Shown here one piece after another: positions 1 through 64,000 of a stretch of 64,000 bases of DNA. The translations under genes and the position numbers were made by a program. This DNA comes from an uncultured Coriobacteriaceae bacterium (lineage in GTDB: Bacteria > Actinomycetota > Coriobacteriia > Coriobacteriales > Atopobiaceae): the NCBI GenBank assembly GCA_902777325.1, contig CACYTH010000001.1:62001-126000 (forward strand), written 5' to 3'. Positions within the stretch are counted from its first letter, which is position 1; every line of letters starts with the position of its first letter. The notes beneath the pieces were generated by a model, which did not search any database, was not told the DNA's origin, and saw only the letters and a list, made by a program, of their open reading frames with translations.

Positions 1-297
1 GTCGGCCGTCGGATGCTCCTCGCAGATGTGCTCGGCCACCATAAAGCGATGGAAGCCCTTGACGGCAGACACGGCGCGCTCCACGGACGTGGGGGCGAGC
101 CCCACCTCCTGCAGGGCCTTCACGTGCTCGGCCACGGCCCCGCGCGTCACGTCCTCGGGGCGGGTGATGCCCAGCCCGGCAAGGTAGGCGGCGTAGCGGC
201 GCAGGTCCCTGCCGTAGCCCTCGATGGTGTTGGGCGAAGACCCCCGCTCGATGGCAAGGTAGTCCAGGTACTCGTCTATGGCCTGCTCGAGGGTCAT
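1..297 (-). CDS. xerD: Tyrosine site-specific recombinase XerD/XerC-type, N-terminal part only
   Basis: The visible 99 residues form the N-terminal SAM-like core-binding domain of a chromosome-dimer-resolution recombinase. Typical features are the opening IDEYLDYLAIERG, the SPNTIEGYGRDLRRY segment and the HPTAD end of the domain. The catalytic domain, with the Arg/His/Tyr residues, lies beyond the window start, so activity cannot be judged. The start ATG (295-297) overlaps the cca stop as ATGA, which suggests translational coupling with the upstream cca. The choice between XerD and XerC is by general likeness only. An integrase of a mobile element is less likely in this housekeeping operon. 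Confidence 0.75.
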   Translation of the reverse strand, partial: MTLEQAIDEYLDYLAIERGSSPNTIEGYGRDLRRYAAYLAGLGITRPEDVTRGAVAEHVKALQEVGLAPTSVERAVSAVKGFHRFMVAEHICEEHPTAD

Positions 298-1700
298 GCG
301 CGGCCTTCTCCCTCGTCGCCGCCGGCCTCATGCCCCGAGAGCGAACGGTAGAAGCCCAGGCACTGCCTCAGCTGGTTCTCCTTCGACATGCCCGCAAGGC
401 GCAGCTTGTGTGCATGGCGCAGCACCTCGCCCATGACGGGCCCGGGCTCCACGCCGGCCTCCAGAAGGTCGCGTCCCTGCACGTACGGACGAGCCATGAG
501 CTCCTCGTAGCGCGAAAGCGCCTCGTCGAGCCTCTCCCGCACGCAGGGAGTCGCCGCGCCACCGCTGCCCACGTCATCGGCATGGGCCAGAAGCAGCAGG
601 TCGCGCGGGCAGCATGACTGGTCGAACAGGCGGTTGTAGGCCTTCTGGCGAGCGTGCTGTGACACATTCGCGTTGGGCATCATGTGCAGCTCCACCATGT
701 TGAGCACGTAGTCGCGCACCTTGGCGCTGCCCACCACGCGCCCGAGCAGCCCCCGTGCCACATCCACACCCACCTTCTCGTGCCCGTACGAGATGATGCG
801 TCCCTCGCGCTCGCAGGTGACCTGCGGCTTGCCGAGGTCGTGGCAGAGCGCGGCCAGCATGAACGGATAGGCGTCGCTCGCCTGGCCACGCATCCCGGCG
901 GCCGTGTCGATGACGAGCATCGTGTGGTTGTAGACGTCGCCCTCGGGATGGTAGGTGGGGTTCTGCGGCACGCCAATCAAAGCCGCCACCTCGGCAAACC
1001 AGGGCTCGAGCCGCCCCATGGCCCGAAGCTCGTCAAAGAAGACGGACGGCCGCGGCGCCTTGAGGAGGGCCTTGCGCAGCTCCTCCTCCACGCGCTCCGC
1101 CGGCAGGTCGTCCAGCCTGACATGCGAGCAGAGCTCGGTCGTGGCGGGGTCCACCCTCATGGAGAGGCGCGCGGCAAACTGGGCAACCCGCAGCACGCGC
1201 AGCGGGTCCTGGACAAAGGTCTCGTCGTCGACATGGCGGATGACCCCGCGCTCCAGGTCATCCCTGCCGCCGAAGAAGTCCACCACCTCGCCGGTGAGCA
1301 CGTCCTCGTAGAGCGCGTTTATCGTGAGGTCGCGGCGCAGCGCCGCCTGGCGCACTCCCACGAAGGTGTCCGCCAGCTCGCGGAACTCGCCGCGCCCGCC
1401 ACGGCTGCCCGTGTCGGCACGCCTGGGCACGCAGATGTCCAGCTTGTGGCCATGCAGGTTGTATATGCCAAACGAGGCACCGAGCACCTCGAGCGTCCCC
1501 AGCTCGGCAAGGACGCCCTCGAGGCAGTCGAGCGAGATGCCGTGCACCTCCACGTCAACGTCCTTGTTCTCGCGGCCCAGCAGCCTATCGCGCACGAAGC
1601 CGCCCACGTAGTACACGCGCCCGCCGTGCTCGGCCACCCTGCGCGCCAGCCTCTCGGCGAGCTCGACGTCCGCGAGCATGCTCTCATCCCCTGTCGCCAT
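294..1700 (-). CDS. cca: CCA tRNA nucleotidyltransferase with HD domain
   Basis: This enzyme adds or repairs the 3'-CCA end of tRNAs. The nucleotidyltransferase head shows the glycine-rich VGGFVRDRLL motif and the metal-binding DVDVEV, followed by an RRDLTINAL segment and the tRNA-binding helices. A C-terminal HD domain (ALCHDLGKPQ) could give phosphohydrolase activity. The protein is 468 aa if it starts at the ATG at 1700, which has GGAGGG about 10 bases upstream; a GTG at 1772 would add 24 residues unlike the family. It ends overlapping the xerD-type gene. It follows pyrG after about 200 bases with no clear hairpin. A poly(A) polymerase role is possible but less likely. Confidence 0.88.
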   Translation of the reverse strand: MATGDESMLADVELAERLARRVAEHGGRVYYVGGFVRDRLLGRENKDVDVEVHGISLDCLEGVLAELGTLEVLGASFGIYNLHGHKLDICVPRRADTGSRGGRGEFRELADTFVGVRQAALRRDLTINALYEDVLTGEVVDFFGGRDDLERGVIRHVDDETFVQDPLRVLRVAQFAARLSMRVDPATTELCSHVRLDDLPAERVEEELRKALLKAPRPSVFFDELRAMGRLEPWFAEVAALIGVPQNPTYHPEGDVYNHTMLVIDTAAGMRGQASDAYPFMLAALCHDLGKPQVTCEREGRIISYGHEKVGVDVARGLLGRVVGSAKVRDYVLNMVELHMMPNANVSQHARQKAYNRLFDQSCCPRDLLLLAHADDVGSGGAATPCVRERLDEALSRYEELMARPYVQGRDLLEAGVEPGPVMGEVLRHAHKLRLAGMSKENQLRQCLGFYRSLSGHEAGGDEGEGRA

Positions 1701-1908
1701 GGCAACCAAGCCCTCCAGCCAACGATCCGCCGAGCTGCCGCCAGCCTCCGACAAGAGACCGCCGGACCTCACCCGACCTGCACGTACGCACGCGACCTTC
1801 TTGCGCGACGCTCCCCCACACTACCACACCACGGGAGAGGTCGAAGCCACGCGCCCACACACAGCAGCCTTCAGATATCGCTGTCCTAGGCCTAAGCCGT
1901 CCGCTCCC

Positions 1909-3588
1909 CTACTTCTCCGGAATCACGGGCACGCCCACCACACTCAGGTCGCGACGGTCCACGCCCTCGTGATGGGCGATCGCCGCGCGCACGAACTCGC
2001 GGAAGAGCGGGCAGGGCACGTTGGGGCGGCTCTTGAACTCGGGATGCGCCTGGCTGGCCACGAACCACGGGTGCACGTCCTGGGGCAGCTCGATCATCTC
2101 CACCAGGCGCTCGTCCGGGGAGACGCCGCTCACCACGAGACCCGCCTGGCGCAGCTGCTCGCGGTAGACGTTGTTCACCTCAAAGCGGTGGCGGTGCCGC
2201 TCGTAGACCAGCTCCTCGCCGTAGGCCTCGCGCGCGAGGGTCCCCTCGGCCACCTTGCACGGATAGGCGCCCAGGCGCATGGTGCCGCCCTTGTCGTCCA
2301 CGCCCTCCTGGTCGGGCATCAGGTCGATCACCGGATGCGCGCACCTGCTCTCGGGCGTGTCGAACTCGCTGGAGTTGGCCCCCTCGAGCCCGCAGACGTT
2401 GCGTGCGAACTCGGCCACGGCCACCTGCAAGCCCAGGCAGACGCCCAGGTACGGGACGAGCTCCGTGCGCGCCTTGTGGGCGGCAAGGATCTTGCCCTCC
2501 ACGCCACGATGCCCGAAGCCTCCCGGCACCAGGATGCCGTCGTAGCCCTCCAGCACCTCGTCCACATTGGACTCGTCCAGCTCGTCGCCGTTGACCAGCG
2601 TGATCTCTACGTGGCGGCCGTAGTACACGCCGGAGTGGTGCAGCGCCTCGATCACCGACAGGTACGCGTCAGGAAGCGCGGTGTACTTGCCCACCACCGC
2701 GATGCGCGTGGCGTCGGGCAGCGCGTTTGCCTCGTGCATGGCCTCGGTGAAGCTGTACCAGCTGCTCATGTCGCTCTCGCGCGGGTCCAGGCCCAGGATC
2801 TCGCAGACCTTGAGGTCAAAGCCCTGCTCGGCCAGATGCGCGGGCACGTCGTAGATGGAGGGGCAGTCGGAGTTCTCGAAGACGCAGGTCTCGTCCACGT
2901 CGCAGAAGCTCGCGATCTTCGCGCGCACCGAGGCGTCCACCTCGTGGTCGGAGCGGCAGACGATGAGGTCGGGCTGGATGCCCATGGACCTGAGCTCCTT
3001 GACGGAATGCTGCGTGGGCTTGGTCTTGATCTCGTGGGCTGCGGCGATGTAGGGTACGAGGCTCACGTGAATGACCAGCGTCTCGCCCAGGCCCTTCTCG
3101 CGGCGGAACTGGCGCATGGCCTCGACGAAGGGCTGTCCCTCGATGTCGCCGATGGTGCCGCCCAGCTCGGTGATCACCACGTCTGCCGAGGTCATCTCCT
3201 CGATGCGGCGGAAGCGGTCCTTGATCTCGTTGGTCACGTGCGGAATCACCTGCACGGTGCCGCCGAGGAAGTCGCCACGGCGCTCGCGCTTGATCAGGCT
3301 CTGGTAGATGAGGCCGGTGGTGAAGTTGGACTCGCGGGTGAGGTTCTCGTTGACAAAGCGCTCGTAGTGGCCGAGGTCGAGGTCGGTCTCCTTGCCATCC
3401 TCGGTGACAAAGACCTCGCCGTGCTGGAAGGGGCTCATGGTGCCGGGGTCCACGTTGAGGTAGGGGTCGGCCTTCTGCATCATCACGTGGTAGCCACGGG
3501 CCTTGAGCAGGCGTGCGAGCGAGGCGGCCGTGATGCCCTTGCCCAGGGCCGAGACGACACCGCCGGTAACAAAGATATGCTTGGTCAT
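1909..3588 (-). CDS. pyrG: CTP synthase
   Basis: CTP synthase makes CTP from UTP, ATP and glutamine. The 559 aa length suits the family. The N-terminal amidoligase domain begins with [13 protein letters not shown], the P-loop-like synthetase motif. The C-terminal class I glutamine amidotransferase domain shows the nucleophile Cys in LGVCLGLQ and the His/Glu pair in SQAHPEF. It is the first gene of a minus-strand run (pyrG, cca, xerD-type). A 7-bp inverted repeat lies just upstream of its GGGAGG ribosome-binding site and may act in regulation. Confidence 0.97.
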
Positions 3589-3596
3589 GGGAGCCT

Positions 3597-3624
3597 CCCG
3601 TAGACGCGATTCGCTTCCTACGGG
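3597..3624 (-). promoter_or_regulatory. Inverted repeat in the pyrG leader
   Basis: Arms CCCGTAG and CTACGGG (7 bp, 14-base loop) sit immediately upstream of the pyrG Shine-Dalgarno GGGAGG. A TATCAT hexamer at 3630-3635 could be the -10, which would put the hairpin at the very 5' end of the mRNA. In Bacillus, pyrG is controlled through its leader, but there is no terminator T-tract here, so any regulation would more likely act on translation. The role is inferred. Confidence 0.3.
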
Positions 3625-3800
3625 ACTTCATGATACGACGGGATGCGGGCACGCCGGGGCCTCGCATACGCGTTGTTACGTGATGGAAAATGTGGAGGAA
3701 GGCCATCATAGCGGCCGCCAATAAAGGGATTCTGGAGAAGCTCTGACCTTAAACTTTGACGTAAAGTAGCCTCATCGGAACCCACGCGATAGGAGCCGCC

Positions 3801-4484
3801 ATGGACTCTCAGGACTACCGAATCGTCAACGTAGGCGTCGACATGGAGCGGAACTTCCCCGTCGACACCATCTCCGTGAGCATCGACCTCGAGGGCACAC
3901 ACGACACGCGGGAGGAATGCACCAGCGAGTACAACCGGCTGCTGGGTGAGGTGCTTGACGCCCTCGCCGGCATCGGCATTCCCAAAGACGAGGTAAAGAA
4001 CAGCCGCTTTCACGTCTCCGCGCACACCGAGGCGCTCTTTGCCAAGGACGAGTTTGGGGACTACTACCACGCCACCGAGAAGATCGTCGGCTACGACTAC
4101 TCCGCCGACATGAGCCTGACAAGGCCCATGACGGACTCCGATGACATCAAGGCGATCTGGGTCGCGCTCACCAGCTGCAGCGAGCCCGTGAACTTCTCCA
4201 TCGACTTCTGCCTTGACGACATGGAGCAGGCCAAGTCGTCCCTGCTCTCGGAGGCGGTGGCCGAGGGTCGCAGGCGCGCAGACATCCTGGCCGCAGCGGC
4301 TGGCGCTCACGTCACCGGCATCCACGCCATCACCTACGAATACGCCAGAGGCTACCCGACAGGCGGCATGGCCGCCCCCATGGCAGCCGCGTACAAGTCC
4401 CTCGATTCGGCACCCGACTTCAACCCCGGGGACGTGGGCGTTCGCTGCTCGGTGCAGATGCAATGGCGCATGGAGCTGAGCTAG
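3801..4484 (+). CDS. SIMPL domain (DUF541) protein
   Basis: This 227 aa protein matches the SIMPL/DUF541 family. It has an N-terminal beta-rich half (residues 8-60), a central segment KIVGYDYSADMSL, and a C-terminal AVAEGRRRADILAAAAG helix with a final strand (VRCSVQMQWRME). SIMPL proteins such as the BP26/YggE type are often periplasmic or exported, but no signal peptide is visible here, so a cytoplasmic or cell-surface location is open. The ribosome-binding site TAGGAG precedes the ATG. It is a lone plus-strand gene, divergent from pyrG and convergent with the following gene. The biochemical function is unknown. Confidence 0.8.
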   Translation: MDSQDYRIVNVGVDMERNFPVDTISVSIDLEGTHDTREECTSEYNRLLGEVLDALAGIGIPKDEVKNSRFHVSAHTEALFAKDEFGDYYHATEKIVGYDYSADMSLTRPMTDSDDIKAIWVALTSCSEPVNFSIDFCLDDMEQAKSSLLSEAVAEGRRRADILAAAAGAHVTGIHAITYEYARGYPTGGMAAPMAAAYKSLDSAPDFNPGDVGVRCSVQMQWRMELS

Positions 4485-4533
4485 GGACTGATGCGCACGG
4501 AGGCGCGCGAACGTCAGGGCGTCCCGCGCTGCC

Positions 4534-5640
4534 CTAGAGCATGGCGTCGGCAGGCGCGCTGGCCAGCGCGGCACTGCGGTAGGCCGGGTCGTCGGTCACC
4601 TCGCGGATGATCTCGATCCCAGGCGGGAAGTTCACCTCCACGTCGGCGCTCACGAGCTCGATGTGGAGGATGGCCCGGTCGTCCCACTGCGGGTAGATGT
4701 CCAGCTCGAAGCACTGGCCTTGGTACGGCAGGCAGTAGCGCGTCCTGGTCAGCTCGCGGCGCGCGGGGTCCGCCTGGCCCAGGATGTTCTCGTACTCGCG
4801 CAGCGTGAGGCGCTGACGGCGCACCAGGCGCTTGCGCGCGCCTTCGATGCGCTTCTCCGTGAGGTAGAAGGTGTTCCAGCCCTCCGAGCCGATCTTGCGC
4901 ACCCGCACCTCCGTATCGGGGTCGGAGCTCAGGTAGGTCTGCGAGATCTCCACGCACTCGCAGCCGGGCATGGCCTCCAGCGCGGCGAGGTCGGGATACG
5001 CGACGATGAACGACCGCTTGGTCTGGCGCGGGGCCTCCTCGCCCAGCACGTACGAGATCTCGCGTATCAGCCGGTCCATCTTGCCCTCGAAGTCAGTGGA
5101 GTTGTCGATGATCCGCAGGTGGTGGTGGGCGGCCCACGCCTCGATGAAGCCGTCGTCCATCGCAGCGGCCTCCTCCACCGTCTCGTGGCGGGCGGCGTTG
5201 TTGTCGTTGGTGTAGTACTCGACGGCACCCTTGGCGGCCGTCACCAGGTGGAACACGGCATCATAGCTGTCGCGCAGCTGGGCCTCGGTGTAGCCCAGGT
5301 CGGCAATCACGCGCTGGAACTCGTCGGCCGTCATGTAGTACTTGTTGTCGAGCATGCCGCGGTCGCACACGATGAGTATCTTCTCGTCGCCCATGCCACG
5401 GGCCGCGCGCTCGAAGGCGTGCTCGGTGGTGATCTGCACCTTCATCTGGCACCACTGGTACTCCTCGCCCGTGGCGCACTCCCACGGCAGGATGCCGTTG
5501 GTCTTGAACTCCGTGGCAGGTTCGGGCACGGTGATGACCTTGTAGCCCAGGCGCGTGAACGACGTGCGGATGCTGGCGAGCGCCGTGGTCTTGCCGCCGC
5601 AGACGCCTCCGGTGACGACGATCTTGGTGATGTCGGGCAT
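4534..5640 (-). CDS. P-loop ATPase + CYTH-like protein, copy 1 (degenerate CYTH)
   Basis: This 368 aa protein has an N-terminal AAA-type nucleotide-binding domain (Walker A GGVCGGKTT at residues 11-19; Walker B-like ILIVCDRG near 89-95) and a C-terminal CYTH-like domain from about residue 200. CYTH domains are triphosphate-tunnel enzymes (triphosphatases, adenylate cyclases). The defining ExExK is QTKRS here (206-210), whereas the paralog at 6129-7235 has ELERK at the same positions. A later acidic strand is also changed (AILHIEL against AIAEIEL). Triphosphatase activity is therefore doubtful. The start ATG at 5640 follows GAGGAG and gives exactly the same length as the paralog. Confidence 0.8.
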   Translation of the reverse strand: MPDITKIVVTGGVCGGKTTALASIRTSFTRLGYKVITVPEPATEFKTNGILPWECATGEEYQWCQMKVQITTEHAFERAARGMGDEKILIVCDRGMLDNKYYMTADEFQRVIADLGYTEAQLRDSYDAVFHLVTAAKGAVEYYTNDNNAARHETVEEAAAMDDGFIEAWAAHHHLRIIDNSTDFEGKMDRLIREISYVLGEEAPRQTKRSFIVAYPDLAALEAMPGCECVEISQTYLSSDPDTEVRVRKIGSEGWNTFYLTEKRIEGARKRLVRRQRLTLREYENILGQADPARRELTRTRYCLPYQGQCFELDIYPQWDDRAILHIELVSADVEVNFPPGIEIIREVTDDPAYRSAALASAPADAML

Positions 5641-5740
5641 GCGAATCTCCTCACGGGACAGATGTTGCGATGGCGGTCCCATTAAGGATACACGAAACGC
5701 ATGTCTGCAGCGGCAAGCCGGCGCCACCGAGGAGTGCCAC

Positions 5741-6073
5741 TCAGTTGGGCAGCGGGCTGGAGGCGGTGGGACGGGGGTGCGTGGGCTCAAACGTCGCCTC
5801 GCGCCTGGAACGCGACATGAGCAGCGTGCACGCGATCCACCACAGGAGGAAGGGTACAAACGCGTAGACAAGCACCATGCACGCCAGTGCAATCACGACC
5901 GCAAGCAGACCGATCATGGGGTTGGGTGCGCTTGCGACGTCCTCGACAAAGGACGCATGGTACTCCCACCACGCCCGGATGACGGCAGCCAGAGGCACCA
6001 GCCATGCCAGGCGCCGCAAGCGGAGCCAGCGGTCGTAGCGGCTCGTGCGCACAAACCGATTCTCTTGTCCCAT
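5741..6073 (-). CDS. Small membrane protein of unknown function
   Basis: This is a 110 aa protein I do not recognise. It has a basic N-terminus (RYDRWLRLRR), a hydrophobic segment around residues 22-36, and a long hydrophobic stretch from about 53 to 85 that could make one or two membrane spans, followed by a polar proline-rich tail. It lies between the two P-loop/CYTH paralogs on the same strand, about 55 bases downstream of the second, so co-transcription is likely and it may belong to that unit. No catalytic motif is visible. Confidence 0.6.
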   Translation of the reverse strand: MGQENRFVRTSRYDRWLRLRRLAWLVPLAAVIRAWWEYHASFVEDVASAPNPMIGLLAVVIALACMVLVYAFVPFLLWWIACTLLMSRSRREATFEPTHPRPTASSPLPN

Positions 6074-6128
6074 GTAAATGCCTCGCTGACAGATGAGGTG
6101 ACAGATAGACCTGCCAGCGCGCCGCGAG

Positions 6129-7235
6129 CTAGTGGGTGGCTCCCTTCGGCTTGGACGCGATGACAGCGTTGCGGTAAGTGGGGTCGCCTGTCACCTCACG
6201 AATCACCTTGAGTTCCGGCGGGAAGGCGACCGGCGTCTCCTCGCTCGAGAGCTCGATCTCGGCGATAGCCTGGTCGTCCCAGCACGGGAAGAGGTCTATC
6301 TCAAAGTACTGCCCCTCGTAGGTGAGGCAGTAGCGGGTCTTCTCGATCATGCGCATCTTGGGGTCCGCCTGCAGAAGCAGCATCTCGTACTCGCGCTCGG
6401 TCAGGCGCCTCTGGCGCACCAGGTGCTTGTGGGTGCCCTCGATGGCCTTCTCGGTGAAGGTGAAGATGGCCTCGCCCGACGCGCCACGCTGGCGGATGCG
6501 AATCTCCTGGTCGGGTTCCGAGCGCAGGTAGTACTGCACGATGGGAACCTTCTGGCAGTTGGGCAGGCTCTCCAGCCATGCCACGTCCGGGTACTCGATG
6601 AGGAACTTGCGCTCCAGCTCGTAGGGGGCGAGCTCGCCCAAGAAGTAGCTGATCTCGCGGATGAGGTGACGGAGCTTGCCCTCGAAGTCGGTCTCGTTGC
6701 CGATGACGCGCAGGTGCGGGTGGCCCGTCCACGCCTCGATGAACTTGTCGTCCAGCTCGCGGGCCTGCCCGACCGTCTCGTAGCGGGCGCCGTTGTTCTC
6801 CAGCGTGTAGAACTCCTCCGCGCCCTTAGCGGCGGTCACCATGTGGAACACCGCGTCGTAGCTGTCGCGCAGCTCGGCCTCGTTCATGCCCAGGTAGTCG
6901 AGCACGTGCGAGAACTCCTCGTCAGTCATGTAGGCCTTGTTGTCCATCTCGCCGCGGTCGCAGACGATGAGGATCTTGTCGCTGGACATGGTGGCCGCAG
7001 CCTGCTCGAAGATGCGCTCCTTCTGCAGCTGCATGGTCATCTGGCACTTCTGGTACTCCTCGTTGGTGCCGCAGGTCCAGGGGGCCACGCCGCCAGAGAT
7101 GAGGGCGGTCGCCGTCTCGGGGACGACCAGCACGGTATAGCCCAGGTGCGAGAGCGCGGTCTGGATGCGCGTGAGAGCCGTGGTCTTTCCGCCGCAGGGA
7201 CCTCCGGTGACGACGATCTTGTGAATCTCAGGCAT
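6129..7235 (-). CDS. P-loop ATPase + CYTH domain protein, copy 2 (ExExK intact)
   Basis: This 368 aa paralog of the gene at 4534-5640 aligns almost without gaps. Walker A is GGPCGGKTT (11-19), with ILIVCDRGEMDNK near 88-100. The CYTH domain keeps the ELERK signature (206-210), basic residues in EIRIRQRG, and acidic strands FEIDLF and AIAEIEL. It is thus the copy expected to bind or hydrolyse a triphosphate compound; the substrate is unknown. The ATG at 7235 gives the length of copy 1; reading on upstream adds only poor-quality sequence. It is the first gene of the three-gene minus-strand group and divergent from the LUD gene. Confidence 0.85.
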   Translation of the reverse strand: MPEIHKIVVTGGPCGGKTTALTRIQTALSHLGYTVLVVPETATALISGGVAPWTCGTNEEYQKCQMTMQLQKERIFEQAAATMSSDKILIVCDRGEMDNKAYMTDEEFSHVLDYLGMNEAELRDSYDAVFHMVTAAKGAEEFYTLENNGARYETVGQARELDDKFIEAWTGHPHLRVIGNETDFEGKLRHLIREISYFLGELAPYELERKFLIEYPDVAWLESLPNCQKVPIVQYYLRSEPDQEIRIRQRGASGEAIFTFTEKAIEGTHKHLVRQRRLTEREYEMLLLQADPKMRMIEKTRYCLTYEGQYFEIDLFPCWDDQAIAEIELSSEETPVAFPPELKVIREVTGDPTYRNAVIASKPKGATH

Positions 7236-7385
7236 GGCAGACGGTCCCTTCTCCCCATCATTTGGTGACATGCACACGATACAACATCTTTCCCACGCGC
7301 GTGCGCCGATACGGCTTTTGGCCGCCGCCATGTGCCCGTTCGCGCCTGCGCGCGCCCGCGTATTCTGCTGGCAACAACGCTGCGA

Positions 7386-7391
7386 TATAGT
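7386..7391 (+). promoter_or_regulatory. Possible -10 box for the LUD gene
   Basis: TATAGT lies 29 bases before the LUD start codon, with a strong ribosome-binding site (GGGGAGAGGAG) after it. No good -35 hexamer is seen at 16-18 bases, so this is a weak call. Confidence 0.25.
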
Positions 7392-7420
7392 CAGCCCATC
7401 CAAGGGGAGAGGAGCAGATC

Positions 7421-8020
7421 ATGGCACTGGACCGCGAGACGCTGAGGACCAACTTCGAGAGACACGGCTTTGGCGTCACGTTCTTTGACACCGCAGACGA
7501 GGCGCGTGCATACCTGTGCGAGCAGATCCGCGACACGACGGTGGGCATCGGGGGATGCGCCACGGCCGTGCAGATGGGTCTTGCGGAGGCGCTCGGCGCA
7601 AACAACACCGTCTACACCCACGCCATCACCAACACGCGCGAGACCCGCATGGCCGAGACCAACGCCGAGGCCTTCGTCTGCAGCGCCAACGGCGTCTCGC
7701 TCACCGGCGAGCTCGTCAACATCGACGGCATGGGCAACCGCGTGGCGGCCACCCTCTTTGGGCCCGAGCGCGTGTTCTTCGTCATCGGCGCAAACAAGGT
7801 CGAGCCGACGCTCGAGAAGGCCCTCTGGCGCGCCCGCAATGTGGCCAGCCCCAAGAACGCCCAGCGTCTCGGGCGCAAGACCCCGTGCGCGGCCAAGGGC
7901 GACCGCTGCTACGACTGCAACTCGCCCGAGCGTCTCTGCAACGGCTTCGTCACCATCGCGCGCGCCATGACGGGCGCTCGGACGGAGCTCGTGTTCGTGG
8001 ACGAGGAGCTCGGCTTCTAG
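7421..8020 (+). CDS. LUD domain protein (LutC/YkgG-like, DUF162)
   Basis: This 199 aa protein contains the LUD fold known from lactate utilisation proteins LutB/LutC: GIGGCATAVQMGL in place of the usual glycine-rich loop, and LTGELVNIDGMGNRVA and VFFVIGANKV strands. Unlike LutC, it ends in a cysteine cluster of four residues (TPCAAKGDRCYDCNSPERLC), which may bind a metal or an Fe-S cluster. It stands alone: no lutA or lutB lies beside it, so lactate oxidation cannot be claimed. Its stop codon overlaps the end of convergent recN by 4 bases. Confidence 0.85.
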   Translation: MALDRETLRTNFERHGFGVTFFDTADEARAYLCEQIRDTTVGIGGCATAVQMGLAEALGANNTVYTHAITNTRETRMAETNAEAFVCSANGVSLTGELVNIDGMGNRVAATLFGPERVFFVIGANKVEPTLEKALWRARNVASPKNAQRLGRKTPCAAKGDRCYDCNSPERLCNGFVTIARAMTGARTELVFVDEELGF

Positions 8021-9642
8021 CGAGCCTGCACCAGCATCTCGCGCGCATGGGCAAGCGAGGTCTCGCTGGTGTCGCCGGAGAGCATGCGGGCGATCTCCGC
8101 CACGCGTCGCTCGCCATCGATGGGAACGAGCGTGGTCTCCGGGACGTCGCCGGCGGACTTCTGCACGAGGTAGTGCGTCTGCCCCATGACGGCCACCTGG
8201 GCCAGGTGCGTGACCACGATCACCTGGTGGGTCTTTGCCAGACGCGCCAGCACCTGCGCCAACGCCACGGCCGTGGCACCACCGACACCGGCATCCACCT
8301 CGTCGAAGACGAGGGTCTCGGTGCCGTCGGCCTCGCCGAGCACCACCTTGCAGGCAAGCATCACGCGGCTCGTCTCGCCTCCTGACGCTATGCGGCGCAG
8401 CGGCCGTGCCGTGAGGCCTGCCGCCGGGCGGTAGAGCAGCTCGATGCGGCTCGGGCCGGACGTGGCCCACTGCTTGCGCGCGAGGCGCTCCATCTGCACG
8501 GAGAGGGACGCGGTGCCCATCTCCAGCTGGGCCATGACCTCGCTGACCGCGCGGGACAGTAGCGGCGCCGCCTCGCTGCGGGCGGCGTCCAGGGCGTCGG
8601 CCGCCACGGCCAGGCGCGCCTCGGCAGCCTCGACGGCCTTGCGCGCCTTGCGCTCCCGCTCACCCCCGTCGCGGGCCGCCTCGACCAGCTCGGCCGCGGA
8701 TGCACGGCGCGCGAGCACGTCGGACATGGAGGGACCGTAGGTGCGCATGAGGCCCCTGAAGGCGGCCATGCGCGTCTGCATGCGGTCAAGCTCCTCGGGG
8801 TCGAGCTCCACCGAGTCGCGATAGCGCCTAAGGTCGGCCGCCACGTCCTCGATGTCGATGAGCGAGCTCTCGAGGCGCTCTGCATAGTCGTCCAGGGCAG
8901 GGTCGAAGGACGAGGCGTCGCGTAGCCAGCTGATGGCGTCGCTCAGCACGTCTGCCGCTCCCCCGTCGTCGGAGACCCCCTCGTAGGCACCGGCCACCGA
9001 GCGCATGATCGCCTCGGCATGCTCGGCGCGCGGGAGTGCGGCCTCGAGCTCGTCGTACTCCTCCTGGCTGGGCCCGACCTCATCGATGCGGCGCAGGACG
9101 AAGGAGGCCTCGTCCAGGCGCTCGTCCGCCGCGCGGCTCATCTCCACGATGCGCTCGAGCTCCTTGGCTGCCGAGCGGGCCTCCGCGAGCGCGGCGACAT
9201 AGGCGTCGCGGGCCGGTGCGATACGGTCGGACGCCCAAGCGTCGAGCAACGCGACGTGGGCCGCCGGGTCGAGCAGGCGCTGGTGCTCGTGCTGGCCGCA
9301 GAGGTCGATGGTGGAGCCGATGGTCTCGGAGAGCTCGCGCACCGACGCCATGTGACCGTCTATCTGCACCCGGCCGCGACCGGCCGCCTCGACGCGGCGG
9401 CGCACCACGTTGCCGTCGGGGTCTCCCCCGCGCAGGTACACCCGCGCCTCGACCTCCAGGGCGTCGGCCCCCTCGCGGACGGCGGAGGCGTCAGCGCGCT
9501 CCCCCACCAGCAGCTTTATGGCGCTGAGCAGGGCCGTCTTGCCCGTGCCCGTCTCGCCGGTGAGCACCGTCAGGCCCGATGAGGGCACAAGCGACGCCTC
9601 GCGGATGAGGGCAACGTTGTGTACGCAGAGCTCGTCGATCAT
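8017..9642 (-). CDS. recN: DNA repair protein RecN
   Basis: RecN is an SMC-like ATPase for double-strand-break repair. The 541 aa protein shows Walker A GETGTGKTALL near residues 30-40, central coiled-coil regions, the ABC signature IASGGETSRVM and Walker B TLVFDEVDAGVGG in the C-terminal half. It lies 9 bases downstream of nadK, the common recN-nadK-tlyA-xseB association, which is likely one operon read from nusB/asp23. It converges with the LUD gene. Confidence 0.96.
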   Translation of the reverse strand: MIDELCVHNVALIREASLVPSSGLTVLTGETGTGKTALLSAIKLLVGERADASAVREGADALEVEARVYLRGGDPDGNVVRRRVEAAGRGRVQIDGHMASVRELSETIGSTIDLCGQHEHQRLLDPAAHVALLDAWASDRIAPARDAYVAALAEARSAAKELERIVEMSRAADERLDEASFVLRRIDEVGPSQEEYDELEAALPRAEHAEAIMRSVAGAYEGVSDDGGAADVLSDAISWLRDASSFDPALDDYAERLESSLIDIEDVAADLRRYRDSVELDPEELDRMQTRMAAFRGLMRTYGPSMSDVLARRASAAELVEAARDGGERERKARKAVEAAEARLAVAADALDAARSEAAPLLSRAVSEVMAQLEMGTASLSVQMERLARKQWATSGPSRIELLYRPAAGLTARPLRRIASGGETSRVMLACKVVLGEADGTETLVFDEVDAGVGGATAVALAQVLARLAKTHQVIVVTHLAQVAVMGQTHYLVQKSAGDVPETTLVPIDGERRVAEIARMLSGDTSETSLAHAREMLVQAR

Positions 9643-9651
9643 GGCAGCCGC

Positions 9652-10503
9652 CTAGCGCTTGGCGCGTCCATAGAAGACGCGGGAGACCGACTCGTAGAAG
9701 CTGCGGGCGCTGCGGTCGAGCAGGATGATGTCGCCTGCCCCACGCCTCACCCTGGCACGCATGCCCCTCAGCCCCTCCCCCATCGGCTGACCGTCGACAA
9801 AGAAGAGCCTGTCGGCGTTTCGCTCGGGGTTGATGCGCAGCTCGACCACGTCGGAGGGCGAGGTGAGGAAGGCGCGCGCCGAGATGGTGTGGCACGCCAC
9901 CGGCACGCAGACCATGCCCGCAAACTCGGGCGTCACGATGGGCCCGCCCGCCGAGAGCGCATAGCCGGTCGAGCCGGTTGCCGTGGAGACGACAAAGCCG
10001 TCGCCACGCAGACGGTCGATGTGGTGCCCGGAGACGGACACGTCGAAGACGATCATGTCGCCACGCACGCCATGGGTGAGCGAGAGGTCGTTCAGGGCAA
10101 AGCCGTGCTCGGTGACCACCGTGCCGTCGGGACGTTCGAACTCGACCTCGACGTCCAAGGTCATGCGATGCGAGACGTGGAGGTCGCCCGCGAGGGCGTC
10201 GGACACCGTCTGGATGAGGTCGTCCGGACCGCCGCAGGTGAGAAAGCCCAGGTGCCCATAGGAGAGGCCGAGCATGGGAATCTCGGAGTAGCCCACGATG
10301 TGCGCGGCTCGCAGGAGCGTGCCGTCGCCGCCGAGGGACACCACCAGGCCGACGCCCGTGGTATCGACGATCTTGTCGGGATAGAGCTTCTTGTCGTGGG
10401 CCCACTGGACCTCGACGCCCTCGTTCTCCAGCCAGTCGGACAGGCGCTGGGCCCCCTCGACGGCATGCGGGCGCGAGTAGTTGGGCACGAGCAGGACCTT
10501 CAT
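9652..10503 (-). CDS. nadK: NAD kinase
   Basis: NAD kinase phosphorylates NAD to NADP. The 283 aa protein has the diagnostic GGDGT near residue 58 (SLGGDGTLLRAAH), the LGHLGFLT-like segment YGHLGFLTCGG and the nucleotide-binding GSTGYALSAGGP. Its context is tlyA upstream (about 70-base gap) and recN downstream (9 bases). Confidence 0.96.
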   Translation of the reverse strand: MKVLLVPNYSRPHAVEGAQRLSDWLENEGVEVQWAHDKKLYPDKIVDTTGVGLVVSLGGDGTLLRAAHIVGYSEIPMLGLSYGHLGFLTCGGPDDLIQTVSDALAGDLHVSHRMTLDVEVEFERPDGTVVTEHGFALNDLSLTHGVRGDMIVFDVSVSGHHIDRLRGDGFVVSTATGSTGYALSAGGPIVTPEFAGMVCVPVACHTISARAFLTSPSDVVELRINPERNADRLFFVDGQPMGEGLRGMRARVRRGAGDIILLDRSARSFYESVSRVFYGRAKR

Positions 10504-10574
10504 CTAACCACTCCGAAAAATCGAACGTACGTATGCATCCAAGCAAGTGTAGCACACGGCCGGCGGCTGCCGCC

Positions 10575-11312
10575 CTAGGGCAGGCGACCGACCAGCAGGT
10601 ATTCCACGTTGCCCTTGTGACCGGTTATGGGGCTCTGGCATGAGCCCCCAAGCGTGAACCCCGCAGCCTTCATAGCGCTGGCCACGCGCTCGAGGGCGGC
10701 CTGGCGCACCGCCTCGTCGCGAACGATCCCGCCGGCACCCACCTGCTCGCGCGGCGCCTCGAACTGCGGCTTCACCAGCGTGAGGAAGGTGCCGCCCGGG
10801 CCGAGAAGCGCCACGACGGCGGGAAGGATCGTGGTGACGGAGGTGAAGGAGACGTCGCAGACGGCCAGCTGGAAGGCCCCCGCTATGCCAGGGAGTGCAG
10901 GCACGTCCACGATGTTGGTCCGCTCCATCAGGCGCACGCGCCCGTCCTGCCTGAGCGACCAGTCGAACTGGGCGCGTCCCACGTCGACGGCAAGCACGCT
11001 TGCCGCCCCATGCTTGAGCAGGCAGTCGGTAAAGCCGCCCGTGGAGCAGCCAACGTCCACGCAGGCAAGGCCGGTTGGGTCCACGCCCAGCTCCGCGAGG
11101 CCGCGCTCGAGCTTGAGGCCCCCGCGGCTCGCATAGGGCACGTGCCCCCTTACATGCAACTCGACCCCTGGCAGCACTTGCTCGCCCGGAGACGAGAAGC
11201 GCCGGTCAGAGGTCGAGACATCACCAGCTAGTATGGCGCGCATCGCGTCGTCTGCACTCGAGAAGAACCCGCGGGCAACCAGCTCCGCGTCAAGTCGCAC
11301 CCGACGCGGCAA
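10575..11312 (-). CDS. tlyA: TlyA family rRNA 2'-O-methyltransferase
   Basis: TlyA proteins methylate rRNA on the 2'-hydroxyl (capreomycin sensitivity in mycobacteria) and are often misnamed hemolysins. The 245 aa protein has an N-terminal S4 RNA-binding domain (RVRLDAELVARGFFSS) and a FtsJ-like methyltransferase domain with SAM motif DVGCSTGGFTDCLL and the conserved VKPQFEAPREQVG near the C-terminus. It starts 2 bases after the xseB stop, so it is probably translationally coupled. Confidence 0.93.
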   Translation of the reverse strand: MPRRVRLDAELVARGFFSSADDAMRAILAGDVSTSDRRFSSPGEQVLPGVELHVRGHVPYASRGGLKLERGLAELGVDPTGLACVDVGCSTGGFTDCLLKHGAASVLAVDVGRAQFDWSLRQDGRVRLMERTNIVDVPALPGIAGAFQLAVCDVSFTSVTTILPAVVALLGPGGTFLTLVKPQFEAPREQVGAGGIVRDEAVRQAALERVASAMKAAGFTLGGSCQSPITGHKGNVEYLLVGRLP

Positions 11313-11314
11313 GG

Positions 11315-11566
11315 TTAGGCGTCCTTCTGGGCGTCCGCGGCAGCGGGCTCGGGAGCATCCTTGAGACGCTCGAGCTCGGCGGGCGAGAAGTCCGTAGCGT
11401 CGACCAGATCGACCGCTTTCGACCCAAGCGCGATGGCCTCGTCAAAGAGGTCAAGGGAGCGCTCGAGCGAGGTGTCCTTGCCACGCACCTGGTCGATGAT
11501 CTCGTCCAGGCGCTCGGTGATCTGGTCGAAGCTCTTGTATGCGGAGACGTCGGGCTTGCGGGCCAT
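11315..11566 (-). CDS. xseB: Exodeoxyribonuclease VII small subunit
   Basis: XseB is the small subunit of exonuclease VII, which degrades single-stranded DNA. The 83 aa protein has the family's helical core: FDQITERLDEIIDQVR, then SLERSLDLFDEAIALG. The large subunit xseA is not in this window, although the two genes are often adjacent. It sits 3 bases from nusB and 2 bases from tlyA in the same operon. Confidence 0.92.
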   Translation of the reverse strand: MARKPDVSAYKSFDQITERLDEIIDQVRGKDTSLERSLDLFDEAIALGSKAVDLVDATDFSPAELERLKDAPEPAAADAQKDA

Positions 11567-11569
11567 GGG

Positions 11570-12124
11570 TTACTCCCTCACCCAGTCAGGGAGGTCTTCG
11601 AGAGCCTCCTGCTCGCTCACGACGGGCTCGGCCTCCGTGGCGTCCTCGGAGTCGTCCTCGGGCTCGAGGGCGGCCATCTGCTCGAGGGCAAGGGCGACGA
11701 CGTCCTCCCCCGCCTCCATGCGACGGGCGACCTTGCCCAGCACGCCGTTGACGAAGCGGGAGGACTCGTCGGTGCCATAGGCCTTGGCCAGCTCGACGCA
11801 CTCGTCGATGGCGACTGCCGTGTCGACCTCGTCCTGCTCGAGCATCTCGAAGAGCGCCAGGCGCAGAAGGTTGCGGTCGACCGCCGGCATGCGCGAGACG
11901 CTCCAGTTCTCGGAGGTGACCGCAATCACAGCGTCAAGCTCGTGGAGCATGGCGTCGGCACCGAGTGCAATCTCGGTGGCGTAGTCGTCCAGCGGGCCCT
12001 CGTCGAGCGCATAGGAGTCTTCAAGCACATCATTGACCGTGCGCCCACAGGCTTCCGCCTGAAAGAGCAGCTGGAGCGCCTGACTACGAGCCAGCGTGCG
12101 CCCACCAAACCTTGTTCCTGCCAC
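11570..12124 (-). CDS. nusB: Transcription antitermination factor NusB
   Basis: NusB works with NusE/S10 on boxA sites in rRNA operon antitermination. The 184 aa protein begins with the typical TLARSQALQLLFQAEA helix and carries WSVSRMPAVDRNLLRLALFEM and ECVELAKAYGTDESSRFVNGVLG, both strongly NusB-like. The C-terminal 30-40 residues are an acidic extension, somewhat longer than usual. It lies 2 bases after the Asp23 gene and 3 bases before xseB. Confidence 0.94.
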   Translation of the reverse strand: MAGTRFGGRTLARSQALQLLFQAEACGRTVNDVLEDSYALDEGPLDDYATEIALGADAMLHELDAVIAVTSENWSVSRMPAVDRNLLRLALFEMLEQDEVDTAVAIDECVELAKAYGTDESSRFVNGVLGKVARRMEAGEDVVALALEQMAALEPEDDSEDATEAEPVVSEQEALEDLPDWVRE

Positions 12125-12126
12125 AC

Positions 12127-12489
12127 TTACTCCTTGGGAAAGACCAGACTGTCGATGCAGACATCGACAGAACCCACCTCGACGCCCACCTGAGACGCAA
12201 TGGCGACGGCGATGGCCTCGCGCACCGTGGCAGCAAGCTTGGTGAAGGGATAGCCGTAGAAGACCGCGAGGTGCACGCCCACGCGGAGGGCGCCGTCCTC
12301 GACGGAGGCGTCGACGGTGCTGTCGGGCGCCATGGAGCGGCTGGTGAAGACGCGCACGAGCGAGGAGGCGATGTCGTTGCCACCCACACGGGCAACGCCC
12401 TCGACGCCCTCGGCGGCGCGGGCCACGATTGCCTTCACAACGTCCTTGGAGACGTTGATGCCAGAGATGTTGAGCTCATTGTCAGCCAT
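12127..12489 (-). CDS. Asp23/Gls24 family protein, copy 1
   Basis: This 120 aa Asp23/Gls24 (DUF322) protein shows NISGINVSKDVVKAIVARAAEGVEGVARVGG at its start, given here in part only, and a C-terminal VSVDVCIDSLVF strand. Members are alkaline-shock or envelope-stress proteins in Gram-positives. Placement upstream of nusB is usual in Firmicutes and Coriobacteriia. A second member is at 29490-29837. Its exact role in this organism is not known. Confidence 0.9.
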   Translation of the reverse strand: MADNELNISGINVSKDVVKAIVARAAEGVEGVARVGGNDIASSLVRVFTSRSMAPDSTVDASVEDGALRVGVHLAVFYGYPFTKLAATVREAIAVAIASQVGVEVGSVDVCIDSLVFPKE

Positions 12490-12536
12490 GATGAGATCCT
12501 TTCGGAGCGTGGCGGCGGGAGATGGAATGAGCCTGA

Positions 12537-13100
12537 CTAGACGCGACCGACGAACTTGCCGTCGCGCGTGTCGATCTTGATGCGCTCGCCCACGTTGAGG
12601 TACATCGGGACCTGAACGACGGCGCCGGTCTCGATGGTGGCCGGCTTGTTGCCGCCCTGGACGGTGTCACCCTTGAAGCCAGGCTCGGTCTCGGTGATCT
12701 CGACCTCGATGAACATGGGCGGCTGGACGGCGTACAGCACGTTGTTAGCGTAGTTGAGCAGACAGACGTCGTTCTCCTTGAGCCACTTGGCGTTGTCGCC
12801 CACGAGGTCGTCGCCCACGGGGATCTGGTCGTAGGTCTCCATGTCCATGAACCAGTAGCTGTCGCCGTCGTTGTAGAGGTACTGCATCTCGCGGGTGCGC
12901 ATGTCGACGCTCTCGAACTTGGCGGACTGCTGGAAGTTCTCCTCGTTGACGCGGCCCGTGCGGATGTTGCGGTACTTGGTGCGCACGTAGGTGTTGCCCT
13001 TGCCCGGCTTGACGTGCTGAGCCTCGAGCACGACACAGTCCTGACCCTTGATGTTGACGCCGAGACCTGCGCGCAGGTCGTTCATGCCAAGAGTTGCCAT
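12537..13100 (-). CDS. efp: Elongation factor P
   Basis: EF-P relieves ribosome stalling at polyproline stretches. The 187 aa protein has the KOW-like N-terminal domain and two OB domains. The loop that enters the peptidyl-transferase centre reads HVKPGKGNTYVR, with Lys34 at the modified position. No efp-modifying gene (epmA/epmB, ymfI-like) is visible nearby. The ATG at 13100 follows AGAAGGGA. A good promoter lies at 13156-13185. It heads the efp, asp23, nusB, xseB, tlyA, nadK, recN run. Confidence 0.96.
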   Translation of the reverse strand: MATLGMNDLRAGLGVNIKGQDCVVLEAQHVKPGKGNTYVRTKYRNIRTGRVNEENFQQSAKFESVDMRTREMQYLYNDGDSYWFMDMETYDQIPVGDDLVGDNAKWLKENDVCLLNYANNVLYAVQPPMFIEVEITETEPGFKGDTVQGGNKPATIETGAVVQVPMYLNVGERIKIDTRDGKFVGRV

Positions 13101-13117
13101 GAGTGATCCCTTCTGTA

Positions 13118-13133
13118 TGTCGGATGCCCGACA
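13118..13133 (-). promoter_or_regulatory. Hairpin in the efp leader
   Basis: A 6-bp perfect stem (TGTCGG/CCGACA) with a 4-base loop sits about 18 bases upstream of the efp start, between the promoter and the ribosome-binding site. It is too short and T-poor to be a terminator. Its function is unknown. Confidence 0.25.
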
Positions 13134-13155
13134 GCGAATATCCATACGGGTAAAA

Positions 13156-13185
13156 AGTATAGCGCAGCATTGTGACAGTTGTCGA
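13156..13185 (-). promoter_or_regulatory. Promoter of the efp operon
   Basis: On the minus strand, TCGACA (13180-13185) and TATACT (13156-13161) are separated by 18 bases. Each hexamer matches the sigma-70 consensus at 5 of 6 positions. The leader to efp would be about 50 bases. It lies just downstream of the rplT terminator. Confidence 0.55.
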
Positions 13186-13205
13186 TTTTGGCTGCGCACT
13201 CCATA

Positions 13206-13245
13206 GAACAAGAGGCTCCGGGAGCGCCTGCGCCCTCCCGGAGCC
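13206..13245 (-). terminator. Terminator after rplT
   Basis: GGCTCCGGGAG and CTCCCGGAGCC form an 11-bp stem with a 10-base loop, followed on the minus strand by TCTTGTTC. It closes the infC-rpmI-rplT operon, just before the efp promoter. Confidence 0.75.
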
Positions 13246-13277
13246 TTCGACGTACCTATGTGATGAGGCAATGAGCC

Positions 13278-13640
13278 TTACTCGGCAGCCAAGGCCTTCT
13301 TGGCGACGGCGGCGAGGTCGGCGAAGGCAGCCTCGTCCTCGTAGGCGATCTGAGCGAGGACCTTGCGGTCGAGCTCGACGCCGGCGAGCTTCAGGCCGTG
13401 CATGAACTTGCTGTAAGAGAGGTCGTTCATGCGGGCGGCCGCGTTGATGCGCTGGATCCACAGGGCGCGGATGTCACGCTTCTTGTTGCGACGATCGCGG
13501 TACTGGTACTGCAGGGAGTGCTGAGCCTGCTCCTTCATGCCACGGAAGGTGCGCGAACGCACGCCGTAGTAACCCTTGGTACGCTCGACGAGGGTCTGAC
13601 GCTTCTTGCGACCCGCCACTGCGCGCTTGACACGTGCCAT
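13278..13640 (-). CDS. rplT: 50S ribosomal protein L20
   Basis: L20 is an early-assembly 23S rRNA-binding protein. The 120 aa sequence has the basic N-terminus with [14 protein letters not shown] and [16 protein letters not shown], both hallmarks of L20. It is last in the infC-rpmI-rplT operon. In Firmicutes, L20 represses this operon by binding its leader; the structured leader at 14453-14651 may serve the same purpose here. Confidence 0.98.
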
Positions 13641-13683
13641 ATCTGATCAACTCCTTAACTGTGCAAACTAGGTAGCGGATGCG

Positions 13684-13878
13684 CTACTGACCCATGCGCT
13701 GGCTGACGGTATGGGCGTCGCCCTTGGTGAGCTCGGTCTCCTTGCGGAAGCCGCGGATGCGCTTGGGCGACTTCTTGGTGAGGATGTGGCTCTTAAAGGC
13801 CTTGGCGCGCATGATCTTGCCGGTGCCGGTGCGACGGAAGCGCTTGGCCGACCCCTTGTGCGTCTTCATCTTGGGCAT
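13684..13878 (-). CDS. rpmI: 50S ribosomal protein L35
   Basis: This is a 64 aa basic ribosomal protein with [15 protein letters not shown] at the start and [12 protein letters not shown] in the middle, both diagnostic. The start is the internal ATG at 13878, 13 bases after the infC stop, with a GGAGAAG-type ribosome-binding site in that gap. Confidence 0.97.
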
Positions 13879-13891
13879 GCTACTTCTCCTT

Positions 13892-14452
13892 CTACTCGGC
13901 GTCGCCCGTGTCCTTCTTGTCGAAGGCACCCTTGATTGGGGCGACGAGCATGTGCATGTTACGACCCTCCATCTTGGGCTGCTGCTCGACGGTGGCGTAG
14001 GGCTTGAGGTCCTCCGCCAGGCGCTCCAGCACGTTGAGACCCTGCTCCGGGTGGGCCATCTCGCGGCCGCGGAACATGATGGTGACCTTGACGCGAGCGC
14101 CCTTCTTGAGGAAGCGCAGCACGTGGTTCTTCTTGGTCTCGTAGTCACCCACGTCGATCTTGGGACGGAACTTCATCTCTTTGACCTCGACGCGCACCTG
14201 CTTCTTGCGTGCGGCCTTGGCCTTGCGGTCCTGCTCGAACTTGTACTTGCCATAATCCATGACCCTGCAGACGGGAGGCTCCGCGTTGGGAGCGATCTCC
14301 ACGAGGTCAAGGTTCTGCTCGCGGGCGATGCGCAGCGCGTCAGGCACGCCGAACAGACCCAGCTGCGAGCCGTCGACCCCGATCAGGCGACACATGCGTG
14401 CCGTGATCTGGTCGTTGATGCGAGGACCCTCGTTCCTGGCTATCTCTTCCAC
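13892..14452 (-). CDS. infC: Translation initiation factor IF-3
   Basis: IF-3 monitors initiator tRNA and start codon choice and keeps subunits apart. [15 protein letters not shown] opens the N-domain, the lysine-rich linker follows ([10 protein letters not shown]), and the C-domain has [15 protein letters not shown] and [16 protein letters not shown]. There is no ATG at the family start. GTG at 14452 (186 aa, after GAAGGGAAG) and ATA at 14443 (183 aa, after AGGTGG) both fit; I report GTG. Rare infC start codons (AUU in E. coli) serve IF-3 autoregulation, so ATA is a real possibility. Confidence 0.93.
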
Positions 14453-14651
14453 CTTCCCTTCTTGCGCGGCGTGGCCGCTTGTTTTGTGCGGCAAGCCGCA
14501 TGAAAAAACTCCTGGTGCCATGACAGCATCCAGGAGACACGTAGCGCGTGGAGCGCGAAGAGATACGTTGTCTGACCAGACAGCTGCCGGTTGGCGCCGC
14601 AAGGTGGGGGCACGCGTTCTGCCCCGCTTTGGGTGTGGCTTGAGCCACAAC
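14453..14651 (-). promoter_or_regulatory. Structured leader of infC-rpmI-rplT
   Basis: About 200 bases of 5' leader lie between the predicted start site near 14651 and infC. In order they hold a hairpin with TGTGGCT/AGCCACA arms (14634-14651), an intrinsic terminator followed by six T (14503-14536), and a hairpin TGCGGC/GCCGCA (14488-14501) after the T-tract. A terminator between promoter and first gene is the layout of the attenuated L20 leaders of Firmicutes. Sequence homology to those leaders cannot be tested by eye. Confidence 0.55.
14503..14536 (-). terminator. Attenuator-like terminator in the infC leader
   Basis: A 7-bp perfect stem CTCCTGG/CCAGGAG with a 14-base loop is followed on the minus strand by TTTTTT. 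It lies about 50 bases upstream of infC and downstream of the predicted promoter, so read-through must be regulated. Confidence 0.7.
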
Positions 14652-14657
14652 AGGAGT

Positions 14658-14686
14658 ATCTTACTCGCTCGCACCCAGTTGCGCAA
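14658..14686 (-). promoter_or_regulatory. Promoter of the infC operon
   Basis: TTGCGC (14681-14686) and TAAGAT (14658-14663) on the minus strand have an ideal 17-base spacing. Confidence 0.55.
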
Positions 14687-14724
14687 GTGTGCAGAATAAC
14701 GCCACATTCGCGCCGAGTGCTTGC

Positions 14725-14801
14725 AAAAGCACGGTGACGCATGGGCGGACAGAATGCCGCTCGATGTGGCACAGATCTGTCCGCAGCTGCGTCACCGTGC
14801 T
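14725..14801 (-). terminator. Long imperfect hairpin with T-tract
   Basis: Arms of 26 bases (14729-14754 and 14776-14801) pair at about 23 positions: 14 bp of AGCACGGTGACGCA, a 4-base internal mismatch zone, then CGGACAGA. A nested 4-bp TGCC/GGCA stem closes the loop. On the minus strand TTTT follows. It lies between tRNA-Leu and the infC promoter and most likely ends the tRNA transcript, although it is much longer than a usual terminator. Confidence 0.5.
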
Positions 14802-14841
14802 CAACGGGTACGCAACCGCGGACAAGACAGTCTCTCCTCAA

Positions 14842-14912
14842 GCAACAGCCCCGAACGGGCCACCCGTCCGGGGCTGTCAGACTCTCTCACATGGTGCCCG
14901 GAGCGAGACTCG
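14842..14912 (-). repeat. Direct repeat copy 1 (tRNA-Leu 3' end plus flank)
   Basis: These 71 bases repeat 15008-15078 with one mismatch (14873 G against 15039 A). They contain the last 18 bases of the tRNA-Leu gene, its CCA and 50 bases of downstream flank, including a CAGCCCCG/CGGGGCTG hairpin. The copy is cut off from any tRNA body and so is a tRNA-end remnant. Confidence 0.85.
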
Positions 14913-14961
14913 CCGCGCCGCCCTGCGGGCGACGCTCCCAGGCTTCGCCTTCGGCTCAGCC

Positions 14962-14986
14962 CTTGACAGCCCACAGGGCTGTCAAG
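14962..14986. repeat. Perfect 11-bp inverted repeat between the tRNA-end repeats
   Basis: CTTGACAGCCC and GGGCTGTCAAG are separated by ACA. The element sits in the 95 bases between the two 71-bp direct repeats. No T-tract follows on either strand. Confidence 0.6.
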
Positions 14987-15007
14987 CCCTCACGAGTTCG
15001 AGTCTAT

Positions 15008-15078
15008 GCAACAGCCCCGAACGGGCCACCCGTCCGGGACTGTCAGACTCTCTCACATGGTGCCCGGAGCGAGACTCG
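15008..15078 (-). repeat. Direct repeat copy 2 (overlaps tRNA-Leu 3' end)
   Basis: This is the intact partner of 14842-14912, 166 bases away, running from 50 bases downstream of tRNA-Leu into its T-arm. The single mismatch converts a C-G pair of the flank hairpin to a U-G wobble in the transcript, so folding is kept. Confidence 0.85.
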
Positions 15079-15142
15079 AACTCGCACACCTTTCGGTAGA
15101 GGTTTTTGAGACCACCGCGTCTGCCAATTCCGCCATCCGGGC
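15058..15142 (-). tRNA. tRNA-Leu (anticodon CAA)
   Basis: The 82-base body is followed by an encoded CCA. The acceptor stem GCCCGGA pairs with TCCGGGC, the D-arm is GCGGAATTGGCAGACGC, the anticodon loop is CTCAAAA (CAA reads UUG), the long class II variable arm is TACCGAAAGGTG, and the T-arm is GCGAGTTCGAGTCTCGC. One anticodon-stem pair (28-42) is a U-U mismatch. The promoter is at 15161-15188. No other tRNA is adjacent. Confidence 0.93.
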
Positions 15143-15160
15143 TTGGTGCGAACGTGCAAG

Positions 15161-15188
15161 ACTATACCACGGAATCGCCCGTCCGCAA
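15161..15188 (-). promoter_or_regulatory. Promoter of tRNA-Leu
   Basis: TTGCGG (15183-15188) and TATAGT (15161-15166) on the minus strand, with 16-base spacing, lie 19 bases before the mature tRNA 5' end. Confidence 0.6.
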
Positions 15189-15200
15189 AAGACGACTCGC

Positions 15201-15875
15201 CTACCCTGCCGCAGACTCGCGCTCGGCACCAGGCTGCATGTAGGGGTTGGTCGCGATCTCGTGGCCCATCGTCGTGCCAGGCCCATGCCCGCACAGAAGC
15301 GTCACCGTCGGATCGATGAGACGAGAGAGCCGTGCGAGCGTCCTTGCCATTGCGCTCCAGTCGCCGCCCAAAAGGTCGCAGCGGCCGCAGCCTCCGGCAA
15401 AGATGGTGTCTCCCACAAAGGCCACGCCCTCCGCGCTGCCGTGCCCGAGAAGCACGATGCCGCCAGGCGTGTGCCCCGGAGCCGCCAGCACCTCGAAGCG
15501 CGCCGTACCGACCTCGACCACGTCCCCCTCGACAAGCAGGCGGTCGGGCTCGGGCGGGTTGGAGAGGTCGCCGATCACAAACGAGAGGTCGTGCGATGAG
15601 ACCTCGAGCGAGCGCACCGCCAGCTCGGCGTCATCCGCCGAGATGGCCCAGGGGGCTCCCGTGGCCTCCACCAGGGCCCTGACGCCGCCCACGTGGTCGT
15701 GATGGCGATGGGTGGCCACGATCTGGGTAACCTGGACGTCGGCGAGCGCCTCGGCAATGCGGGCTCCCGACGCGCCGGGGTCCACCACCAGGCACTCCCC
15801 CGCACTCACGTACGCATAGCAGTTGGTCTGTATGTCACCCACCACAAAGAGGCGGATCTCGTCCTTGTCAGCCAT
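15201..15875 (-). CDS. MBL-fold metallo-hydrolase (glyoxalase II-like)
   Basis: This 224 aa metallo-beta-lactamase-fold hydrolase has metal ligands in THRHHDHVGG (THxHxDH motif), APGHTPGG, FVGDTIFAGGCGR and a final CGHGPGT. The compact length matches YcbL/GloB-like hydrolases, which may cleave S-lactoylglutathione-type thioesters, but the substrate cannot be read from sequence. It starts 9 bases after rel, so it is co-transcribed with it, and it ends about 60 bases before tRNA-Leu. Confidence 0.88.
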   Translation of the reverse strand: MADKDEIRLFVVGDIQTNCYAYVSAGECLVVDPGASGARIAEALADVQVTQIVATHRHHDHVGGVRALVEATGAPWAISADDAELAVRSLEVSSHDLSFVIGDLSNPPEPDRLLVEGDVVEVGTARFEVLAAPGHTPGGIVLLGHGSAEGVAFVGDTIFAGGCGRCDLLGGDWSAMARTLARLSRLIDPTVTLLCGHGPGTTMGHEIATNPYMQPGAERESAAG

Positions 15876-15884
15876 GGGCTTCCC

Positions 15885-18206
15885 CTATCCCCTGCGCTTG
15901 AGCGACTGGGCACCCTCGCCTGGCTCGATGCGACGTGCGTCGTAGACTGATGGGACCCTACCCACGCGCGCGAGCAGCGGCGCGAGCAGCGAGGCGTTGG
16001 AGAGCGAGATGAGGAAGCGCAGGCGCGCGACGCCGGTGGCGCCGGTCTGAGTGGCCGCCGAGAGGATGTTGCAGCCCGCCTCGGAAAGCGCGATGGTCAC
16101 GTCCTTGAGCAGGCCCATGCGGTCGGTCGCCTCCACCACGATCTCCACCTGGAACTCCGTGGCACCCGAGGCGTCCCACTCGACGTCGATCATACGCTCG
16201 GGATGCTCGCGCAGCGCCTGGACGTTGGGACAGCTCGTGCGGTGGACGCTCACGCCACGGCCGCGCGTGATGAAGCCCACGATGTCATCGCCGGCGACGG
16301 GGCTGCAGCAATGCGCCAGGTGGACGAGCAGGTCCGGGTCGCCCTTGACCACCACGCCGCAGTTGGACCGCTTGCTGCGCGTCTTGGGCTTGACCAGCGG
16401 CTTGTCCTCTGCGATGAGCATCTGGCGGTTGGCGCGGCGCGCCTCACGCTCGATCTCGGTGGCGGGACGCGCCATCGTGATGGCGTCGTCCACGCGATGG
16501 GCCACCTGCTTGGGCGAGAGGCGTCCCGTGCCCACGGCAGCCAGCATCGTCTCCACGTCGCGGTAGTCGGTGGACAGGCACACCTTCTCCAGGGCCTTGG
16601 TGACGCGCTGCGAGGAGATGCCGAGTCCGTGTTTGCGCAGCTCGATGGCCAGATATCCACGCCCGCGCTCGGCGTCGTCCTCTTTGGTCTCGCTCGCGAA
16701 GTACTTGCGGATCTTGGAGCGGGCCGAAGGGGTGGCCACCATCTTGAGCCAGTCGTGGCCGGGTTTGGCGTTCTTGTTGGTGATGATCTCCACGCGGTCG
16801 CCGCTCTGCAACTTGTAGGTGAGCGGCACCATCGAGCCGTTGACCTTGGCACCAATGCAGTGGTTGCCGACCTCGGTGTGGACGGCGTAGGCAAAGTCGA
16901 GGGGCGTGGAGTCGCGGCGTAGGCTCATGACCTCGCCCTTGGGCGTGAAGACGAAGATCTCGTCCTCGTAGAGGTCGACCACGAGGTTGTCCATGAACTC
17001 GTGCGGGTCCTCGATCTCCTCCTCCGTGGTCCAGTCGAGGGTGCGACGGATCCAGTTGATCTGCGTGTCGACCGAGCGGTCTTCCGCGGACATGCGGCCC
17101 TGCGAGTTGCCCGTGCTCTTGTAGAGCCAGTGGGCGGCGATGCCGTACTCGGCCTGGTTGTGCATCTCGTAGGTGCGGATCTGGATCTCGACCGGGCGCA
17201 CGTCGGCGCCGATGACCGTGGTGTGCAGGCTCTTGTAGCCGTTGGGCTTGGGCATGGCCACGTAGTCCTTGAAGCGCCCGGGCAGCGGGTGCCACAGCGA
17301 GTGGACCGCGCCGAGCACGGAGTAGCAGTCCCCCACGCTCTCGGTCAGCACGCGCAGCGCGATGAGGTCGTAGATGTCGGAGAACTCCTTGCGCTTGCGG
17401 CGCATCTTCTGGTAGATCGACCACAGGTGCTTGGGGCGCCCGGAGATCTGGTATCCCGACAGGCCCACCCGGCGCAGCTCGTCGTCGAGCACCTTGATGG
17501 CCTCGGCGGTCTTCTCCTCGCGCTGGGCGCGCGACTCCTGCACCATGCGCGCGATGCGCTCGTACTCCTCGGGCTGCAGGTAGAAGAAGGCGAGGTCCTC
17601 GAGCTCCCACTTGATGGAGGAGATGCCCAGGCGGTCTGCCAGGGGCGCGTAGACGTCCATCGTCTCGCGCGACTTGAGCATGCGCTTGGCAGGAGGCAGG
17701 GCCGCCATCGTGCGCATGTTGTGCAGGCGGTCGGCAAGCTTGATGATGAGCACGCGGATGTCCTTGCTCATGGCGAGGAACATCTTGCGCAGGTTGAGGG
17801 CCTGCTTCTCGTCCATGGAGGAGACCTGCACCTGCGTGAGCTTGGTCACGCCGTCGACCAGCTCGGCCACGGTCTTGCCAAAGCGCTTCTCGAGGTCGGC
17901 GAGGGTGGCCTCGGTGTCCTCGACGGTGTCGTGCAGGATGGCCGCACAGATCGGGTCCTCGTCCATGTGGAGGTCCGAGGCCAGGATGATGGCGACCTCG
18001 ACGGGATGGTTGATGTAGGGCTCGCCGGAGCGGCGCTTCTGGTTGCGATGGAACTCCCGCGCAAACTCATAGGCCTCGCAGACCTTGTCCATGGCCTTGC
18101 GGTCGAGGTAGTTTGCGCAGGTCACCTGCAGGAGCCTCCAGTTGTCGGCACCTGGCGCGACGTCGCGCTTGCGCGCCGGACCCTGGGTCTGCATCGTCTC
18201 GCCCAT
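15885..18206 (-). CDS. rel: Bifunctional (p)ppGpp synthetase/hydrolase (Rel/SpoT family)
   Basis: This enzyme makes and degrades the stringent-response alarmone (p)ppGpp. The 773 aa protein has, in order, an HD hydrolase domain (INHPVEVA and ILHDTVEDT near residues 70-100, so hydrolysis looks intact), the RelA/SpoT synthetase domain (DIYDLIALRV, PKPNGYKSLHTT), a TGS domain (IFVFTPKGEVMSL) and a C-terminal ACT domain. This is the single long Rel typical of actinobacteria and Firmicutes. It starts 9 bases after the RecJ-helicase fusion. Confidence 0.96.
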   Translation of the reverse strand: MGETMQTQGPARKRDVAPGADNWRLLQVTCANYLDRKAMDKVCEAYEFAREFHRNQKRRSGEPYINHPVEVAIILASDLHMDEDPICAAILHDTVEDTEATLADLEKRFGKTVAELVDGVTKLTQVQVSSMDEKQALNLRKMFLAMSKDIRVLIIKLADRLHNMRTMAALPPAKRMLKSRETMDVYAPLADRLGISSIKWELEDLAFFYLQPEEYERIARMVQESRAQREEKTAEAIKVLDDELRRVGLSGYQISGRPKHLWSIYQKMRRKRKEFSDIYDLIALRVLTESVGDCYSVLGAVHSLWHPLPGRFKDYVAMPKPNGYKSLHTTVIGADVRPVEIQIRTYEMHNQAEYGIAAHWLYKSTGNSQGRMSAEDRSVDTQINWIRRTLDWTTEEEIEDPHEFMDNLVVDLYEDEIFVFTPKGEVMSLRRDSTPLDFAYAVHTEVGNHCIGAKVNGSMVPLTYKLQSGDRVEIITNKNAKPGHDWLKMVATPSARSKIRKYFASETKEDDAERGRGYLAIELRKHGLGISSQRVTKALEKVCLSTDYRDVETMLAAVGTGRLSPKQVAHRVDDAITMARPATEIEREARRANRQMLIAEDKPLVKPKTRSKRSNCGVVVKGDPDLLVHLAHCCSPVAGDDIVGFITRGRGVSVHRTSCPNVQALREHPERMIDVEWDASGATEFQVEIVVEATDRMGLLKDVTIALSEAGCNILSAATQTGATGVARLRFLISLSNASLLAPLLARVGRVPSVYDARRIEPGEGAQSLKRRG

Positions 18207-18215
18207 TTGAACCCC

Positions 18216-21200
18216 CTAACCGTCTACGACTCGTCCGAAGGACGGCGTGATTGGTCTGTTGATGCGCGCGAGCATGTCATCCTGGGCCGCCGTGAGCGCC
18301 CAGTCGCGGAACTCCGCGAAGGCGTCACGGGCGCGCAGGCCCTCTAGGTAGCGCGTGGAGAGGTTGAGGTCCATGCGCCGAGGATTGTCCACCATGGTGA
18401 TCCGGCGCGCGGAGCCGTGCCCGCTCGTCTCCAGGAAGCCCAGCTCGCGGAAGATGGAGATGCCGCAGGAGACCATGTGCTCGTCAAGGGCAGTATGCGC
18501 GTCGATGCCTGACGCCGCAAGCGCGATGTCGGCGTTTGTCTGGGCAAAGGAGCGGTTGCCGTCGCCCTGCGCCTCGGCGCTGCGCCCGAAGGCCACGAGG
18601 GTGCGGTAGAGCGTGACCAGCTCGTTGCGCGAGGGCGCCGAACCCGCAATGACGTGCTCGTTGATGCGGGCGTCGTGCTCGCAGAAGAAGAGGTGGACGC
18701 AGGCGGGCTCGCCGTCGCGACCGGCTCGTCCGCTCATCTGGTTGAACTCGATGGCGCCAAACGGCATGTGGTAGAGCACCACGTCGCGTATGTCGGGGAG
18801 GTTGACCCCCTCGCCGAAGGCGCTCGTCGAGACGATGCAGGTGAGCTCGCCGGTGCGGAAGGCCTCCTCCACCGCGGAGCGCTCCTCGCGCGTGAGGCCG
18901 GCGTTGTAGAAGGAGATGCGCCTGCCCAGCTCGGGGATGGTGCGGCGCAGCATGCGGGCCAGCGAGACGGACTGCTCGCGCGAGTTGACGTACACCACGC
19001 ACTTGCGCCCGCTGGAGACGAGCGACACCAGTGCGAGTTCGCGGTCGCGCAGCTCGCGGCAGTCCCTGAGCGACAGGTTGGAGCGCACGCTGGCGTCAAC
19101 CACCACGTCGCGCTCGTCGATGCCGGCAAGCGAGCAGACCTCGCGCGCCACGCCGTCCTCCGCCGTGGCGGAGACGGCCAGCATAACCGGCTCGCCCAGC
19201 AGCTCGCGCACCTGCGGGAGCTGAGTGTAGGCGCCGCGGTTGCCGCCCTTTGCGGTGCCCGCGTGATGGGCCTCGTCGATGACGACAAAGCCGATGCGCC
19301 CGGTCTGGGCAAAGCGCTCGGCATGGATGGCAAGAAACTCGGGTGTGGTGAGCACCACGTCCGCCTGTCCGTCACGCAACGCCTCGAAGATCTCGTCGCG
19401 GGCCGACTGGGGCGTCTCGCCCGTGAGGGTGGCCACGTTGATGCCCAACCTGCCGAGCGCCCTCTCCAGATGGAAGGACTGGTCGGCCACGAGGGCGCGC
19501 AGCGGGTAGACGAAGACGCTGGCCCTGCCCCGTGCGATGGCCTCGCGCGCGGCGTGCATGTGGAAGATGAGCGACTTGCCGCGGCCCGTCGCCATGACGC
19601 AGAGCGTGGAGCGCCCCGCAGCCAGGCCGTCAAGCGCGGCACGTTGGGCAGGCAGCAGCTCGTGCGCGCCGATCATGGCGCGACGCAGCTCGTCGTCGAG
19701 CGAGGCGGCATCGAGCCCGGCGAGGCGGGCACGCTCGCCGGAGGCCTCTGCGAGGCGCTCGGCGTCGTCTGTCCCCTCCTGCTCGCAGCTGACCTCGATG
19801 TTGGCCCCGTACGATCGACCCTCGGTGCCACCCGTAACTGCGCTCACATGTGCGAAGTAGCGGACGCCCCCGTCGATGCGCGGCGCCAGCTCGCGGGCTA
19901 TCTGCCTGCGCAGGAACCCGACCTGCGCGCCGCTCAGGGTGTGCAGGGCGATGGCGTTGACGTCCTTGGGGTTGTTGGCATCGCGCACCACGACGAGCTC
20001 GTCGCCCGCCGTCAGGGCCGAGACCACCGTCTGGCGCCCCTCGAAGGTGACGCCGACCACCTTGGTCACGAAGCGCGACGCCTCGCCGATGCCGGCATAG
20101 GCGTCACGCGAGAGGATCTGCTCCGCCCGCTCGAAGAGGCTGTCTGCGATGCAGTCAGCCCTCGGCGCCTCCTCAGGCCTGCTCGGCTCGTCGCGATAGA
20201 TGATGTCACGTACCATGAGCTTGGGCTTCGTACGGCCCTGCCAGGTCTCGTTGATGGCCTCGAAGACGAGGTCGACCGCCTCCTCGCAGGACGCGGCACG
20301 CTCGACCTGGGGCACGCGGAACATGATGGCGGCAACGGAGCTCATGCCATCGGTCGCGATGAAGCGCAGGTGGTTGGCCCCGGCGCCCACGCGCGCGCGG
20401 TTGCGCATGCACACGCCGCGCGTGCCCAGAAGTGGCTTCTTGTTGCCCTGCCCAAAGGGCTGCAGGACCTCGAGCTGCTCGATGCCCGATATCGTGAGCT
20501 CGGAGAGGGAGACCAGGGCGGCGACCTCGCCGGTGTCCTCGAACTGCTCCTCCGGAAGCTCGGCCATGACCTCGCAGAGGCGCTCCCTGAAGGCGTCGAG
20601 CTTGCCGACCTCGCAGGTCACGCCCACCGCACCAGAGTGTCCGCCAAAGCGCACCAGCAGGTCGGAGCACTGCTCGACCGCATGGAAGAGGTCAACGGAG
20701 CCCACGGAGCGGCCCGAGCCTCGCGCGATTCCGTCGGTCACGCTGAAGAGGATGGCAGGCACGTGGTAGGCGTTGGTGACGCGGCTCGCCACGATGCCCT
20801 TCACGCCCTCGTGCCAGCCCTCCCCCGCTGCCACGATCACGCGCTCACCGGCGTAGCTCTGGCGCACCTTGGCCAGGGCCGCCTCGGTCAGGCGCGACTC
20901 CGTCTCGCGGCGCTCGGCATTGATCTGCTCGAGGCGCGCCGCAAGGATCTGCGCCTCGGCGGGGTCGTTGGTAAAGAGCAGGTCGAAGGCCACGTCGGTC
21001 GAGCCCATGCGTCCCGCGGCATTGAGCCTTGGGATGAGCGAGAAGGGCAGCTCGTCGGCCGTGATCTGCGTTATGTCGACGTTTGCCGTCGCGGCGAGCG
21101 CCAGGATGCCCGGTCGCGAGGTGCGCCTCATGTGGGCGATGCCATCGGCCACCAGCGCGCGGTTCTCGCCGGTCAGAAGCATCATGTCGGAGATGGTGCC

Positions 21201-21896
21201 CAGCGTGGCCACCTCGGTGTAGCGGCGCCACAGCTCCGGCTGGCCCAGCCTGTGGCCGAGCACGTCGATCAGCTTGAGCGCCACGCCGGCTCCGGCGAGC
21301 TCGCGCGAGGGGCAGTCGGCCGAGAGCTTGGGGTCGGTCACCGGGACGCCCTGGGGGACGAGGTCGCCGGGCTCGTGGTGGTCGGTGATGACCACGTCGA
21401 TGCCGTGGGCACGGAGCCACTCCACCTCGCGCGCTGCGGCGATGCCGTTGTCCACCGTCACGACGAGCGACGGATTGCAGCCGCAGATGACGCGGTCGAG
21501 TGCCTCCTCGGAGAGGCCGTAGCCCTCGCCGAAGCGGTTGGGAATGTAGGGATGTGCGTTGCCGCCCAGGTCGCGCAGGCCATGGGTGAGCAGGCAGGTC
21601 GCGCTCATGCCGTCGACGTCGAAGTCGCCGAAGACGGCTATGGTCTCGCCCGTTGCGATCGCCTGCTGAAGACGGTCTGCCGCCTCGGCCATGCCCGGAA
21701 TGAGCATCGGGTCGTTCCAGTCACGCTCGAGGGACGGGTCGAGAAACGCCCGCGCCTCCTCTGCGTCAGAGTACCCGCGTGCCACCAGGACACGTGCGAC
21801 CAGTCGCGATATGCCAAGCGTCGCGACGAGCCGACGCTCGGCCTCGTCGTCAGACGGCAGCACGTCCCATCGTCTGCTGCCTATTAACCCGCTCAT
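18216..21896 (-). CDS. recJ: RecJ exonuclease - HIRAN - SF2 helicase fusion
   Basis: This 1226 aa protein joins three units. Residues about 1-580 are RecJ: DFDVDG (91-96), DNG (149-151), DHH (172-174) and GGH (418-420), then the OB-like C-terminal part. Residues about 605-690 are a HIRAN domain (VVGVTFEGRQ, DANNPKDVNAIAL, GFLRRQIA), known to bind single-stranded 3' DNA ends in other proteins. Residues about 745-1226 are a RecQ-like SF2 helicase: Walker A ATGRGKS (769-775), DEAH (874-877) and a motif VI QMSGRAGRDG. It could unwind and degrade DNA in one chain. It overlaps no neighbour but is 2 bases from secF. Confidence 0.92.
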   Translation of the reverse strand: MSGLIGSRRWDVLPSDDEAERRLVATLGISRLVARVLVARGYSDAEEARAFLDPSLERDWNDPMLIPGMAEAADRLQQAIATGETIAVFGDFDVDGMSATCLLTHGLRDLGGNAHPYIPNRFGEGYGLSEEALDRVICGCNPSLVVTVDNGIAAAREVEWLRAHGIDVVITDHHEPGDLVPQGVPVTDPKLSADCPSRELAGAGVALKLIDVLGHRLGQPELWRRYTEVATLGTISDMMLLTGENRALVADGIAHMRRTSRPGILALAATANVDITQITADELPFSLIPRLNAAGRMGSTDVAFDLLFTNDPAEAQILAARLEQINAERRETESRLTEAALAKVRQSYAGERVIVAAGEGWHEGVKGIVASRVTNAYHVPAILFSVTDGIARGSGRSVGSVDLFHAVEQCSDLLVRFGGHSGAVGVTCEVGKLDAFRERLCEVMAELPEEQFEDTGEVAALVSLSELTISGIEQLEVLQPFGQGNKKPLLGTRGVCMRNRARVGAGANHLRFIATDGMSSVAAIMFRVPQVERAASCEEAVDLVFEAINETWQGRTKPKLMVRDIIYRDEPSRPEEAPRADCIADSLFERAEQILSRDAYAGIGEASRFVTKVVGVTFEGRQTVVSALTAGDELVVVRDANNPKDVNAIALHTLSGAQVGFLRRQIARELAPRIDGGVRYFAHVSAVTGGTEGRSYGANIEVSCEQEGTDDAERLAEASGERARLAGLDAASLDDELRRAMIGAHELLPAQRAALDGLAAGRSTLCVMATGRGKSLIFHMHAAREAIARGRASVFVYPLRALVADQSFHLERALGRLGINVATLTGETPQSARDEIFEALRDGQADVVLTTPEFLAIHAERFAQTGRIGFVVIDEAHHAGTAKGGNRGAYTQLPQVRELLGEPVMLAVSATAEDGVAREVCSLAGIDERDVVVDASVRSNLSLRDCRELRDRELALVSLVSSGRKCVVYVNSREQSVSLARMLRRTIPELGRRISFYNAGLTREERSAVEEAFRTGELTCIVSTSAFGEGVNLPDIRDVVLYHMPFGAIEFNQMSGRAGRDGEPACVHLFFCEHDARINEHVIAGSAPSRNELVTLYRTLVAFGRSAEAQGDGNRSFAQTNADIALAASGIDAHTALDEHMVSCGISIFRELGFLETSGHGSARRITMVDNPRRMDLNLSTRYLEGLRARDAFAEFRDWALTAAQDDMLARINRPITPSFGRVVDG

Positions 21897-21898
21897 GG

Positions 21899-22861
21899 CT
21901 ACTCGCCCATCGCAGGCGTAACGCTGGCTGCCGTCGCCTTCTCCCCGTACTTAGCCTCGAGCTTTGCCCACTTGGGCTCGCGCGTCTTCCAAATGGCCAG
22001 AAGGGGCGTCGCAACCGCGTAGCTCGAGTAGGTGCCCAGAAGCTCGCCGAGAATCATGGCAAAGGCGAAGTCCTTGAGCGTCGCGCCGCCAAAGAAGTAC
22101 ATGGCCAGCTCGGGCACCAGCGTGGTGATGGTGGTGTTGATGGAGCGGACGACGACCTCGTTGACGGAGAAGTTGCAGATCTGGATGTAGGTGCGATGGA
22201 TACCGTCGCGCAGGGTCTTGGCGTTGTCGTTGGTGCGGTCGAACTCGACGACGGTGTCGTACAGCGAGAAGCCCATGGTGGAGAGCAGCGCGGCGACGAC
22301 GTTGGGCGTCACCGGAATCTGCGTCCAGGCGTAGATGCCCAGGATGATGAGCATGTCGTGGATGAGCGCGATGACGGCCGTGACCGACATCTTGAACTCG
22401 TAGCGGATGGACACGTAGGCGAGGATGAGCAGGATGGCCACGCCGAAGGCCACGAGCGACGAGCGCGTGACGTCGGCGCCCCAGTCGGGGCCGATGGTGG
22501 TGACGGTGTAGTTCTGCTCGCCGAGGCCAAGCGTCTCGGCCGTGGTGGCGGCGTGCTTGGTGGCGTCCTCGGGGTTGGTGGTGCCAGAGCGCACGAGGAA
22601 GCCGTTCTCGCCCTCGAGCGTGGTGGTCTGGACCGTCGGGTCCTCCTCGCCGGCCGCCACGAGCGCGTCGCGCATCTGGTCGATGGTGATGTCACCGGTG
22701 TCGGTGAAGTCGATCTCGGTGCCGCCCTGGAACTCGATGCCAAAGGTCACGCCGCGCACGGCGAGGCCGACCAGGGAAAGCACGCACATGATTGCAGAGA
22801 TGGTAAGCAGCACCTTGCGGTAGCGCAGGAAGGGAATCTCGAAGGAGAAGTGGTTACGCAT
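21899..22861 (-). CDS. secF: Protein translocase subunit SecF
   Basis: SecF is a membrane partner of SecD that uses the proton motive force to help Sec-dependent export. The 320 aa protein has a first span near residues 17-36, a periplasmic domain with FGIEFQGGTEIDF (the D1 motif), and a C-terminal bundle with YDTVVEFDRTNDN and SINTTITTL typical of SecF. The ATG at 22861 overlaps the secD stop by 8 bases, so translation is coupled. An upstream start at 22948 would add 29 residues out of secD's frame and is unlikely. Confidence 0.96.
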   Translation of the reverse strand: MRNHFSFEIPFLRYRKVLLTISAIMCVLSLVGLAVRGVTFGIEFQGGTEIDFTDTGDITIDQMRDALVAAGEEDPTVQTTTLEGENGFLVRSGTTNPEDATKHAATTAETLGLGEQNYTVTTIGPDWGADVTRSSLVAFGVAILLILAYVSIRYEFKMSVTAVIALIHDMLIILGIYAWTQIPVTPNVVAALLSTMGFSLYDTVVEFDRTNDNAKTLRDGIHRTYIQICNFSVNEVVVRSINTTITTLVPELAMYFFGGATLKDFAFAMILGELLGTYSSYAVATPLLAIWKTREPKWAKLEAKYGEKATAASVTPAMGE

Positions 22862-24368
22862 GTGCCACACCCCCCTTCTTGCCGCGCGCAGGCGCGGCGT
22901 CGCGAGACTCCTTGAGCTCCTCCGCCTCGGCGAGGTCGGAGGCGACACCCCAGAAGCGCGGATGCGCCTGGATGGTGCCCATGGCCAGAAGGCGCAGCGC
23001 AGGCGCCTTGAAGAGGAACATCGTCACCAGGTCGCAGAGGATGCCCAGCGCGGTGGTGAGGCCGAAGCCCTTGACTGGGCCGACCGCCATGAAGAACAGT
23101 GCCAGAGCCGTCACCAGCTGGACCGCGTCTGCGTCGAGGGACGTGGAGATGCCCTCCTTGGTTCCACCGATGGCAGCCGCGCGCACCTGGCGGCCCATGC
23201 GGATCTCCTCGCGGAAGCGCTCGAGCACCAGAATTGAGGAGTCGGCGGCAGAGCCGGTGGTGAGCACCACGCCCGCGAGGCCCGGAAGCGTGAGCGCGAA
23301 GGCGCCCATGCGCGAGAGCAGAGCGAGCAGGCCTAGGTAGATGATGCCGAAGATGGCGAGAGAGCCCAGCGTGAGCAGGCCCAGGCCCTGGTAGAAGAAG
23401 AACAGGTAGGCGATGACGATGACGGCGCCGACGCCGATGGCGAAGATGCCCTGGCGCAGGGAGTCCTGGCCGAGCGTGGGGCCGACGACGCGACTCTCGG
23501 AGTAGCTCAGCGTGACGGGCAGCGAGCCGGAGTCGAGCACCGTCTTGAGCGCCTTGGCGTCCTCGAGAGTGAAGTTGCCCGTGATGGAGACGTCACCGTC
23601 GGAGATGACGGACTGCACGGCAGGCGCGGAGTTGACCACGCCGTCGAGCACGATAGCAATCTGTCCATGGGTGGGGGCAAGCTCGGCCGTCACGTCCGCG
23701 AAGGTCTTGGCGCCTGCGGAGTCGAGCGAGACATTGACCGCGTAGGACCCGGTTGCCGAGGCGCTCGACTGCGCGACCGCGGAGCTCTCAATGGAGGAAC
23801 CGTCCATGAAGGCGGTGTAGGTGCCCTCCTTGAGGGTGACGTTCTCCGTGCCGGCGGCGATCTTTGCCAGCGCGTCCGCGTCACCGATGGCGTCGAGGCG
23901 GACGAACTCGAGGTGACCCGTGCGTCCGATGGTCTCGATGGCCTGGTCGGCGTTGGTGGCGCCGGGAATCTGCACCAGGATCGAGTTGGTGCCCTGCTGC
24001 TGGACCGTGGTCTCGGCGGCGCCAAGCGCGTTGACGCGGTTCTGGACGATCTCCGTTGCGGTGATCATGTCGTCGGAGCTCACGGAAGAGCCGTCGGGCT
24101 TGCTTGCCGTCAGGATGACCGACACGCCGCCGCGGATGTCGAGGCCCTGCGTGATGCGCTCCGCGGGAGGCATGAAGCCCACCGCGCAGGCGACCAGCAT
24201 GACGACGAGTGCAAGCAGGGTGAAGGTGTAGCGCCTAGCCTGGGCGTTGCGAACGCGCGGGGCGCCCTTGCGCTTGCTGGAGTTGGCGGAGGACTTGGAA
24301 GAGCCTTCCGACGCCTTCCACCTGTCGACGCCGGAAGCGGGAGTCGACGAGTCTTTCTTGCGTACCAT
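22854..24368 (-). CDS. secD: Protein translocase subunit SecD
   Basis: This is the larger partner of SecF. The 504 aa protein has a charged serine/lysine-rich N-terminal tail (1-45), a first span near 47-66, then GLDIRGGVSVIL, the large extracytoplasmic domain, and the C-terminal five-span bundle with LPGLAGVVLTTGSAADSSI. Note that TGSAADSSI replaces the more usual GMAVDANVLI. The ATG at 24368 has only a weak ribosome-binding site. SecDF ahead of the RecJ fusion and rel is a common Gram-positive order. Confidence 0.95.
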   Translation of the reverse strand: MVRKKDSSTPASGVDRWKASEGSSKSSANSSKRKGAPRVRNAQARRYTFTLLALVVMLVACAVGFMPPAERITQGLDIRGGVSVILTASKPDGSSVSSDDMITATEIVQNRVNALGAAETTVQQQGTNSILVQIPGATNADQAIETIGRTGHLEFVRLDAIGDADALAKIAAGTENVTLKEGTYTAFMDGSSIESSAVAQSSASATGSYAVNVSLDSAGAKTFADVTAELAPTHGQIAIVLDGVVNSAPAVQSVISDGDVSITGNFTLEDAKALKTVLDSGSLPVTLSYSESRVVGPTLGQDSLRQGIFAIGVGAVIVIAYLFFFYQGLGLLTLGSLAIFGIIYLGLLALLSRMGAFALTLPGLAGVVLTTGSAADSSILVLERFREEIRMGRQVRAAAIGGTKEGISTSLDADAVQLVTALALFFMAVGPVKGFGLTTALGILCDLVTMFLFKAPALRLLAMGTIQAHPRFWGVASDLAEAEELKESRDAAPARGKKGGVAHA

Positions 24369-24500
24369 GAGATGCACATCCGTTTCTCGAGGGTTTAACC
24401 GCTCTACAATACCACTGTTGAGCGTCACAAATGTCCACAAGCCATGTTTGACACAAGGCGGCAATCCCTCGAGGCGGAATCTTCTGCTTAAAGCAAGGGC

Positions 24501-25016
24501 TTATGCGTCGGCAAAGTGCTCCTTGAGCCGCACGGCGACGCAGGCGGGCACCAGCATGTCGACGTCGCTGCCCAGGGAGGCGAGCTCGCGGACGATGCTG
24601 GACGAGACGTAGCCATAGCCGGGGTTGCTCATGACGAAGACGCTCTCGATGTCGGGGGCGAGGTGGGCGTTGAGGTCGGCCTGCTGCAGCTCGTACTCGA
24701 AGTCGGTCATGGCGCGCAGGCCCTTGACCACGCCTCCGGCGCTCTGCTCGCGGCAGAAGTCAACGAGAAGGCCCGTGAAGGGCAGCACGCGCACCCCACC
24801 AAGCCTGATGATGCCCTGCTCCTCGAGCGCGTCGCGCAGCATCTCCACGCGCTCGTCGAGGGTGAAGGCCGTGCCGACGCCGCGCTTGGTGCGCGACTCG
24901 GCGACCGCCACGGTCACCTGCGGAAAGAGATGGCGCGCGCGACCGATCACGTCGACGTGGCCGAGCGTCACCGGGTCGAAGGTTCCCGGGACCACAACGT
25001 GCTGGATATGGTTCAT
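24501..25016 (-). CDS. coaD: Phosphopantetheine adenylyltransferase
   Basis: CoaD forms dephospho-CoA from 4'-phosphopantetheine and ATP, the fourth step of CoA synthesis. The 171 aa protein has GTFDPVTLGHVDVI (the T/HxGH nucleotidyl-transfer motif) near residues 11-24 and the C-terminal GYGYVSSSIVREL motif. The start ATG overlaps the rsmD stop by 4 bases (ATGA), the usual rsmD-coaD pairing. Confidence 0.97.
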   Translation of the reverse strand: MNHIQHVVVPGTFDPVTLGHVDVIGRARHLFPQVTVAVAESRTKRGVGTAFTLDERVEMLRDALEEQGIIRLGGVRVLPFTGLLVDFCREQSAGGVVKGLRAMTDFEYELQQADLNAHLAPDIESVFVMSNPGYGYVSSSIVRELASLGSDVDMLVPACVAVRLKEHFADA

Positions 25017-25597
25017 GATTCGCTCCCCTCCTGGGACTGAAGGCGCAGCAGCGTGACCGCGGTCGTCCCCTTGGCCTTTGACTTGAGCACCTCGCATCCC
25101 GCAAGGGCGAGATCGGGCGCATCGGCGGCGTGCTCGTACAGCACCACGGCATCATCCGTCAGCTGGTTGGAGGCGCGCAGACTCTCGACCAGATGCAACA
25201 CCACGGCGGCGTCAAGCGCGTAGGGCGGGTCGAGCAGCACGAGCGCGAAGGGGCCACCCTGCACCGCACCGCGCTCCGCAAGCTGCAGGACGTCACCAAC
25301 CTGCACACGGGCCGCCGTGGCTCCGAGCGCCTTCACGTTGGCGCGCACCACGCCGGAGGCCTTCCGGTCACGCTCGACGAACGTGCAGCTCAAAGCCCCG
25401 CGCGAAAGCATCTCGAGCCCGATGGCGCCAGAGCCCGCAAAGGCGTCGAGCACCCTTGCGCCCGAGAGGTCGAGGTCGAAGGCCGAAAGCACCATCGACG
25501 CCATGGACTCGCGCGTGCGGTCGGTCGTCGGACGGGTGCCGCGGCCCTCCGGCGCCGAGAGGGCGCGTCCGCGCCACTTGCCACCAACGATCCTCAT
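25013..25597 (-). CDS. rsmD: 16S rRNA (guanine-966-N2)-methyltransferase
   Basis: RsmD methylates G966 of 16S rRNA in the assembled 30S subunit. The 194 aa protein starts MRIVGGKWRGR and has RPTTDRTRESMASM, the SAM loop VLDAFAGSGAIGLE and the catalytic LLDPPYA. It is coupled by 4-base overlaps to recG upstream and coaD downstream. Confidence 0.96.
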   Translation of the reverse strand: MRIVGGKWRGRALSAPEGRGTRPTTDRTRESMASMVLSAFDLDLSGARVLDAFAGSGAIGLEMLSRGALSCTFVERDRKASGVVRANVKALGATAARVQVGDVLQLAERGAVQGGPFALVLLDPPYALDAAVVLHLVESLRASNQLTDDAVVLYEHAADAPDLALAGCEVLKSKAKGTTAVTLLRLQSQEGSES

Positions 25598-27756
25598 GCG
25601 CGTTCGACCTCCTCGAAGTAGGCCCCAAAGCGGTCGCGCACCTCGAGGGCGAGAGCACGGTGCTCGGGGGCGGATAGGGTTGGATCCTCGCGCGCCAGCT
25701 CGCGCGCATCGGCATGGGCGGCCTCCACGAGGTCGCCGTCGGATGCGAGGTCCACCACATGCAGGCTCACCCCGCCGTGCTGGCGATACCCCAGCACCTC
25801 TCCCTCGTGGCGCAGGCGTAGGTCGAGCTCGGCAAGCTCGAAGCCGTCCGAGGTCGCCTCGAGCGCGTCGAGGCGCGTGCGCGCCGGCGTGCCACGCTTT
25901 GCAGCGCAGCAGAGGTAGACCGTGCCCGGGACGGAGCCGCGTCCCACGCGTCCGCGCAGCTGGTGGAGGGTGGCAAGGCCAAAGCGGTCGGCGTCGAGCA
26001 CCAGCATCACCGTGGCGTTGGGGACGTCCACGCCGACCTCGATCACCGTGGTCGAGACGAGCACCTGCACCTCCCCTGCCCTGAAGCGCCCCATGACCTC
26101 GTCCTTCTCGACGGCGGACTGGCGTCCGTGGAGCAGGCCCACAGTGAGGTCGGGATAGGTGCGCTCGGAGAGCTGGGCAAAGGTGCGCGTGGCCGAGTTG
26201 AGCTGCGTGGCGCCCGAGCGGGCCTGCTCGGGCACGTCGTCGAGGTCGGAGCCGTCATCGGCGTCGTCCACGAGCGGACAGACCACATAGGCCTGGTGGC
26301 CCGCGTCGACCGCCTCGCGGATGGCCGTCCAGGCCACGTCGAGGTTCTGGGGCGCCAACGCGCGGGTGGTGATGCCCGCCCCCGCCACCGGCCGCTCGGT
26401 GATGCGCGAGCAGGCGACGTCGCCGTAGACCGAGAGCGCCAGCGTGCGCGGGATGGGCGTCGCCGTCATGGTGAGCAGGTCGGCGCCGGCGCCCTTGCGC
26501 CTGAGGGCGGCCCGTTGGTCCACACCAAAGCGGTGCTGCTCGTCGATGACGACGAGGGACAGGTGTGCGAAGGAGATGTCATCGGAGAGTATGGCGGTGG
26601 TTCCGAAGGTGACCGTGCACGCACCGGCCGCAATGCGCTCGCGCGCCTGGGCCCGCTCGTCGGCGGGCGTCGCGCCCGTGACGAGCGCCCAGCTGATGCC
26701 CGCCGCGTCGAGCTGCGGACCGAGCTTCTCGGCATACTGACGCGCGAGCACCGAGGTTGGGGCCATGACGGCCGCCTGGCTGCGCGTGTCCGCGACCGCC
26801 GCGAGCGCCACGGCCGCGACGGCCGTCTTGCCCGTGCCCACGTCTCCCAGGAGGAGTCGGTTCATGACCTGGGGCTCAGCCATGTCGGCAAGGATCTCGT
26901 CTGCCGCCGCGCGCTGCTCGCGGGTCAGCTCGAAGGGTAGAGCCCTGACGAGCGCATCCTGGTATGGCCCCGAGACGACGTGCGCCGTTGGGCTCACGCC
27001 CGCAAGCGATATCTGCTGGCGCGTGATGAGGGCGAGCTGCAGGCACAGCAGCTCGTCGTAGGCAAGGCGCCTGCGCGCGGGCTCCTTGGCCGGCATGCCC
27101 GTGGGAAAGTGCACCTGCCGAAGCGCCCGTGCCAGGGTCGGCAGCTGGTGGCGGCAGGCAAGGCGTGCGGGGAGAAAGTCGCAGACATCACCCACGTCGC
27201 CCAGGGCGGCGGCCACGATGCGGCGCATCCACGAGGCGGTGACGCCCTCGCCCACCGGGTGCACCGGCAGGACGCGCGCGTAGCTGCCGCCGGTGTCCGA
27301 GGATGAGAGCACCTCGTAGAAGGGCGCCTTCATCTGCTTGAAGCCATAGGCAAAGGTGACCTTGCCCGAGAGCGCGACGGTGTCGCCCACATGCACCTGC
27401 TCGGCGATCCATGGCTGGCGGAAGAAGGTGGCCTGCACCACGCCGGTCTGGTCGAGCACGTACATCTCCACGATCTGCATGCGGGGACGCGGGCGCTTGA
27501 GCGTGATCTTGTCGACCGTGCCCACCACGGTCACCTCCTGGCCGACGTCGGCCATGGCGATGCTTACCGTGTGGGTGAAGTCCAGATAGCGATGGGGCAC
27601 ATGAAGGAGCAGGTCTCGCACGCGCTCGATGCCGAGGCGGTCAAGCGCCTTGGCACGCGCACCCGAGACAAAGCGGAGCCTGCCCACCTCATCGGACAGC
27701 GCAACCGTACGCGACACGCGCTCGGCTGCGCCACCAATGCTGGGTAGCCGTCCCAT
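25594..27756 (-). CDS. recG: ATP-dependent DNA helicase RecG
   Basis: RecG reverses stalled forks and processes branched DNA. The 720 aa protein has an N-terminal wedge/OB domain (VTVVGTVDKITLKRPRPR), Walker A LLGDVGTGKTAVAA, motif II DEQHRFG, motif III TATPIPRTLA, and motif VI QLRGRVGRG near the C-terminus. It lies 15 bases after fakA and overlaps rsmD. Confidence 0.96.
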   Translation of the reverse strand: MGRLPSIGGAAERVSRTVALSDEVGRLRFVSGARAKALDRLGIERVRDLLLHVPHRYLDFTHTVSIAMADVGQEVTVVGTVDKITLKRPRPRMQIVEMYVLDQTGVVQATFFRQPWIAEQVHVGDTVALSGKVTFAYGFKQMKAPFYEVLSSSDTGGSYARVLPVHPVGEGVTASWMRRIVAAALGDVGDVCDFLPARLACRHQLPTLARALRQVHFPTGMPAKEPARRRLAYDELLCLQLALITRQQISLAGVSPTAHVVSGPYQDALVRALPFELTREQRAAADEILADMAEPQVMNRLLLGDVGTGKTAVAAVALAAVADTRSQAAVMAPTSVLARQYAEKLGPQLDAAGISWALVTGATPADERAQARERIAAGACTVTFGTTAILSDDISFAHLSLVVIDEQHRFGVDQRAALRRKGAGADLLTMTATPIPRTLALSVYGDVACSRITERPVAGAGITTRALAPQNLDVAWTAIREAVDAGHQAYVVCPLVDDADDGSDLDDVPEQARSGATQLNSATRTFAQLSERTYPDLTVGLLHGRQSAVEKDEVMGRFRAGEVQVLVSTTVIEVGVDVPNATVMLVLDADRFGLATLHQLRGRVGRGSVPGTVYLCCAAKRGTPARTRLDALEATSDGFELAELDLRLRHEGEVLGYRQHGGVSLHVVDLASDGDLVEAAHADARELAREDPTLSAPEHRALALEVRDRFGAYFEEVERA

Positions 27757-27771
27757 GAGGTGGTCCTGCCG

Positions 27772-29442
27772 TTACTCGATGGAGAAGACCACGGGATAGA
27801 GGGGCTGCTCTCCACGATGCGAGTCGATCTCGAGGTCGGGCTGGGCCTCCTCGATGGCGGCAAGGAGCTCCTCGAAGGCATCGTCGGCGAGGTCGGAACC
27901 AGCCAGGATGGTGAGGGTGTCGCCCTCTTCCTCCTCCTGCATGCGGTTGATGACGCGCAGGGTGACGTCGGCGACGTCGGAGCCCACGACCGTGATGGCA
28001 CCGCCCTCGATGCCCATGACGTCGCCCGCATGGATGGGCGAGCCGTCGGCGGCCTGGGAGTCGCGCACGGCAGTGGTGACCTCGCCGTCGCGGACGCCCT
28101 CGATGGCATCGTTCATCTCGGAGACGTTGTCCTCGAGCGTGCCGTCGGCGTCCACCACGAACATGGCGGAGAAGGCCTGCAGCACCGACTTGGTGGGAAC
28201 GACCGCGACCTCGCAGCTCTCGCAGGCGGAGGCGGCAGCCTCGGCGGCCATGCGGATGTTGCCGTTGTCAGGAAGCACGATGACCTTGTCTGCGTTTGCG
28301 GACTCGATGGCGGCGAGAATGTCGGCCGTGGAGGGGTTCATGGTCTGCCCGCCCTCGACGACGACGTCGACACCGAGCGAGCGGAGGATCTCAGCCTGAC
28401 CGGAGCCAGCGGCAACGGCCACGAAGCCGAGGGCCTTGCGCGGGCCCGCGGGAGCGGCGGCCTCCTTGTCGGCACGGATGCCCTCGGTGCGCTCCTGCGC
28501 CTCGAGGTCCATGTTGTGCACGAAGACGTTGAAGATCTGGCCGCGATGCAGCATGTGGCGCAGGACGCGGTCGGGACGGTTGGTGTGGACGTGGATCTTG
28601 TAGTCGGGGTTGGCGCCCACGAGCAGCTCGCAGTCGCCCATGCTCGACAGGTAGCGCAGGTTGGCGTCCTCGTCGAAGTTCTCGGAGTCGGCATGGAAGA
28701 GGAACTCGGTGCAGTAGCGGAACTCCGAGCCCGACCAGTCGTCGTTGATCTCAATGTCGACGACGTTGGCAACCTGAGCCTTGGCGTCGCCGGAGTCGAC
28801 GGTGGTCTTGAAGTCGGAGACCTCACCGGCCCTGCCCTGATAGGCGTTCACGAAGGCCTCGATGAGGGTGGCCAGGCCGTATGCGCCGGAGTCGACGACG
28901 CCGTTCTCCTTGAGGACGGGCAGCAGGTCGGGCGTGCGGGCCACGCTCTCGTAGGCCTCGATGACCAGGGCGTCGAGCATCTCGGGCGTGGTGATGCGCT
29001 CCTTCTCGAGCTGGTCGGCGCGCGCCGAGACGTCGCGCAGCACCGTCAGGATGGTGCCCTCGACCGGCTTGCGGACCGCCTTGAAGGCGACCTTGACGCC
29101 GTTGCGCAGGGCGGCGGCGATGTCAGCGGGCGTGGCGCCTGTGGTGTGGGCACCCACCAGGCCCTCGGCGATGCCGCGCAGGATCTGGCTGGTGATGACG
29201 CCGGAGTTGCCGCGTGCGCCCATCAGCGAGCCGTGCGTGATGGCCGCGGCGATCTCGGCCATCGTGGCGTCCTTGGGCAGTGCCTCGACCTCGGCGACAA
29301 CGGTGCCGAGCGTGAGGGACATGTTGGTGCCCGTGTCCCCATCAGGCACGGGGAAGACGTTGAGCTTGTTGATCTCCTCTGCCTTGTCTGCGACGACCTT
29401 TGCCGCGGCGGGGAAGCAGGTGCGAATGACGTTCGTGATCAT
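27772..29442 (-). CDS. fakA: DAK2-domain fatty acid kinase FakA-like protein
   Basis: FakA phosphorylates fatty acids held by FakB for entry into phospholipids. The 556 aa protein has an N-terminal DAK2 nucleotide domain (NVFPVPDGDTGTNM, GARGNSGVITSQILRG), a middle domain with CTEFLFH, and a C-terminal DegV-like region with GGQTMNPSTADI. Members are found beside asp23 and recG in Gram-positives, as here. No fakB (DegV) is in the window. Confidence 0.92.
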   Translation of the reverse strand: MITNVIRTCFPAAAKVVADKAEEINKLNVFPVPDGDTGTNMSLTLGTVVAEVEALPKDATMAEIAAAITHGSLMGARGNSGVITSQILRGIAEGLVGAHTTGATPADIAAALRNGVKVAFKAVRKPVEGTILTVLRDVSARADQLEKERITTPEMLDALVIEAYESVARTPDLLPVLKENGVVDSGAYGLATLIEAFVNAYQGRAGEVSDFKTTVDSGDAKAQVANVVDIEINDDWSGSEFRYCTEFLFHADSENFDEDANLRYLSSMGDCELLVGANPDYKIHVHTNRPDRVLRHMLHRGQIFNVFVHNMDLEAQERTEGIRADKEAAAPAGPRKALGFVAVAAGSGQAEILRSLGVDVVVEGGQTMNPSTADILAAIESANADKVIVLPDNGNIRMAAEAAASACESCEVAVVPTKSVLQAFSAMFVVDADGTLEDNVSEMNDAIEGVRDGEVTTAVRDSQAADGSPIHAGDVMGIEGGAITVVGSDVADVTLRVINRMQEEEEGDTLTILAGSDLADDAFEELLAAIEEAQPDLEIDSHRGEQPLYPVVFSIE

Positions 29443-29489
29443 CTTCTGAAGTCCTCGGTTCCTTGTAGCCGGTGCCCTTCGGGTGGTGC

Positions 29490-29837
29490 CTAGCGGCTGG
29501 TGCGCATGCCCTCGATGTGCACGCGTACCACGACGTCGTCCAGCTCGGCGATGCGGCCGAGGAGGAACTTGACGGAGCTCACCAGGTTGTTGGCGATGGC
29601 GGACATGTTGACGCCCTGCTCGACGACCACATGCAGGTCGACGACAAGGTGGCCGTCCTCTGCCGACACGTCAACGCCACGGGACAGGCGCGTAGTGGGA
29701 AGCAGGCGCGTGACGCCCTGCTCCTCGTCGGTAACTGCCATGCCCACCACGCCGTAGCACTCGAGAGCGGCGTAGCCCGCGAGGTCGGCTATGCAGTCGT
29801 TGGAAACCTTGAGATTCCCGGGAATGACCTTGGCCAT
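29490..29837 (-). CDS. Asp23/Gls24 family protein, copy 2
   Basis: This 115 aa DUF322 protein reads IADLAGYAALECYGVVGMA, then a middle valine-rich strand VVDLHVVVEQGVN and a C-terminal VVVRVHIEGM. It is the member conserved next to fakA and L28 (YloU-like in Bacillus). The ATG at 29837 follows GAGAGGAGA. It is separated from fakA by 47 bases. The function is not settled; the paralog at 12127-12489 is in the nusB operon. Confidence 0.9.
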   Translation of the reverse strand: MAKVIPGNLKVSNDCIADLAGYAALECYGVVGMAVTDEEQGVTRLLPTTRLSRGVDVSAEDGHLVVDLHVVVEQGVNMSAIANNLVSSVKFLLGRIAELDDVVVRVHIEGMRTSR

Positions 29838-29889
29838 GGTATGTCTCCTCTCGCTTGGTCGCTCATGCGACCGACGCACAATCCATGTC

Positions 29890-29895
29890 AGTATA
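29890..29895 (-). promoter_or_regulatory. -10 box for the asp23-fakA-recG operon
   Basis: TATACT on the minus strand lies about 50 bases before the Asp23 start. No convincing -35 box is seen. It follows the rpmB terminator, where a new promoter is needed. Confidence 0.35.
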
Positions 29896-29983
29896 TCCTA
29901 GTGTGCGCCAGCTGCGCCGAGAAGCGCCATCCCAACCTTCTCGACACAGGACAATCGCGCAGAATCGCTGGGCAAAGGCAACC

Positions 29984-30006
29984 AAAAAGGCCCCCGAGGG
30001 GGCCTT
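29984..30006 (-). terminator. Terminator after rpmB
   Basis: AAGGCCCCC and GGGGGCCTT with a short TC loop are followed on the minus strand by TTTTT. This is a classic intrinsic terminator about 25 bases after the rpmB stop. Confidence 0.85.
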
Positions 30007-30032
30007 CTGTCGCACGATGTAAAGCCTAAGCG

Positions 30033-30233
30033 CTACGCCTGCTGCGGGGTGCGAGCGATGTTGCCCTTCTTGAGGCAACGGGTGCAGACGTTCATCTTCT
30101 GGCTGTGACCGTCCTTGTAGACGGTGACGCGCTGGATGTTGGGCTTGAACTTGCGGTTCACAGTGCGGTGGGAGTGGCTGATGGAACGACCAGCAACAGC
30201 GTGCTTGCCGCAGATATCGCATACCTTAGACAT
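30033..30233 (-). CDS. rpmB: 50S ribosomal protein L28 (zinc-binding C+ form)
   Basis: The 66 aa protein has SHSHRTVNRKFKPNIQ, diagnostic for L28, and two cysteine pairs (CDIC near residue 5, CTRC near 51), making the zinc-ribbon C+ type. It has its own promoter (30298-30325) and terminator and so is monocistronic. C- paralogs induced by zinc starvation occur in some bacteria; none is seen here. Confidence 0.96.
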   Translation of the reverse strand: MSKVCDICGKHAVAGRSISHSHRTVNRKFKPNIQRVTVYKDGHSQKMNVCTRCLKKGNIARTPQQA

Positions 30234-30297
30234 GACTCAGACCTCCATAGGGCGGCGCCGGTCGCGCTTGGCGCCGACAACTTACAAAAGCCAAACT

Positions 30298-30325
30298 ACT
30301 TTATCACAGTGCGGGACGCTTGCAA
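30298..30325 (-). promoter_or_regulatory. Promoter of rpmB
   Basis: TTGCAA (30320-30325) and TAAAGT (30298-30303) on the minus strand have 16-base spacing. The leader is about 60 bases. Confidence 0.5.
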
Positions 30326-30388
30326 GTGCCATCCACAGGTTCTTGTGGCGGTTTTGTAGCGCAGACACTATATCTCACTTCGCAGGCT

Positions 30389-30423
30389 GGCCTTGGCGAC
30401 ACCTTTGCGTCTACGCCAAGGCC
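30389..30423. repeat. Perfect 10-bp inverted repeat after the HAD-TPK gene
   Basis: GGCCTTGGCG and CGCCAAGGCC enclose 15 bases, starting 10 bases after the gene's stop. There is no T-tract, so termination is uncertain; the position suggests an mRNA 3' end hairpin. Confidence 0.4.
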
Positions 30424-30432
30424 ACAAATCTC

Positions 30433-31806
30433 CTACCTCAGCAAGAAGGCCGCCAGAACGCCCTCGTGACAGGTGACGCAGGCGTCCGTCGCCTCCACCA
30501 CGTTGGACACGCCTTCGTCGGCGAGAGGGGCGAGCGGGCGGCGATCGAGGTTCCAGTGCATCCCCCGCTCCGAGACGACGGTCCCCTCCGCAAGCGGAAT
30601 GGCCGAGAAGGTCATGCCACTGGCGGCACCCGCCGCGCCAAGCTCCCAGCACGGCGCGCCCTCCGGCGAGAGCACGCGGCACTCGAAGCCGTCCTCCACG
30701 AGGCGCGGGCGCGCGTCGCGGGCCCCTGCGAGCCTGCCCAGCACGGCGAGCGCGTGGTCGGGCCTGCCACCCGAGGCGCAGGTGAGCGTGAGCTCGAGCG
30801 CCATACCGCGGCGCGCAGCCTCGTGACGGGCGCAGTCGATGGCGAGCGCGAGGTCCGTCGCGTACTTCTCGGAGGGATAGCGCAGCTCCGTGGCCACGCT
30901 CTCCTGCGCCCAGGCGAGGGCGGTGGCGTCGATGGAGTCCGCGTCGCCGCAGAGCAGGTCAACGGAGATGCCGGCTTCCCGACAGGCGGCGGCCCCACGG
31001 TCGGCCGCGATCACATAGTCTGCCTCACGGGCAAGCGAGCGCAGCAGCTCGGCGCTGCTCGGCTCGGGCGAGCCGTCCACCACCAGGGCGTGCAACATGC
31101 CCTCGGTGGGGCCCTCCGCACGCGCGTAGTCTGCAAGGACCGCCAGCGAGAGCTCTCCGTACCCATGGGCGAGGATGTCTGAGTTTGCCGCACAGAAGTC
31201 AGGGTCGCGGCCGTCGTGGTCGTTGAGCAGGCAGACCGTCTTGAGACCGAAGTCATGGGCGGTCCTGACCGCAAAGGGTGCGTCCTCGAAGACCCAGGTC
31301 TCTTCCTTAGGGGTACCCAGGGCGTCGAGCGCGTACTGGTAGGCCTCCGCATGCTCCTTGTCGGAGCCGGTCTCGCTCGTCTGGATCACGCGGTCGAAGT
31401 AGCCCTCGATCCCATGGGCCGCCAGGGCCACGCGCACCTCGGGCTCGGTCGTGGCCGAGAGGATGATCATGCGCACGCCCGTGGCCTTGAGCTCGTCCAG
31501 AAAGCGCCTACAGCCGTCGAAGAGCGGGATGTCGTGCACGTAGTGCTCGCGCACGGTCGCGCGGATCTCAGCCAGGAGCGCCTCGCCGCTCTCCCCTATG
31601 CCAAAGCGGTCGTGGAACCAAAAGCACATGTCGTCAAAGTTGTAGGCCTCCGCCTCCATGAGCAGCTCGGGCGTCTTGGGGATGCCATGGGCATCGAAGA
31701 TGTCCTCCACGAGGGAGTTCCACATGGGCATGGAGTCGACGAGGGTTCCGTCGCAGTCGAAGATCGCGCCGGTGATGGCAGGCGTGGCGGTGCGGGTGGC
31801 GGTCAT
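30433..31806 (-). CDS. HAD hydrolase - thiamine pyrophosphokinase fusion
   Basis: This 457 aa protein has two enzymes in one chain. Residues about 12-220 are a HAD-superfamily phosphatase (FDCDGTLVDS with nucleophile Asp17 and Asp19, ILSATTEPEV, VFEDAPFAVRTA). Residues about 236-457 are thiamine pyrophosphokinase: VIAADRGA, LLCGDADSID, SEKYATDLALAI and GGRPDHALAVLGRL. The kinase half makes the cofactor TPP from thiamine; the HAD half could act on thiamine phosphates or be unrelated. TPK next to rpmB is the usual Gram-positive thiN position; the HAD part is the novelty. Confidence 0.9.
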   Translation of the reverse strand: MTATRTATPAITGAIFDCDGTLVDSMPMWNSLVEDIFDAHGIPKTPELLMEAEAYNFDDMCFWFHDRFGIGESGEALLAEIRATVREHYVHDIPLFDGCRRFLDELKATGVRMIILSATTEPEVRVALAAHGIEGYFDRVIQTSETGSDKEHAEAYQYALDALGTPKEETWVFEDAPFAVRTAHDFGLKTVCLLNDHDGRDPDFCAANSDILAHGYGELSLAVLADYARAEGPTEGMLHALVVDGSPEPSSAELLRSLAREADYVIAADRGAAACREAGISVDLLCGDADSIDATALAWAQESVATELRYPSEKYATDLALAIDCARHEAARRGMALELTLTCASGGRPDHALAVLGRLAGARDARPRLVEDGFECRVLSPEGAPCWELGAAGAASGMTFSAIPLAEGTVVSERGMHWNLDRRPLAPLADEGVSNVVEATDACVTCHEGVLAAFLLR

Positions 31807-31957
31807 GGGCGCTCCTGGGTTGGTATCGGCAAGAAGCAGATTCGATGATAGCAGGGAGGAGTTGGCAAACGCGCGTGACGGATTGCGGCACGTTGGGTAA
31901 AGTATCCACCGTTACACCAATGGCGCCAGCGGGCGCCAGGCACCACACGGAGGAACC

Positions 31958-32164
31958 ATGGCCCGTTATGACTACAAGTGCCCCACCTGCGGAAAGCAGT
32001 TTGAGGTCGAGCATCCCATGAGCGAACATCCCCGCATCCTCTGCCCCGACTGCGGCATCGAGGCCCAGCGGGTCTTCAGCGCGTCCGGCATCCATTTTGA
32101 GGGTCACGGGTTCTACAACACCGACCAGCGCAAGTCCGCAGGCTCGGTGGGCGGCAAGGACTAG
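31958..32164 (+). CDS. FmdB-type zinc-ribbon protein
   Basis: This 68 aa protein matches the FmdB/CxxC putative regulatory family: MARYDYKCPTCGKQFEVEHPM, with a second pair CPDCG, then a short polar tail. The four cysteines probably hold zinc. The function of this family is poorly known. It is a single gene on the plus strand with GGAGGA before the ATG and its own terminator. Confidence 0.88.
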   Translation: MARYDYKCPTCGKQFEVEHPMSEHPRILCPDCGIEAQRVFSASGIHFEGHGFYNTDQRKSAGSVGGKD

Positions 32165-32193
32165 CCCCAGCCGCAACTCATGATCGGACCAAC

Positions 32194-32228
32194 AGGGCCG
32201 TGCCGGGAGGTGCGGCCCTTTGCTTTGG
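32194..32228 (+). terminator. Terminator after the FmdB-type gene
   Basis: AGGGCCG and CGGCCCT pair across a 12-base loop and are followed by TTGCTTTGG. Confidence 0.65.
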
Positions 32229-32283
32229 GGTTCAGGGCGGCCTCGGTGCCTTGGGGTATGGGATAAAGGCGCGTGAATGTGCA

Positions 32284-32349
32284 CGACTGGTCCGCTCCTG
32301 CGGACGCAACGGCGGCTCGTTCCGGTCGAATCGACGGACCAGTGGCGCA
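32284..32349 (-). repeat. Dispersed 66-bp intergenic repeat, copy A
   Basis: Read on the minus strand, it matches 60882-60947 on the plus strand at 58 of 66 positions. Its ends are self-complementary (GGTCCG near one end, CGGACC near the other). It lies between convergent genes (FmdB-type and rsmB). A GGCGC/GCGCC hairpin followed by TTTTCTTT (32344-32365, plus strand) overlaps its edge and can act as a terminator. Confidence 0.8.
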
Positions 32350-32381
32350 CGAGCGCCTTTTCTTTCCCGGAGCTGTATCAC

Positions 32382-33797
32382 CTAAGCCCTGCGGACGAGA
32401 CGCACGCAGAAGTGCCCGTCTCCCCCACCCACGACCGGCATGGTGAGAAGATGGCCCCCTGCCGTCTGGTGCGACAAGACAAGGTCCCTAAGCTGCTCGT
32501 TTGCGGCACATGCCGGTGCGTCCGCCACTGGTGCCAACTCGAAGGCACGCCCGGCCTCGCTTGCGAGAAACGCCCCCATGACATCCTCGTCCTCCTCACG
32601 CAGCACGGAGCACGTGGAGTAGACGAGCGTTCCGCCCGCAGCCACGCGCGCCGAGGCAGCCGAGAGGATCTCAAGCTGCAGCGCGGAAAGCCCGTGCACG
32701 TCGGCCTCGTCGAGGGCCGAGGCGATCTCGGGATGGCGGCGCATGGTTCCCGACCCCGAGCACGGCGCGTCCACCAGCACGGTGGCAAAGCGCTCCCCGA
32801 GCCCGTCCGGGAGCCCCTCCCCCGCCAGCTCGCGCGCGTCAAGCTCAAGGCAGCTCACCACGCCGTCCAGGCCCGCCTCTCGCATGCGGCGCCTCGAGAC
32901 GCGCACCTTGTAGGGAACCGAGTCGACGCCCACGACGCGGCTGGGATGCACGCAGCCGGAGGCGGCCGCGAGCAGGACCGACTTGGTACCGCGGCCTTGC
33001 CCCACCTCGAGCAGCGCCGACGGCGCCTCGGGCGCAGCGATGCGGCACACGAGCTGGGCAGAGACATCTGCCGCCACGAGGGCGACGTGCTCCATCAGGC
33101 CCGAGGTGGCAAGCGGAGAAGAGTCTCCCAGCACGAAGGAGCCGGGAAGGCCGACAAGGCGCTCCGGCGCCATGCCCCTCTCGCGAAGCATCCCCTCAAG
33201 GGCGTCCGCGTCGTTTGCGAGGGTGTTTGCGGCAACAAAGACAGGCGCCGGCTCAAGCTGCGCCAGGCAGAGGCCGCGCGCAAAGTCAGCCCCACGCTCC
33301 TCGTGCACGCGGCTCACGAGCCAGCGGGCAAGTCCCGAGACGAGCGCGAGGTCGTCGACCTCGCTGCCGCCCTCTGCCACGCGCGTGCGCGCCTGCGCGA
33401 CACGTGGGACGTCCTGGGCGGATACGCGCCTCAGCACGGCGTTGGCCAGCCCGGCGGCGCGCGGGGCAACCGAGCGAACCAGCTCGACACCCTGGCTCAC
33501 GGCCGCGGCGGAGGGAGTGTCCAGGTAGCAGAGCTCGAAGGTCGCCATGCGCAGGGCATCGCGCACGCGCGGCTCGAGGGACGACGGCCGGCGCACGTGG
33601 GCGTCAACCAGCTCGTCGAGAAGCGCGCAGGCGGAGGTCACGCCAAGGGCGAGCCTGTAGGCCAGCGCACGGTCCTGCGGCGAGAGCGCAGCCGCGGCCG
33701 AGCTGTCGCGAGCGATGTCGCGTATGCGCCCGTTGCGACGGCGGCACTCGCCGAGCAGGGACGCCGCAACCTTGCGGGCTGGAGAGAGGGTGCTCAC
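32382..33797 (-). CDS. rsmB: 16S rRNA (cytosine-967-C5)-methyltransferase
   Basis: RsmB methylates C967 of 16S rRNA. The 471 aa protein has the NusB-like N-terminal domain (residues 1-140), then the SAM domain with LEVGQGRGTKS, a proline-cysteine motif VLVDAPCSGSGT and the catalytic Cys in YSTCSVLREE. The first Gly-rich loop reads EVGQGRG rather than the common DxCAAPGGK, so SAM binding may be a little unusual. It sits 4 bases after fmt, as in many bacteria (def-fmt-rsmB). Confidence 0.94.
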   Translation of the reverse strand: MSTLSPARKVAASLLGECRRRNGRIRDIARDSSAAAALSPQDRALAYRLALGVTSACALLDELVDAHVRRPSSLEPRVRDALRMATFELCYLDTPSAAAVSQGVELVRSVAPRAAGLANAVLRRVSAQDVPRVAQARTRVAEGGSEVDDLALVSGLARWLVSRVHEERGADFARGLCLAQLEPAPVFVAANTLANDADALEGMLRERGMAPERLVGLPGSFVLGDSSPLATSGLMEHVALVAADVSAQLVCRIAAPEAPSALLEVGQGRGTKSVLLAAASGCVHPSRVVGVDSVPYKVRVSRRRMREAGLDGVVSCLELDARELAGEGLPDGLGERFATVLVDAPCSGSGTMRRHPEIASALDEADVHGLSALQLEILSAASARVAAGGTLVYSTCSVLREEDEDVMGAFLASEAGRAFELAPVADAPACAANEQLRDLVLSHQTAGGHLLTMPVVGGGDGHFCVRLVRRA

Positions 33798-33801
33798 GCG
33801 C

Positions 33802-34716
33802 CTAGGCCCTCTGCCAGCGCAGGTCGTCGCCGCGCAGGCCGGCGGCCCAGGCGGAGGCGTCCATCTCGCGCTTGCCGTCGGGCTTCACGCGGTCGAGCTC
33901 GAGCGTGCCGGAGGCGCACCCGAGAAGCACGTGGCCCTTGCGCGCCTGCACGCAGCCCTCGTCGAGCGACGCGACCGCCACATGGGCGGCCATCGCGCGC
34001 ACGCCCTTGCCTGCCACGACCAGGCGGGCGGGAGCCGCGTCGAGCGAGGCCCGCACGCGGCAGACGTTGCGGCGGGCGTCATCTGCGGGGTCGAGCAGCA
34101 TCTCCGCCTTCTCCACCTTGGGAGCAAAGGTGACCTGCGTCTCGTCCTGCTCGTGCCACGTGGCCGTGCCAGCCTCTATGGTGGGGAGCGCAGCCAGGAG
34201 CTCCTCGGCGCCAAGCTCGGCAAGCTCGGCCATCACCGTGGCGCAGTCCTTGTCGCCGATCTCGATGGAGGCCTGGCGGCAGTAGGGGCCGGCATCCATC
34301 TCGCGCACCAGCTCCATGATGGAGACGCCCGCGCGCTCGTCGCCCTCCAGCACCGCGCGCTGGATGGGTGCGGCACCGCGGCCGCGGGGCAGGAGAGAGG
34401 CGTGCACGTTGATGCAGCCCAGGGGCGCCAGCTCGAGCACGCGGTCGGGCAGGATGCAGCCATAGGCCGCCACGGCAATCAGGTCTGGCGCGGCCTGCTC
34501 GAGCGCCGAGAAGACCTCGTCGGTGATGCGCGTCGCCTCAATGACCTCGATGCCCAGCTCGAGCGCCGTAGCCTTTACCGGGGAGGGCACCAGCTTGCGG
34601 CCCCTGCCGCGCACGGCATCGGGACGCGTGAGCACGAGGCTCACCTCGTAGGCCGAGGCGAGGGCCTTGAGGGACGGCACGGCAAAATCAGGCGTGCCCA
34701 TGAAGACGATTCGCAT
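33802..34716 (-). CDS. fmt: Methionyl-tRNA formyltransferase
   Basis: Fmt formylates initiator Met-tRNA. The 304 aa protein begins MRIVFMGTPDFAVPSL and has the HASLLPRGRGAAPI motif near residue 110 and the C-terminal OB domain. The ATG at 34716 is preceded by an excellent AGGAGGGG. def lies 52 bases upstream and rsmB 4 bases downstream. Confidence 0.96.
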   Translation of the reverse strand: MRIVFMGTPDFAVPSLKALASAYEVSLVLTRPDAVRGRGRKLVPSPVKATALELGIEVIEATRITDEVFSALEQAAPDLIAVAAYGCILPDRVLELAPLGCINVHASLLPRGRGAAPIQRAVLEGDERAGVSIMELVREMDAGPYCRQASIEIGDKDCATVMAELAELGAEELLAALPTIEAGTATWHEQDETQVTFAPKVEKAEMLLDPADDARRNVCRVRASLDAAPARLVVAGKGVRAMAAHVAVASLDEGCVQARKGHVLLGCASGTLELDRVKPDGKREMDASAWAAGLRGDDLRWQRA

Positions 34717-34768
34717 GGGTATCCCCTCCTGTTGGCGGTGGGCTCTTGTCTTTTGCTGCGCGGCGAGG

Positions 34769-35314
34769 CTAGTCCACGCGCGTATCGCCGGGGCGCGCGC
34801 CAGCCTCGAGCGCGTCCTGGTACTCGTGCATCTTTGCCGCACGCTTGAGGGGACGCAGGTGGTCGACCATCGTGATGCCATGCAGGTGGTCGATCTCGTG
34901 CTGCAGGCACACGGCCATGAGGTTGTTCTCGGCCTCGTACTGCATGAGGTCGCCATCGAGGTTGCGTGCGCGCACGATCACGTGGGAGGGGCGGCTCACG
35001 CGCACCGTGATGCCCGGGAAGGAGAGGCATCCCTCCGGGAACTCGTGCTCCTCGCCGTCGGCGACGACGATCTCGGGGTTGATGAGCACGTAGGGGTTCC
35101 TCTTGGTGTCGGTGTAGTCGACGTCGATGACCACCATCTGGATGAGCTCGCCCACCTGGGGGGCGGCCAGGCCGCAGCCGTCGGTGGCGTACATGTCGTC
35201 GAGCATGCGCTTTGCGAGCGCGCGAATCTCGGGCGTGATCTCCTCGACCGGCGTGCACTCGGTCCTCAGGCGCTCGTCAGGGGCAACGACGATGTCGTCA
35301 AGTTCTTTGGCCAT
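34769..35314 (-). CDS. def: Peptide deformylase
   Basis: Peptide deformylase removes the N-formyl group from new proteins. The 181 aa metalloenzyme shows all three motifs: GCGLAAPQ, EGCLSFPG (Cys ligand) and QHEIDHLHG (two His ligands and catalytic Glu). It pairs functionally with the next gene, fmt. A 117-base gap separates it from priA. Confidence 0.96.
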   Translation of the reverse strand: MAKELDDIVVAPDERLRTECTPVEEITPEIRALAKRMLDDMYATDGCGLAAPQVGELIQMVVIDVDYTDTKRNPYVLINPEIVVADGEEHEFPEGCLSFPGITVRVSRPSHVIVRARNLDGDLMQYEAENNLMAVCLQHEIDHLHGITMVDHLRPLKRAAKMHEYQDALEAGARPGDTRVD

Positions 35315-35431
35315 GGTTCTCCTTGCCTCGAATGTCCATCAGAGATGTTACTACCCTTTTGCCCACGTGCCCAAACGCTGCAAAACAACCACGTCATCGC
35401 CCGTCCACGGGCAGGACGGGCGCAGGGTGGC

Positions 35432-37735
35432 TCACATGAGGTCGTGGCAGTCGACGTCGATGGCGATCGAGACGCCCGGCCGCTGGCCCAGGGCGCGCAC
35501 CTCGGCGCCGAGGAGCTCGCCCATGGTCGCCGTGGGCGGCGCCTTGACCATCAGATGACGCCGCACGCGGTCCTTGACGCGCGCCTTGAGGCAGTCGCTC
35601 GGCCCGAGCACCTCCCAGCCGCGCGCGCCCTCGAGGCGCCTGCGCAGCGCCGCCGCAAGGTCGTCGAGCGCCATGGCCACCGTGCGCGCGTCGCGTCCGG
35701 ACGCCACCACGTTGGCCAGCCGCGCGTAGGGCGGGTATCCCGCATCCTGGCGGTCCTCGAGCTCGGCCTGGAGGAAGGCCGCGCGGTCGTGGCGCGCCAC
35801 CGCCTGGATGGCCGGGTGGGCCGCCCAATAGGTCTGCACGATCACCTGCCCCGCGCGCTCGCCGCGCCCGGCCCTGCCCGCGACCTGCTCGAGCAGGTCG
35901 TAGGTGCGCTCGCCCGCACGGAAGTCCGGCAGCTTGAGGGTGGTGTCGGCGTTGATCACGCCCACGAGGGTGACCTCGGGAAAGTCGAGGCCCTTGGCGA
36001 TCATCTGCGTGCCCACGAGGACCGCGCACTCGGCCGCGTCAAAGCGCTCCAGGAGGCGCTGATGGCCTCCCTTGGCCGAGGTGGTGTCGGCATCCATGCG
36101 GATTACCTCCGCACGCTCCCCCACCAGCATGGTCAGCTCGTCCTCGACCCTCTGCGTGCCCACGCCGAAGGCACCCATGTAGCGGCTTCCGCAGTTGGGG
36201 CAGCGCGCCGCCGGGTCAGGGAAGGAAAGCGAGGGCCACGAGCGGCCACAGGTGTGGCAGGCCAGCTCGTGGGTGCGCTCGTGGTAGGTGAGCGAGGTTG
36301 AGCAGTGCGGGCACTCGGGCACGCAGCCGCACTCGCGGCACATGAGGAAGGTCGCGAAGCCGCGGCGGTTGAGCAGGAGCACGGCCTTCTCGCGCCGCTC
36401 GAGCACGCCCTCCAGCTCCTCCTTGAGCTCGCGCGAGAAGATGCTGCGGTTGCCCAGCGCAAACTGCTGGGTCATGTCCACGACGCGCACCTTGGGCATC
36501 GCCGACGAGCCCGGGCGCTCGGGCATGCTCACGCGCGTCCAGCGCACCCCCGCCCAGCTGCCCGCCCTGCAGCGCGCGAGGCTCTCGATGGAGGGTGTCG
36601 CCGACCCCAGCACCAGGGCGCAGCCGCGCTCGCGCGCAAGGCGCGCCGCCAGCTCGCGCGCATGGTAGCGCGGGGCCGACCCCTGCTTGTAGCTGCCCTC
36701 GTGCTCCTCGTCGATGATGATGAGGCCCACCTCCGTGAGCGGGGCAAACAGCGCCGAGCGCGCGCCGACCACCACATGGGCGAGCCCTTGGCGCACGAGG
36801 TCCCACTGGTCGTAGCGCTCGCCGGCGGAGAGGCGCGAGTGCAGCACGGCCACGTCGTCGCCGAAGCGCGAGCGGAAGCGGCCGACCGTCTGGGCCGTGA
36901 GGGAGATCTCGGGAACCAGCACGAGGGCACCCTTGCCCTCCGCCCGCGCATGCTCGATGGCCGTCAGGTAGACCTCCGTCTTTCCCGATCCCGTCACGCC
37001 GTCCACGAGGACCACGTCACCGCACGCGGCAGCGCGTGCCTCGTCGATGGCGGCAAGCGCCGCCTGCTGGCCGGACGTCAGACTCTCTGGGCGCCGGGCG
37101 ACTGCCGAGGAGAGCGTGGTCTCGTCTCCCCCACGGATGCGACGGCGCGACTCGACCTTGACGGCCCCGTGCCTCTCCAGGGTTCCCACCGCCTGTGCGG
37201 CGCCGGGGATGGTGGCCGAGAGCTCGGCCATGCGCACCGGGCCCGCCGCCAGGGCCTCGAGCACCGCCTTCTGGCGGCTTGCGTTCTTGCGTGGCACGTA
37301 GGGGTCGTCGGAGGTGGCCAGGCTCACCCAGCGCACGTCGACGGGACCGGAGCGCTCGCACACGAGCTGCCACGGCGCGCCGTCGTCCTCGCGCCGCACG
37401 CGCACCTGCTGGCCGGGCGCCAGAAAGGGCCTCAGCGCCTCGCACGGGGGGCAGGCGTACTCGCGGGCCATCCACGACGCCACGCGCGCGGCCCCCTGGT
37501 CGAAGGCGGGCTTGGCGAGCACCTGCCGCACGGGGCGCACCTTGCTTGCGGGCACCCCGGAGGCGGGCCGCTCGGTCACGGCGACCACGTAGCCCACCGA
37601 GGGTCGCCGCGAGAAGTCGACCAGCACGGTAGAGCCCACGAGGACCTCGTCGGCAAGCTCGTCGGGAATCAGATAGTCGAATCCGCCCTCGAGGGCGCGG
37701 GTAGGTATGTCCACCACGACGTGCGCGTAGCTCAC
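35432..37735 (-). CDS. priA: Primosomal protein N' (replication restart helicase PriA)
   Basis: PriA reloads the replisome at repaired forks. The 767 aa protein has an N-terminal DNA-binding domain, Walker A DGVTGSGKTEVYL, motif II DEEHEGSYKQ, a zinc region with eight cysteines in CxxC pairs (CRECG, CPHC, CHTCG, CPNCG), and motif VI EQVAGRAGRG. All helicase motifs look intact. The annotated start gives MSYAHVVVDIPTR, typical of PriA. Confidence 0.95.
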   Translation of the reverse strand: MSYAHVVVDIPTRALEGGFDYLIPDELADEVLVGSTVLVDFSRRPSVGYVVAVTERPASGVPASKVRPVRQVLAKPAFDQGAARVASWMAREYACPPCEALRPFLAPGQQVRVRREDDGAPWQLVCERSGPVDVRWVSLATSDDPYVPRKNASRQKAVLEALAAGPVRMAELSATIPGAAQAVGTLERHGAVKVESRRRIRGGDETTLSSAVARRPESLTSGQQAALAAIDEARAAACGDVVLVDGVTGSGKTEVYLTAIEHARAEGKGALVLVPEISLTAQTVGRFRSRFGDDVAVLHSRLSAGERYDQWDLVRQGLAHVVVGARSALFAPLTEVGLIIIDEEHEGSYKQGSAPRYHARELAARLARERGCALVLGSATPSIESLARCRAGSWAGVRWTRVSMPERPGSSAMPKVRVVDMTQQFALGNRSIFSRELKEELEGVLERREKAVLLLNRRGFATFLMCRECGCVPECPHCSTSLTYHERTHELACHTCGRSWPSLSFPDPAARCPNCGSRYMGAFGVGTQRVEDELTMLVGERAEVIRMDADTTSAKGGHQRLLERFDAAECAVLVGTQMIAKGLDFPEVTLVGVINADTTLKLPDFRAGERTYDLLEQVAGRAGRGERAGQVIVQTYWAAHPAIQAVARHDRAAFLQAELEDRQDAGYPPYARLANVVASGRDARTVAMALDDLAAALRRRLEGARGWEVLGPSDCLKARVKDRVRRHLMVKAPPTATMGELLGAEVRALGQRPGVSIAIDVDCHDLM

Positions 37736-37795
37736 ATGACCTCCTTTCGCGCCTTGGCTGTAGAGGTCATTCTACCCACAAGTCGGGCCTTGGGG

Positions 37796-38593
37796 CTATC
37801 GGATTGTCCTGCCCAGGAAGCGCTCGGCATTGTGCCAGCACATGTCCTCGAGCTCCTCGTCGGTAAAGCCCAGGGACGCGAACCGCTCGTACTCGGCGAC
37901 GGGCTGCCACATGGGGAAGTCGGAGCCAAAGAGCATGCGGTCGGTGCCATGGGCGTAGACCAGCTCGCGCGTGCGGCGCGGCCCGAGCGAGAACATCGAG
38001 CTCGACATGTCCATGAAGCAGTTCTCGTCCTCGAGGTACTCCAGCGCCAGGTCCTGGATGGACCAGCCACCGAAGTGCGCCGCGTTGACCACCAGGTCGG
38101 GGAACTCGTGCAGGATGCGCTTGAGCCTGCGGGGGTGCGAGTAGTCGTAGCGGTAGTCGCCGCAGTGGATGGTCAGCGGCAGGTGGCAGGCCTGGGCGAT
38201 GTCATACACGCGCATCAGGCGCGGGTCGTCCATGTTGACTTCCTGCGTGTCGGGGTGCAGCTTGATGCCGCAGAGGCCCATGCCCATGGCGCGCTCGATC
38301 TCGGCGGCCGGGTCGTCGAAGTCCTGGTGCATGGCCATGAAGCCGATGAAGTTGTCGTGGGCGGCGACCTCCTTGGCGATGAAGTCGTTGATGGGGCCCA
38401 CCGTCTGGGGCTTGACTGCCACGGAGTACACCACGCAGTGGGTGATGGGAGACCCCTTGAGGGACTCCTCGAGCTTGGAGACCGAGCCGTCCTGGGCGTC
38501 CATCTCGATGTTGTAGAAGCGCCCGACGCTCTGCGTGGCCTTCTCGGAGATCTTGTCCGGGTATATGTGGACGTGCACGTCAACGACAGGCAT
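37796..38593 (-). CDS. Amidohydrolase family protein (amidohydrolase 2)
   Basis: This 265 aa TIM-barrel metal hydrolase begins with the HxH motif (DVHVHIYPD), has LHPDTQEV and IHCGDYRY for further metal ligands, and ends FGSDFPMWQP and EDMCWHNAERFLG as in amidohydrolase-2 proteins. Decarboxylases and hydrolases share this fold, so the substrate is open. The ATG at 38593 has AGGCGG upstream; a start 9 codons earlier has none. It is 60 bases upstream of priA. Confidence 0.85.
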   Translation of the reverse strand: MPVVDVHVHIYPDKISEKATQSVGRFYNIEMDAQDGSVSKLEESLKGSPITHCVVYSVAVKPQTVGPINDFIAKEVAAHDNFIGFMAMHQDFDDPAAEIERAMGMGLCGIKLHPDTQEVNMDDPRLMRVYDIAQACHLPLTIHCGDYRYDYSHPRRLKRILHEFPDLVVNAAHFGGWSIQDLALEYLEDENCFMDMSSSMFSLGPRRTRELVYAHGTDRMLFGSDFPMWQPVAEYERFASLGFTDEELEDMCWHNAERFLGRTIR

Positions 38594-38710
38594 GGCGCCC
38601 CCGCCTTTCAATCGGTTCATGACGACCCATGGTAGCCGAGGTGAACCCTTGGGGAGACAAGGGGAAACACACCCGTGACAGGAGCGTGCCGTGCCAGCAT
38701 GGCAAAGGGG

Positions 38711-38778
38711 GTTACCCCCTGTGGCAGGTCATGGCAAGAGGGGTTACCCCCTGTGACAGGTTACCCCCTGTGGCAGGT
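38711..38778. repeat. Short tandem repeats with the core GTTACCCCCTGTGRCAG
   Basis: Three copies begin at 38711, 38743 and 38760; the last two are directly adjacent, and the first is followed by a 15-base spacer. On the minus strand each forms a GGGGGTAACCCC-type hairpin with flanking sequence. A partial relative (GTGACAGG) lies at about 38674. They occupy the 193-base gap between two minus-strand genes. Confidence 0.75.
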
Positions 38779-38786
38779 GGGAGAGA

Positions 38787-39611
38787 TCAGTCGTTGCCGA
38801 TGGCCTTGAGCACCCAGTTGACGCGCAGGATGATGAACAGGGAGATCGATCCGATGATGAGGAAGATGGCGATCGGCGTCGCGTAGGTCAGGAAGTTGAG
38901 GATGCGCGCGTCGCTCATGGCGGCAAAGCGGCCGATGGCGGCGGACTGCAGCGAGTAGACCGAGATCAGCGCGCAGGACAGCGAGAGCGCCTTGCTCGCG
39001 CTGATCAGCGGGTCCTCGAGCTTGCGCCACTTGTGCAGGTTGATGATGGCCGCCGTCACGTTGTACACGGCGAACAGCGCCACGACGACCAGCATGTGCG
39101 TGGCGTAGCTGGGGCGATACCCAAAGCGGTTGGAGACGATACCCAACACCAAGATGACCGTGTTGAGCAGCAGCAGCCAGTAGCCCGTGCGCCGGTAGCG
39201 CCTGAGCTCCTCGCGACCGTCGGCGGCGAGCGTCTGCATGTAGGTGGCGATGTTGACGCGCATGAAGGTGAGCCAGGCGTAGTAGACCGACAGCGAGGCA
39301 AACCACAGCGACTGGCGGCGATACGCGTTGTAGGCCTGGTAGAAGACGAAGAAGAGGTTGATGACGGCGCTCATCTTGGTGGAGGTGGCGGCGCGCAGCC
39401 ATGGGTCGTTCTGGTAGCTCTCGTAGAACGAGCGCAGGGGCTTCTTGATGAAGGTCTCCATGAACGATGAGCGGTCGGTGCGGATGCGGTTGACCAGCCA
39501 ACCGGCAGCCTTGGCAAAGTCCTGCGCGATGTCGGCGTTGACCAGCGGGGACTGGCCCATCTCGCCGCCGACGGGATTGTCGGCGGAAAACGTCTTCTTC
39601 TCGTCGCTCAT
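38787..39611 (-). CDS. Polytopic membrane protein of unknown function
   Basis: I do not recognise this 274 aa protein. After a polar N-terminal 75 residues there are about five or six hydrophobic spans: near 80-100 (INLFFVFYQAY), 105-120, 145-165 (LLLLNTVILVLGIV), 175-195, 215-235 and 245-265 (IAIFLIIGSISLFIIL). No catalytic motif, signal peptide or repeat is visible. The ATG at 39611 is the first in frame that gives ordinary sequence. It is flanked by the tandem repeats downstream and the DUF3516 helicase upstream. Confidence 0.75.
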   Translation of the reverse strand: MSDEKKTFSADNPVGGEMGQSPLVNADIAQDFAKAAGWLVNRIRTDRSSFMETFIKKPLRSFYESYQNDPWLRAATSTKMSAVINLFFVFYQAYNAYRRQSLWFASLSVYYAWLTFMRVNIATYMQTLAADGREELRRYRRTGYWLLLLNTVILVLGIVSNRFGYRPSYATHMLVVVALFAVYNVTAAIINLHKWRKLEDPLISASKALSLSCALISVYSLQSAAIGRFAAMSDARILNFLTYATPIAIFLIIGSISLFIILRVNWVLKAIGND

Positions 39612-39745
39612 AACGACCCCTTCGCACCCTCGCCCATGCGTCAGCCTATTCAACGAATGTAGCAGAACGAGACAGGTGCCACGCGCATGAACCCCCTCGC
39701 AGGCCCCAGGGCATCGGCATGCGTCGAGGCGCGAGGGACACGGCC

Positions 39746-42343
39746 TTACAGGTCGAGCAGGTCCTCGGCGAAGCCCACGCGGTAGTCGCGGAAGACGACC
39801 TCGCCGAGCTCCTGCGTCTCGTCCAGGTCCACGTCCGCGGCAATGCCAAAGTCGCGGTCGCCCTCCGGGTCGCGGAAGGTCTGCCGCACGTGCCACAGGT
39901 GCGCGCCGCGCTCGTCGGCATCGTCGATGACCAGGTAGTCCCAGGAGTGCGCGTCGGCGTCGAGCAGCACCTCCTCGTGCTCGGCAAAGTACGCGTCGAG
40001 GGCGCCCTGCCAGCGGGCGGCACGCCAGCCCCACTCCCCGTCCAGCTCGCCCAGCTCGTCCGTACGCTCCTCTGCCGCCAGTCGCACGCGCCGCCAGAGC
40101 GCGTTTCTAACCAGCAGGGTGAGGGCACGCCTGTCGATGACGACCTCGTCCTCGCTGCCCGGGGCGGCAAGCTCGGCGCCAGAGCCGGAGTCCTCGCCCA
40201 TGCCGGACCACTCGTCCACCAGGCTGGAGTCCACCGTGCGCACCACGAGCCCCAGCCAGTGCACGATGTCATCCAGGCGCTCGTCGCGCTTGTCCAGGGG
40301 CACCGTGCGGTCGAGCGAGCGGTAGGCCTCCGAGAGGTAGCGCAGCAGGATGCCCTCCGCGCGCGCGATTCCGCAGCGCTGGATGTAGCCCTTGAAGTCG
40401 GAGGCCGTCTCCACCATCTCGCGCAGGACGCTCTTGGGCCTGAGCTCGTAGTCCGCGGCCCAGGGCACCTCGGTGCAGTACTGCGCGAAGGCGGTCTCGA
40501 GCAGCTCCTCGAGCGGCTTGGGATACGTCACCTCGGCGATGCGGTCGATGCGCTCGTCGTACTCCACGCCGTCCGCCTTCATCTGGGCCATCGCCTCGTC
40601 GCGCGCGCGACGCTCCTGGGCGATGAGGATCTGGCGCGGGTTCTCCAGCGTGGCCTCCACCATGCTGATCAGGTCGAGCGCGTAGTCGGGGCTCTCGGGG
40701 TCCAAAAGCTCCAGCGCAGCCAGGAGGAAGGGAGAGAGCGGCTGGTCGAGGGCGAAGTCCTCAGGCACGTCGACCGTCGTGTAGTAGGAGTCGTTGCCCT
40801 CCTCGTCGGGCTCGCACACCACCACGCCAGCGCCCATGAGCGTGGCAAAGAGCTCGTCGGCGCGCTCGTGCAGGCGCAGCTTCTGCTCGTCGGTCTGTAG
40901 GGAGTCGTCTACGAGCTGGCGCACCCGCTCCCTCGCGTCACCGCCCTGGACCACCTCGGAGAGGACCAGCGAGTTGGTGATGCGCAGGCGCGGGCGCAGG
41001 GCCTCGGGCTCCGCCTCGATCAGCCGGTCGAAGGTCTGGCGGTTCCAGCCCACGAAGCCCGCGGGGGGCTGCTTGGTGCGGACCTTGCGCGCCTTCTTGG
41101 GGTCTCCCCCGGCCTTGGCGATGGCGCGTGCCTTCTCGATGTCGTACTCGGTGGCCTGCGCGATGACCATGCCCTCGCTGTCGAAGCCGGCGCGGCCGGC
41201 ACGGCCGGCGATCTGGTGGAACTCGCGCGCGTTGAGCCTGCGGCTGCGCGTGCCGTCATACTTGGCAAGCGCCGTGAGCAGCACGGTGTGGATGGGCACG
41301 TTGATGCCCACGCCCAGCGTGTCGGTGCCGCAGATGACCGGCAGCAGCCCCTGCTGCGCGAGCTTCTCCACCAGAAGGCGGTAGCGCGGCAGCATGCCGG
41401 CGTGGTGCACGCCCACGCCCGCCAGCAGCAGCCTCTGCAGCGTCTTGCCGAATTGCGTGGTGAAGCGCGTGCCCTTGACCGCGTCCTTGATGGCGTCACG
41501 CTGCTCGCGCGTGCTGACGCCGTAGCTCACCAGCGACTGCGCACTCTTGAGCGCGGCATCCTGCGAGAAGTGCACCGCGTAGATGGGCGCCTTTCCCTCG
41601 CGGATGGCGAGCTCGACGGTCGCCTCGAGCGGCGTCTCCACGTACTCGTAGGAGAGCGGCACCGGGCGCGGGGCGTCGAGCACGCGCTCCACGTCGCGCT
41701 CGGTCTTGCGCTCGAGCAGGTCGCAGATCGCGTCCATGTTGCCCAGCGTGGCGCTCATCAACAGGAACTGCGTGCCGGGAAGCGTGAGAAGGGGCACCTG
41801 CCAGGCCCAGCCGCGGTCGGGGTCGGCGAAGTAGTGGAACTCGTCGGCGGCGACGCGCGCGATGCCGGCCTCCTCGCCCCACCTCAGGGCGTCGCCGGCG
41901 AGGATCTCCGCGGTGCAGCAGATGACCGGCGCGTCCCCGTTGATGACCACGTCGCCCGTGATCATGCCCACGTTCTCGCGGCCGAGCACGTCCACGAGCT
42001 CGAAGAACTTCTCGCTCACCAGCGCCTTGATGGGGGCGGTGTAGTAGGCGCGCTCGCCGGCGCAGAGCGCCATGAAGCACATGCCCAGCGCCACCATGCT
42101 CTTGCCCGAGCCGGTGGGAGTCCCCAGCACCACGTGGCTGCCCATGGCAAGACCCATGAGCGCCTCCTCCTGATGGTCCCAGAGGCTGAGGCCGCGTGCC
42201 TCGCACCACTGGAGATAGCGGTCGAGGGCCTCGTCGGCGGGCAGCGGGAAGTCGTCATCGTCGGCATAGGGCGCCATCAGGGCGAGCGAGGCATAGCCAA
42301 ACGGGTCGGAGAGAGCCTCTTGGAGGGCTGAGGTGTCAGTCAT
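39746..42343 (-). CDS. SF2 helicase with DUF3516 C-terminus
   Basis: This 865 aa Ski2-like helicase has Walker A GTPTGSGKSMVA near residue 75, motif II AADEFHYF (DEFH rather than DExH-box DEVH), MSATLGN, and motif VI QIAGRAGRAGFD. The C-terminal half matches the actinobacterial DUF3516 helicases. RNA or DNA could be the substrate; RNA processing by analogy with Ski2/Mtr4 is an inference. The ATG at 42343 follows AAAGGAAG. Confidence 0.88.
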   Translation of the reverse strand: MTDTSALQEALSDPFGYASLALMAPYADDDDFPLPADEALDRYLQWCEARGLSLWDHQEEALMGLAMGSHVVLGTPTGSGKSMVALGMCFMALCAGERAYYTAPIKALVSEKFFELVDVLGRENVGMITGDVVINGDAPVICCTAEILAGDALRWGEEAGIARVAADEFHYFADPDRGWAWQVPLLTLPGTQFLLMSATLGNMDAICDLLERKTERDVERVLDAPRPVPLSYEYVETPLEATVELAIREGKAPIYAVHFSQDAALKSAQSLVSYGVSTREQRDAIKDAVKGTRFTTQFGKTLQRLLLAGVGVHHAGMLPRYRLLVEKLAQQGLLPVICGTDTLGVGINVPIHTVLLTALAKYDGTRSRRLNAREFHQIAGRAGRAGFDSEGMVIAQATEYDIEKARAIAKAGGDPKKARKVRTKQPPAGFVGWNRQTFDRLIEAEPEALRPRLRITNSLVLSEVVQGGDARERVRQLVDDSLQTDEQKLRLHERADELFATLMGAGVVVCEPDEEGNDSYYTTVDVPEDFALDQPLSPFLLAALELLDPESPDYALDLISMVEATLENPRQILIAQERRARDEAMAQMKADGVEYDERIDRIAEVTYPKPLEELLETAFAQYCTEVPWAADYELRPKSVLREMVETASDFKGYIQRCGIARAEGILLRYLSEAYRSLDRTVPLDKRDERLDDIVHWLGLVVRTVDSSLVDEWSGMGEDSGSGAELAAPGSEDEVVIDRRALTLLVRNALWRRVRLAAEERTDELGELDGEWGWRAARWQGALDAYFAEHEEVLLDADAHSWDYLVIDDADERGAHLWHVRQTFRDPEGDRDFGIAADVDLDETQELGEVVFRDYRVGFAEDLLDL

Positions 42344-42447
42344 GTGCTTCCTTTTGTCGGAATCGGCATCCACCCATTGTAGGCCAGCGGGCGGACTTGA
42401 AATGGCAGATGTCAGGGAGGCGAGGCTCGGCCGCGCGGCATGCGGCC

Positions 42448-42690
42448 CTACTCCTCCTCCAGCGTCCGAATGAGCTCCATGTCCACGCTCTGCACCAAGT
42501 CGGCCAGGTCGTGACGATAGGCATCGATGGCTTGCAGCCTCTCCCCCAGCGACTCCTCGATGAGGTACATGGCCTCGTGTGCCTCGGTCGCGCGGCGGCG
42601 ATGGTACTCGAAGCGCTGCACGAGGAACGCAGTCGAGCCAATGACTAAGGCCAGGACAAAGAACAGCGCATACGTCACGAACATCAGCAT
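42448..42690 (-). CDS. Single-span membrane protein with YRHDLA motif, copy B
   Basis: This is an 80 aa protein: one membrane span at residues 4-24, then a charged helix (25-80) likely to be a coiled coil. Its YRHDLA (58-63) puts His60 in a context like the H-box of AgrC-type GHKL histidine kinases (F/Y-RHD). It aligns without gaps to the 83 aa protein at 44138-44389 (ESLGERLQAIDAYRHDLADL against VSLEERLHEMDLYRHDLAAF). The start overlaps the end of the large membrane protein before it. Acting as a detached phosphoacceptor helix is an inference. Confidence 0.75.
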   Translation of the reverse strand: MLMFVTYALFFVLALVIGSTAFLVQRFEYHRRRATEAHEAMYLIEESLGERLQAIDAYRHDLADLVQSVDMELIRTLEEE

Positions 42691-44027
42691 GCGCCCACCC
42701 CCTCCAGAAGGATCAGCGCCATGGTGCGACCGCCCTCCACTCGCTCGCGCGCGACCACCCCACTCCTGACTCCGGCCTCCCTCAGCACGCGTCGAAGCCT
42801 CAGCCTGCCCCATGAGGCCGGCAGGTCCAGGTGGATGAGCAGGCCGTCGCGCAGGGGTCGCAGTCTCAGCTCGAGCTCGGCTCCCATTGCCCCGCGCGAC
42901 AACACCGCACGCGTGACCACGTCGTCGAGCAGCGCCAGAAGCACGGGTGCCTGAGACGGCGCGTTCTTCGGCGGGGCCACCACCGAGATGTACGCGGTCG
43001 CGCCGAGCTCCCGCAGGCGGGCGGCGTGGGCGCTCAGTATCGCGTCAATGGCAACGTCCCCACAGTAGACGCCGCGGGAAATGAGCTCGTAGCGCTCGTT
43101 GAGCTGTCGGACGCGCTCTCCAAAGTCGGTCGGCACGCATCCCTCGAGGCGCAGGAGCTTCTCGTCCAGCCCCGCGAACAGCGCCTTGTCGCGTTCGATG
43201 GCGGCGAAGTCCCGCTCGATCCTCTCCTTCCAGGAGGCGGTCAGGGCCAGGCATCGCTCGGCCAGAAGCGCCTGCGCACGCGCCTCCCTGACGTTCAGGA
43301 TCAGGAGGACCCCCATGGGAAGCGAGACGACCAGGACCACCGGGTACAGCCACCAATAGAGGACGCGCATGTCGGTGACCCAGAAGTCCTTCAGCAGCGT
43401 GTAGGTGCTGATGCAGAAGGCGGCCGACACGAAAAACAGAATCATGAAATAGGAGACGCGGAAGCGCTTCGAGGCACGACGGATCATCTTGATGGCCAAG
43501 GCGATCGGCCCCTTGAGCAGGACGGCCTGCAGGGCAAAGACGGCAAGCGAGAAGAACGTGGAGGCGTGAAGCGGGGTCAGGTAGATCGTGTCAGGTGGTC
43601 GGTCGAACAGGAGCAGGCCGGCTTGATGGGAGACGCCCATGACAAGGCTCAGGGGGATGTTGGCCACGGTGAGCCACATGAAGCCCTCGAACAGGCTCAG
43701 GCCATAGATGTCCGCCACCTCCTTCGTGGCAAGCAGTGTAAAGAAGAGCGTGCGACCGATGTCGAGTGCCCTCACAAGCACAGAGTGCTCAAGTGCGGCG
43801 GGCATCAGGATGGCATCCGTGGTGAACTTGCAGACAAAGATGAGGTAGACAAGGGTCTCGCGACGCCTCGGCCTGTAGGCCTCGCGTATGCACGCCAGTG
43901 TCGCATATATGCACGACAAGCCCATGAGGTCGTAGTTGATGACGCTGCTGACGGTCTCGATCACGCGCACCCGCCTCTCGTGCGCGAGCCGGGCGGCGCT
44001 GCGGTCGGGCGGCGCCGCAATGGTCAT
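42684..44027 (-). CDS. Membrane sensor with degenerate GHKL-like domain, copy B
   Basis: This 447 aa protein has about six or seven hydrophobic spans in residues 30-275, a helical linker (275-345), then a domain that opens GVYCGDVAIDAILSAHAARLRELG, cited here in part, as in GHKL kinases just after the DHp helices. The H-box place reads IERDKAL instead of RHD. The N-box Asn is not seen (LLDDVVTRA) and no GxG box is visible, so ATP use is doubtful. The ATG at 44027 has a weak ribosome-binding site. It is paralogous in layout to 44386-45684 and lies 110 bases after the first small protein. Confidence 0.7.
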   Translation of the reverse strand: MTIAAPPDRSAARLAHERRVRVIETVSSVINYDLMGLSCIYATLACIREAYRPRRRETLVYLIFVCKFTTDAILMPAALEHSVLVRALDIGRTLFFTLLATKEVADIYGLSLFEGFMWLTVANIPLSLVMGVSHQAGLLLFDRPPDTIYLTPLHASTFFSLAVFALQAVLLKGPIALAIKMIRRASKRFRVSYFMILFFVSAAFCISTYTLLKDFWVTDMRVLYWWLYPVVLVVSLPMGVLLILNVREARAQALLAERCLALTASWKERIERDFAAIERDKALFAGLDEKLLRLEGCVPTDFGERVRQLNERYELISRGVYCGDVAIDAILSAHAARLRELGATAYISVVAPPKNAPSQAPVLLALLDDVVTRAVLSRGAMGAELELRLRPLRDGLLIHLDLPASWGRLRLRRVLREAGVRSGVVARERVEGGRTMALILLEGVGAC

Positions 44028-44137
44028 GCATGGCTCGCGTTCGCTCTGTCCAAAGTCTCGGAATAAGCTTTTAAAGCCATGGTACAGCTTCTTCTTGTGA
44101 CAACTCGAAAGCTGCAACGTGCAGTTCATCCAGGCGG

Positions 44138-44389
44138 TCAGTCCCGCGCGCGGCTCTCGGCCGCGCGCACCTCCTCGAGGTCGAGCTCCTGCAAGAACGC
44201 GGCCAGGTCGTGACGGTACAGGTCCATCTCGTGAAGTCGCTCCTCCAGCGACACCTCCAACACCTGGGAGGTCATGAGCGCCTCCTCGGTCAGACGCTCG
44301 TCCCTCTCGCGCATCTCCAGATGCCACGAGGCAAGTCCCAGGATGAGCAGCAGCACCAGAAGCATGGCGGCCTGAAGCACGTAGCTCAT
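44138..44389 (-). CDS. Single-span membrane protein with YRHDLA motif, copy A
   Basis: This is an 83 aa protein with a leucine-rich span at residues 5-22, then a charged helix. YRHDLA sits at 58-63 with His60 at the same position as in copy B. Its ATG overlaps the stop of the large sensor by 4 bases (ATGA), so the pair is translationally coupled, probably for a fixed ratio. It resembles the phosphoacceptor helix of a GHKL kinase made as a separate polypeptide. No other known family is recognised. Confidence 0.75.
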   Translation of the reverse strand: MSYVLQAAMLLVLLLILGLASWHLEMRERDERLTEEALMTSQVLEVSLEERLHEMDLYRHDLAAFLQELDLEEVRAAESRARD

Positions 44390-45684
44390 ATGACTTGCGC
44401 CTCCGTCATCACCATCACCAGCCTGCGGTCCTGCCACCTGTGCTCTCGCGCAATGGATGCGCCGTCGCGCGTATACGGCGCAAGGAAGCGGCGCACGCCG
44501 AGCGGCCCCCAGGCAGCCGGAACGTCCAGCCGCAGGAACAGCTGCTCGCCGACGCTGCGTATGCGCAGCTCCACCTCAGAGTCCCCGGCCCGCGGCGCTC
44601 GCTCGGCAGCCTCAAGGGCAAGGTTGAGCAGCGTGAGGACCATCGCCACGGGAACCGTCTCGCGCGCGCGAACGCCAGCGACCGTAAAGCTCGCCTTGAC
44701 GCCATGCCCGCGCAGGCGCGCGGCACACGAGGTGAGCACCGCGTCCAGCGCTGGCTGGTCGCAGAAGCTTCCCGCGCTGAGCCGCAGGTAGCTGCGCTCG
44801 AGGTCGGCGACGCGTGCGGCGATGGCCTTGTCGCCCGCCCCCTCGCCAAGCTCCCGAAGGGTGCGCTCGTGGCCCTCGAGTGCCACTCGGTCGCGTTCGA
44901 GGGCTTCCAGCTGCTCGTACATCATGAGGTCGTAGGAGCGAGTGAGCGCCACACAGGATGCCAGAACCTTCTCGCGCTCCTTTACGTCGCGACGATGCCG
45001 CAGCAACAGCAGGGCTATGACGAACAGCGCCAAGAGCATGAAGGGAAGGTTGTACGCAAAGCTCGACGGCACCATCAGGTCGGCGTTCACCACGGCGTTG
45101 ACGGAATTGGCATAGAAGGCAATAAAGCAGACGACTGCCCCGCCCCACAGAAGGCGCCTGCGCAGCACCACCCGACACAGGAAGCGGTTGATCCAAGTGA
45201 GCGGCTCTCTCAGCAGGTGGGCGCCGACCAGCATCATGAGAGCGCACACCAGGGTGCGCGGGGAGAAGGGCTCGAGAAAGCCCGTGTTGACGGGATTGCC
45301 CGTAAAGAGGTTGCCGAACGTGTGGGTCAGCGCCACCAGAAGGCCCGCCTCGAGGTCGCTCACCGCCGCACAGACCCCCACCTGCACGTAGTCTCCCTTG
45401 AAGGTGAAGAGGACCACGAAGAGCGAGACCACTGCCATCGCGTGCGACCATACGTTATTGAAGCCATAGAAGAAGTCGGCGTGATACCCCTGGGATATGC
45501 AGTACCACGTGTAGGCATCGACAAACCCCTTGAGCACGAAGTACGCCCAGAAGGGCAGCGATGCGCGTCGCTCGAAGACGCGAGACAGGTTGAACCAGGT
45601 GACGCTCACGCCCGCACAGGTCATGAACGTATAGCTCAGCAAGTTGCTGAGCGGGGCGGCACCCAATGCTCCCAGCGGGTTCAC
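44386..45684 (-). CDS. Membrane sensor with degenerate GHKL-like domain, copy A
   Basis: This 432 aa protein has about six or seven hydrophobic spans in residues 10-230, a helical linker (232-310) and a C-terminal domain with SFCDQPALDAVLTSCAARLRGHG (in part), the usual entry into a GHKL ATPase. The linker has ALERDRVAL where an H-box would stand. The N-box-like LLNLALEAAERA keeps the shape but has Leu for the catalytic Asn, and the glycine box is absent. It follows the LytTR regulator by about 35 bases. As a kinase it would need the small partner or another protein for its phosphoacceptor. Confidence 0.72.
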   Translation of the reverse strand: MNPLGALGAAPLSNLLSYTFMTCAGVSVTWFNLSRVFERRASLPFWAYFVLKGFVDAYTWYCISQGYHADFFYGFNNVWSHAMAVVSLFVVLFTFKGDYVQVGVCAAVSDLEAGLLVALTHTFGNLFTGNPVNTGFLEPFSPRTLVCALMMLVGAHLLREPLTWINRFLCRVVLRRRLLWGGAVVCFIAFYANSVNAVVNADLMVPSSFAYNLPFMLLALFVIALLLLRHRRDVKEREKVLASCVALTRSYDLMMYEQLEALERDRVALEGHERTLRELGEGAGDKAIAARVADLERSYLRLSAGSFCDQPALDAVLTSCAARLRGHGVKASFTVAGVRARETVPVAMVLTLLNLALEAAERAPRAGDSEVELRIRSVGEQLFLRLDVPAAWGPLGVRRFLAPYTRDGASIAREHRWQDRRLVMVMTEAQVI

Positions 45685-45718
45685 GTCCGGACCTCCCGGC
45701 AGTCAGGGACGGCGCGCT

Positions 45719-46444
45719 CTACACGACATGATCATCGGCCCAGTCGAGGTAGCGCTCGCGGAAGCCTCTCGCAAAGCGGCGGCTTATGGGAAGCTCGCTG
45801 CCGTCATCCAGCACGAGCGCGTCAGCCCGCACGAGCCGCACGTGGCTGAGGTTGACCGCAAAGCTCGCATGGCAGCGGGCGAAGTCACGCGACGGGAGGC
45901 GGTCGAGCAAGGCGGGCAGGCGGTCGGGCACCTCGTAGCTGCAGCCATCGACCGTGTTGACGGTCGTGGCGCGCCCGCGACGCTCGAGCGACAGCAGCTG
46001 CGCGCAGGGCAGGACCACCGTCTCGTGAGAGAGCGTGTTGATCATGAGCACGCGACCGTCACTGTCCATCTTCCTGTCGAGCTTCTCCATGATCTCGGGC
46101 AGGCGGTCCCCAAACTGGTCCTTGAGGACAAACCAGAGGTGCTCCGTCTCGTAGACCTCGGGCGCATAGCGCAGGAAGTTGGTCACGTAGACGATCTGGC
46201 ACCGTGGCCAGCGTCGGGACAGCGTGCGCACGAGGTCGATGCCGCTCTCGGCACCACCAAGCTCTATGTCACAGAAGAGCACGTCCGGCGCGGGCTCGCT
46301 GGCGTGCAGCAGCTCAGCTGCGCCAGTGTAGCTCGTCACCTTGAGCTCGCGTCGGACTTGCCTTCCGTACTCTGCAAGGATGCGGGTGGCCTTTTCGATC
46401 CACGAGGGCTCGTTGTCACATAGCACGGCGCGAATCGCACTCAT
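45719..46444 (-). CDS. LytTR-family response regulator
   Basis: This 241 aa protein has a receiver domain with intact residues Asp10, Glu12, Asp59 (LFCDIEL, phosphoacceptor), Thr88 (VYVTNF) and Lys108 (FVLKDQ). It is followed by a LytTR DNA-binding domain (about 130-235) with FARCHASFAVNLSHV. AgrA/ComE-type regulators of this kind are normally paired with GHKL kinases. It heads the five-gene minus-strand cluster, with the first sensor 34 bases downstream, so the two sensor modules are its likely partners. Targets are not evident; autoregulation is possible. Confidence 0.93.
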   Translation of the reverse strand: MSAIRAVLCDNEPSWIEKATRILAEYGRQVRRELKVTSYTGAAELLHASEPAPDVLFCDIELGGAESGIDLVRTLSRRWPRCQIVYVTNFLRYAPEVYETEHLWFVLKDQFGDRLPEIMEKLDRKMDSDGRVLMINTLSHETVVLPCAQLLSLERRGRATTVNTVDGCSYEVPDRLPALLDRLPSRDFARCHASFAVNLSHVRLVRADALVLDDGSELPISRRFARGFRERYLDWADDHVV

Positions 46445-46492
46445 TCGTCTCTCCTCACGATTGACGCGGTGTTGTCAGCACCTCTGACACGC

Positions 46493-47743
46493 CTACCTGC
46501 CAAGCGCCGCGCGGAGCTCCTCCACGCGGTTGGTCGCCTCCCAGGTGAAGTCGGGGTCGTTGCGCCCAAAGTGGCCGTAGGCGGCCGTCTTCTCGAAGAT
46601 CGGTCGGCGCAGGCGCAGGTCGCGGATGATGGCACCGGGCCTGAGGTCGAAGACCTCCTGCACCGCGCGCGTGATGAGCGCCTCGTCAACCGTACCCGTG
46701 CCAAAGGTGTCCACCATCACCGAGAGCGGCCTGCTGACGCCGATGGCATAGGCGAGCTGCACCTCGCAACGCCTCGCGAGACCAGCAGCCACCACGTTCT
46801 TTGCCACCCAACGCGCCGCGTAGGCGGCGGAACGGTCGACCTTGGTGCAGTCCTTGCCGGAGAAGGCGCCACCACCGTGACGGCCCATGCCGCCGTAGGT
46901 GTCCACCACGATCTTGCGACCGGTGAGACCCGTGTCGCCCATGGGGCCTCCCACCACAAAGCGGCCGGTGGGGTTGACGAAGACCTCCGCCTCGCCCCAC
47001 TCGATGCCCACACCGTCAAGCACCGGCGCGATGACCTGCTCGATCATGTCCTGGCGGATCTGCGCGACCTCCACCTCGGGCGCATGCTGGGTGGAGACGA
47101 CCACGGCGGTGACCTCGACGGGCTCGTCGTCCTCGTAGCGCACCGTCACCTGGGTCTTGCCGTCGGGGCGCAGGTAGCCGAGCACGCCCTCCTTGCGCAC
47201 CCGCGCCAGGCGCTCCGCCATACGCTGCGCCAGGTAGGCGGGCATCGGCATGAAGGCGTCTGTCTCGTCGGAGGCGTAGCCAAACATCATGCCCTGGTCG
47301 CCTGCGCCGACGAGGTCGATCGGGTCGGCCGTGCGGCCAGCCTGGGCATCGTAGCTCTCGTCCACGCCCTGGGCGATGTCGGGGCTCTGGTCGTGGATCA
47401 TGTTGATGACGCCGCAGGTCTCGCAGTCAAAGCCGTACTTGGCGCGGTCGTAGCCGATGCGGCGCACCGTGTCGCGCACGATCTTCTGCACGTCCACGTA
47501 GGCCTGCGTGCGGATCTCACCCGCCACGATCACGGTGCCGGTGGTCACAAAGGTCTCGCAGGCGCAGCGCACGTTGTCCACGCAGGCCGCGACGCCCGTG
47601 GGCGAGATGTAGCCCTCGGACTCCAGGCGCGCCTCCTTGGCCAGGATGGCATCGAGGATGGCGTCGGAGATCTGGTCGCACATCTTGTCGGGATGGCCCT
47701 CCGTCACCGACTCGGAGGTAAACAGGTAGCTTCTCTTGGACAT
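46493..47743 (-). CDS. metK: S-adenosylmethionine synthetase
   Basis: MetK makes SAM from methionine and ATP. The 416 aa protein starts [16 protein letters not shown] and has [12 protein letters not shown] and [16 protein letters not shown], the three family signatures. The ATG at 47743 follows GGAGGG. A SAM riboswitch and terminator precede it, so expression should fall when SAM is plentiful. The downstream neighbour is the LytTR operon, 48 bases away and on the same strand; read-through from metK is possible. Confidence 0.97.
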
Positions 47744-47786
47744 GTCATGCCCTCCTTCTCCCGCAAAGCGGGTCCCAAAGGGAGCA

Positions 47787-47813
47787 GAAAGCCCCCTTGC
47801 CGCCAAGGGGGCT
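47787..47813 (-). terminator. Expression-platform terminator of the metK riboswitch
   Basis: AGCCCCCTTG pairs perfectly with CAAGGGGGCT across a 4-base loop and is followed by TTTCTG on the minus strand. It lies between the aptamer and metK, as expected of a transcriptional off-switch. Confidence 0.75.
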
Positions 47814-47829
47814 CAATGGTGTGAACTCC

Positions 47830-47952
47830 CCCGTCTTCCAGGCCGCACGCGGCCTGCCGAGAATTGGCACCGTTCCTGTTGGCAGGTGGTTGCCGGAGCG
47901 TCATCGGGCTCGGTCCCTCGACTCTATGCGCCTCTCGGCGCCTCTTGACGAG
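47830..47952 (-). ncRNA. SAM riboswitch (S-box superfamily) upstream of metK
   Basis: On the minus strand the consensus blocks appear in order: GTCAAGAGGCG, GAGGGACCGAGCCCGATGA, CCGGCAACCACC and CGGTGCCAATTC, all S-box core sequences. P1 can form from CTCGTC (47947-47952) and GACGGG (47830-47835). The GCAGGCCGC...GCGGCCTG stem near 47840-47860 suits P4. The subtype (SAM-I against the actinobacterial SAM-IV) cannot be settled by eye. Confidence 0.85.
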
Positions 47953-48051
47953 CAGAACAAGCCTATGTCATAGACGGTGGGTTGTGGGGCGAGCGTCGCC
48001 TTTCCACAGACGCATCACACAGTCGGCACCATGGCGTCAGGAGAGAGCCCC

Positions 48052-48762
48052 TCACGCACTCATGCCGTGGATGAGCATGCTCATGATCGACGCGGAGAGC
48101 GCGTCGGGGTCCTCGCGCGCGGAGCCGGAGGCCACGGACATCGAGGTGGCAAGCAAGCCGCCGACGGAGAAGACCGCCGCCGCCTCGCAGTCCACATCCT
48201 CGCGGATGACCCCCTCAGCCTTGGCGCGCTCGAGCTGCGAGGCGATCACCCTGACGGCGCGCCTGAAGTTCTTCGCAACCGACGGCATGGACAGCTCGTT
48301 GGACCCACCAAACTGGTAGGTCATCGCCAGCGCCAGGGGCGTCCCCGTATGGAGCCTGCGGGAGAACTCGGCGTAGAGGGCATGCAGGGCGTCTCGCGCG
48401 GTCTCGGCCTTGGAGGCCAACTCCTCGATGACGTCCACCAGCTCGGAGGTCGACTCGTCGAAGATGGCGGCAATGAGCTCGTCCTTGTCCGCAAAGTAGT
48501 AGTAGAGCGAGCCCTTGGACAGCTGGCAGCGCTCCGCCACCTCGCTCATCTGGAAGTTGGTGTTGCCGCGCTCTGCCATGAGCTCGCTCGCAGCGTGCAT
48601 GATGCGCTCTTTGGTGCGCATGCTCTTGCGGGTCTTCGAAGAAGAGCGTATGCGCTCGCGGCTGCGCGAAATCTGCTTCCCCACAAGCTCGTGCGCCGCG
48701 CTCCGCGCAGCCCTGACCTCGCCCACCAGCTCTGAGGCTCGCTCGTCATTCAAAAGCGACAT
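48052..48762 (-). CDS. TetR-family transcriptional regulator
   Basis: This 236 aa repressor-type protein has a TetR helix-turn-helix at about residues 50-95: IMHAASELMAERG then MSEVAERCQLSKGSLYYYFADKDEL, cited in part. The first 48 residues are an unusual basic, serine/arginine-rich extension. The ATG at 48762 follows GAGGAG by 7 bases. It lies downstream of the YhgE/ABC pair on the same strand, and such regulators often control that export pair; the AT-rich palindrome at 52951-52968 is one possible target. Confidence 0.88.
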   Translation of the reverse strand: MSLLNDERASELVGEVRAARSAAHELVGKQISRSRERIRSSSKTRKSMRTKERIMHAASELMAERGNTNFQMSEVAERCQLSKGSLYYYFADKDELIAAIFDESTSELVDVIEELASKAETARDALHALYAEFSRRLHTGTPLALAMTYQFGGSNELSMPSVAKNFRRAVRVIASQLERAKAEGVIREDVDCEAAAVFSVGGLLATSMSVASGSAREDPDALSASIMSMLIHGMSA

Positions 48763-48853
48763 GGCATTGCTCCTCATACGTCCTCTTTCCTCTCATCGTA
48801 GCATCCCCCGCATGCCAGCGCGCATCGGCGTCTGGCGAGCGCACCACATGAAG

Positions 48854-48886
48854 GCCGCCTCGCAGGCCAAAAGCCTGCGAGGCGGC
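48854..48886 (-). terminator. Terminator-like hairpin after the YhgE gene
   Basis: A 14-bp perfect stem (GCCGCCTCGCAGGC and its complement) with a 5-base loop starts 25 bases past the YhgE stop. The following minus-strand bases are only weakly T-rich. Confidence 0.55.
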
Positions 48887-48911
48887 AGCAACCTTCCTAT
48901 CTACGCAAGAC

Positions 48912-51900
48912 CTACAGGTTGACCAGCGGATGGAGGTCCATCATGGTCACGGTGCGCTTGCGACGCGCCACCAGGCAGGTCAGGCCGTAGGAGATGACAA
49001 AGAAGCCGAGCAGCGCGGCCACCGACGGGCCAATCAGCGAGAGATCGTTGCCTGCCATGGCCTGGCGCAGCGCCTTGACCACGTAGGTCATGGGCAAATA
49101 CGGGCTCAGGGCCTGGAAGATGGGGAGCTCGGTCTCGATGGGGAAGGTGCCGGCTGCAGTGGTGAGCTGGAGCATGAGCAGCACGACCGAGACGAACTTG
49201 CCCGGGAAGCCGAACAGCGCCGCGATCGCCTGCACCATCGCGCAGAACACGAAGCTCGCCAGTATGATGAGCAGGTAGTAGGCCAACGGATGCGCCACGG
49301 CGATGCCGCAGGGGAACTGGATGGTAAAGCCCAGCAGCAGCGACTGGATGGCGCCCACGATGAGCCACGGGGCCAGGCCAGCAAAGGCTGCGATGGCCGG
49401 GTGGGCACCGCTCATGACCAAGCGCTGGTTGAGGGGCTTGAACAGGAAGGTCATGACCAGGGCGCCAACCCACAGGCCCAGTGCGATGAAGTACGGCGCG
49501 AAGCCCGAGCCATAGTTGTCGACAGTGGTGTACTTGACCTGCTCAAGGGTCACCGGCTCGCTCATCATAGCTGCGCGCTTGTCGGAGCCAGACGTTGCGT
49601 CGCTGACCTTCTCCACGCCGTCAGCCAGGCCGTCGGCGAGCTCGCCCGAGCCGTCCTGTGCCTTGGCCAGGCCGTCAGTAAGCTCCTGTGAGCCATCGTG
49701 CAGCTTGCCCAGGCCATCGGTGAGGTCGGAGGAGCCGGACTCAGCGGCGACAAGGCCGTCGGTGAGGGTACCTGAGCCCGCCTCCAGCTTGTCCAGGCCA
49801 CTCGCAAGAGCCGCGGAACCCGTCTTGGCGGTAGCGAGACCATTTGTCAATGTGTTGGAACCGGCATAGAGCGTGCCCAGGGCAGCCTTGAGGGCGGCAG
49901 ACCCACCCTTGGCAGTCCCGAGACCCTTGGTGAGCGTCTGAGAGCCGCCATGGAGCAACGCGAGCCCGTCGGACAGGGAGGCCGAGCCCGCCTTTGCCTT
50001 GGCGGCGCCCACGGCCAGCTCGCCCATGCCCGCTGCGAGGGTCTTGGCGCCATCGGAGGCCACGCCCGCGCCGGTGGCAAGGTTGGAGCTGCCCTGGGCC
50101 AATGCGCAGACGCCGCCATAGATGGTCTGGTCGTTTGCGACCGTGAGGGAGTTGACCAGCTCGGAGGTGCCCGCCTTGAGCGTAGGCAGCTGCTTCATCT
50201 CCTGCTCGCTGGGCAGCATTCCCTGGGCGCTCTCGAGCGTCGTTCCGGCCGTGTTCAGCACCTCGCCCGCCTGGCTCAGCAGGCCATCGATGCCAGACTC
50301 CACCTGCGGCATTGCCTTCTGGATGGTGGCAAGGTCCTTGAGGAGCGCCTTCACGTCATCGCTTTCGGTGAGTGCGGCGACTCCCTTGAGCGTGGTTCCC
50401 ACGCCCTCGAGGCTCGCGGCGCCTGACTGCAGATTGCCTGCGGCACTCTGCACGTCCGCGCCCGCCTGGACCACCGAGGGGCTGGCCGTTGACAGGTCAC
50501 TCCCTGCCGCCTGAGCCGCACCTGCCGAGGCCGCCGCGCTTTCCTTTGCATCCTCGATCGCGTCTACCAAGGCGTCGAGATCCTCCTTGGTCACGGTCTC
50601 GGGATCGAGCGAGCTTGCCTTCTTCTTTGCGGCATCAAGCTTGCTGCAGGCGGCTCCTGCCTCAGAGGCAGCGGTGGCGACGTTGGAACCGGCACTCTCA
50701 AGACTCGTCTTCGCACCAGAGAGGCTGGTGCCCGCGGCGGCAAGGTCGCTGCCTGTACCCTCGAGCGACTGCTTCACCGAAGCCATGCCCGACTCCACCG
50801 CAGACGGCAGCCCGGAGATCTGCTTTTGGACGGCCGCGGCATGGTCCTTCGCGTCATTGCCCACTTCGACGAGGCCATTTGCCTGTTTGACCAGGGCATC
50901 CTTCTGTGCGCTGATGCTCTTGAGGTCCTGTGAGACCTCGCCGAGCCCTCCGTGCAGCGCGGAGATCTGATCCTCCATGCCCGTCATCTTGTCAACCAGC
51001 GCGCCAACGCCCGCATCCAGCATGGCGAGCTGAACCTGCTTCTTCTCGATTTCGCCCTTGAGCCTATTGGCACCAGCCGCAAGCTGATCGCTCCCGTCCT
51101 TAAGCTGGTCCACGCCATGGCTGACCTGGTCTGCGCCGGCCTTGCCCTTCTCGAGTCCATCCGCCAGATCCGCAAGGCCCCGGTCGAGCTCACCTGAGCC
51201 AGCCGCCGCATTGCCAAGCCCATTGGTGATGGTCGCCGAGCCGTTCTGGGCACTGGCCAGGCCATCATCGAGCTGCGAGGCGCCATCGGCCGTGGCTGCA
51301 AGACCATCGGTGATCTTCTGCGAGCCGTCGGCGGCATCCACCGTACCGTCAGCCAACTGGTGTGCACCGTCCCGTGCGCTCGCGAGGCCGTCGGTTATGG
51401 CCTGGGAGCCATCGTGGGCGTCGGTGAGGCCGTTGTGCAGGGTGGCCGACCCATCCTTTGCGGTCAGCAGGTTGTCGGTGATGGTCTGCGAGCCGTCACG
51501 AGCGTCGGTGAGGCCGTCAGCCAGCTCGCTCGCACCGTCAGAGGCAGCCTGCAGCTGCTCACCCGTGTCGGAGATCTGGTCAAAGATCTGCACGTAGTAG
51601 TTCTCTCCGATGGCATAGTTGGTCTCGCTCGTCACCACGCGCATGACCGAGGCGCCCAGGATGGACGAGAGGTAGTTGTTGGCGTCATTGACCTTAAGCT
51701 CCAGATGCGCCTTCTGGGGGTCGTCGGAGTCTGCCGAGGCAACCTTCTCAGAGAAGTCGGCGGGGATGGTCACCACATTGTAGTAGGTGCCCTTCTCCAG
51801 GCCCTCCTGCGCCTCCTCGGCGCTGTCCACGAAGCGCCAGTCGAGCGCGTCAGAGTCCTCGAGCTCGTCAACCAGGTCGTCGCCCGCATGCACGAGGGTG

Positions 51901-52115
51901 CCATCCTCGGTCTTAACAGGCACGTCTTCGTTGACCACGGCAACCGGGAGCGTGTCGAGCTTGCCATAGGGGTCATAGAACGCCATGAGGTAAAGCGCCC
52001 CATAGATGAGCGGGATGAGCGAGATGCCAAGCATGGCTATCTTCATGCCCGTGCTGGAACGCGCCGCCTGAAAGTCGAGCAGCGAGAAGCGCAGGCCACG
52101 GAACGGATTCTTCAT
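48912..52115 (-). CDS. YhgE/Pip family membrane protein with long repeat region
   Basis: This 1067 aa protein has one N-terminal span (residues 25-46), a large extracellular region, and about five C-terminal spans (near 885-1050) forming an ABC-2-like membrane domain. The stalk holds dozens of 7- and 14-residue repeats of the form DGSxxLxxGL (for example DGSQTITDNLLTA, AGSGTLTDGL), likely coiled or beta-helical. YhgE/Pip proteins are known as phage-infection proteins and in ESX-like or envelope roles. It is 5 bases from the ATPase gene, so the two form a probable exporter. Confidence 0.9.
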   Translation of the reverse strand: MKNPFRGLRFSLLDFQAARSSTGMKIAMLGISLIPLIYGALYLMAFYDPYGKLDTLPVAVVNEDVPVKTEDGTLVHAGDDLVDELEDSDALDWRFVDSAEEAQEGLEKGTYYNVVTIPADFSEKVASADSDDPQKAHLELKVNDANNYLSSILGASVMRVVTSETNYAIGENYYVQIFDQISDTGEQLQAASDGASELADGLTDARDGSQTITDNLLTAKDGSATLHNGLTDAHDGSQAITDGLASARDGAHQLADGTVDAADGSQKITDGLAATADGASQLDDGLASAQNGSATITNGLGNAAAGSGELDRGLADLADGLEKGKAGADQVSHGVDQLKDGSDQLAAGANRLKGEIEKKQVQLAMLDAGVGALVDKMTGMEDQISALHGGLGEVSQDLKSISAQKDALVKQANGLVEVGNDAKDHAAAVQKQISGLPSAVESGMASVKQSLEGTGSDLAAAGTSLSGAKTSLESAGSNVATAASEAGAACSKLDAAKKKASSLDPETVTKEDLDALVDAIEDAKESAAASAGAAQAAGSDLSTASPSVVQAGADVQSAAGNLQSGAASLEGVGTTLKGVAALTESDDVKALLKDLATIQKAMPQVESGIDGLLSQAGEVLNTAGTTLESAQGMLPSEQEMKQLPTLKAGTSELVNSLTVANDQTIYGGVCALAQGSSNLATGAGVASDGAKTLAAGMGELAVGAAKAKAGSASLSDGLALLHGGSQTLTKGLGTAKGGSAALKAALGTLYAGSNTLTNGLATAKTGSAALASGLDKLEAGSGTLTDGLVAAESGSSDLTDGLGKLHDGSQELTDGLAKAQDGSGELADGLADGVEKVSDATSGSDKRAAMMSEPVTLEQVKYTTVDNYGSGFAPYFIALGLWVGALVMTFLFKPLNQRLVMSGAHPAIAAFAGLAPWLIVGAIQSLLLGFTIQFPCGIAVAHPLAYYLLIILASFVFCAMVQAIAALFGFPGKFVSVVLLMLQLTTAAGTFPIETELPIFQALSPYLPMTYVVKALRQAMAGNDLSLIGPSVAALLGFFVISYGLTCLVARRKRTVTMMDLHPLVNL

Positions 52116-52120
52116 GGGGG

Positions 52121-52855
52121 TTACGCCACCTTTCCATAACGATGGCTTTGCAGCCAGGCTGCCTGCTGAGCGCGCGCCTCGTCGGTGAGGCAGGTGGCCG
52201 AGTCAAAGCGAGCGGCGAGGTCATAGTCGAGCACGCCGCAGGCAACCGTGACGCCTCGCTCGGCCGCCAAGCCCTTGAGCTCATCGACGAGCTCGAGGGT
52301 CTCGCGCTCGGTGAGGTCGCGCTCGATGTCCGCCACGCACAGCAGCTGCGGGTCATGGGCCATGGCAAGTGCGATACCCAGACGGTCATAGTCCATCTGC
52401 GACAGAGCCTCAATGGTCTCGTCAGCCTGCTCAAGGAGGCCCCACTCGGCCAAGAAGGCCCTCGTGGGGGCGCTTCCCGACCTTTTGCCCGCCAAGCCAA
52501 GCTCGGCAGAGACGATGGTGCGCACCCTAAGGCCGGACTCGACCTCGTTCACGTTGTCGATGAACGCAATGCTCGCCAGCTTGCGCGCGGCATGCATGCC
52601 GCGCAGCGTGCGCACGTCATTGCCCGCAACGGTGCAGCTTCCCGACGTGGGATGCATGCGTCCGGCAATGGTGAGCAGCAGCTCTGTCTTGCCTCCCTGG
52701 TCCTGTGCGCACAGGGCGTGGGCCTGTCCCCGCGCCAGATCGAGGTCAACGTGCTGGTAGGCCTTCATGCGCAGGTCGCCAAGCGAGAGGTCACGTGCCA
52801 TCACGAACGGCTCGGAGCCATCGCCAAGCGCCGTAGGGGTCATTGCTGTACCCAT
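52121..52855 (-). CDS. ABC transporter-like ATPase with altered motifs
   Basis: This 244 aa ABC-type ATPase partners YhgE in many Coriobacteriia. Motifs are degenerate: Walker A is AQDQGGKT (50-57) with two glycines lost, the signature is LSQMD (151-155) for LSGGQ, and Walker B is LLCVADIE (171-178) without the DE pair in register. Hydrolysis is thus doubtful. The start at 52855 has AGGAAGGAG before it; a later ATG at 52843 is possible. The stop is 5 bases before the YhgE start. Confidence 0.75.
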   Translation of the reverse strand: MGTAMTPTALGDGSEPFVMARDLSLGDLRMKAYQHVDLDLARGQAHALCAQDQGGKTELLLTIAGRMHPTSGSCTVAGNDVRTLRGMHAARKLASIAFIDNVNEVESGLRVRTIVSAELGLAGKRSGSAPTRAFLAEWGLLEQADETIEALSQMDYDRLGIALAMAHDPQLLCVADIERDLTERETLELVDELKGLAAERGVTVACGVLDYDLAARFDSATCLTDEARAQQAAWLQSHRYGKVA

Positions 52856-52950
52856 CCTCGCTCCTTCCTCTGAGTAGATGAGACTCCCTTGAAGTCTTAT
52901 GTGCCAACCAGAAAGTTTATGCCCATTCGGAACATTTTTAAAACCGAGTC

Positions 52951-52968
52951 AAAATATTGAGATATTTT
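52951..52968. promoter_or_regulatory. AT-rich palindrome between the ABC gene and gltX
   Basis: AAAATAT and ATATTTT flank TGAG. The AT-rich stretch of about 100 bases is unlike the rest of the window and lies upstream of both divergent genes. A TetR-type operator or UP element is possible; this is an inference. Confidence 0.3.
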
Positions 52969-53063
52969 CAAACACTCTTCAAATTTTGAACCAGATCCGC
53001 CGTATCACGGCAGCCGTGGTGCGGCAAACTTATGAGCACCCTACGCCGCACCAACTGCAGAGC

Positions 53064-53069
53064 TATACT
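53064..53069 (+). promoter_or_regulatory. -10 box of gltX
   Basis: TATACT lies 42 bases before the gltX ATG, with no good -35 hexamer at the usual distance. Confidence 0.35.
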
Positions 53070-53110
53070 GGATAGGTTGCACATTCAGACGCATCACGAG
53101 AGGAAGCTCC

Positions 53111-54592
53111 ATGTCCGACAACGCACCCGTCCGCGTGCGCTTTGCGCCCTCCCCCACCGGAAAGCTCCATGTGGGCGGCGCACGCACCGCTATCTACAAC
53201 TGGGCCTTTGCCCGCGCCAACGGCGGCACCTTCATCCTGCGCATCGACGACACCGACCCCACCCGCTCCACCGACGAGAACACCCAGATCATCCTGCGCG
53301 CCATGCGCTGGCTCGGGCTCGACTGGGACGAGGGCCCGGAGGTCGGCGGCGAGTCCGGCCCCTACTGGCAGACTGAGTGCCTACCCCTGTACCGCGAGGC
53401 GGCCGAGAGGCTGGTGGCCGAGGGCAAGGCGTACTACTGCTTCTGCACGCCCGAGAAGCTCGAGGCCGACCGCAAGGCCGCCCAGGAGCGCAAGGACCCC
53501 TTCCAGGGCTACCAGCGCACCTGCCGCGACATCGACCCCGCCGAGGCGCAGGCGCGCGTCGACGCCGGCGAGCCCTACACCATCCGCATCAAGGTCCCCC
53601 TCGACCGCGGCGACGTCATCGTGCATGACGCGGTCCACGGCGACGTGACCTTCAACGCCAAGGAGCTCGACGACTTCATCATCTTCCGCTCCGACGGCAC
53701 CCCCACCTATAACTTTGCCACCGTCGTCGACGACGCCCGCATGGGCATCACCCACATCATCCGCGGCGACGACCACCTGTCCAACACCCCGCGCCAGATC
53801 ATGGTCTACGAGGCCCTCGGCGCCCCCACCCCCACCTTCGCGCACATCTCCATGATCCTTGGCACGGACGGCAAGAAGCTCTCCAAGCGCCATGGCGCCA
53901 CCTCCGTGGAGGAGTACCGCGACGCCGGCTACCTCTCCGACGCCTTCGTCAACTATCTCTCGCTTCTGGGCTGGGCCCCCGACGGCGAGTCCACGGTCAT
54001 CTCGCGCGAGCGTCTGGCCAGCGAGTTCTCGCTCGACCACGTGTCCAAGAACCCAGCCATCATGGATCCCAAGAAGCTCGACTACATCAACGGCGAGTAC
54101 CTGCACGCCATGGATGACGACGAGTTCGCCCGCCAGATCCTCGTGCCCGAGCTCGTCAAGGCCGGCTTCGAGAGCGACGGCGCGCTGAGCCACGACGACG
54201 CGTGGTACGCCCTGCTCGCCCGTGCCCTCAAGCCGCGCTGCACCCTCAGCGCCGACGTGTGCGCCCAGGCACGCTACCTCTACACCGCAGACGACGAGCT
54301 CGCCCACGACGAGAAGGCCGTCAAGAAGTGGCTGGCCAAGGCAGGCGCGGGCAACGCCCTCGACGCCGCCAAGGAGGTCCTCGCCGGCTGCGACTGGACT
54401 CCCGAGGCCATCGAGGCCGCCCTCGACCCGCTGCCCGAGCAGCTCTCCATGGGCAAGGGCAAGGTCTTCCAGCCCATCCGCGTTGCGGTGGTGGGCAGCG
54501 CCGCCTCCCCCGGCATCGGCGAGACCCTCGCGCTCGCCGGCCGCGACCACGTGCTGGCCCGCATCGAGCGTGCCCGTTCGCTGGCTGGCTAG
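53111..54592 (+). CDS. gltX: Glutamyl-tRNA synthetase
   Basis: This class I synthetase charges tRNA-Glu. The 493 aa protein has the HIGH-like motif in PSPTGKLHVGGARTA (residues 11-25), RIDDTDPTRS, YNFATVVDDA, and the KMSKS counterpart KLSKRHGA near residue 255, followed by the anticodon-binding domain. Whether it also misacylates tRNA-Gln (with GatCAB) cannot be seen. The ribosome-binding site is AGAGGAAG and a strong terminator follows. Confidence 0.96.
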   Translation: MSDNAPVRVRFAPSPTGKLHVGGARTAIYNWAFARANGGTFILRIDDTDPTRSTDENTQIILRAMRWLGLDWDEGPEVGGESGPYWQTECLPLYREAAERLVAEGKAYYCFCTPEKLEADRKAAQERKDPFQGYQRTCRDIDPAEAQARVDAGEPYTIRIKVPLDRGDVIVHDAVHGDVTFNAKELDDFIIFRSDGTPTYNFATVVDDARMGITHIIRGDDHLSNTPRQIMVYEALGAPTPTFAHISMILGTDGKKLSKRHGATSVEEYRDAGYLSDAFVNYLSLLGWAPDGESTVISRERLASEFSLDHVSKNPAIMDPKKLDYINGEYLHAMDDDEFARQILVPELVKAGFESDGALSHDDAWYALLARALKPRCTLSADVCAQARYLYTADDELAHDEKAVKKWLAKAGAGNALDAAKEVLAGCDWTPEAIEAALDPLPEQLSMGKGKVFQPIRVAVVGSAASPGIGETLALAGRDHVLARIERARSLAG

Positions 54593-54615
54593 GACATTCA
54601 TCAGGCACTGAGACA

Positions 54616-54652
54616 AAGCCGCCCGTCCGCATTGCGCGGACGGGCGGCTTTT
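54616..54652 (+). terminator. Terminator after gltX
   Basis: A 15-bp perfect stem (AAGCCGCCCGTCCGC and complement) with a 5-base loop is followed by TT. It may also serve the convergent gene from the other side. Confidence 0.8.
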
Positions 54653-54694
54653 CGTCGTCCCATAGAACCCGAAGAAGGGCCTCACACAGAGTGG

Positions 54695-55939
54695 TTACTC
54701 GTGCTTTGCGGCCTTCTCGTCGACGGTCCTGCCGCTCAGCTTGACTCCGCCGCCGCGGCCCCTATGGCCGGACGAGCCTCCCTTGTGACCGCCGGAGAGC
54801 CTGCGCTTGATGCGCTGCACCCTGCGGTAGATGCTCACGGTGCGGTTGCGCGTGGACAGGCCCAAAAGCGGAGCCGCGATGATCGTGGGCGCGAAGAAGG
54901 TGACGATGCGCCAGACGAGGAAGCCCGCGGACGTGGCCGGACCAAACATGTTCTTGTAGAACATCACGAAGCCGCCCTCGGCGCCACCGGTGCCACCCGG
55001 CAGCGGCACCGCGGAGGCGACCATCTGGACCATGGAGCCCGCGGCGAGGCACTCGATGAAGTCGCCGCGCACGCCAAAGGCGTTGAGCACAAACCACGGG
55101 ATCATGTAGAGGCTCGCCAGCTGAGCCATGGTGACCAGCAGGGTGAGGCCCATGGACGGCAGATCCTGCGCGGCGCGCTTGAAGGCGTCAGAGAACTCCA
55201 TCACCTGCACGTTGACCATCTCGTCCCAGTGGGCGCGGTCCTTGAGCAGGTTGCGACGGGAGAGCAGCTCGATGGCCCAGTTGCCAAAGCGCATGACCAG
55301 GTTGGGGCACAGGCAGATGACAAAGAGCCCGATGCACTCAGCCAGGTGCACGCCAAACACCACGAGGTTGAGCACCACGATGTTGCCATAGGCCTCGAAG
55401 AAGAACGACAGCTTGGCGATGAGCATCAGGGCCGCAAAGAGCACCACGGCCAGCTGGAACATGATGAAGCGCGTGAACTGCGTGGCGCTCGCCTCGCCCA
55501 CGTCGAGGCCGGTGCGCGTGAGGCGATAGATCTGCGAGGGCACGGCGCCCGCCATCATGGGCGTGAGGTTGCCAAAGAACACGCCCGAGGCCTCGACGCT
55601 CATGAGGTCGCGGATGCCGACCGGCGAGTCGTGGTCGAGGTAGACCGCGATGGCATAGGCGATGACGCCAAAGATGAAGTAGAAGACGTAGCAGAGCGCC
55701 GCCCCGGCGACCCAGCGCATGTCGACACCGGACAAGGCCTCGATGAAGGTGGCGATCTGACCGGTGAGCACAAGATAGACGACGTAGGCGATCACCACGG
55801 CACCGAGGAAAATGGCGCCCTTGCGCGCCTGGGAGTTGTTGTCCCCTTGCTGCGAGGTGCCCTGAGCCTGCTTGCGAGAAGAACCACCGACCTTGATGGG
55901 AACCTTCTTGGCTACGTTTTTGTTATCCGTGTGGGGCAT
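54695..55939 (-). CDS. Flippase-like (UPF0104/LPG synthase transmembrane) protein
   Basis: This 414 aa protein has a polar N-terminal 40 residues and about eight membrane spans with the family marks FGNLTPMMAGAVPSQIYRL and VPLPGGTGGAEGGF. The family is the membrane half of MprF-type lysylphosphatidylglycerol flippases; no aminoacyl-transferase domain is attached, so a lipid or glycolipid flippase role is only an inference. The C-terminus is basic and glycine-rich. The ATG at 55939 follows AAGGAGGG. Confidence 0.85.
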   Translation of the reverse strand: MPHTDNKNVAKKVPIKVGGSSRKQAQGTSQQGDNNSQARKGAIFLGAVVIAYVVYLVLTGQIATFIEALSGVDMRWVAGAALCYVFYFIFGVIAYAIAVYLDHDSPVGIRDLMSVEASGVFFGNLTPMMAGAVPSQIYRLTRTGLDVGEASATQFTRFIMFQLAVVLFAALMLIAKLSFFFEAYGNIVVLNLVVFGVHLAECIGLFVICLCPNLVMRFGNWAIELLSRRNLLKDRAHWDEMVNVQVMEFSDAFKRAAQDLPSMGLTLLVTMAQLASLYMIPWFVLNAFGVRGDFIECLAAGSMVQMVASAVPLPGGTGGAEGGFVMFYKNMFGPATSAGFLVWRIVTFFAPTIIAAPLLGLSTRNRTVSIYRRVQRIKRRLSGGHKGGSSGHRGRGGGVKLSGRTVDEKAAKHE

Positions 55940-56065
55940 AAGCCCTCCTTGGCATTCGACCTCCGACCGGAGGAGGAAGGTTCTTGATGCAACCATTCTA
56001 CTCATTCGTGCATTAAGGCATACTATCCACAAACGAAGTTCGCTCTCCGCATTCGGAGGACACAC

Positions 56066-57547
56066 ATGGCAAAGCATGCACGCATACGCACCGATGAGCA
56101 GCGGCAACGCCTCGAGCGCAACCGCGAGACGATGCTCGCGGTGCTGAGGGGAGCCACCGGGCTCCACGACGGTTCCATCCAAACTGCAGGTTTGACCCTC
56201 GTGCTCGAGCGCATCGTCTGCGACCACGCCACGGGACGCCCCGTGCCCTTCGAGGGCGCCTACGGCGTCGAACAGGTGCTCTACCAGTTGGCAGCAACCT
56301 ACGTCGGCGGCGAGAACTTCTGCGAGGGACGCCTGGTGGGCGTGCGCGGAACCCTTGCCATCGAGGGGCGCGACGAGCCGATAGGGCTGCGCGCCAGCGT
56401 CGGCGTCGGCGCGCAGCTCGTGCTGGAGGTCGGCCCCTCCCCGAGCATCACTGGCCTCATCGATGCCATCCGCGTCTTCGACCGGCAGGCCCACCTCGCG
56501 GCGCGTGCCTTGGGCAAGGAGTACGACCTCGTGGCCCAGGGCCTGAGCCCCGTGGACTCCCCCTCCGACATCGTGCCGGTGCCCCTCCCGCGCAACGTGT
56601 TTATGGGCACCTACCTCGCGCGGTCGGGCCGCTTTGCGACGGACGCGCTGCGCTGCTCGGCCATGACGCGCCTGCGCCTTGCCATGCCGCAGGACGAGCA
56701 TGAGGCCGTGGCGGCGTTTCGCCTGTGCTCGGCGCTGGCCCCGCTCCTCACCTTCCTATGCGACAACGCGTTCTCGCTGCGCGGGTGCGCACCCTCCGAC
56801 ACCCCCAGCATGGCGCGCTCGCTCGTCTGGCAGCAGATGGACCCCACCCGACACGCCACAATGCCCTCCGCCCTGCGCGAGAGCTTTGGCATCGCCGCCT
56901 ACGAGCGCTGGCTGGAGGGCGTGCGCCCCATCCTCTTTGAGAGCGACGAGGGCATCGTCTTCTCCACGGGCACCGACACCTGCGAGTACGTTATGGAGGA
57001 GCGCGACCTGACCCCTGCCGAGGCGCAGAGGCTGACGCACGCGGTATGGCCCGACGTGCGCTGGGACGGGCAGCTCGAGCTGAGGTGCGCGGACTCGCTT
57101 GCCCCGCGCCTTGCGGGCGGCTATGCGGCGCTGGTCAAGGGGCTCCTCTCGACGCCCGAGACACGCCTCGCCGTGGAGCGCCTTATTGGCATCGACGAGC
57201 TCACCGAGCTCGACCTCGAGCAGGCCTACCACGACCTCAGGGAGATGGGATGGAACGCCCGCGTGTACAAGCGCTGGGTGGACCAGCTGGCAAACGAGCT
57301 CGTCGTGATCGCCCTGCGCGGCCTCGACGACATCGAGGAGCGCGGGCTGGTCAACGAGCTCGCACAGCTGTGGGAGGCGCGCATGGTGCCGCGCGACGTG
57401 CTGGTGGCCAACTGGGAGAGCAAGCGACGCAGCGACCTCGACGCCGCCATCGCCCTCTACGGCGAAGGCGCGGTCATCCCCTATGACGAGCTTGGCGGAG
57501 AGCCCCCTGCGGGGCAGACCGCCGTCATGAGGCCGATCGGCCAGTAG
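56066..57547 (+). CDS. Glutamate-cysteine ligase family protein (GCS2/EgtA-like)
   Basis: This 493 aa protein resembles glutamate-cysteine ligases of the GCS2/EgtA type: residues about 125-235 carry FMGTYL...FATDALRCSAMTRLRLAM-like and AVAAFRLCSALAPLLTFL segments (cited in part), and about 245-285 SLVWQQMDPTRHA with GIAAYERWL. Gamma-glutamylcysteine or a related thiol precursor would be the product. No gshB or egtB-D is nearby. It is on the plus strand, divergent from the flippase-like gene and convergent with rlmKL. Confidence 0.72.
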   Translation: MAKHARIRTDEQRQRLERNRETMLAVLRGATGLHDGSIQTAGLTLVLERIVCDHATGRPVPFEGAYGVEQVLYQLAATYVGGENFCEGRLVGVRGTLAIEGRDEPIGLRASVGVGAQLVLEVGPSPSITGLIDAIRVFDRQAHLAARALGKEYDLVAQGLSPVDSPSDIVPVPLPRNVFMGTYLARSGRFATDALRCSAMTRLRLAMPQDEHEAVAAFRLCSALAPLLTFLCDNAFSLRGCAPSDTPSMARSLVWQQMDPTRHATMPSALRESFGIAAYERWLEGVRPILFESDEGIVFSTGTDTCEYVMEERDLTPAEAQRLTHAVWPDVRWDGQLELRCADSLAPRLAGGYAALVKGLLSTPETRLAVERLIGIDELTELDLEQAYHDLREMGWNARVYKRWVDQLANELVVIALRGLDDIEERGLVNELAQLWEARMVPRDVLVANWESKRRSDLDAAIALYGEGAVIPYDELGGEPPAGQTAVMRPIGQ

Positions 57548-57564
57548 CGCCGCGGGCAAGGCCC

Positions 57565-59802
57565 CTAGGCGCGCCTCACCAGATAGCAGTGGTGCTCGTT
57601 GGCACGTCGCTCGAAGCCATGGGCGAGCGTCCGGGCACCCGCGTCCTCGACGGTCAGACCCGCCTTGAGCAGCGCCCCCTCGTCCAGCTTGAACCCCTTG
57701 TCCTCGCAGGCAAACACCAGCGTCCCGCCGCGCGCGAGGAGGGCCGCCACCTGGCGGATGAGGTCGACGTGGTCGCGCCTGAGCTCGAAGTCCGATGCGC
57801 CCGGCCTGGGCGCGGGAAGCCATGCCGGCGGGGTGCAGGCGATCACGTCGAAGCTCGACCCCGCCTTGCGCCTCTCGCTCACCCAGCCGCCGACGTCCTC
57901 GCACACGCAGGCGTGCGCGGCGCCCGCAAAGCCGTTTTCCGCCAAGGCGCGCTCCGCCCACTCGATGCGGTCGGGATAGGCGCAGACCGTCGTCGTCCTG
58001 CGGGCTCCCCCACGCGCCGCATGCACGGCCGTCGCCGCCGATGCGGCAAAGAGCCCGAGGTAGCGAGCCCTCTTGGAGAGCGCGCCCACCTGCTCGCGCA
58101 CCCCGCGCAGGGCGAGCGGCAGCCCCGTGTCCGGCTTGCCCTCGAGGTCGACCTCAAAGCGGCAGCCGTCCTCGTAGGCCGGCACCAGCCGCCGTGCGGG
58201 AGTGCCCGCCGGACGCCTGTCCGCCTCTGCCTGCCAGGGACGGCTGACCACATGCTCGCTGGGAACGTCCATGATTGCACCGGTCAGCGCGACGGCATCG
58301 GCAAAGCGGTGCGTGGCACGCAGCTCGTCGACCGAGCCAGGCCGGCGGCGCTCCTCCACCACCACATGGCTGCCGCTTGCGTCGTCAGAGAGGTAGAGGT
58401 CCACCGAGAGAGCGTAGTCGGGCAGGTCGGCATCGTACACTCGCACGCAGCTCACCTGGTTGCGCCTTGCCCAGCGCACGGACTCGCGCGCCACCTTGCG
58501 CAGGCGCGCGGCATACTGCTCGCTCGACGCATCGGCCACGGGCACGCTCCTGCGCACGCCCGCAAGCGACACCACCTCGCAGCTCCTGCGCTCTCCCCCG
58601 CCGTGGCGGTAGATGCGCACCCATGCCTTGATGGGCCCGTTGTAGCAGGCAATGAGCTCGTCCGGCGCCATGCCGAGCGCCGTGTCCACTCCCCCGTCGG
58701 GCGTGATGAGCGCCGTCGACCACCCCGCCGGCAGCGCCTCGACCGCGGCGCGCAAGGCCGCGTTGACCTTTGGCAGCTCGTCCTTGGAGAGCAGACGCTG
58801 GCCATAGGGCGGGTTTGCCACGAGCAGGCCGCCGGGGGCCTGCGCGATCCGTCTGCCGCGCAGGTGACGGGCGAGGCGCGCCGCATCGTCGACCGAGAAG
58901 CGCACGAGACGGGCCACGCCGGCCCGCTCCGCGTTGTCGCGCGCGATGGAGATGGCCCCTGCATCGAGGTCGCTTGCGAGGATGAGCGCGGCACAGTGCT
59001 CTGCTGCGCCCCCGGCCTCCGCCGCCTCGCGCACGCGGTCCCATAGTGCCTGGTCATGACCCTGCCAGCCCTCGAAGCCCCAGCGCTCGCGCAGGAGCCC
59101 CGGGGCAATGCCCGCCGCCATCAGCGCGCCCTCGATGGCCAGCGTGCCCGAGCCGCACATCGGGTCGACGAGCACGCCGCCCTCCCGAGCCAGGTCGGGC
59201 CACCCGGCCGCCAGAAGCAGCCCGGCCGCCAGCGTCTCCTTGAGCGGGGCCTCGGTCTGCACGCCGTCGGCGCGATACCCGCGCCGGTGCAGCGAGGCGC
59301 CAGAGAGGTTGAGGTAGAGGGTGGCCTTCTCGCGATGCAGGGCCACGTTGACGCTCAGGTCGGGGTCGTGGGGGTCAACGTCAGGACGCCAGCCGACCTG
59401 CTCGCGGAGCCGGTCGCAGAGGGCGTCCTTCACCTTGAGCGCCGTGAACTTGGTGTTGCGTAGCTCGTCATTCTCGCCATGGGCGTCAACGGCAATGGTG
59501 GCGCCACGGCGCACCTGTCGCTCCCAGGCATAGGCCTTGACCGCGCGATAGAGCTCGTCGGCATCCGTGGCCCCCACGCGCGCAAGCACCAGCTGCACGC
59601 GCGTCGCCGAGCGCAGCCACAGGCAGGCGCGGTACCCGTCCTCGAGCGTGCCAAAGAAGGCCACGCCGCCACGCAGGGGCCGTACGCGCCTCATGCGCAG
59701 GCCCTTGAGCTCGCCGGCAAGCACCTGCTCGAAGCCGCTCGCGCAGCGGGCAAAGAACTCGAGGTCAGCGCCCTCGGATCGGGACCCCTTTGCGCGCGCC
59801 AC
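57565..59802 (-). CDS. rlmKL: 23S rRNA methyltransferase RlmKL (bifunctional)
   Basis: RlmL makes m2G2445 and RlmK m7G2069 in E. coli. The 745 aa protein has a THUMP domain (about 50-160), the RlmL methyltransferase domain with DPMCGSGTLAIEGAL and VANPPYGQR, and a RlmK-like C-terminus (VRVYDADLPDYALSVDLYL-type segment, then NGFAGAAHACV). Its start is a GTG at 59802 that shares one base with the TAG stop of the DUF4298 gene (TAGTG); no ATG fits. This coupling is unusual and makes the start rest on overlap. Confidence 0.88.
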   Translation of the reverse strand: MARAKGSRSEGADLEFFARCASGFEQVLAGELKGLRMRRVRPLRGGVAFFGTLEDGYRACLWLRSATRVQLVLARVGATDADELYRAVKAYAWERQVRRGATIAVDAHGENDELRNTKFTALKVKDALCDRLREQVGWRPDVDPHDPDLSVNVALHREKATLYLNLSGASLHRRGYRADGVQTEAPLKETLAAGLLLAAGWPDLAREGGVLVDPMCGSGTLAIEGALMAAGIAPGLLRERWGFEGWQGHDQALWDRVREAAEAGGAAEHCAALILASDLDAGAISIARDNAERAGVARLVRFSVDDAARLARHLRGRRIAQAPGGLLVANPPYGQRLLSKDELPKVNAALRAAVEALPAGWSTALITPDGGVDTALGMAPDELIACYNGPIKAWVRIYRHGGGERRSCEVVSLAGVRRSVPVADASSEQYAARLRKVARESVRWARRNQVSCVRVYDADLPDYALSVDLYLSDDASGSHVVVEERRRPGSVDELRATHRFADAVALTGAIMDVPSEHVVSRPWQAEADRRPAGTPARRLVPAYEDGCRFEVDLEGKPDTGLPLALRGVREQVGALSKRARYLGLFAASAATAVHAARGGARRTTTVCAYPDRIEWAERALAENGFAGAAHACVCEDVGGWVSERRKAGSSFDVIACTPPAWLPAPRPGASDFELRRDHVDLIRQVAALLARGGTLVFACEDKGFKLDEGALLKAGLTVEDAGARTLAHGFERRANEHHCYLVRRA

Positions 59803-60107
59803 TAGAGCGCCCGCAGCATCGACGTCGCCACCTCGAGCGCACCGAGGGCCGCCTCGCGGGCGTCCACCAGCGCCTCGTAGGGCAGGTCCTCCGAGAGCAC
59901 GCCGCGCTCGAGGCCCTCGGGCAGCTTGCCGCGCTCGTCGGCCTCGAGGTCCTTGTACCAGTCCTGGCTGCCATAGTAGGCGGAGAGCGCACGCACGCTG
60001 TCGAGCGCGACGGCCTGCGCCGCCACCGCCTCGCGCAGCTGCTCGGCCGCATCGCGCGTCTCGTTGAGCGCGGCCTCCATCGCCTTGATCCTCTCGATGC
60101 GATCCAT
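59802..60107 (-). CDS. DUF4298 family protein
   Basis: This is a 101 aa mostly helical protein: IERIKAMEAALNETRDAAEQL, then YYGSQDWYKDLEADERGKLP and GVLSEDLPYEAL, matching DUF4298. The tryptophan/tyrosine pair and LSED...PYE are conserved in that family. The function is unknown. It overlaps rlmKL by one base in TAGTG and may be co-translated with it. It is divergent from trmL. Confidence 0.82.
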   Translation of the reverse strand: MDRIERIKAMEAALNETRDAAEQLREAVAAQAVALDSVRALSAYYGSQDWYKDLEADERGKLPEGLERGVLSEDLPYEALVDAREAALGALEVATSMLRAL

Positions 60108-60271
60108 GGTCTCTCCCGTCCTTGGTGGGTGTCAGATTGTTCCCGCAAGATGCTACCGCATCCACAGGCGGCGTAGTCCGCGAGACGGCCGCCATCATCT
60201 CCAAACCCCATGACTTGGGCATGGTGCTACCCTATGGTCTGCGCCATCGCAAGGACAAGGAGAGGAGAGCC

Positions 60272-60871
60272 GTGCTCAACGTCGTGCTCGTGGAGCCTGA
60301 GATTCCCGCCAACACCGGCAACATCGGTCGCACCTGCGTGCTCACCGGAGCGCGCCTCCACCTGGTGGGGCCCTTGGGGTTCAGCCTCTCCGACCAGGCC
60401 GTGCGCAGGGCGGGCCTCGCCTACTGGGAGAGCCTCGACGTGCGCACCTATCCCAGCTGGGATGCCTTTGTCGAGGCCAACGGGCGCTTTGGGAAGGCGC
60501 TTGCCTCGCCCGCGTCTGATGGGTCCTGCGTGCACCTGCTCACCAAGCGCGGGGCCAGGACGTATGCGGAGAGCCGCTATCACGATGGCGACTACCTCGT
60601 CTTTGGCAAGGAGAGCTCGGGGCTTGACGCCGAGCTGCTGGGGGCGCATGCCGGCCTCTGCGAGCGCATCCCCATGCGGGGCGACGACGCACTTGACAAC
60701 GCCGAGAGCTGGCACGAGGCACACGAGCGCCTGCACCCAGAGCTCGAGCGCGACATCTGCGGCAACTTCGTTGACAGCCGCGCGAGCCAGATCACCTCGC
60801 TCAATCTCTCCAATGCGGCCGCCATCGTGATCTACGAGGCGCTGCGCCAGACGGGCTTCCCGGGGATGTGA
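60272..60871 (+). CDS. trmL: tRNA (cytidine-34-2'-O)-methyltransferase TrmL
   Basis: TrmL is a SPOUT methyltransferase acting on the wobble base of tRNA-Leu isoacceptors. The 199 aa protein begins MLNVVLVEPEIPANTGNIGR (N-terminal knot strand), has LVFGKESSGL, and the C-terminal knot SLNLSNAAAIVIYEALRQ. The start is GTG at 60272 after AGGAGAGGAG. The annotated substrate class includes tRNA-Leu with CAA, the anticodon found at 15058-15142. Confidence 0.93.
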   Translation: MLNVVLVEPEIPANTGNIGRTCVLTGARLHLVGPLGFSLSDQAVRRAGLAYWESLDVRTYPSWDAFVEANGRFGKALASPASDGSCVHLLTKRGARTYAESRYHDGDYLVFGKESSGLDAELLGAHAGLCERIPMRGDDALDNAESWHEAHERLHPELERDICGNFVDSRASQITSLNLSNAAAIVIYEALRQTGFPGM

Positions 60872-60881
60872 GCTTGCGCAG

Positions 60882-60947
60882 TGCGCCACCGGTCCGTCGA
60901 TTGGGACGGAACGAGACCCCGTTGCGTCCGTGGGAGCGGACCAGTCG
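60882..60947 (+). repeat. Dispersed 66-bp intergenic repeat, copy B
   Basis: This copy is 88% identical to copy A (32284-32349, opposite orientation). It starts 11 bases after trmL and lies in a convergent gap, as copy A does. The ends GGTCCG and CGGACC can pair. Confidence 0.8.
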
Positions 60948-61002
60948 CATCGCCCAGTCCCTCTTGCCCGACAGGACAAGCTGTCACACAGGACGTCTCT
61001 GC

Positions 61003-61043
61003 CCAAAGGAAAGGGCGCCGGAGCCCAAGACTCCGGCGCCCTT
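61003..61043 (-). terminator. Terminator of the zinc-ribbon membrane protein gene
   Basis: A 13-bp stem AAGGGCGCCGGAG/CTCCGGCGCCCTT with a 7-base loop is followed on the minus strand by TCCTTTGGG. Confidence 0.7.
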
Positions 61044-61064
61044 GCGCGTCTGTGAATGCAGCCG

Positions 61065-61496
61065 TTACTGGATGCGGGTGCGGCAGTAGGGGCACACCTT
61101 CCAGTCGGCGTTGAGCGGACGGTGGCAGGTGGGGCAGACGTTGCGCACCTGCGTGTTGCAGATGGGGCAGACCACGAAGTCGCGGTCGATCGGGGCGCCG
61201 CACTTGGGGCAGATGCCGTAGTGCGAGAGCTGATGCTCGCGCAGGGCGATGTCGAGGTCCTGCTCCTCGCGGTCGACCAGGTAGGAGCTGGGGCGCAGGA
61301 TGACATAGGCGAGGATGCCCACGATGGGGATCACCGAGATGATGGCCCAGACCCACCAAGGCTCGGCACCACGGCGCTGGGCGTCGCGGATGACGTAGAC
61401 GATGGACAGGATGTACACCATAACGATGCATGCAACCATCAGGTACAGCACCATGCGTACCTCAGGCGTCATCAGCTGGTCGAGAAGTTCACGCAT
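61065..61496 (-). CDS. Membrane protein with two zinc ribbons
   Basis: This 143 aa protein has two spans (about 15-36 and 47-66; the segment PWWVWAIISVIPIVGILAYVI resembles PLDc_N/phospholipase D nuclease N-terminal motifs, cited in part), an RREEQDLD linker, then two double-CxxC zinc ribbons (CPKCG, CPIC, CPTCH, CPYC). It is likely a membrane-anchored adaptor; no enzyme domain is present. It has its own terminator and lies 76 bases from folC. Confidence 0.8.
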   Translation of the reverse strand: MRELLDQLMTPEVRMVLYLMVACIVMVYILSIVYVIRDAQRRGAEPWWVWAIISVIPIVGILAYVILRPSSYLVDREEQDLDIALREHQLSHYGICPKCGAPIDRDFVVCPICNTQVRNVCPTCHRPLNADWKVCPYCRTRIQ

Positions 61497-61572
61497 CTGC
61501 CTCGTACTCCTTCAAATCTAACGGCCGACAAACTGCCGAATTGAGTCATGGACGTTGAGATTGTAACAGAAG

Positions 61573-62982
61573 CTACCGCATCAGTCCCGCAACCTCGCCA
61601 GCTAGCGTGATTGAACCGCACGCAATGAAGGAAACTTCACACAAGCCCTTCACGGCAGCGTCCACACTCTCGAAGACGCCAGCCACGTCCGCGCCGGCCG
61701 CACGGAAGATCTCGGCCAGCTCGGCGGCGGGCAGCGCACGGGGCGAGGAGGTCTGCGTCACGTAGACGCAGGGGAACTCCCGCGCCAGAAGCGCGACGAT
61801 GCCCTCCACGTCCTTGTCGGCAAGGACCGCCGCGAGAAGCGCCGGGCGCTCCGCGACCTCGGGCGATATGGCCCGCACGGCAGTGAGGAAGGTCTCCACC
61901 GACTGGGGGTTGTGGCAGGCGTCGATGAGCGCCACCGGCTCGGGACGCACCACGTCAAAGCGCCCGGGCGTGGGGCAGCCCATCACCGAGGCCCTGAGGG
62001 AGACTGCGTCGAGCGCGCGGCCGAGGTAGTTCTCGCAGAGCACCACCGCACAGGCGATGTTTGCCGCCTGGTAGCCGGGCTTTAGGGCCGCAAGGCCGGG
62101 ATAGGTGGCCCGAGGCGTGGTGACCGTGAGCTCGAGCGGCGAGCCGATGCGCGAGGGGCGCTCGCTCACCAGGAAGGAGGCGTGGGGAAGCCCCTCGTGG
62201 GCGCGCGGGACGCCGGCATGCATCTCACCGGCCGCGTCCTCGAGGCGCTCGGGCCTGAGCAGTACCGGCGTGACGTCCTCGGCGGCGCACTGGTCCAAGA
62301 AGACGTCCTCCACGGAGTCGGGGGTGGCGGTGCCCACGCCGAGCACGCAGCTGCGTCCCGCCTTGATGACGGCGGCCTTCTCGCCCGAGATGGCCTCCAG
62401 CGTGTCGCCGAGGATGTGCGTGTGGTCGAGTCCCACGCCGGTCACCGCGACGGCCTTGATGTCGCTGACGGCCGAGGTCGCATCCCAGCGGCCACCCATG
62501 CCCACCTCGAGCACGGCCACGTCGATGCCTGCCTCGGCATAGGCCACGAGCGCAGCCACCGTGAGCAGGTCGAACTCGGTCACGTCGTAGGGTCGCTCGC
62601 CCGCGGCGCTGCGGCGGGCATTGACACGCCGGCCCGCCTCGATCGCCACGGAGAGCCCGTGCGCGAAGGCCGCCTCGGAGATGGGACGGCCGCCCACCTC
62701 CATGCGCTCGGTGTAGCTCACCAGCTCGGGGCTGGTGTAGAGGGCGGTGCGCAGGCCCTCGCCGGCAAGGATGGCCGCCGAGTAGCGCGACGTGGAGGTC
62801 TTGCCGTTGGTGCCAGCCACCTGGATGCAGTCGTAGCAGCGGTCCGGGTTGCCGCACTCGGCCAGCATGTCCACGACGGTCTCAAGGAGCGGCTGGATGC
62901 CAAACTTGAGCGTCGCGTGCAGCTGGCGCAGCGACTCCTCATAGCTCAGGTCGACGACGTCAAACGGCACACGGTATGACAT
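61573..62982 (-). CDS. folC: Folylpolyglutamate synthase/dihydrofolate synthase
   Basis: FolC adds glutamates to folates and often makes dihydrofolate. The 469 aa Mur-ligase-like protein has the P-loop AGTNGKTSTSR near residue 52, LEVGMGGRWDATS, GEKAAVIKAGR and the C-terminal ACHNPQSVE with the ADKD segment. The ATG at 62982 follows GGAAGGGG. queD lies 44 bases upstream on the same strand; both use pterin/folate-related chemistry. Confidence 0.94.
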   Translation of the reverse strand: MSYRVPFDVVDLSYEESLRQLHATLKFGIQPLLETVVDMLAECGNPDRCYDCIQVAGTNGKTSTSRYSAAILAGEGLRTALYTSPELVSYTERMEVGGRPISEAAFAHGLSVAIEAGRRVNARRSAAGERPYDVTEFDLLTVAALVAYAEAGIDVAVLEVGMGGRWDATSAVSDIKAVAVTGVGLDHTHILGDTLEAISGEKAAVIKAGRSCVLGVGTATPDSVEDVFLDQCAAEDVTPVLLRPERLEDAAGEMHAGVPRAHEGLPHASFLVSERPSRIGSPLELTVTTPRATYPGLAALKPGYQAANIACAVVLCENYLGRALDAVSLRASVMGCPTPGRFDVVRPEPVALIDACHNPQSVETFLTAVRAISPEVAERPALLAAVLADKDVEGIVALLAREFPCVYVTQTSSPRALPAAELAEIFRAAGADVAGVFESVDAAVKGLCEVSFIACGSITLAGEVAGLMR

Positions 62983-63026
62983 GGGTAACCCCTTCCAGAG
63001 ATGATCTGCCTGCGGCGACGCGCACC

Positions 63027-63446
63027 CTACGGACGGTAGAAGGCCCGGTTGTTGGGCGTCTCGTCGCACTCCACCTCGCTCACGGGAAGGCCCTCCGCCA
63101 TCAAGCGCTCCGTCACGTAGCGAGCGAGGTTCTCGGCCGTGGTGCGGAAGGGCAGGATGGTGAGCGAGAATCCCTCGTCCTCAAGCGCCGCGACCGTTGC
63201 GGGCTTGAGCGAGCCCTCCTCCACCAAAAAGGTGTGGTCGAGCGAGTCCGCAAGCGCGCGCACGGCACGCTTGAACACGCCGAAGTCGAGCACCATGTCG
63301 CGCATGGTGCCCTCCGTCTGCAGCTCGTCCTGCCCGATGGTCACCACGATGCGCCACCGGTGCCCGTGGAGGTTCTCGCATTTGCCGTAATAGTCGGTCA
63401 GAAAGTGGGCGCTGTCAAAGCTCGCCTCGGTCTGCAGTGCGTACAT
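63027..63446 (-). CDS. queD: 6-carboxy-5,6,7,8-tetrahydropterin synthase QueD
   Basis: QueD makes 6-carboxytetrahydropterin, an early step to preQ0/queuosine. The 139 aa protein has zinc ligands His14 (FDSAHFL) and CENLHGHRW (His27 and His29) with catalytic Cys23, and an acidic DFGVFKRAV. The start ATG at 63446 fits the family; the longer frame is out of place. The preQ0 partners queC/queE are not in the window. The FNT gene ends 2 bases upstream. Confidence 0.92.
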   Translation of the reverse strand: MYALQTEASFDSAHFLTDYYGKCENLHGHRWRIVVTIGQDELQTEGTMRDMVLDFGVFKRAVRALADSLDHTFLVEEGSLKPATVAALEDEGFSLTILPFRTTAENLARYVTERLMAEGLPVSEVECDETPNNRAFYRP

Positions 63447-63448
63447 GC

Positions 63449-64000
63449 TCACGCGCCCTTCTTGTAGGCCATCCAGTACATGCCGGCGACGATAACCGCG
63501 CCGCCCACGATGTTGCCCAGGGTGGCGGCGCTCAGGTTTGAGAGCAGCCCGCCCAGGTTGAGCGCTACCGTGTCGACGCCCTCCGGCGCCACGCCAGCCG
63601 CAAAGGTGACAAGTCCCATGGGGATGAAGAACATGTTGGCCACACAGTGCTCGAAGCCGCAGCCCACGAACATCGTCACCGGCAGCGACGAGCAGAAGAA
63701 CTTGTCGACCACCGTGCGGGCGGCAAAGCTCATCCAGACGCCCAGGCACACCAGGATGTTGCACATGATGCCGCGCCCGAAGGCGACCGTCCAGGGAAGC
63801 GCGCACTTGGCGGCCGCGACGCTCACCATCGTGTTGCCCACGGCGCCCGAACCCATCCCCGCAAAGTTGGCCAGCTTGAGCAGCGCCACCAGCAGGAGGG
63901 AGCCCAAAAGGTTGCCCGCATACACCACGAGCCAGCTGCGCAGCAGCGCGGACAGCGTGTACCTGCCGGAGAGGAAGCCCATCGTCATGAGGTTGTTGCC
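63449..64000 (-). CDS. Formate/nitrite transporter family protein, C-terminal part
   Basis: This is the C-terminal part (183 residues) of an FNT-family channel: membrane spans with GRYTLSALLRSWLVVYAGN-like start, RGIMCNILVCLGVWMS and NLSAATLGNIVGGAVIVAG-type end (cited in part), the last being the FNT GNxxGG mark. Formate, nitrite or hydrosulfide could be the substrate. The N-terminal two spans lie beyond the window end. It is 2 bases upstream of queD and probably shares its mRNA. Confidence 0.88.
   Translation of the reverse strand, partial: GNNLMTMGFLSGRYTLSALLRSWLVVYAGNLLGSLLLVALLKLANFAGMGSGAVGNTMVSVAAAKCALPWTVAFGRGIMCNILVCLGVWMSFAARTVVDKFFCSSLPVTMFVGCGFEHCVANMFFIPMGLVTFAAGVAPEGVDTVALNLGGLLSNLSAATLGNIVGGAVIVAGMYWMAYKKGA

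Follow-up and report, generated by a model that had tools for sequence, protein, structure and literature searches.

A LytTR-regulator operon from an uncultured Coriobacteriaceae bacterium pairs receptor pseudokinases with detached H-box helices in a putative kinase-less two-component system

In a five-gene cluster of the 64,000-nucleotide stretch of DNA analysed here (the window), the phosphoacceptor motif of a histidine kinase stands not on the large membrane proteins (K) but on the small membrane proteins (S) encoded directly after them. Is each such pair a histidine kinase cut into two complementary halves, as the initial annotation proposed, or something else? The basic layout described there, with a LytTR response regulator (RR) heading the cluster and two membrane-protein/small-protein pairs following it, was borne out for all five genes, which run RR, K1, S1, K2, S2 on the minus strand (Table 1). 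The members of each pair overlap, by 4 bases (ATGA) in K1/S1 and by 7 bases in K2/S2, and the reading frames of K and S differ by −1. Of the lengths first given for the large proteins, that of K1 (432 aa) holds and that of K2 does not: the in-frame ATG at 44027 gives the 447 aa originally reported, but the GTG at 43964, giving 426 aa, is to be preferred because the best relative aligns only from residue 22 on. K1 and K2 are homologous, as paralogues (27% identity, E 4.5e-26), and read ALERDRVAL and IERDKAL, respectively, at the H-box position. Standard annotation overlooks the K-S system because neither K nor S has a significant match in Pfam or NCBIfam. On one side of the cluster is metK and on the other an SKI2-like helicase gene; both genes accompany the cluster in G132 and in the second copy of G133 as well, and in G139 the helicase gene adjoins S.

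Table 1. Features of the RR-K-S cluster, with positions counted along the window
Feature	Position	Strand	Basis
RR, LytTR response regulator, 241 aa	45719..46444	-	Pfam Response_reg and LytTR above cut-off
RR, codon of phospho-acceptor Asp59	46268-46270	-	
K1, predicted multi-span membrane receptor with degenerate C-terminal GHKL transmitter (pseudokinase), 432 aa	44386..45684	-	
K1 residues 307-430, ATPase-like domain lacking N-box Asn, lid, and G-box	44395..44766	-	Fold and alignment
S1, predicted single-span protein, 83 aa; TM helix, signalling helix, YRHDLA H-box, conserved tail; no ATPase domain	44138..44389	-	
S1, codon of His60	44210-44212	-	
K2, second predicted receptor pseudokinase, 426 aa from GTG at 43964	42684..43964	-	Start backed by homologues
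S2, predicted single-span protein, 80 aa; YRHDLA H-box	42448..42690	-	
S2, codon of His60	42511-42513	-	

The response regulator consists of a receiver domain with its phospho-accepting Asp and a LytTR domain, the two features that define its class, with Pfam scores of 33.8 bits for Response_reg and 55.4 bits for LytTR. It keeps all of its phosphorylation residues: D10, D59, T88, and K108 are invariant in 11/11 orthologues.

The small proteins are as first described, 80–83 aa long and each carrying YRHDLA with the His at residue 60. This His is kept in all 15 S homologues compared, seven of them truncated like those of the window and eight of them full-length. The proposal that the H-box is borne by a small membrane protein of its own is upheld, and that protein is homologous to a kinase. 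Truncated and full-length S matched in a profile comparison over 74 columns, with H60 falling on H60 (98% probability). The truncated proteins have in addition a conserved tail of their own; R59, H60, Q67, and R75 are invariant in 7/7, and D61 is replaced by Ser in the G137 protein, which reads YRHS, not YRHD. S1 was predicted to form one continuous helix spanning residues 2–82 (pLDDT 92). S1 and S2 end at residue 80–83 and lack the ATPase domain expected of a GHKL kinase, of which no remnant was found in the six frames of the genus's loci. By these comparisons, S is the membrane span and H-box helix of a GHKL kinase. Weak matches to S in G233, G234, G303, G317, and other genomes (E > 1e-4; ATP-synthase-type and two-TM proteins) were rejected as chance coiled-coil matches.

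A split kinase would require K to be the catalytic half. In a joint alignment with S and canonical kinases, a phosphoacceptor His was present at the H-box in none of 17 K homologues, in agreement with the original reading, and an N-box Asn was present at neither position in any of them; the second N-box Asn is Trp in all 10 K proteins that are paired with a full-length S. The G-box is likewise lacking from 17/17, barring one aligned Gly in G133b, and the ATP lid segment is deleted. The H-box His, N-box Asn, and G-box are all present in 8/8 full-length S proteins and in 6/6 canonical GHKL kinases. Pfam ATPase models gave no match to K, and a PDB sequence search with the K profile returned nothing credible. 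The catalytic role proposed for the large protein fails on the missing N-box Asn and G-box, the deleted lid, and the lack of a Pfam ATPase match.

The fold of a kinase is nevertheless retained. An AF2 model of K1 (pLDDT 77.7, pTM 0.49) has membrane helices, a long helix running through a coiled coil, and a C-terminal domain (residues 307–430). The best structural match of K was S. aureus AgrC, with the C-terminal domain superposing on the AgrC kinase module (6e95; VIA Z 13.6, rmsd 2.6, 117 residues), and K was therefore assigned a HATPase (CA) fold. Profile comparison matched K to GHKL kinases at 96% probability and also related it to full-length S. Alignment and model together indicate that K is a receptor pseudokinase in which the catalytic residues have been lost and the kinase fold kept; it has so few motifs left that, by sequence alone, it may still hold a non-canonical nucleotide site. 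No further K homologues were found outside the Coriobacteriales in a 396-genome sample of the phylum; a match in one genome of this sample (G229) was discarded, as it overlaps a type-B kinase.

Relatives of the operon suggest where the catalytic half used to be. Searching other genomes for the gene pair, as the initial annotation had advised, found K-S pairs at four loci in three other genomes of the window's genus (G137, G139, and G133, which has two loci) and a second family with longer S. These longer S homologues, found with the S profile, each adjoin a K homologue (in G245, G324, G337, G338, and G339), and two more RR-K-S loci with full-length S are present in the metagenome-assembled genome RGIG4357; RR orthologues are present at full-length-S loci wherever the contig reaches. 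Besides one membrane helix and an H-box reading YRHDA, the full-length proteins (227–281 aa) contain a GHKL ATPase that is intact (QNLLDNAYEA, HGVGL) and scores 34.7–56.7 bits against Pfam HATPase_c_5 (cut-off 22); their best PDB match was S. aureus AgrC (E 1.5e-05). In these Eggerthellaceae-type relatives, the RR-K-S operon thus encodes a complete single-span kinase, S. On the unrooted K tree, a single branch with 100/100 support separates the loci with truncated S from those with full-length S, and the tree needs only one event to account for the missing S ATPase of the window's genus. The simpler reading of the direction, given an unrooted tree, is loss of the ATPase from a complete kinase. 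In the relatives, the catalytic half lies on S, not on K; in the window's locus it is absent, so that the locus has no ATP-using kinase.

These observations bear directly on the idea that K provides catalysis and S the phosphoacceptor. The pairing of K with S, the His on S, and the AgrC-like ATPase-domain fold of K are what a split kinase would look like, functionally split kinases are known (CheA3/CheA4; PMC3591291), and A/B gene pairs were observed in the same bacterial order; but all nucleotide-binding motifs are missing from K in 17/17 homologues, and in relatives the ATPase stays on S, not K, making this idea very improbable. Half of the original proposal survives, in that the phosphoacceptor part is on S, and half does not, in that the catalytic part is not on K. 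As judged from the alignments, the pair consists of a pseudokinase receptor and a cut-down kinase rather than of two halves of a kinase that complement each other.

Arrangements with all the hallmarks of a true split GHKL kinase were observed elsewhere in the course of a search for an ATPase partner, at 18 A/B loci in 17 genomes from two Coriobacteriales families. Gene A encodes a multi-span sensor that has no ATPase and ends 43–54 residues past the start of an RHDLANQ-type H-box; the adjoining gene B encodes a protein with two membrane spans, no His at the H-box position, and intact NLIDNA and HGWG motifs. A locus from a Eubacteriales metagenome-assembled genome (L131) has the order A-RR-B and an NHD H-box, and one from a Lachnospiraceae metagenome-assembled genome (L130) has a near-identical RR-B. 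The A/B pairs appear to be better candidates for a split-kinase mechanism than the K-S pair of the window.

What, then, might the operon do? We rate at about even the chance that it is a two-component system composed of a receptor pseudokinase, K, and a kinase cut down to its membrane and H-box helices, S, with docking or dephosphorylation as its output. In the ancestral form, K would have sensed a signal and controlled the minimal kinase S, which would have phosphorylated RR. Gene pairing and homology suggest that K and S come together through their membrane-spanning and coiled-coil helices to make a DHp-like bundle, with the H-box face of S as the docking site for the LytTR regulator. Since the locus retains no ATP-using domain, the system would most likely act through the ligand-gated docking, dephosphorylation, or sequestration of RR, which would itself be charged elsewhere, whether by acetyl phosphate or by a non-cognate kinase; His60 might take part in docking or dephosphorylation, or might accept phosphate from the regulator. 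Acetyl phosphate is available, since acetate kinase and phosphotransacetylase genes are present in the genome. Acetyl phosphate charges the S. aureus LytTR regulator LytR faster than its kinase LytS does, and LytS also dephosphorylates LytR (PMC4830213). The YRHS motif of the G137 protein would weaken kinase or phosphatase chemistry and so counts against this explanation, the best that we have. Stated in full and more tentatively, as somewhat short of an even chance, the proposal is of a kinase-less two-component system in which the phosphorylation state of the LytTR regulator is set on a DHp-like platform made up of K and the detached H-box helix, and which derives from a pair of pseudokinase and minimal single-span kinase that persists in Eggerthellaceae-type bacteria.

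The invariance of His60 in S and of Asp59 in RR would also suit a phosphorelay, in which another histidine kinase phosphorylates His60 in trans, S passes the phosphate to RR, and K gates access. Phosphotransferases of the Spo0B and ChpT types are precedents for such an acceptor, and the genome encodes ~16 HATPase_c proteins, including a single complete GHKL kinase, at C15, whose H-box reads CHD. However, the C15 kinase has a LytTR partner of its own, the locus includes no dedicated kinase, and the genome yielded no type-B ATPase protein lacking the His; a relay is rather unlikely, though not far-fetched. A search for a soluble ATPase partner brought up two small HATPase_c frames of the genome (163 and 189 aa) at C30, which lie side by side in relatives too and look anti-sigma-type.

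The related loci for which names are available were gathered by searching from the RR alignment, and the named relatives are uncultured Atopobiaceae/Coriobacteriaceae metagenome-assembled genomes, the stated source being mostly ruminants. Of the genomes of the genus, G127 and G132 have a broken or cut K, G064 has S but no K, and G124 has K but no S. An S gene hidden in an assembly gap was ruled out for G124, where the overlapping ATG opens a frame of nine codons. The system is evidently patchy within the genus, and part of it may be decaying. Such broken or missing members, together with loss of the ATPase across the whole genus, could signify that the system is degenerating and that its phospho-signalling role is gone. 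On the other hand, the system is retained in six loci, its genes are coupled by overlaps, RR is intact, and H60, Q67, and R75 of S are invariant. Moreover, simple Nei-Gojobori counts against the G139 orthologues gave dN 0.16 and dS 0.87 for S2 and dN/dS = 0.17/0.70 for K2, which is 73% identical to its orthologue. Values of dN/dS of ~0.2 against the closest relatives indicate that S2 and K2 are both maintained proteins under purifying selection, and degeneration of the system is accordingly quite improbable. The recurrence of K-S, the homology of K1 and K2, and these dN/dS values therefore make the arrangement more than chance.

If K is a pseudokinase receptor and S a truncated kinase, then receptor and transmitter have been shared out among different proteins within one two-component family. 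The stages would be a pseudokinase with a minimal kinase, a pseudokinase with a bare H-box helix, and, in the same order of bacteria, the complementary A/B split kinases. Together they offer a natural series for asking which parts of a kinase sensors need, and whether a lone H-box helix can control a regulator.

Among open-licence papers on split or pseudo GHKL/LytTR kinases and on Coriobacteriia, the layout was not described, and it is best placed by comparison with known systems. In M. tuberculosis HK1/HK2/TcrA (Rv0600c-Rv0602c), ATP-binding and phosphoacceptor parts are likewise encoded by adjacent genes; HK1 is reported to bind ATP, and, unlike K/S, the system is not of the GHKL/LytTR type. 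The AgrC/AgrA system (GHKL, HPK10) resembles the operon in its multi-span receptor, coiled coil, GHKL-type ATPase fold (in K), RHD motif (in S), and LytTR regulator. It differs in that the operon places receptor and H-box on two proteins, and in that K lacks His, N-box, lid, and G-box and the S of the window lacks an ATPase. As in CheA3/CheA4 of Rhodobacter sphaeroides, the phosphoacceptor is on a different protein from the remainder of the kinase; however, those are soluble chemotaxis kinases rather than membrane GHKL-type proteins, and CheA4 has a working ATPase (the P4 domain), whereas K has none (PMC3591291). Hik36-Hik43 of Synechocystis is also a two-gene kinase with the phosphotransfer His on one of the two proteins, although it is of the CheA/HPt type and Hik43 has an annotated CA domain (PMC7656254). 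Like K, DivL of Caulobacter is a catalysis-free kinase fold that acts as a sensory or regulatory partner, and it binds a response regulator at its DHp interface; unlike K/S, it is one protein, has Tyr at the His position, weakly binds a nucleotide analogue, and regulates another kinase, the active CckA (PMC4211667).

Eighteen loci in 17 Coriobacteriales genomes carry GHKL kinases split into complementary proteins: protein A, a sensor bearing an RHD H-box and lacking the ATPase, and adjoining protein B, with an intact ATPase and no His. The A and B genes overlap in most loci. At two loci of the second family, the LytTR response regulator (RR), A, and B share a single operon. Several B-like proteins (L213, L214, L215, L220, L223) fail the N-box and G-box patterns used in screening, and may represent a further pseudokinase layer or may merely have diverged.

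A different arrangement is seen where the multi-span receptor pseudokinase K is paired with full-length S, a complete single-span kinase having both H-box and ATPase. The second N-box Asn is replaced by Trp in all ten such K proteins, a substitution resembling a plug in the ATP pocket. K-S-K triplets, in which one S lies between two K, suggest a single kinase receiving two inputs.

Between metK and the helicase gene in G132, a relative within the window's genus, the RR is retained and K is cut after ~130 K-like residues; downstream lies a 637-aa ORF resembling a secreted or surface protein. Elsewhere in the window (48052-52115), a TetR-like regulator gene lies upstream of one for a 1067-aa membrane protein with numerous internal repeats, judged by eye to be YhgE/Pip-like.

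A Eubacteriales MAG has split-kinase genes ordered A-RR-B, with NHD as the H-box, and a Lachnospiraceae MAG has a near-identical RR-B; the split-kinase layout thus extends past Coriobacteriales.

Loci and coordinates of the features described
Feature	Locus	Remark
A/B pair	L106:78-980 and 973-1869	both +
A/B pair	L107:60-974 and 967-1824	both +
A/B pair	L103:2348-3238 and 1471-2355	both -
A/B pair	L110:1911-2822 and 859-1908	both +
Further A/B loci	L206-L209, L217, L218, L221, L222, L224, L225, L227, L228	
RR, A, B operon	L093:2365-5005	second family
RR, A, B operon	L094:3843-6483	second family
A-RR-B	L131:7108-9580	Eubacteriales MAG
RR-B	L130:5462-6298	Lachnospiraceae MAG
K with Trp at second N-box Asn	L088, L089, L090, L091, L092, L123, L124	
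K-S-K triplet	L089:184-3509	
K-S-K triplet	L088:8240-11538	
RR and cut K	L028:4210-6581	G132
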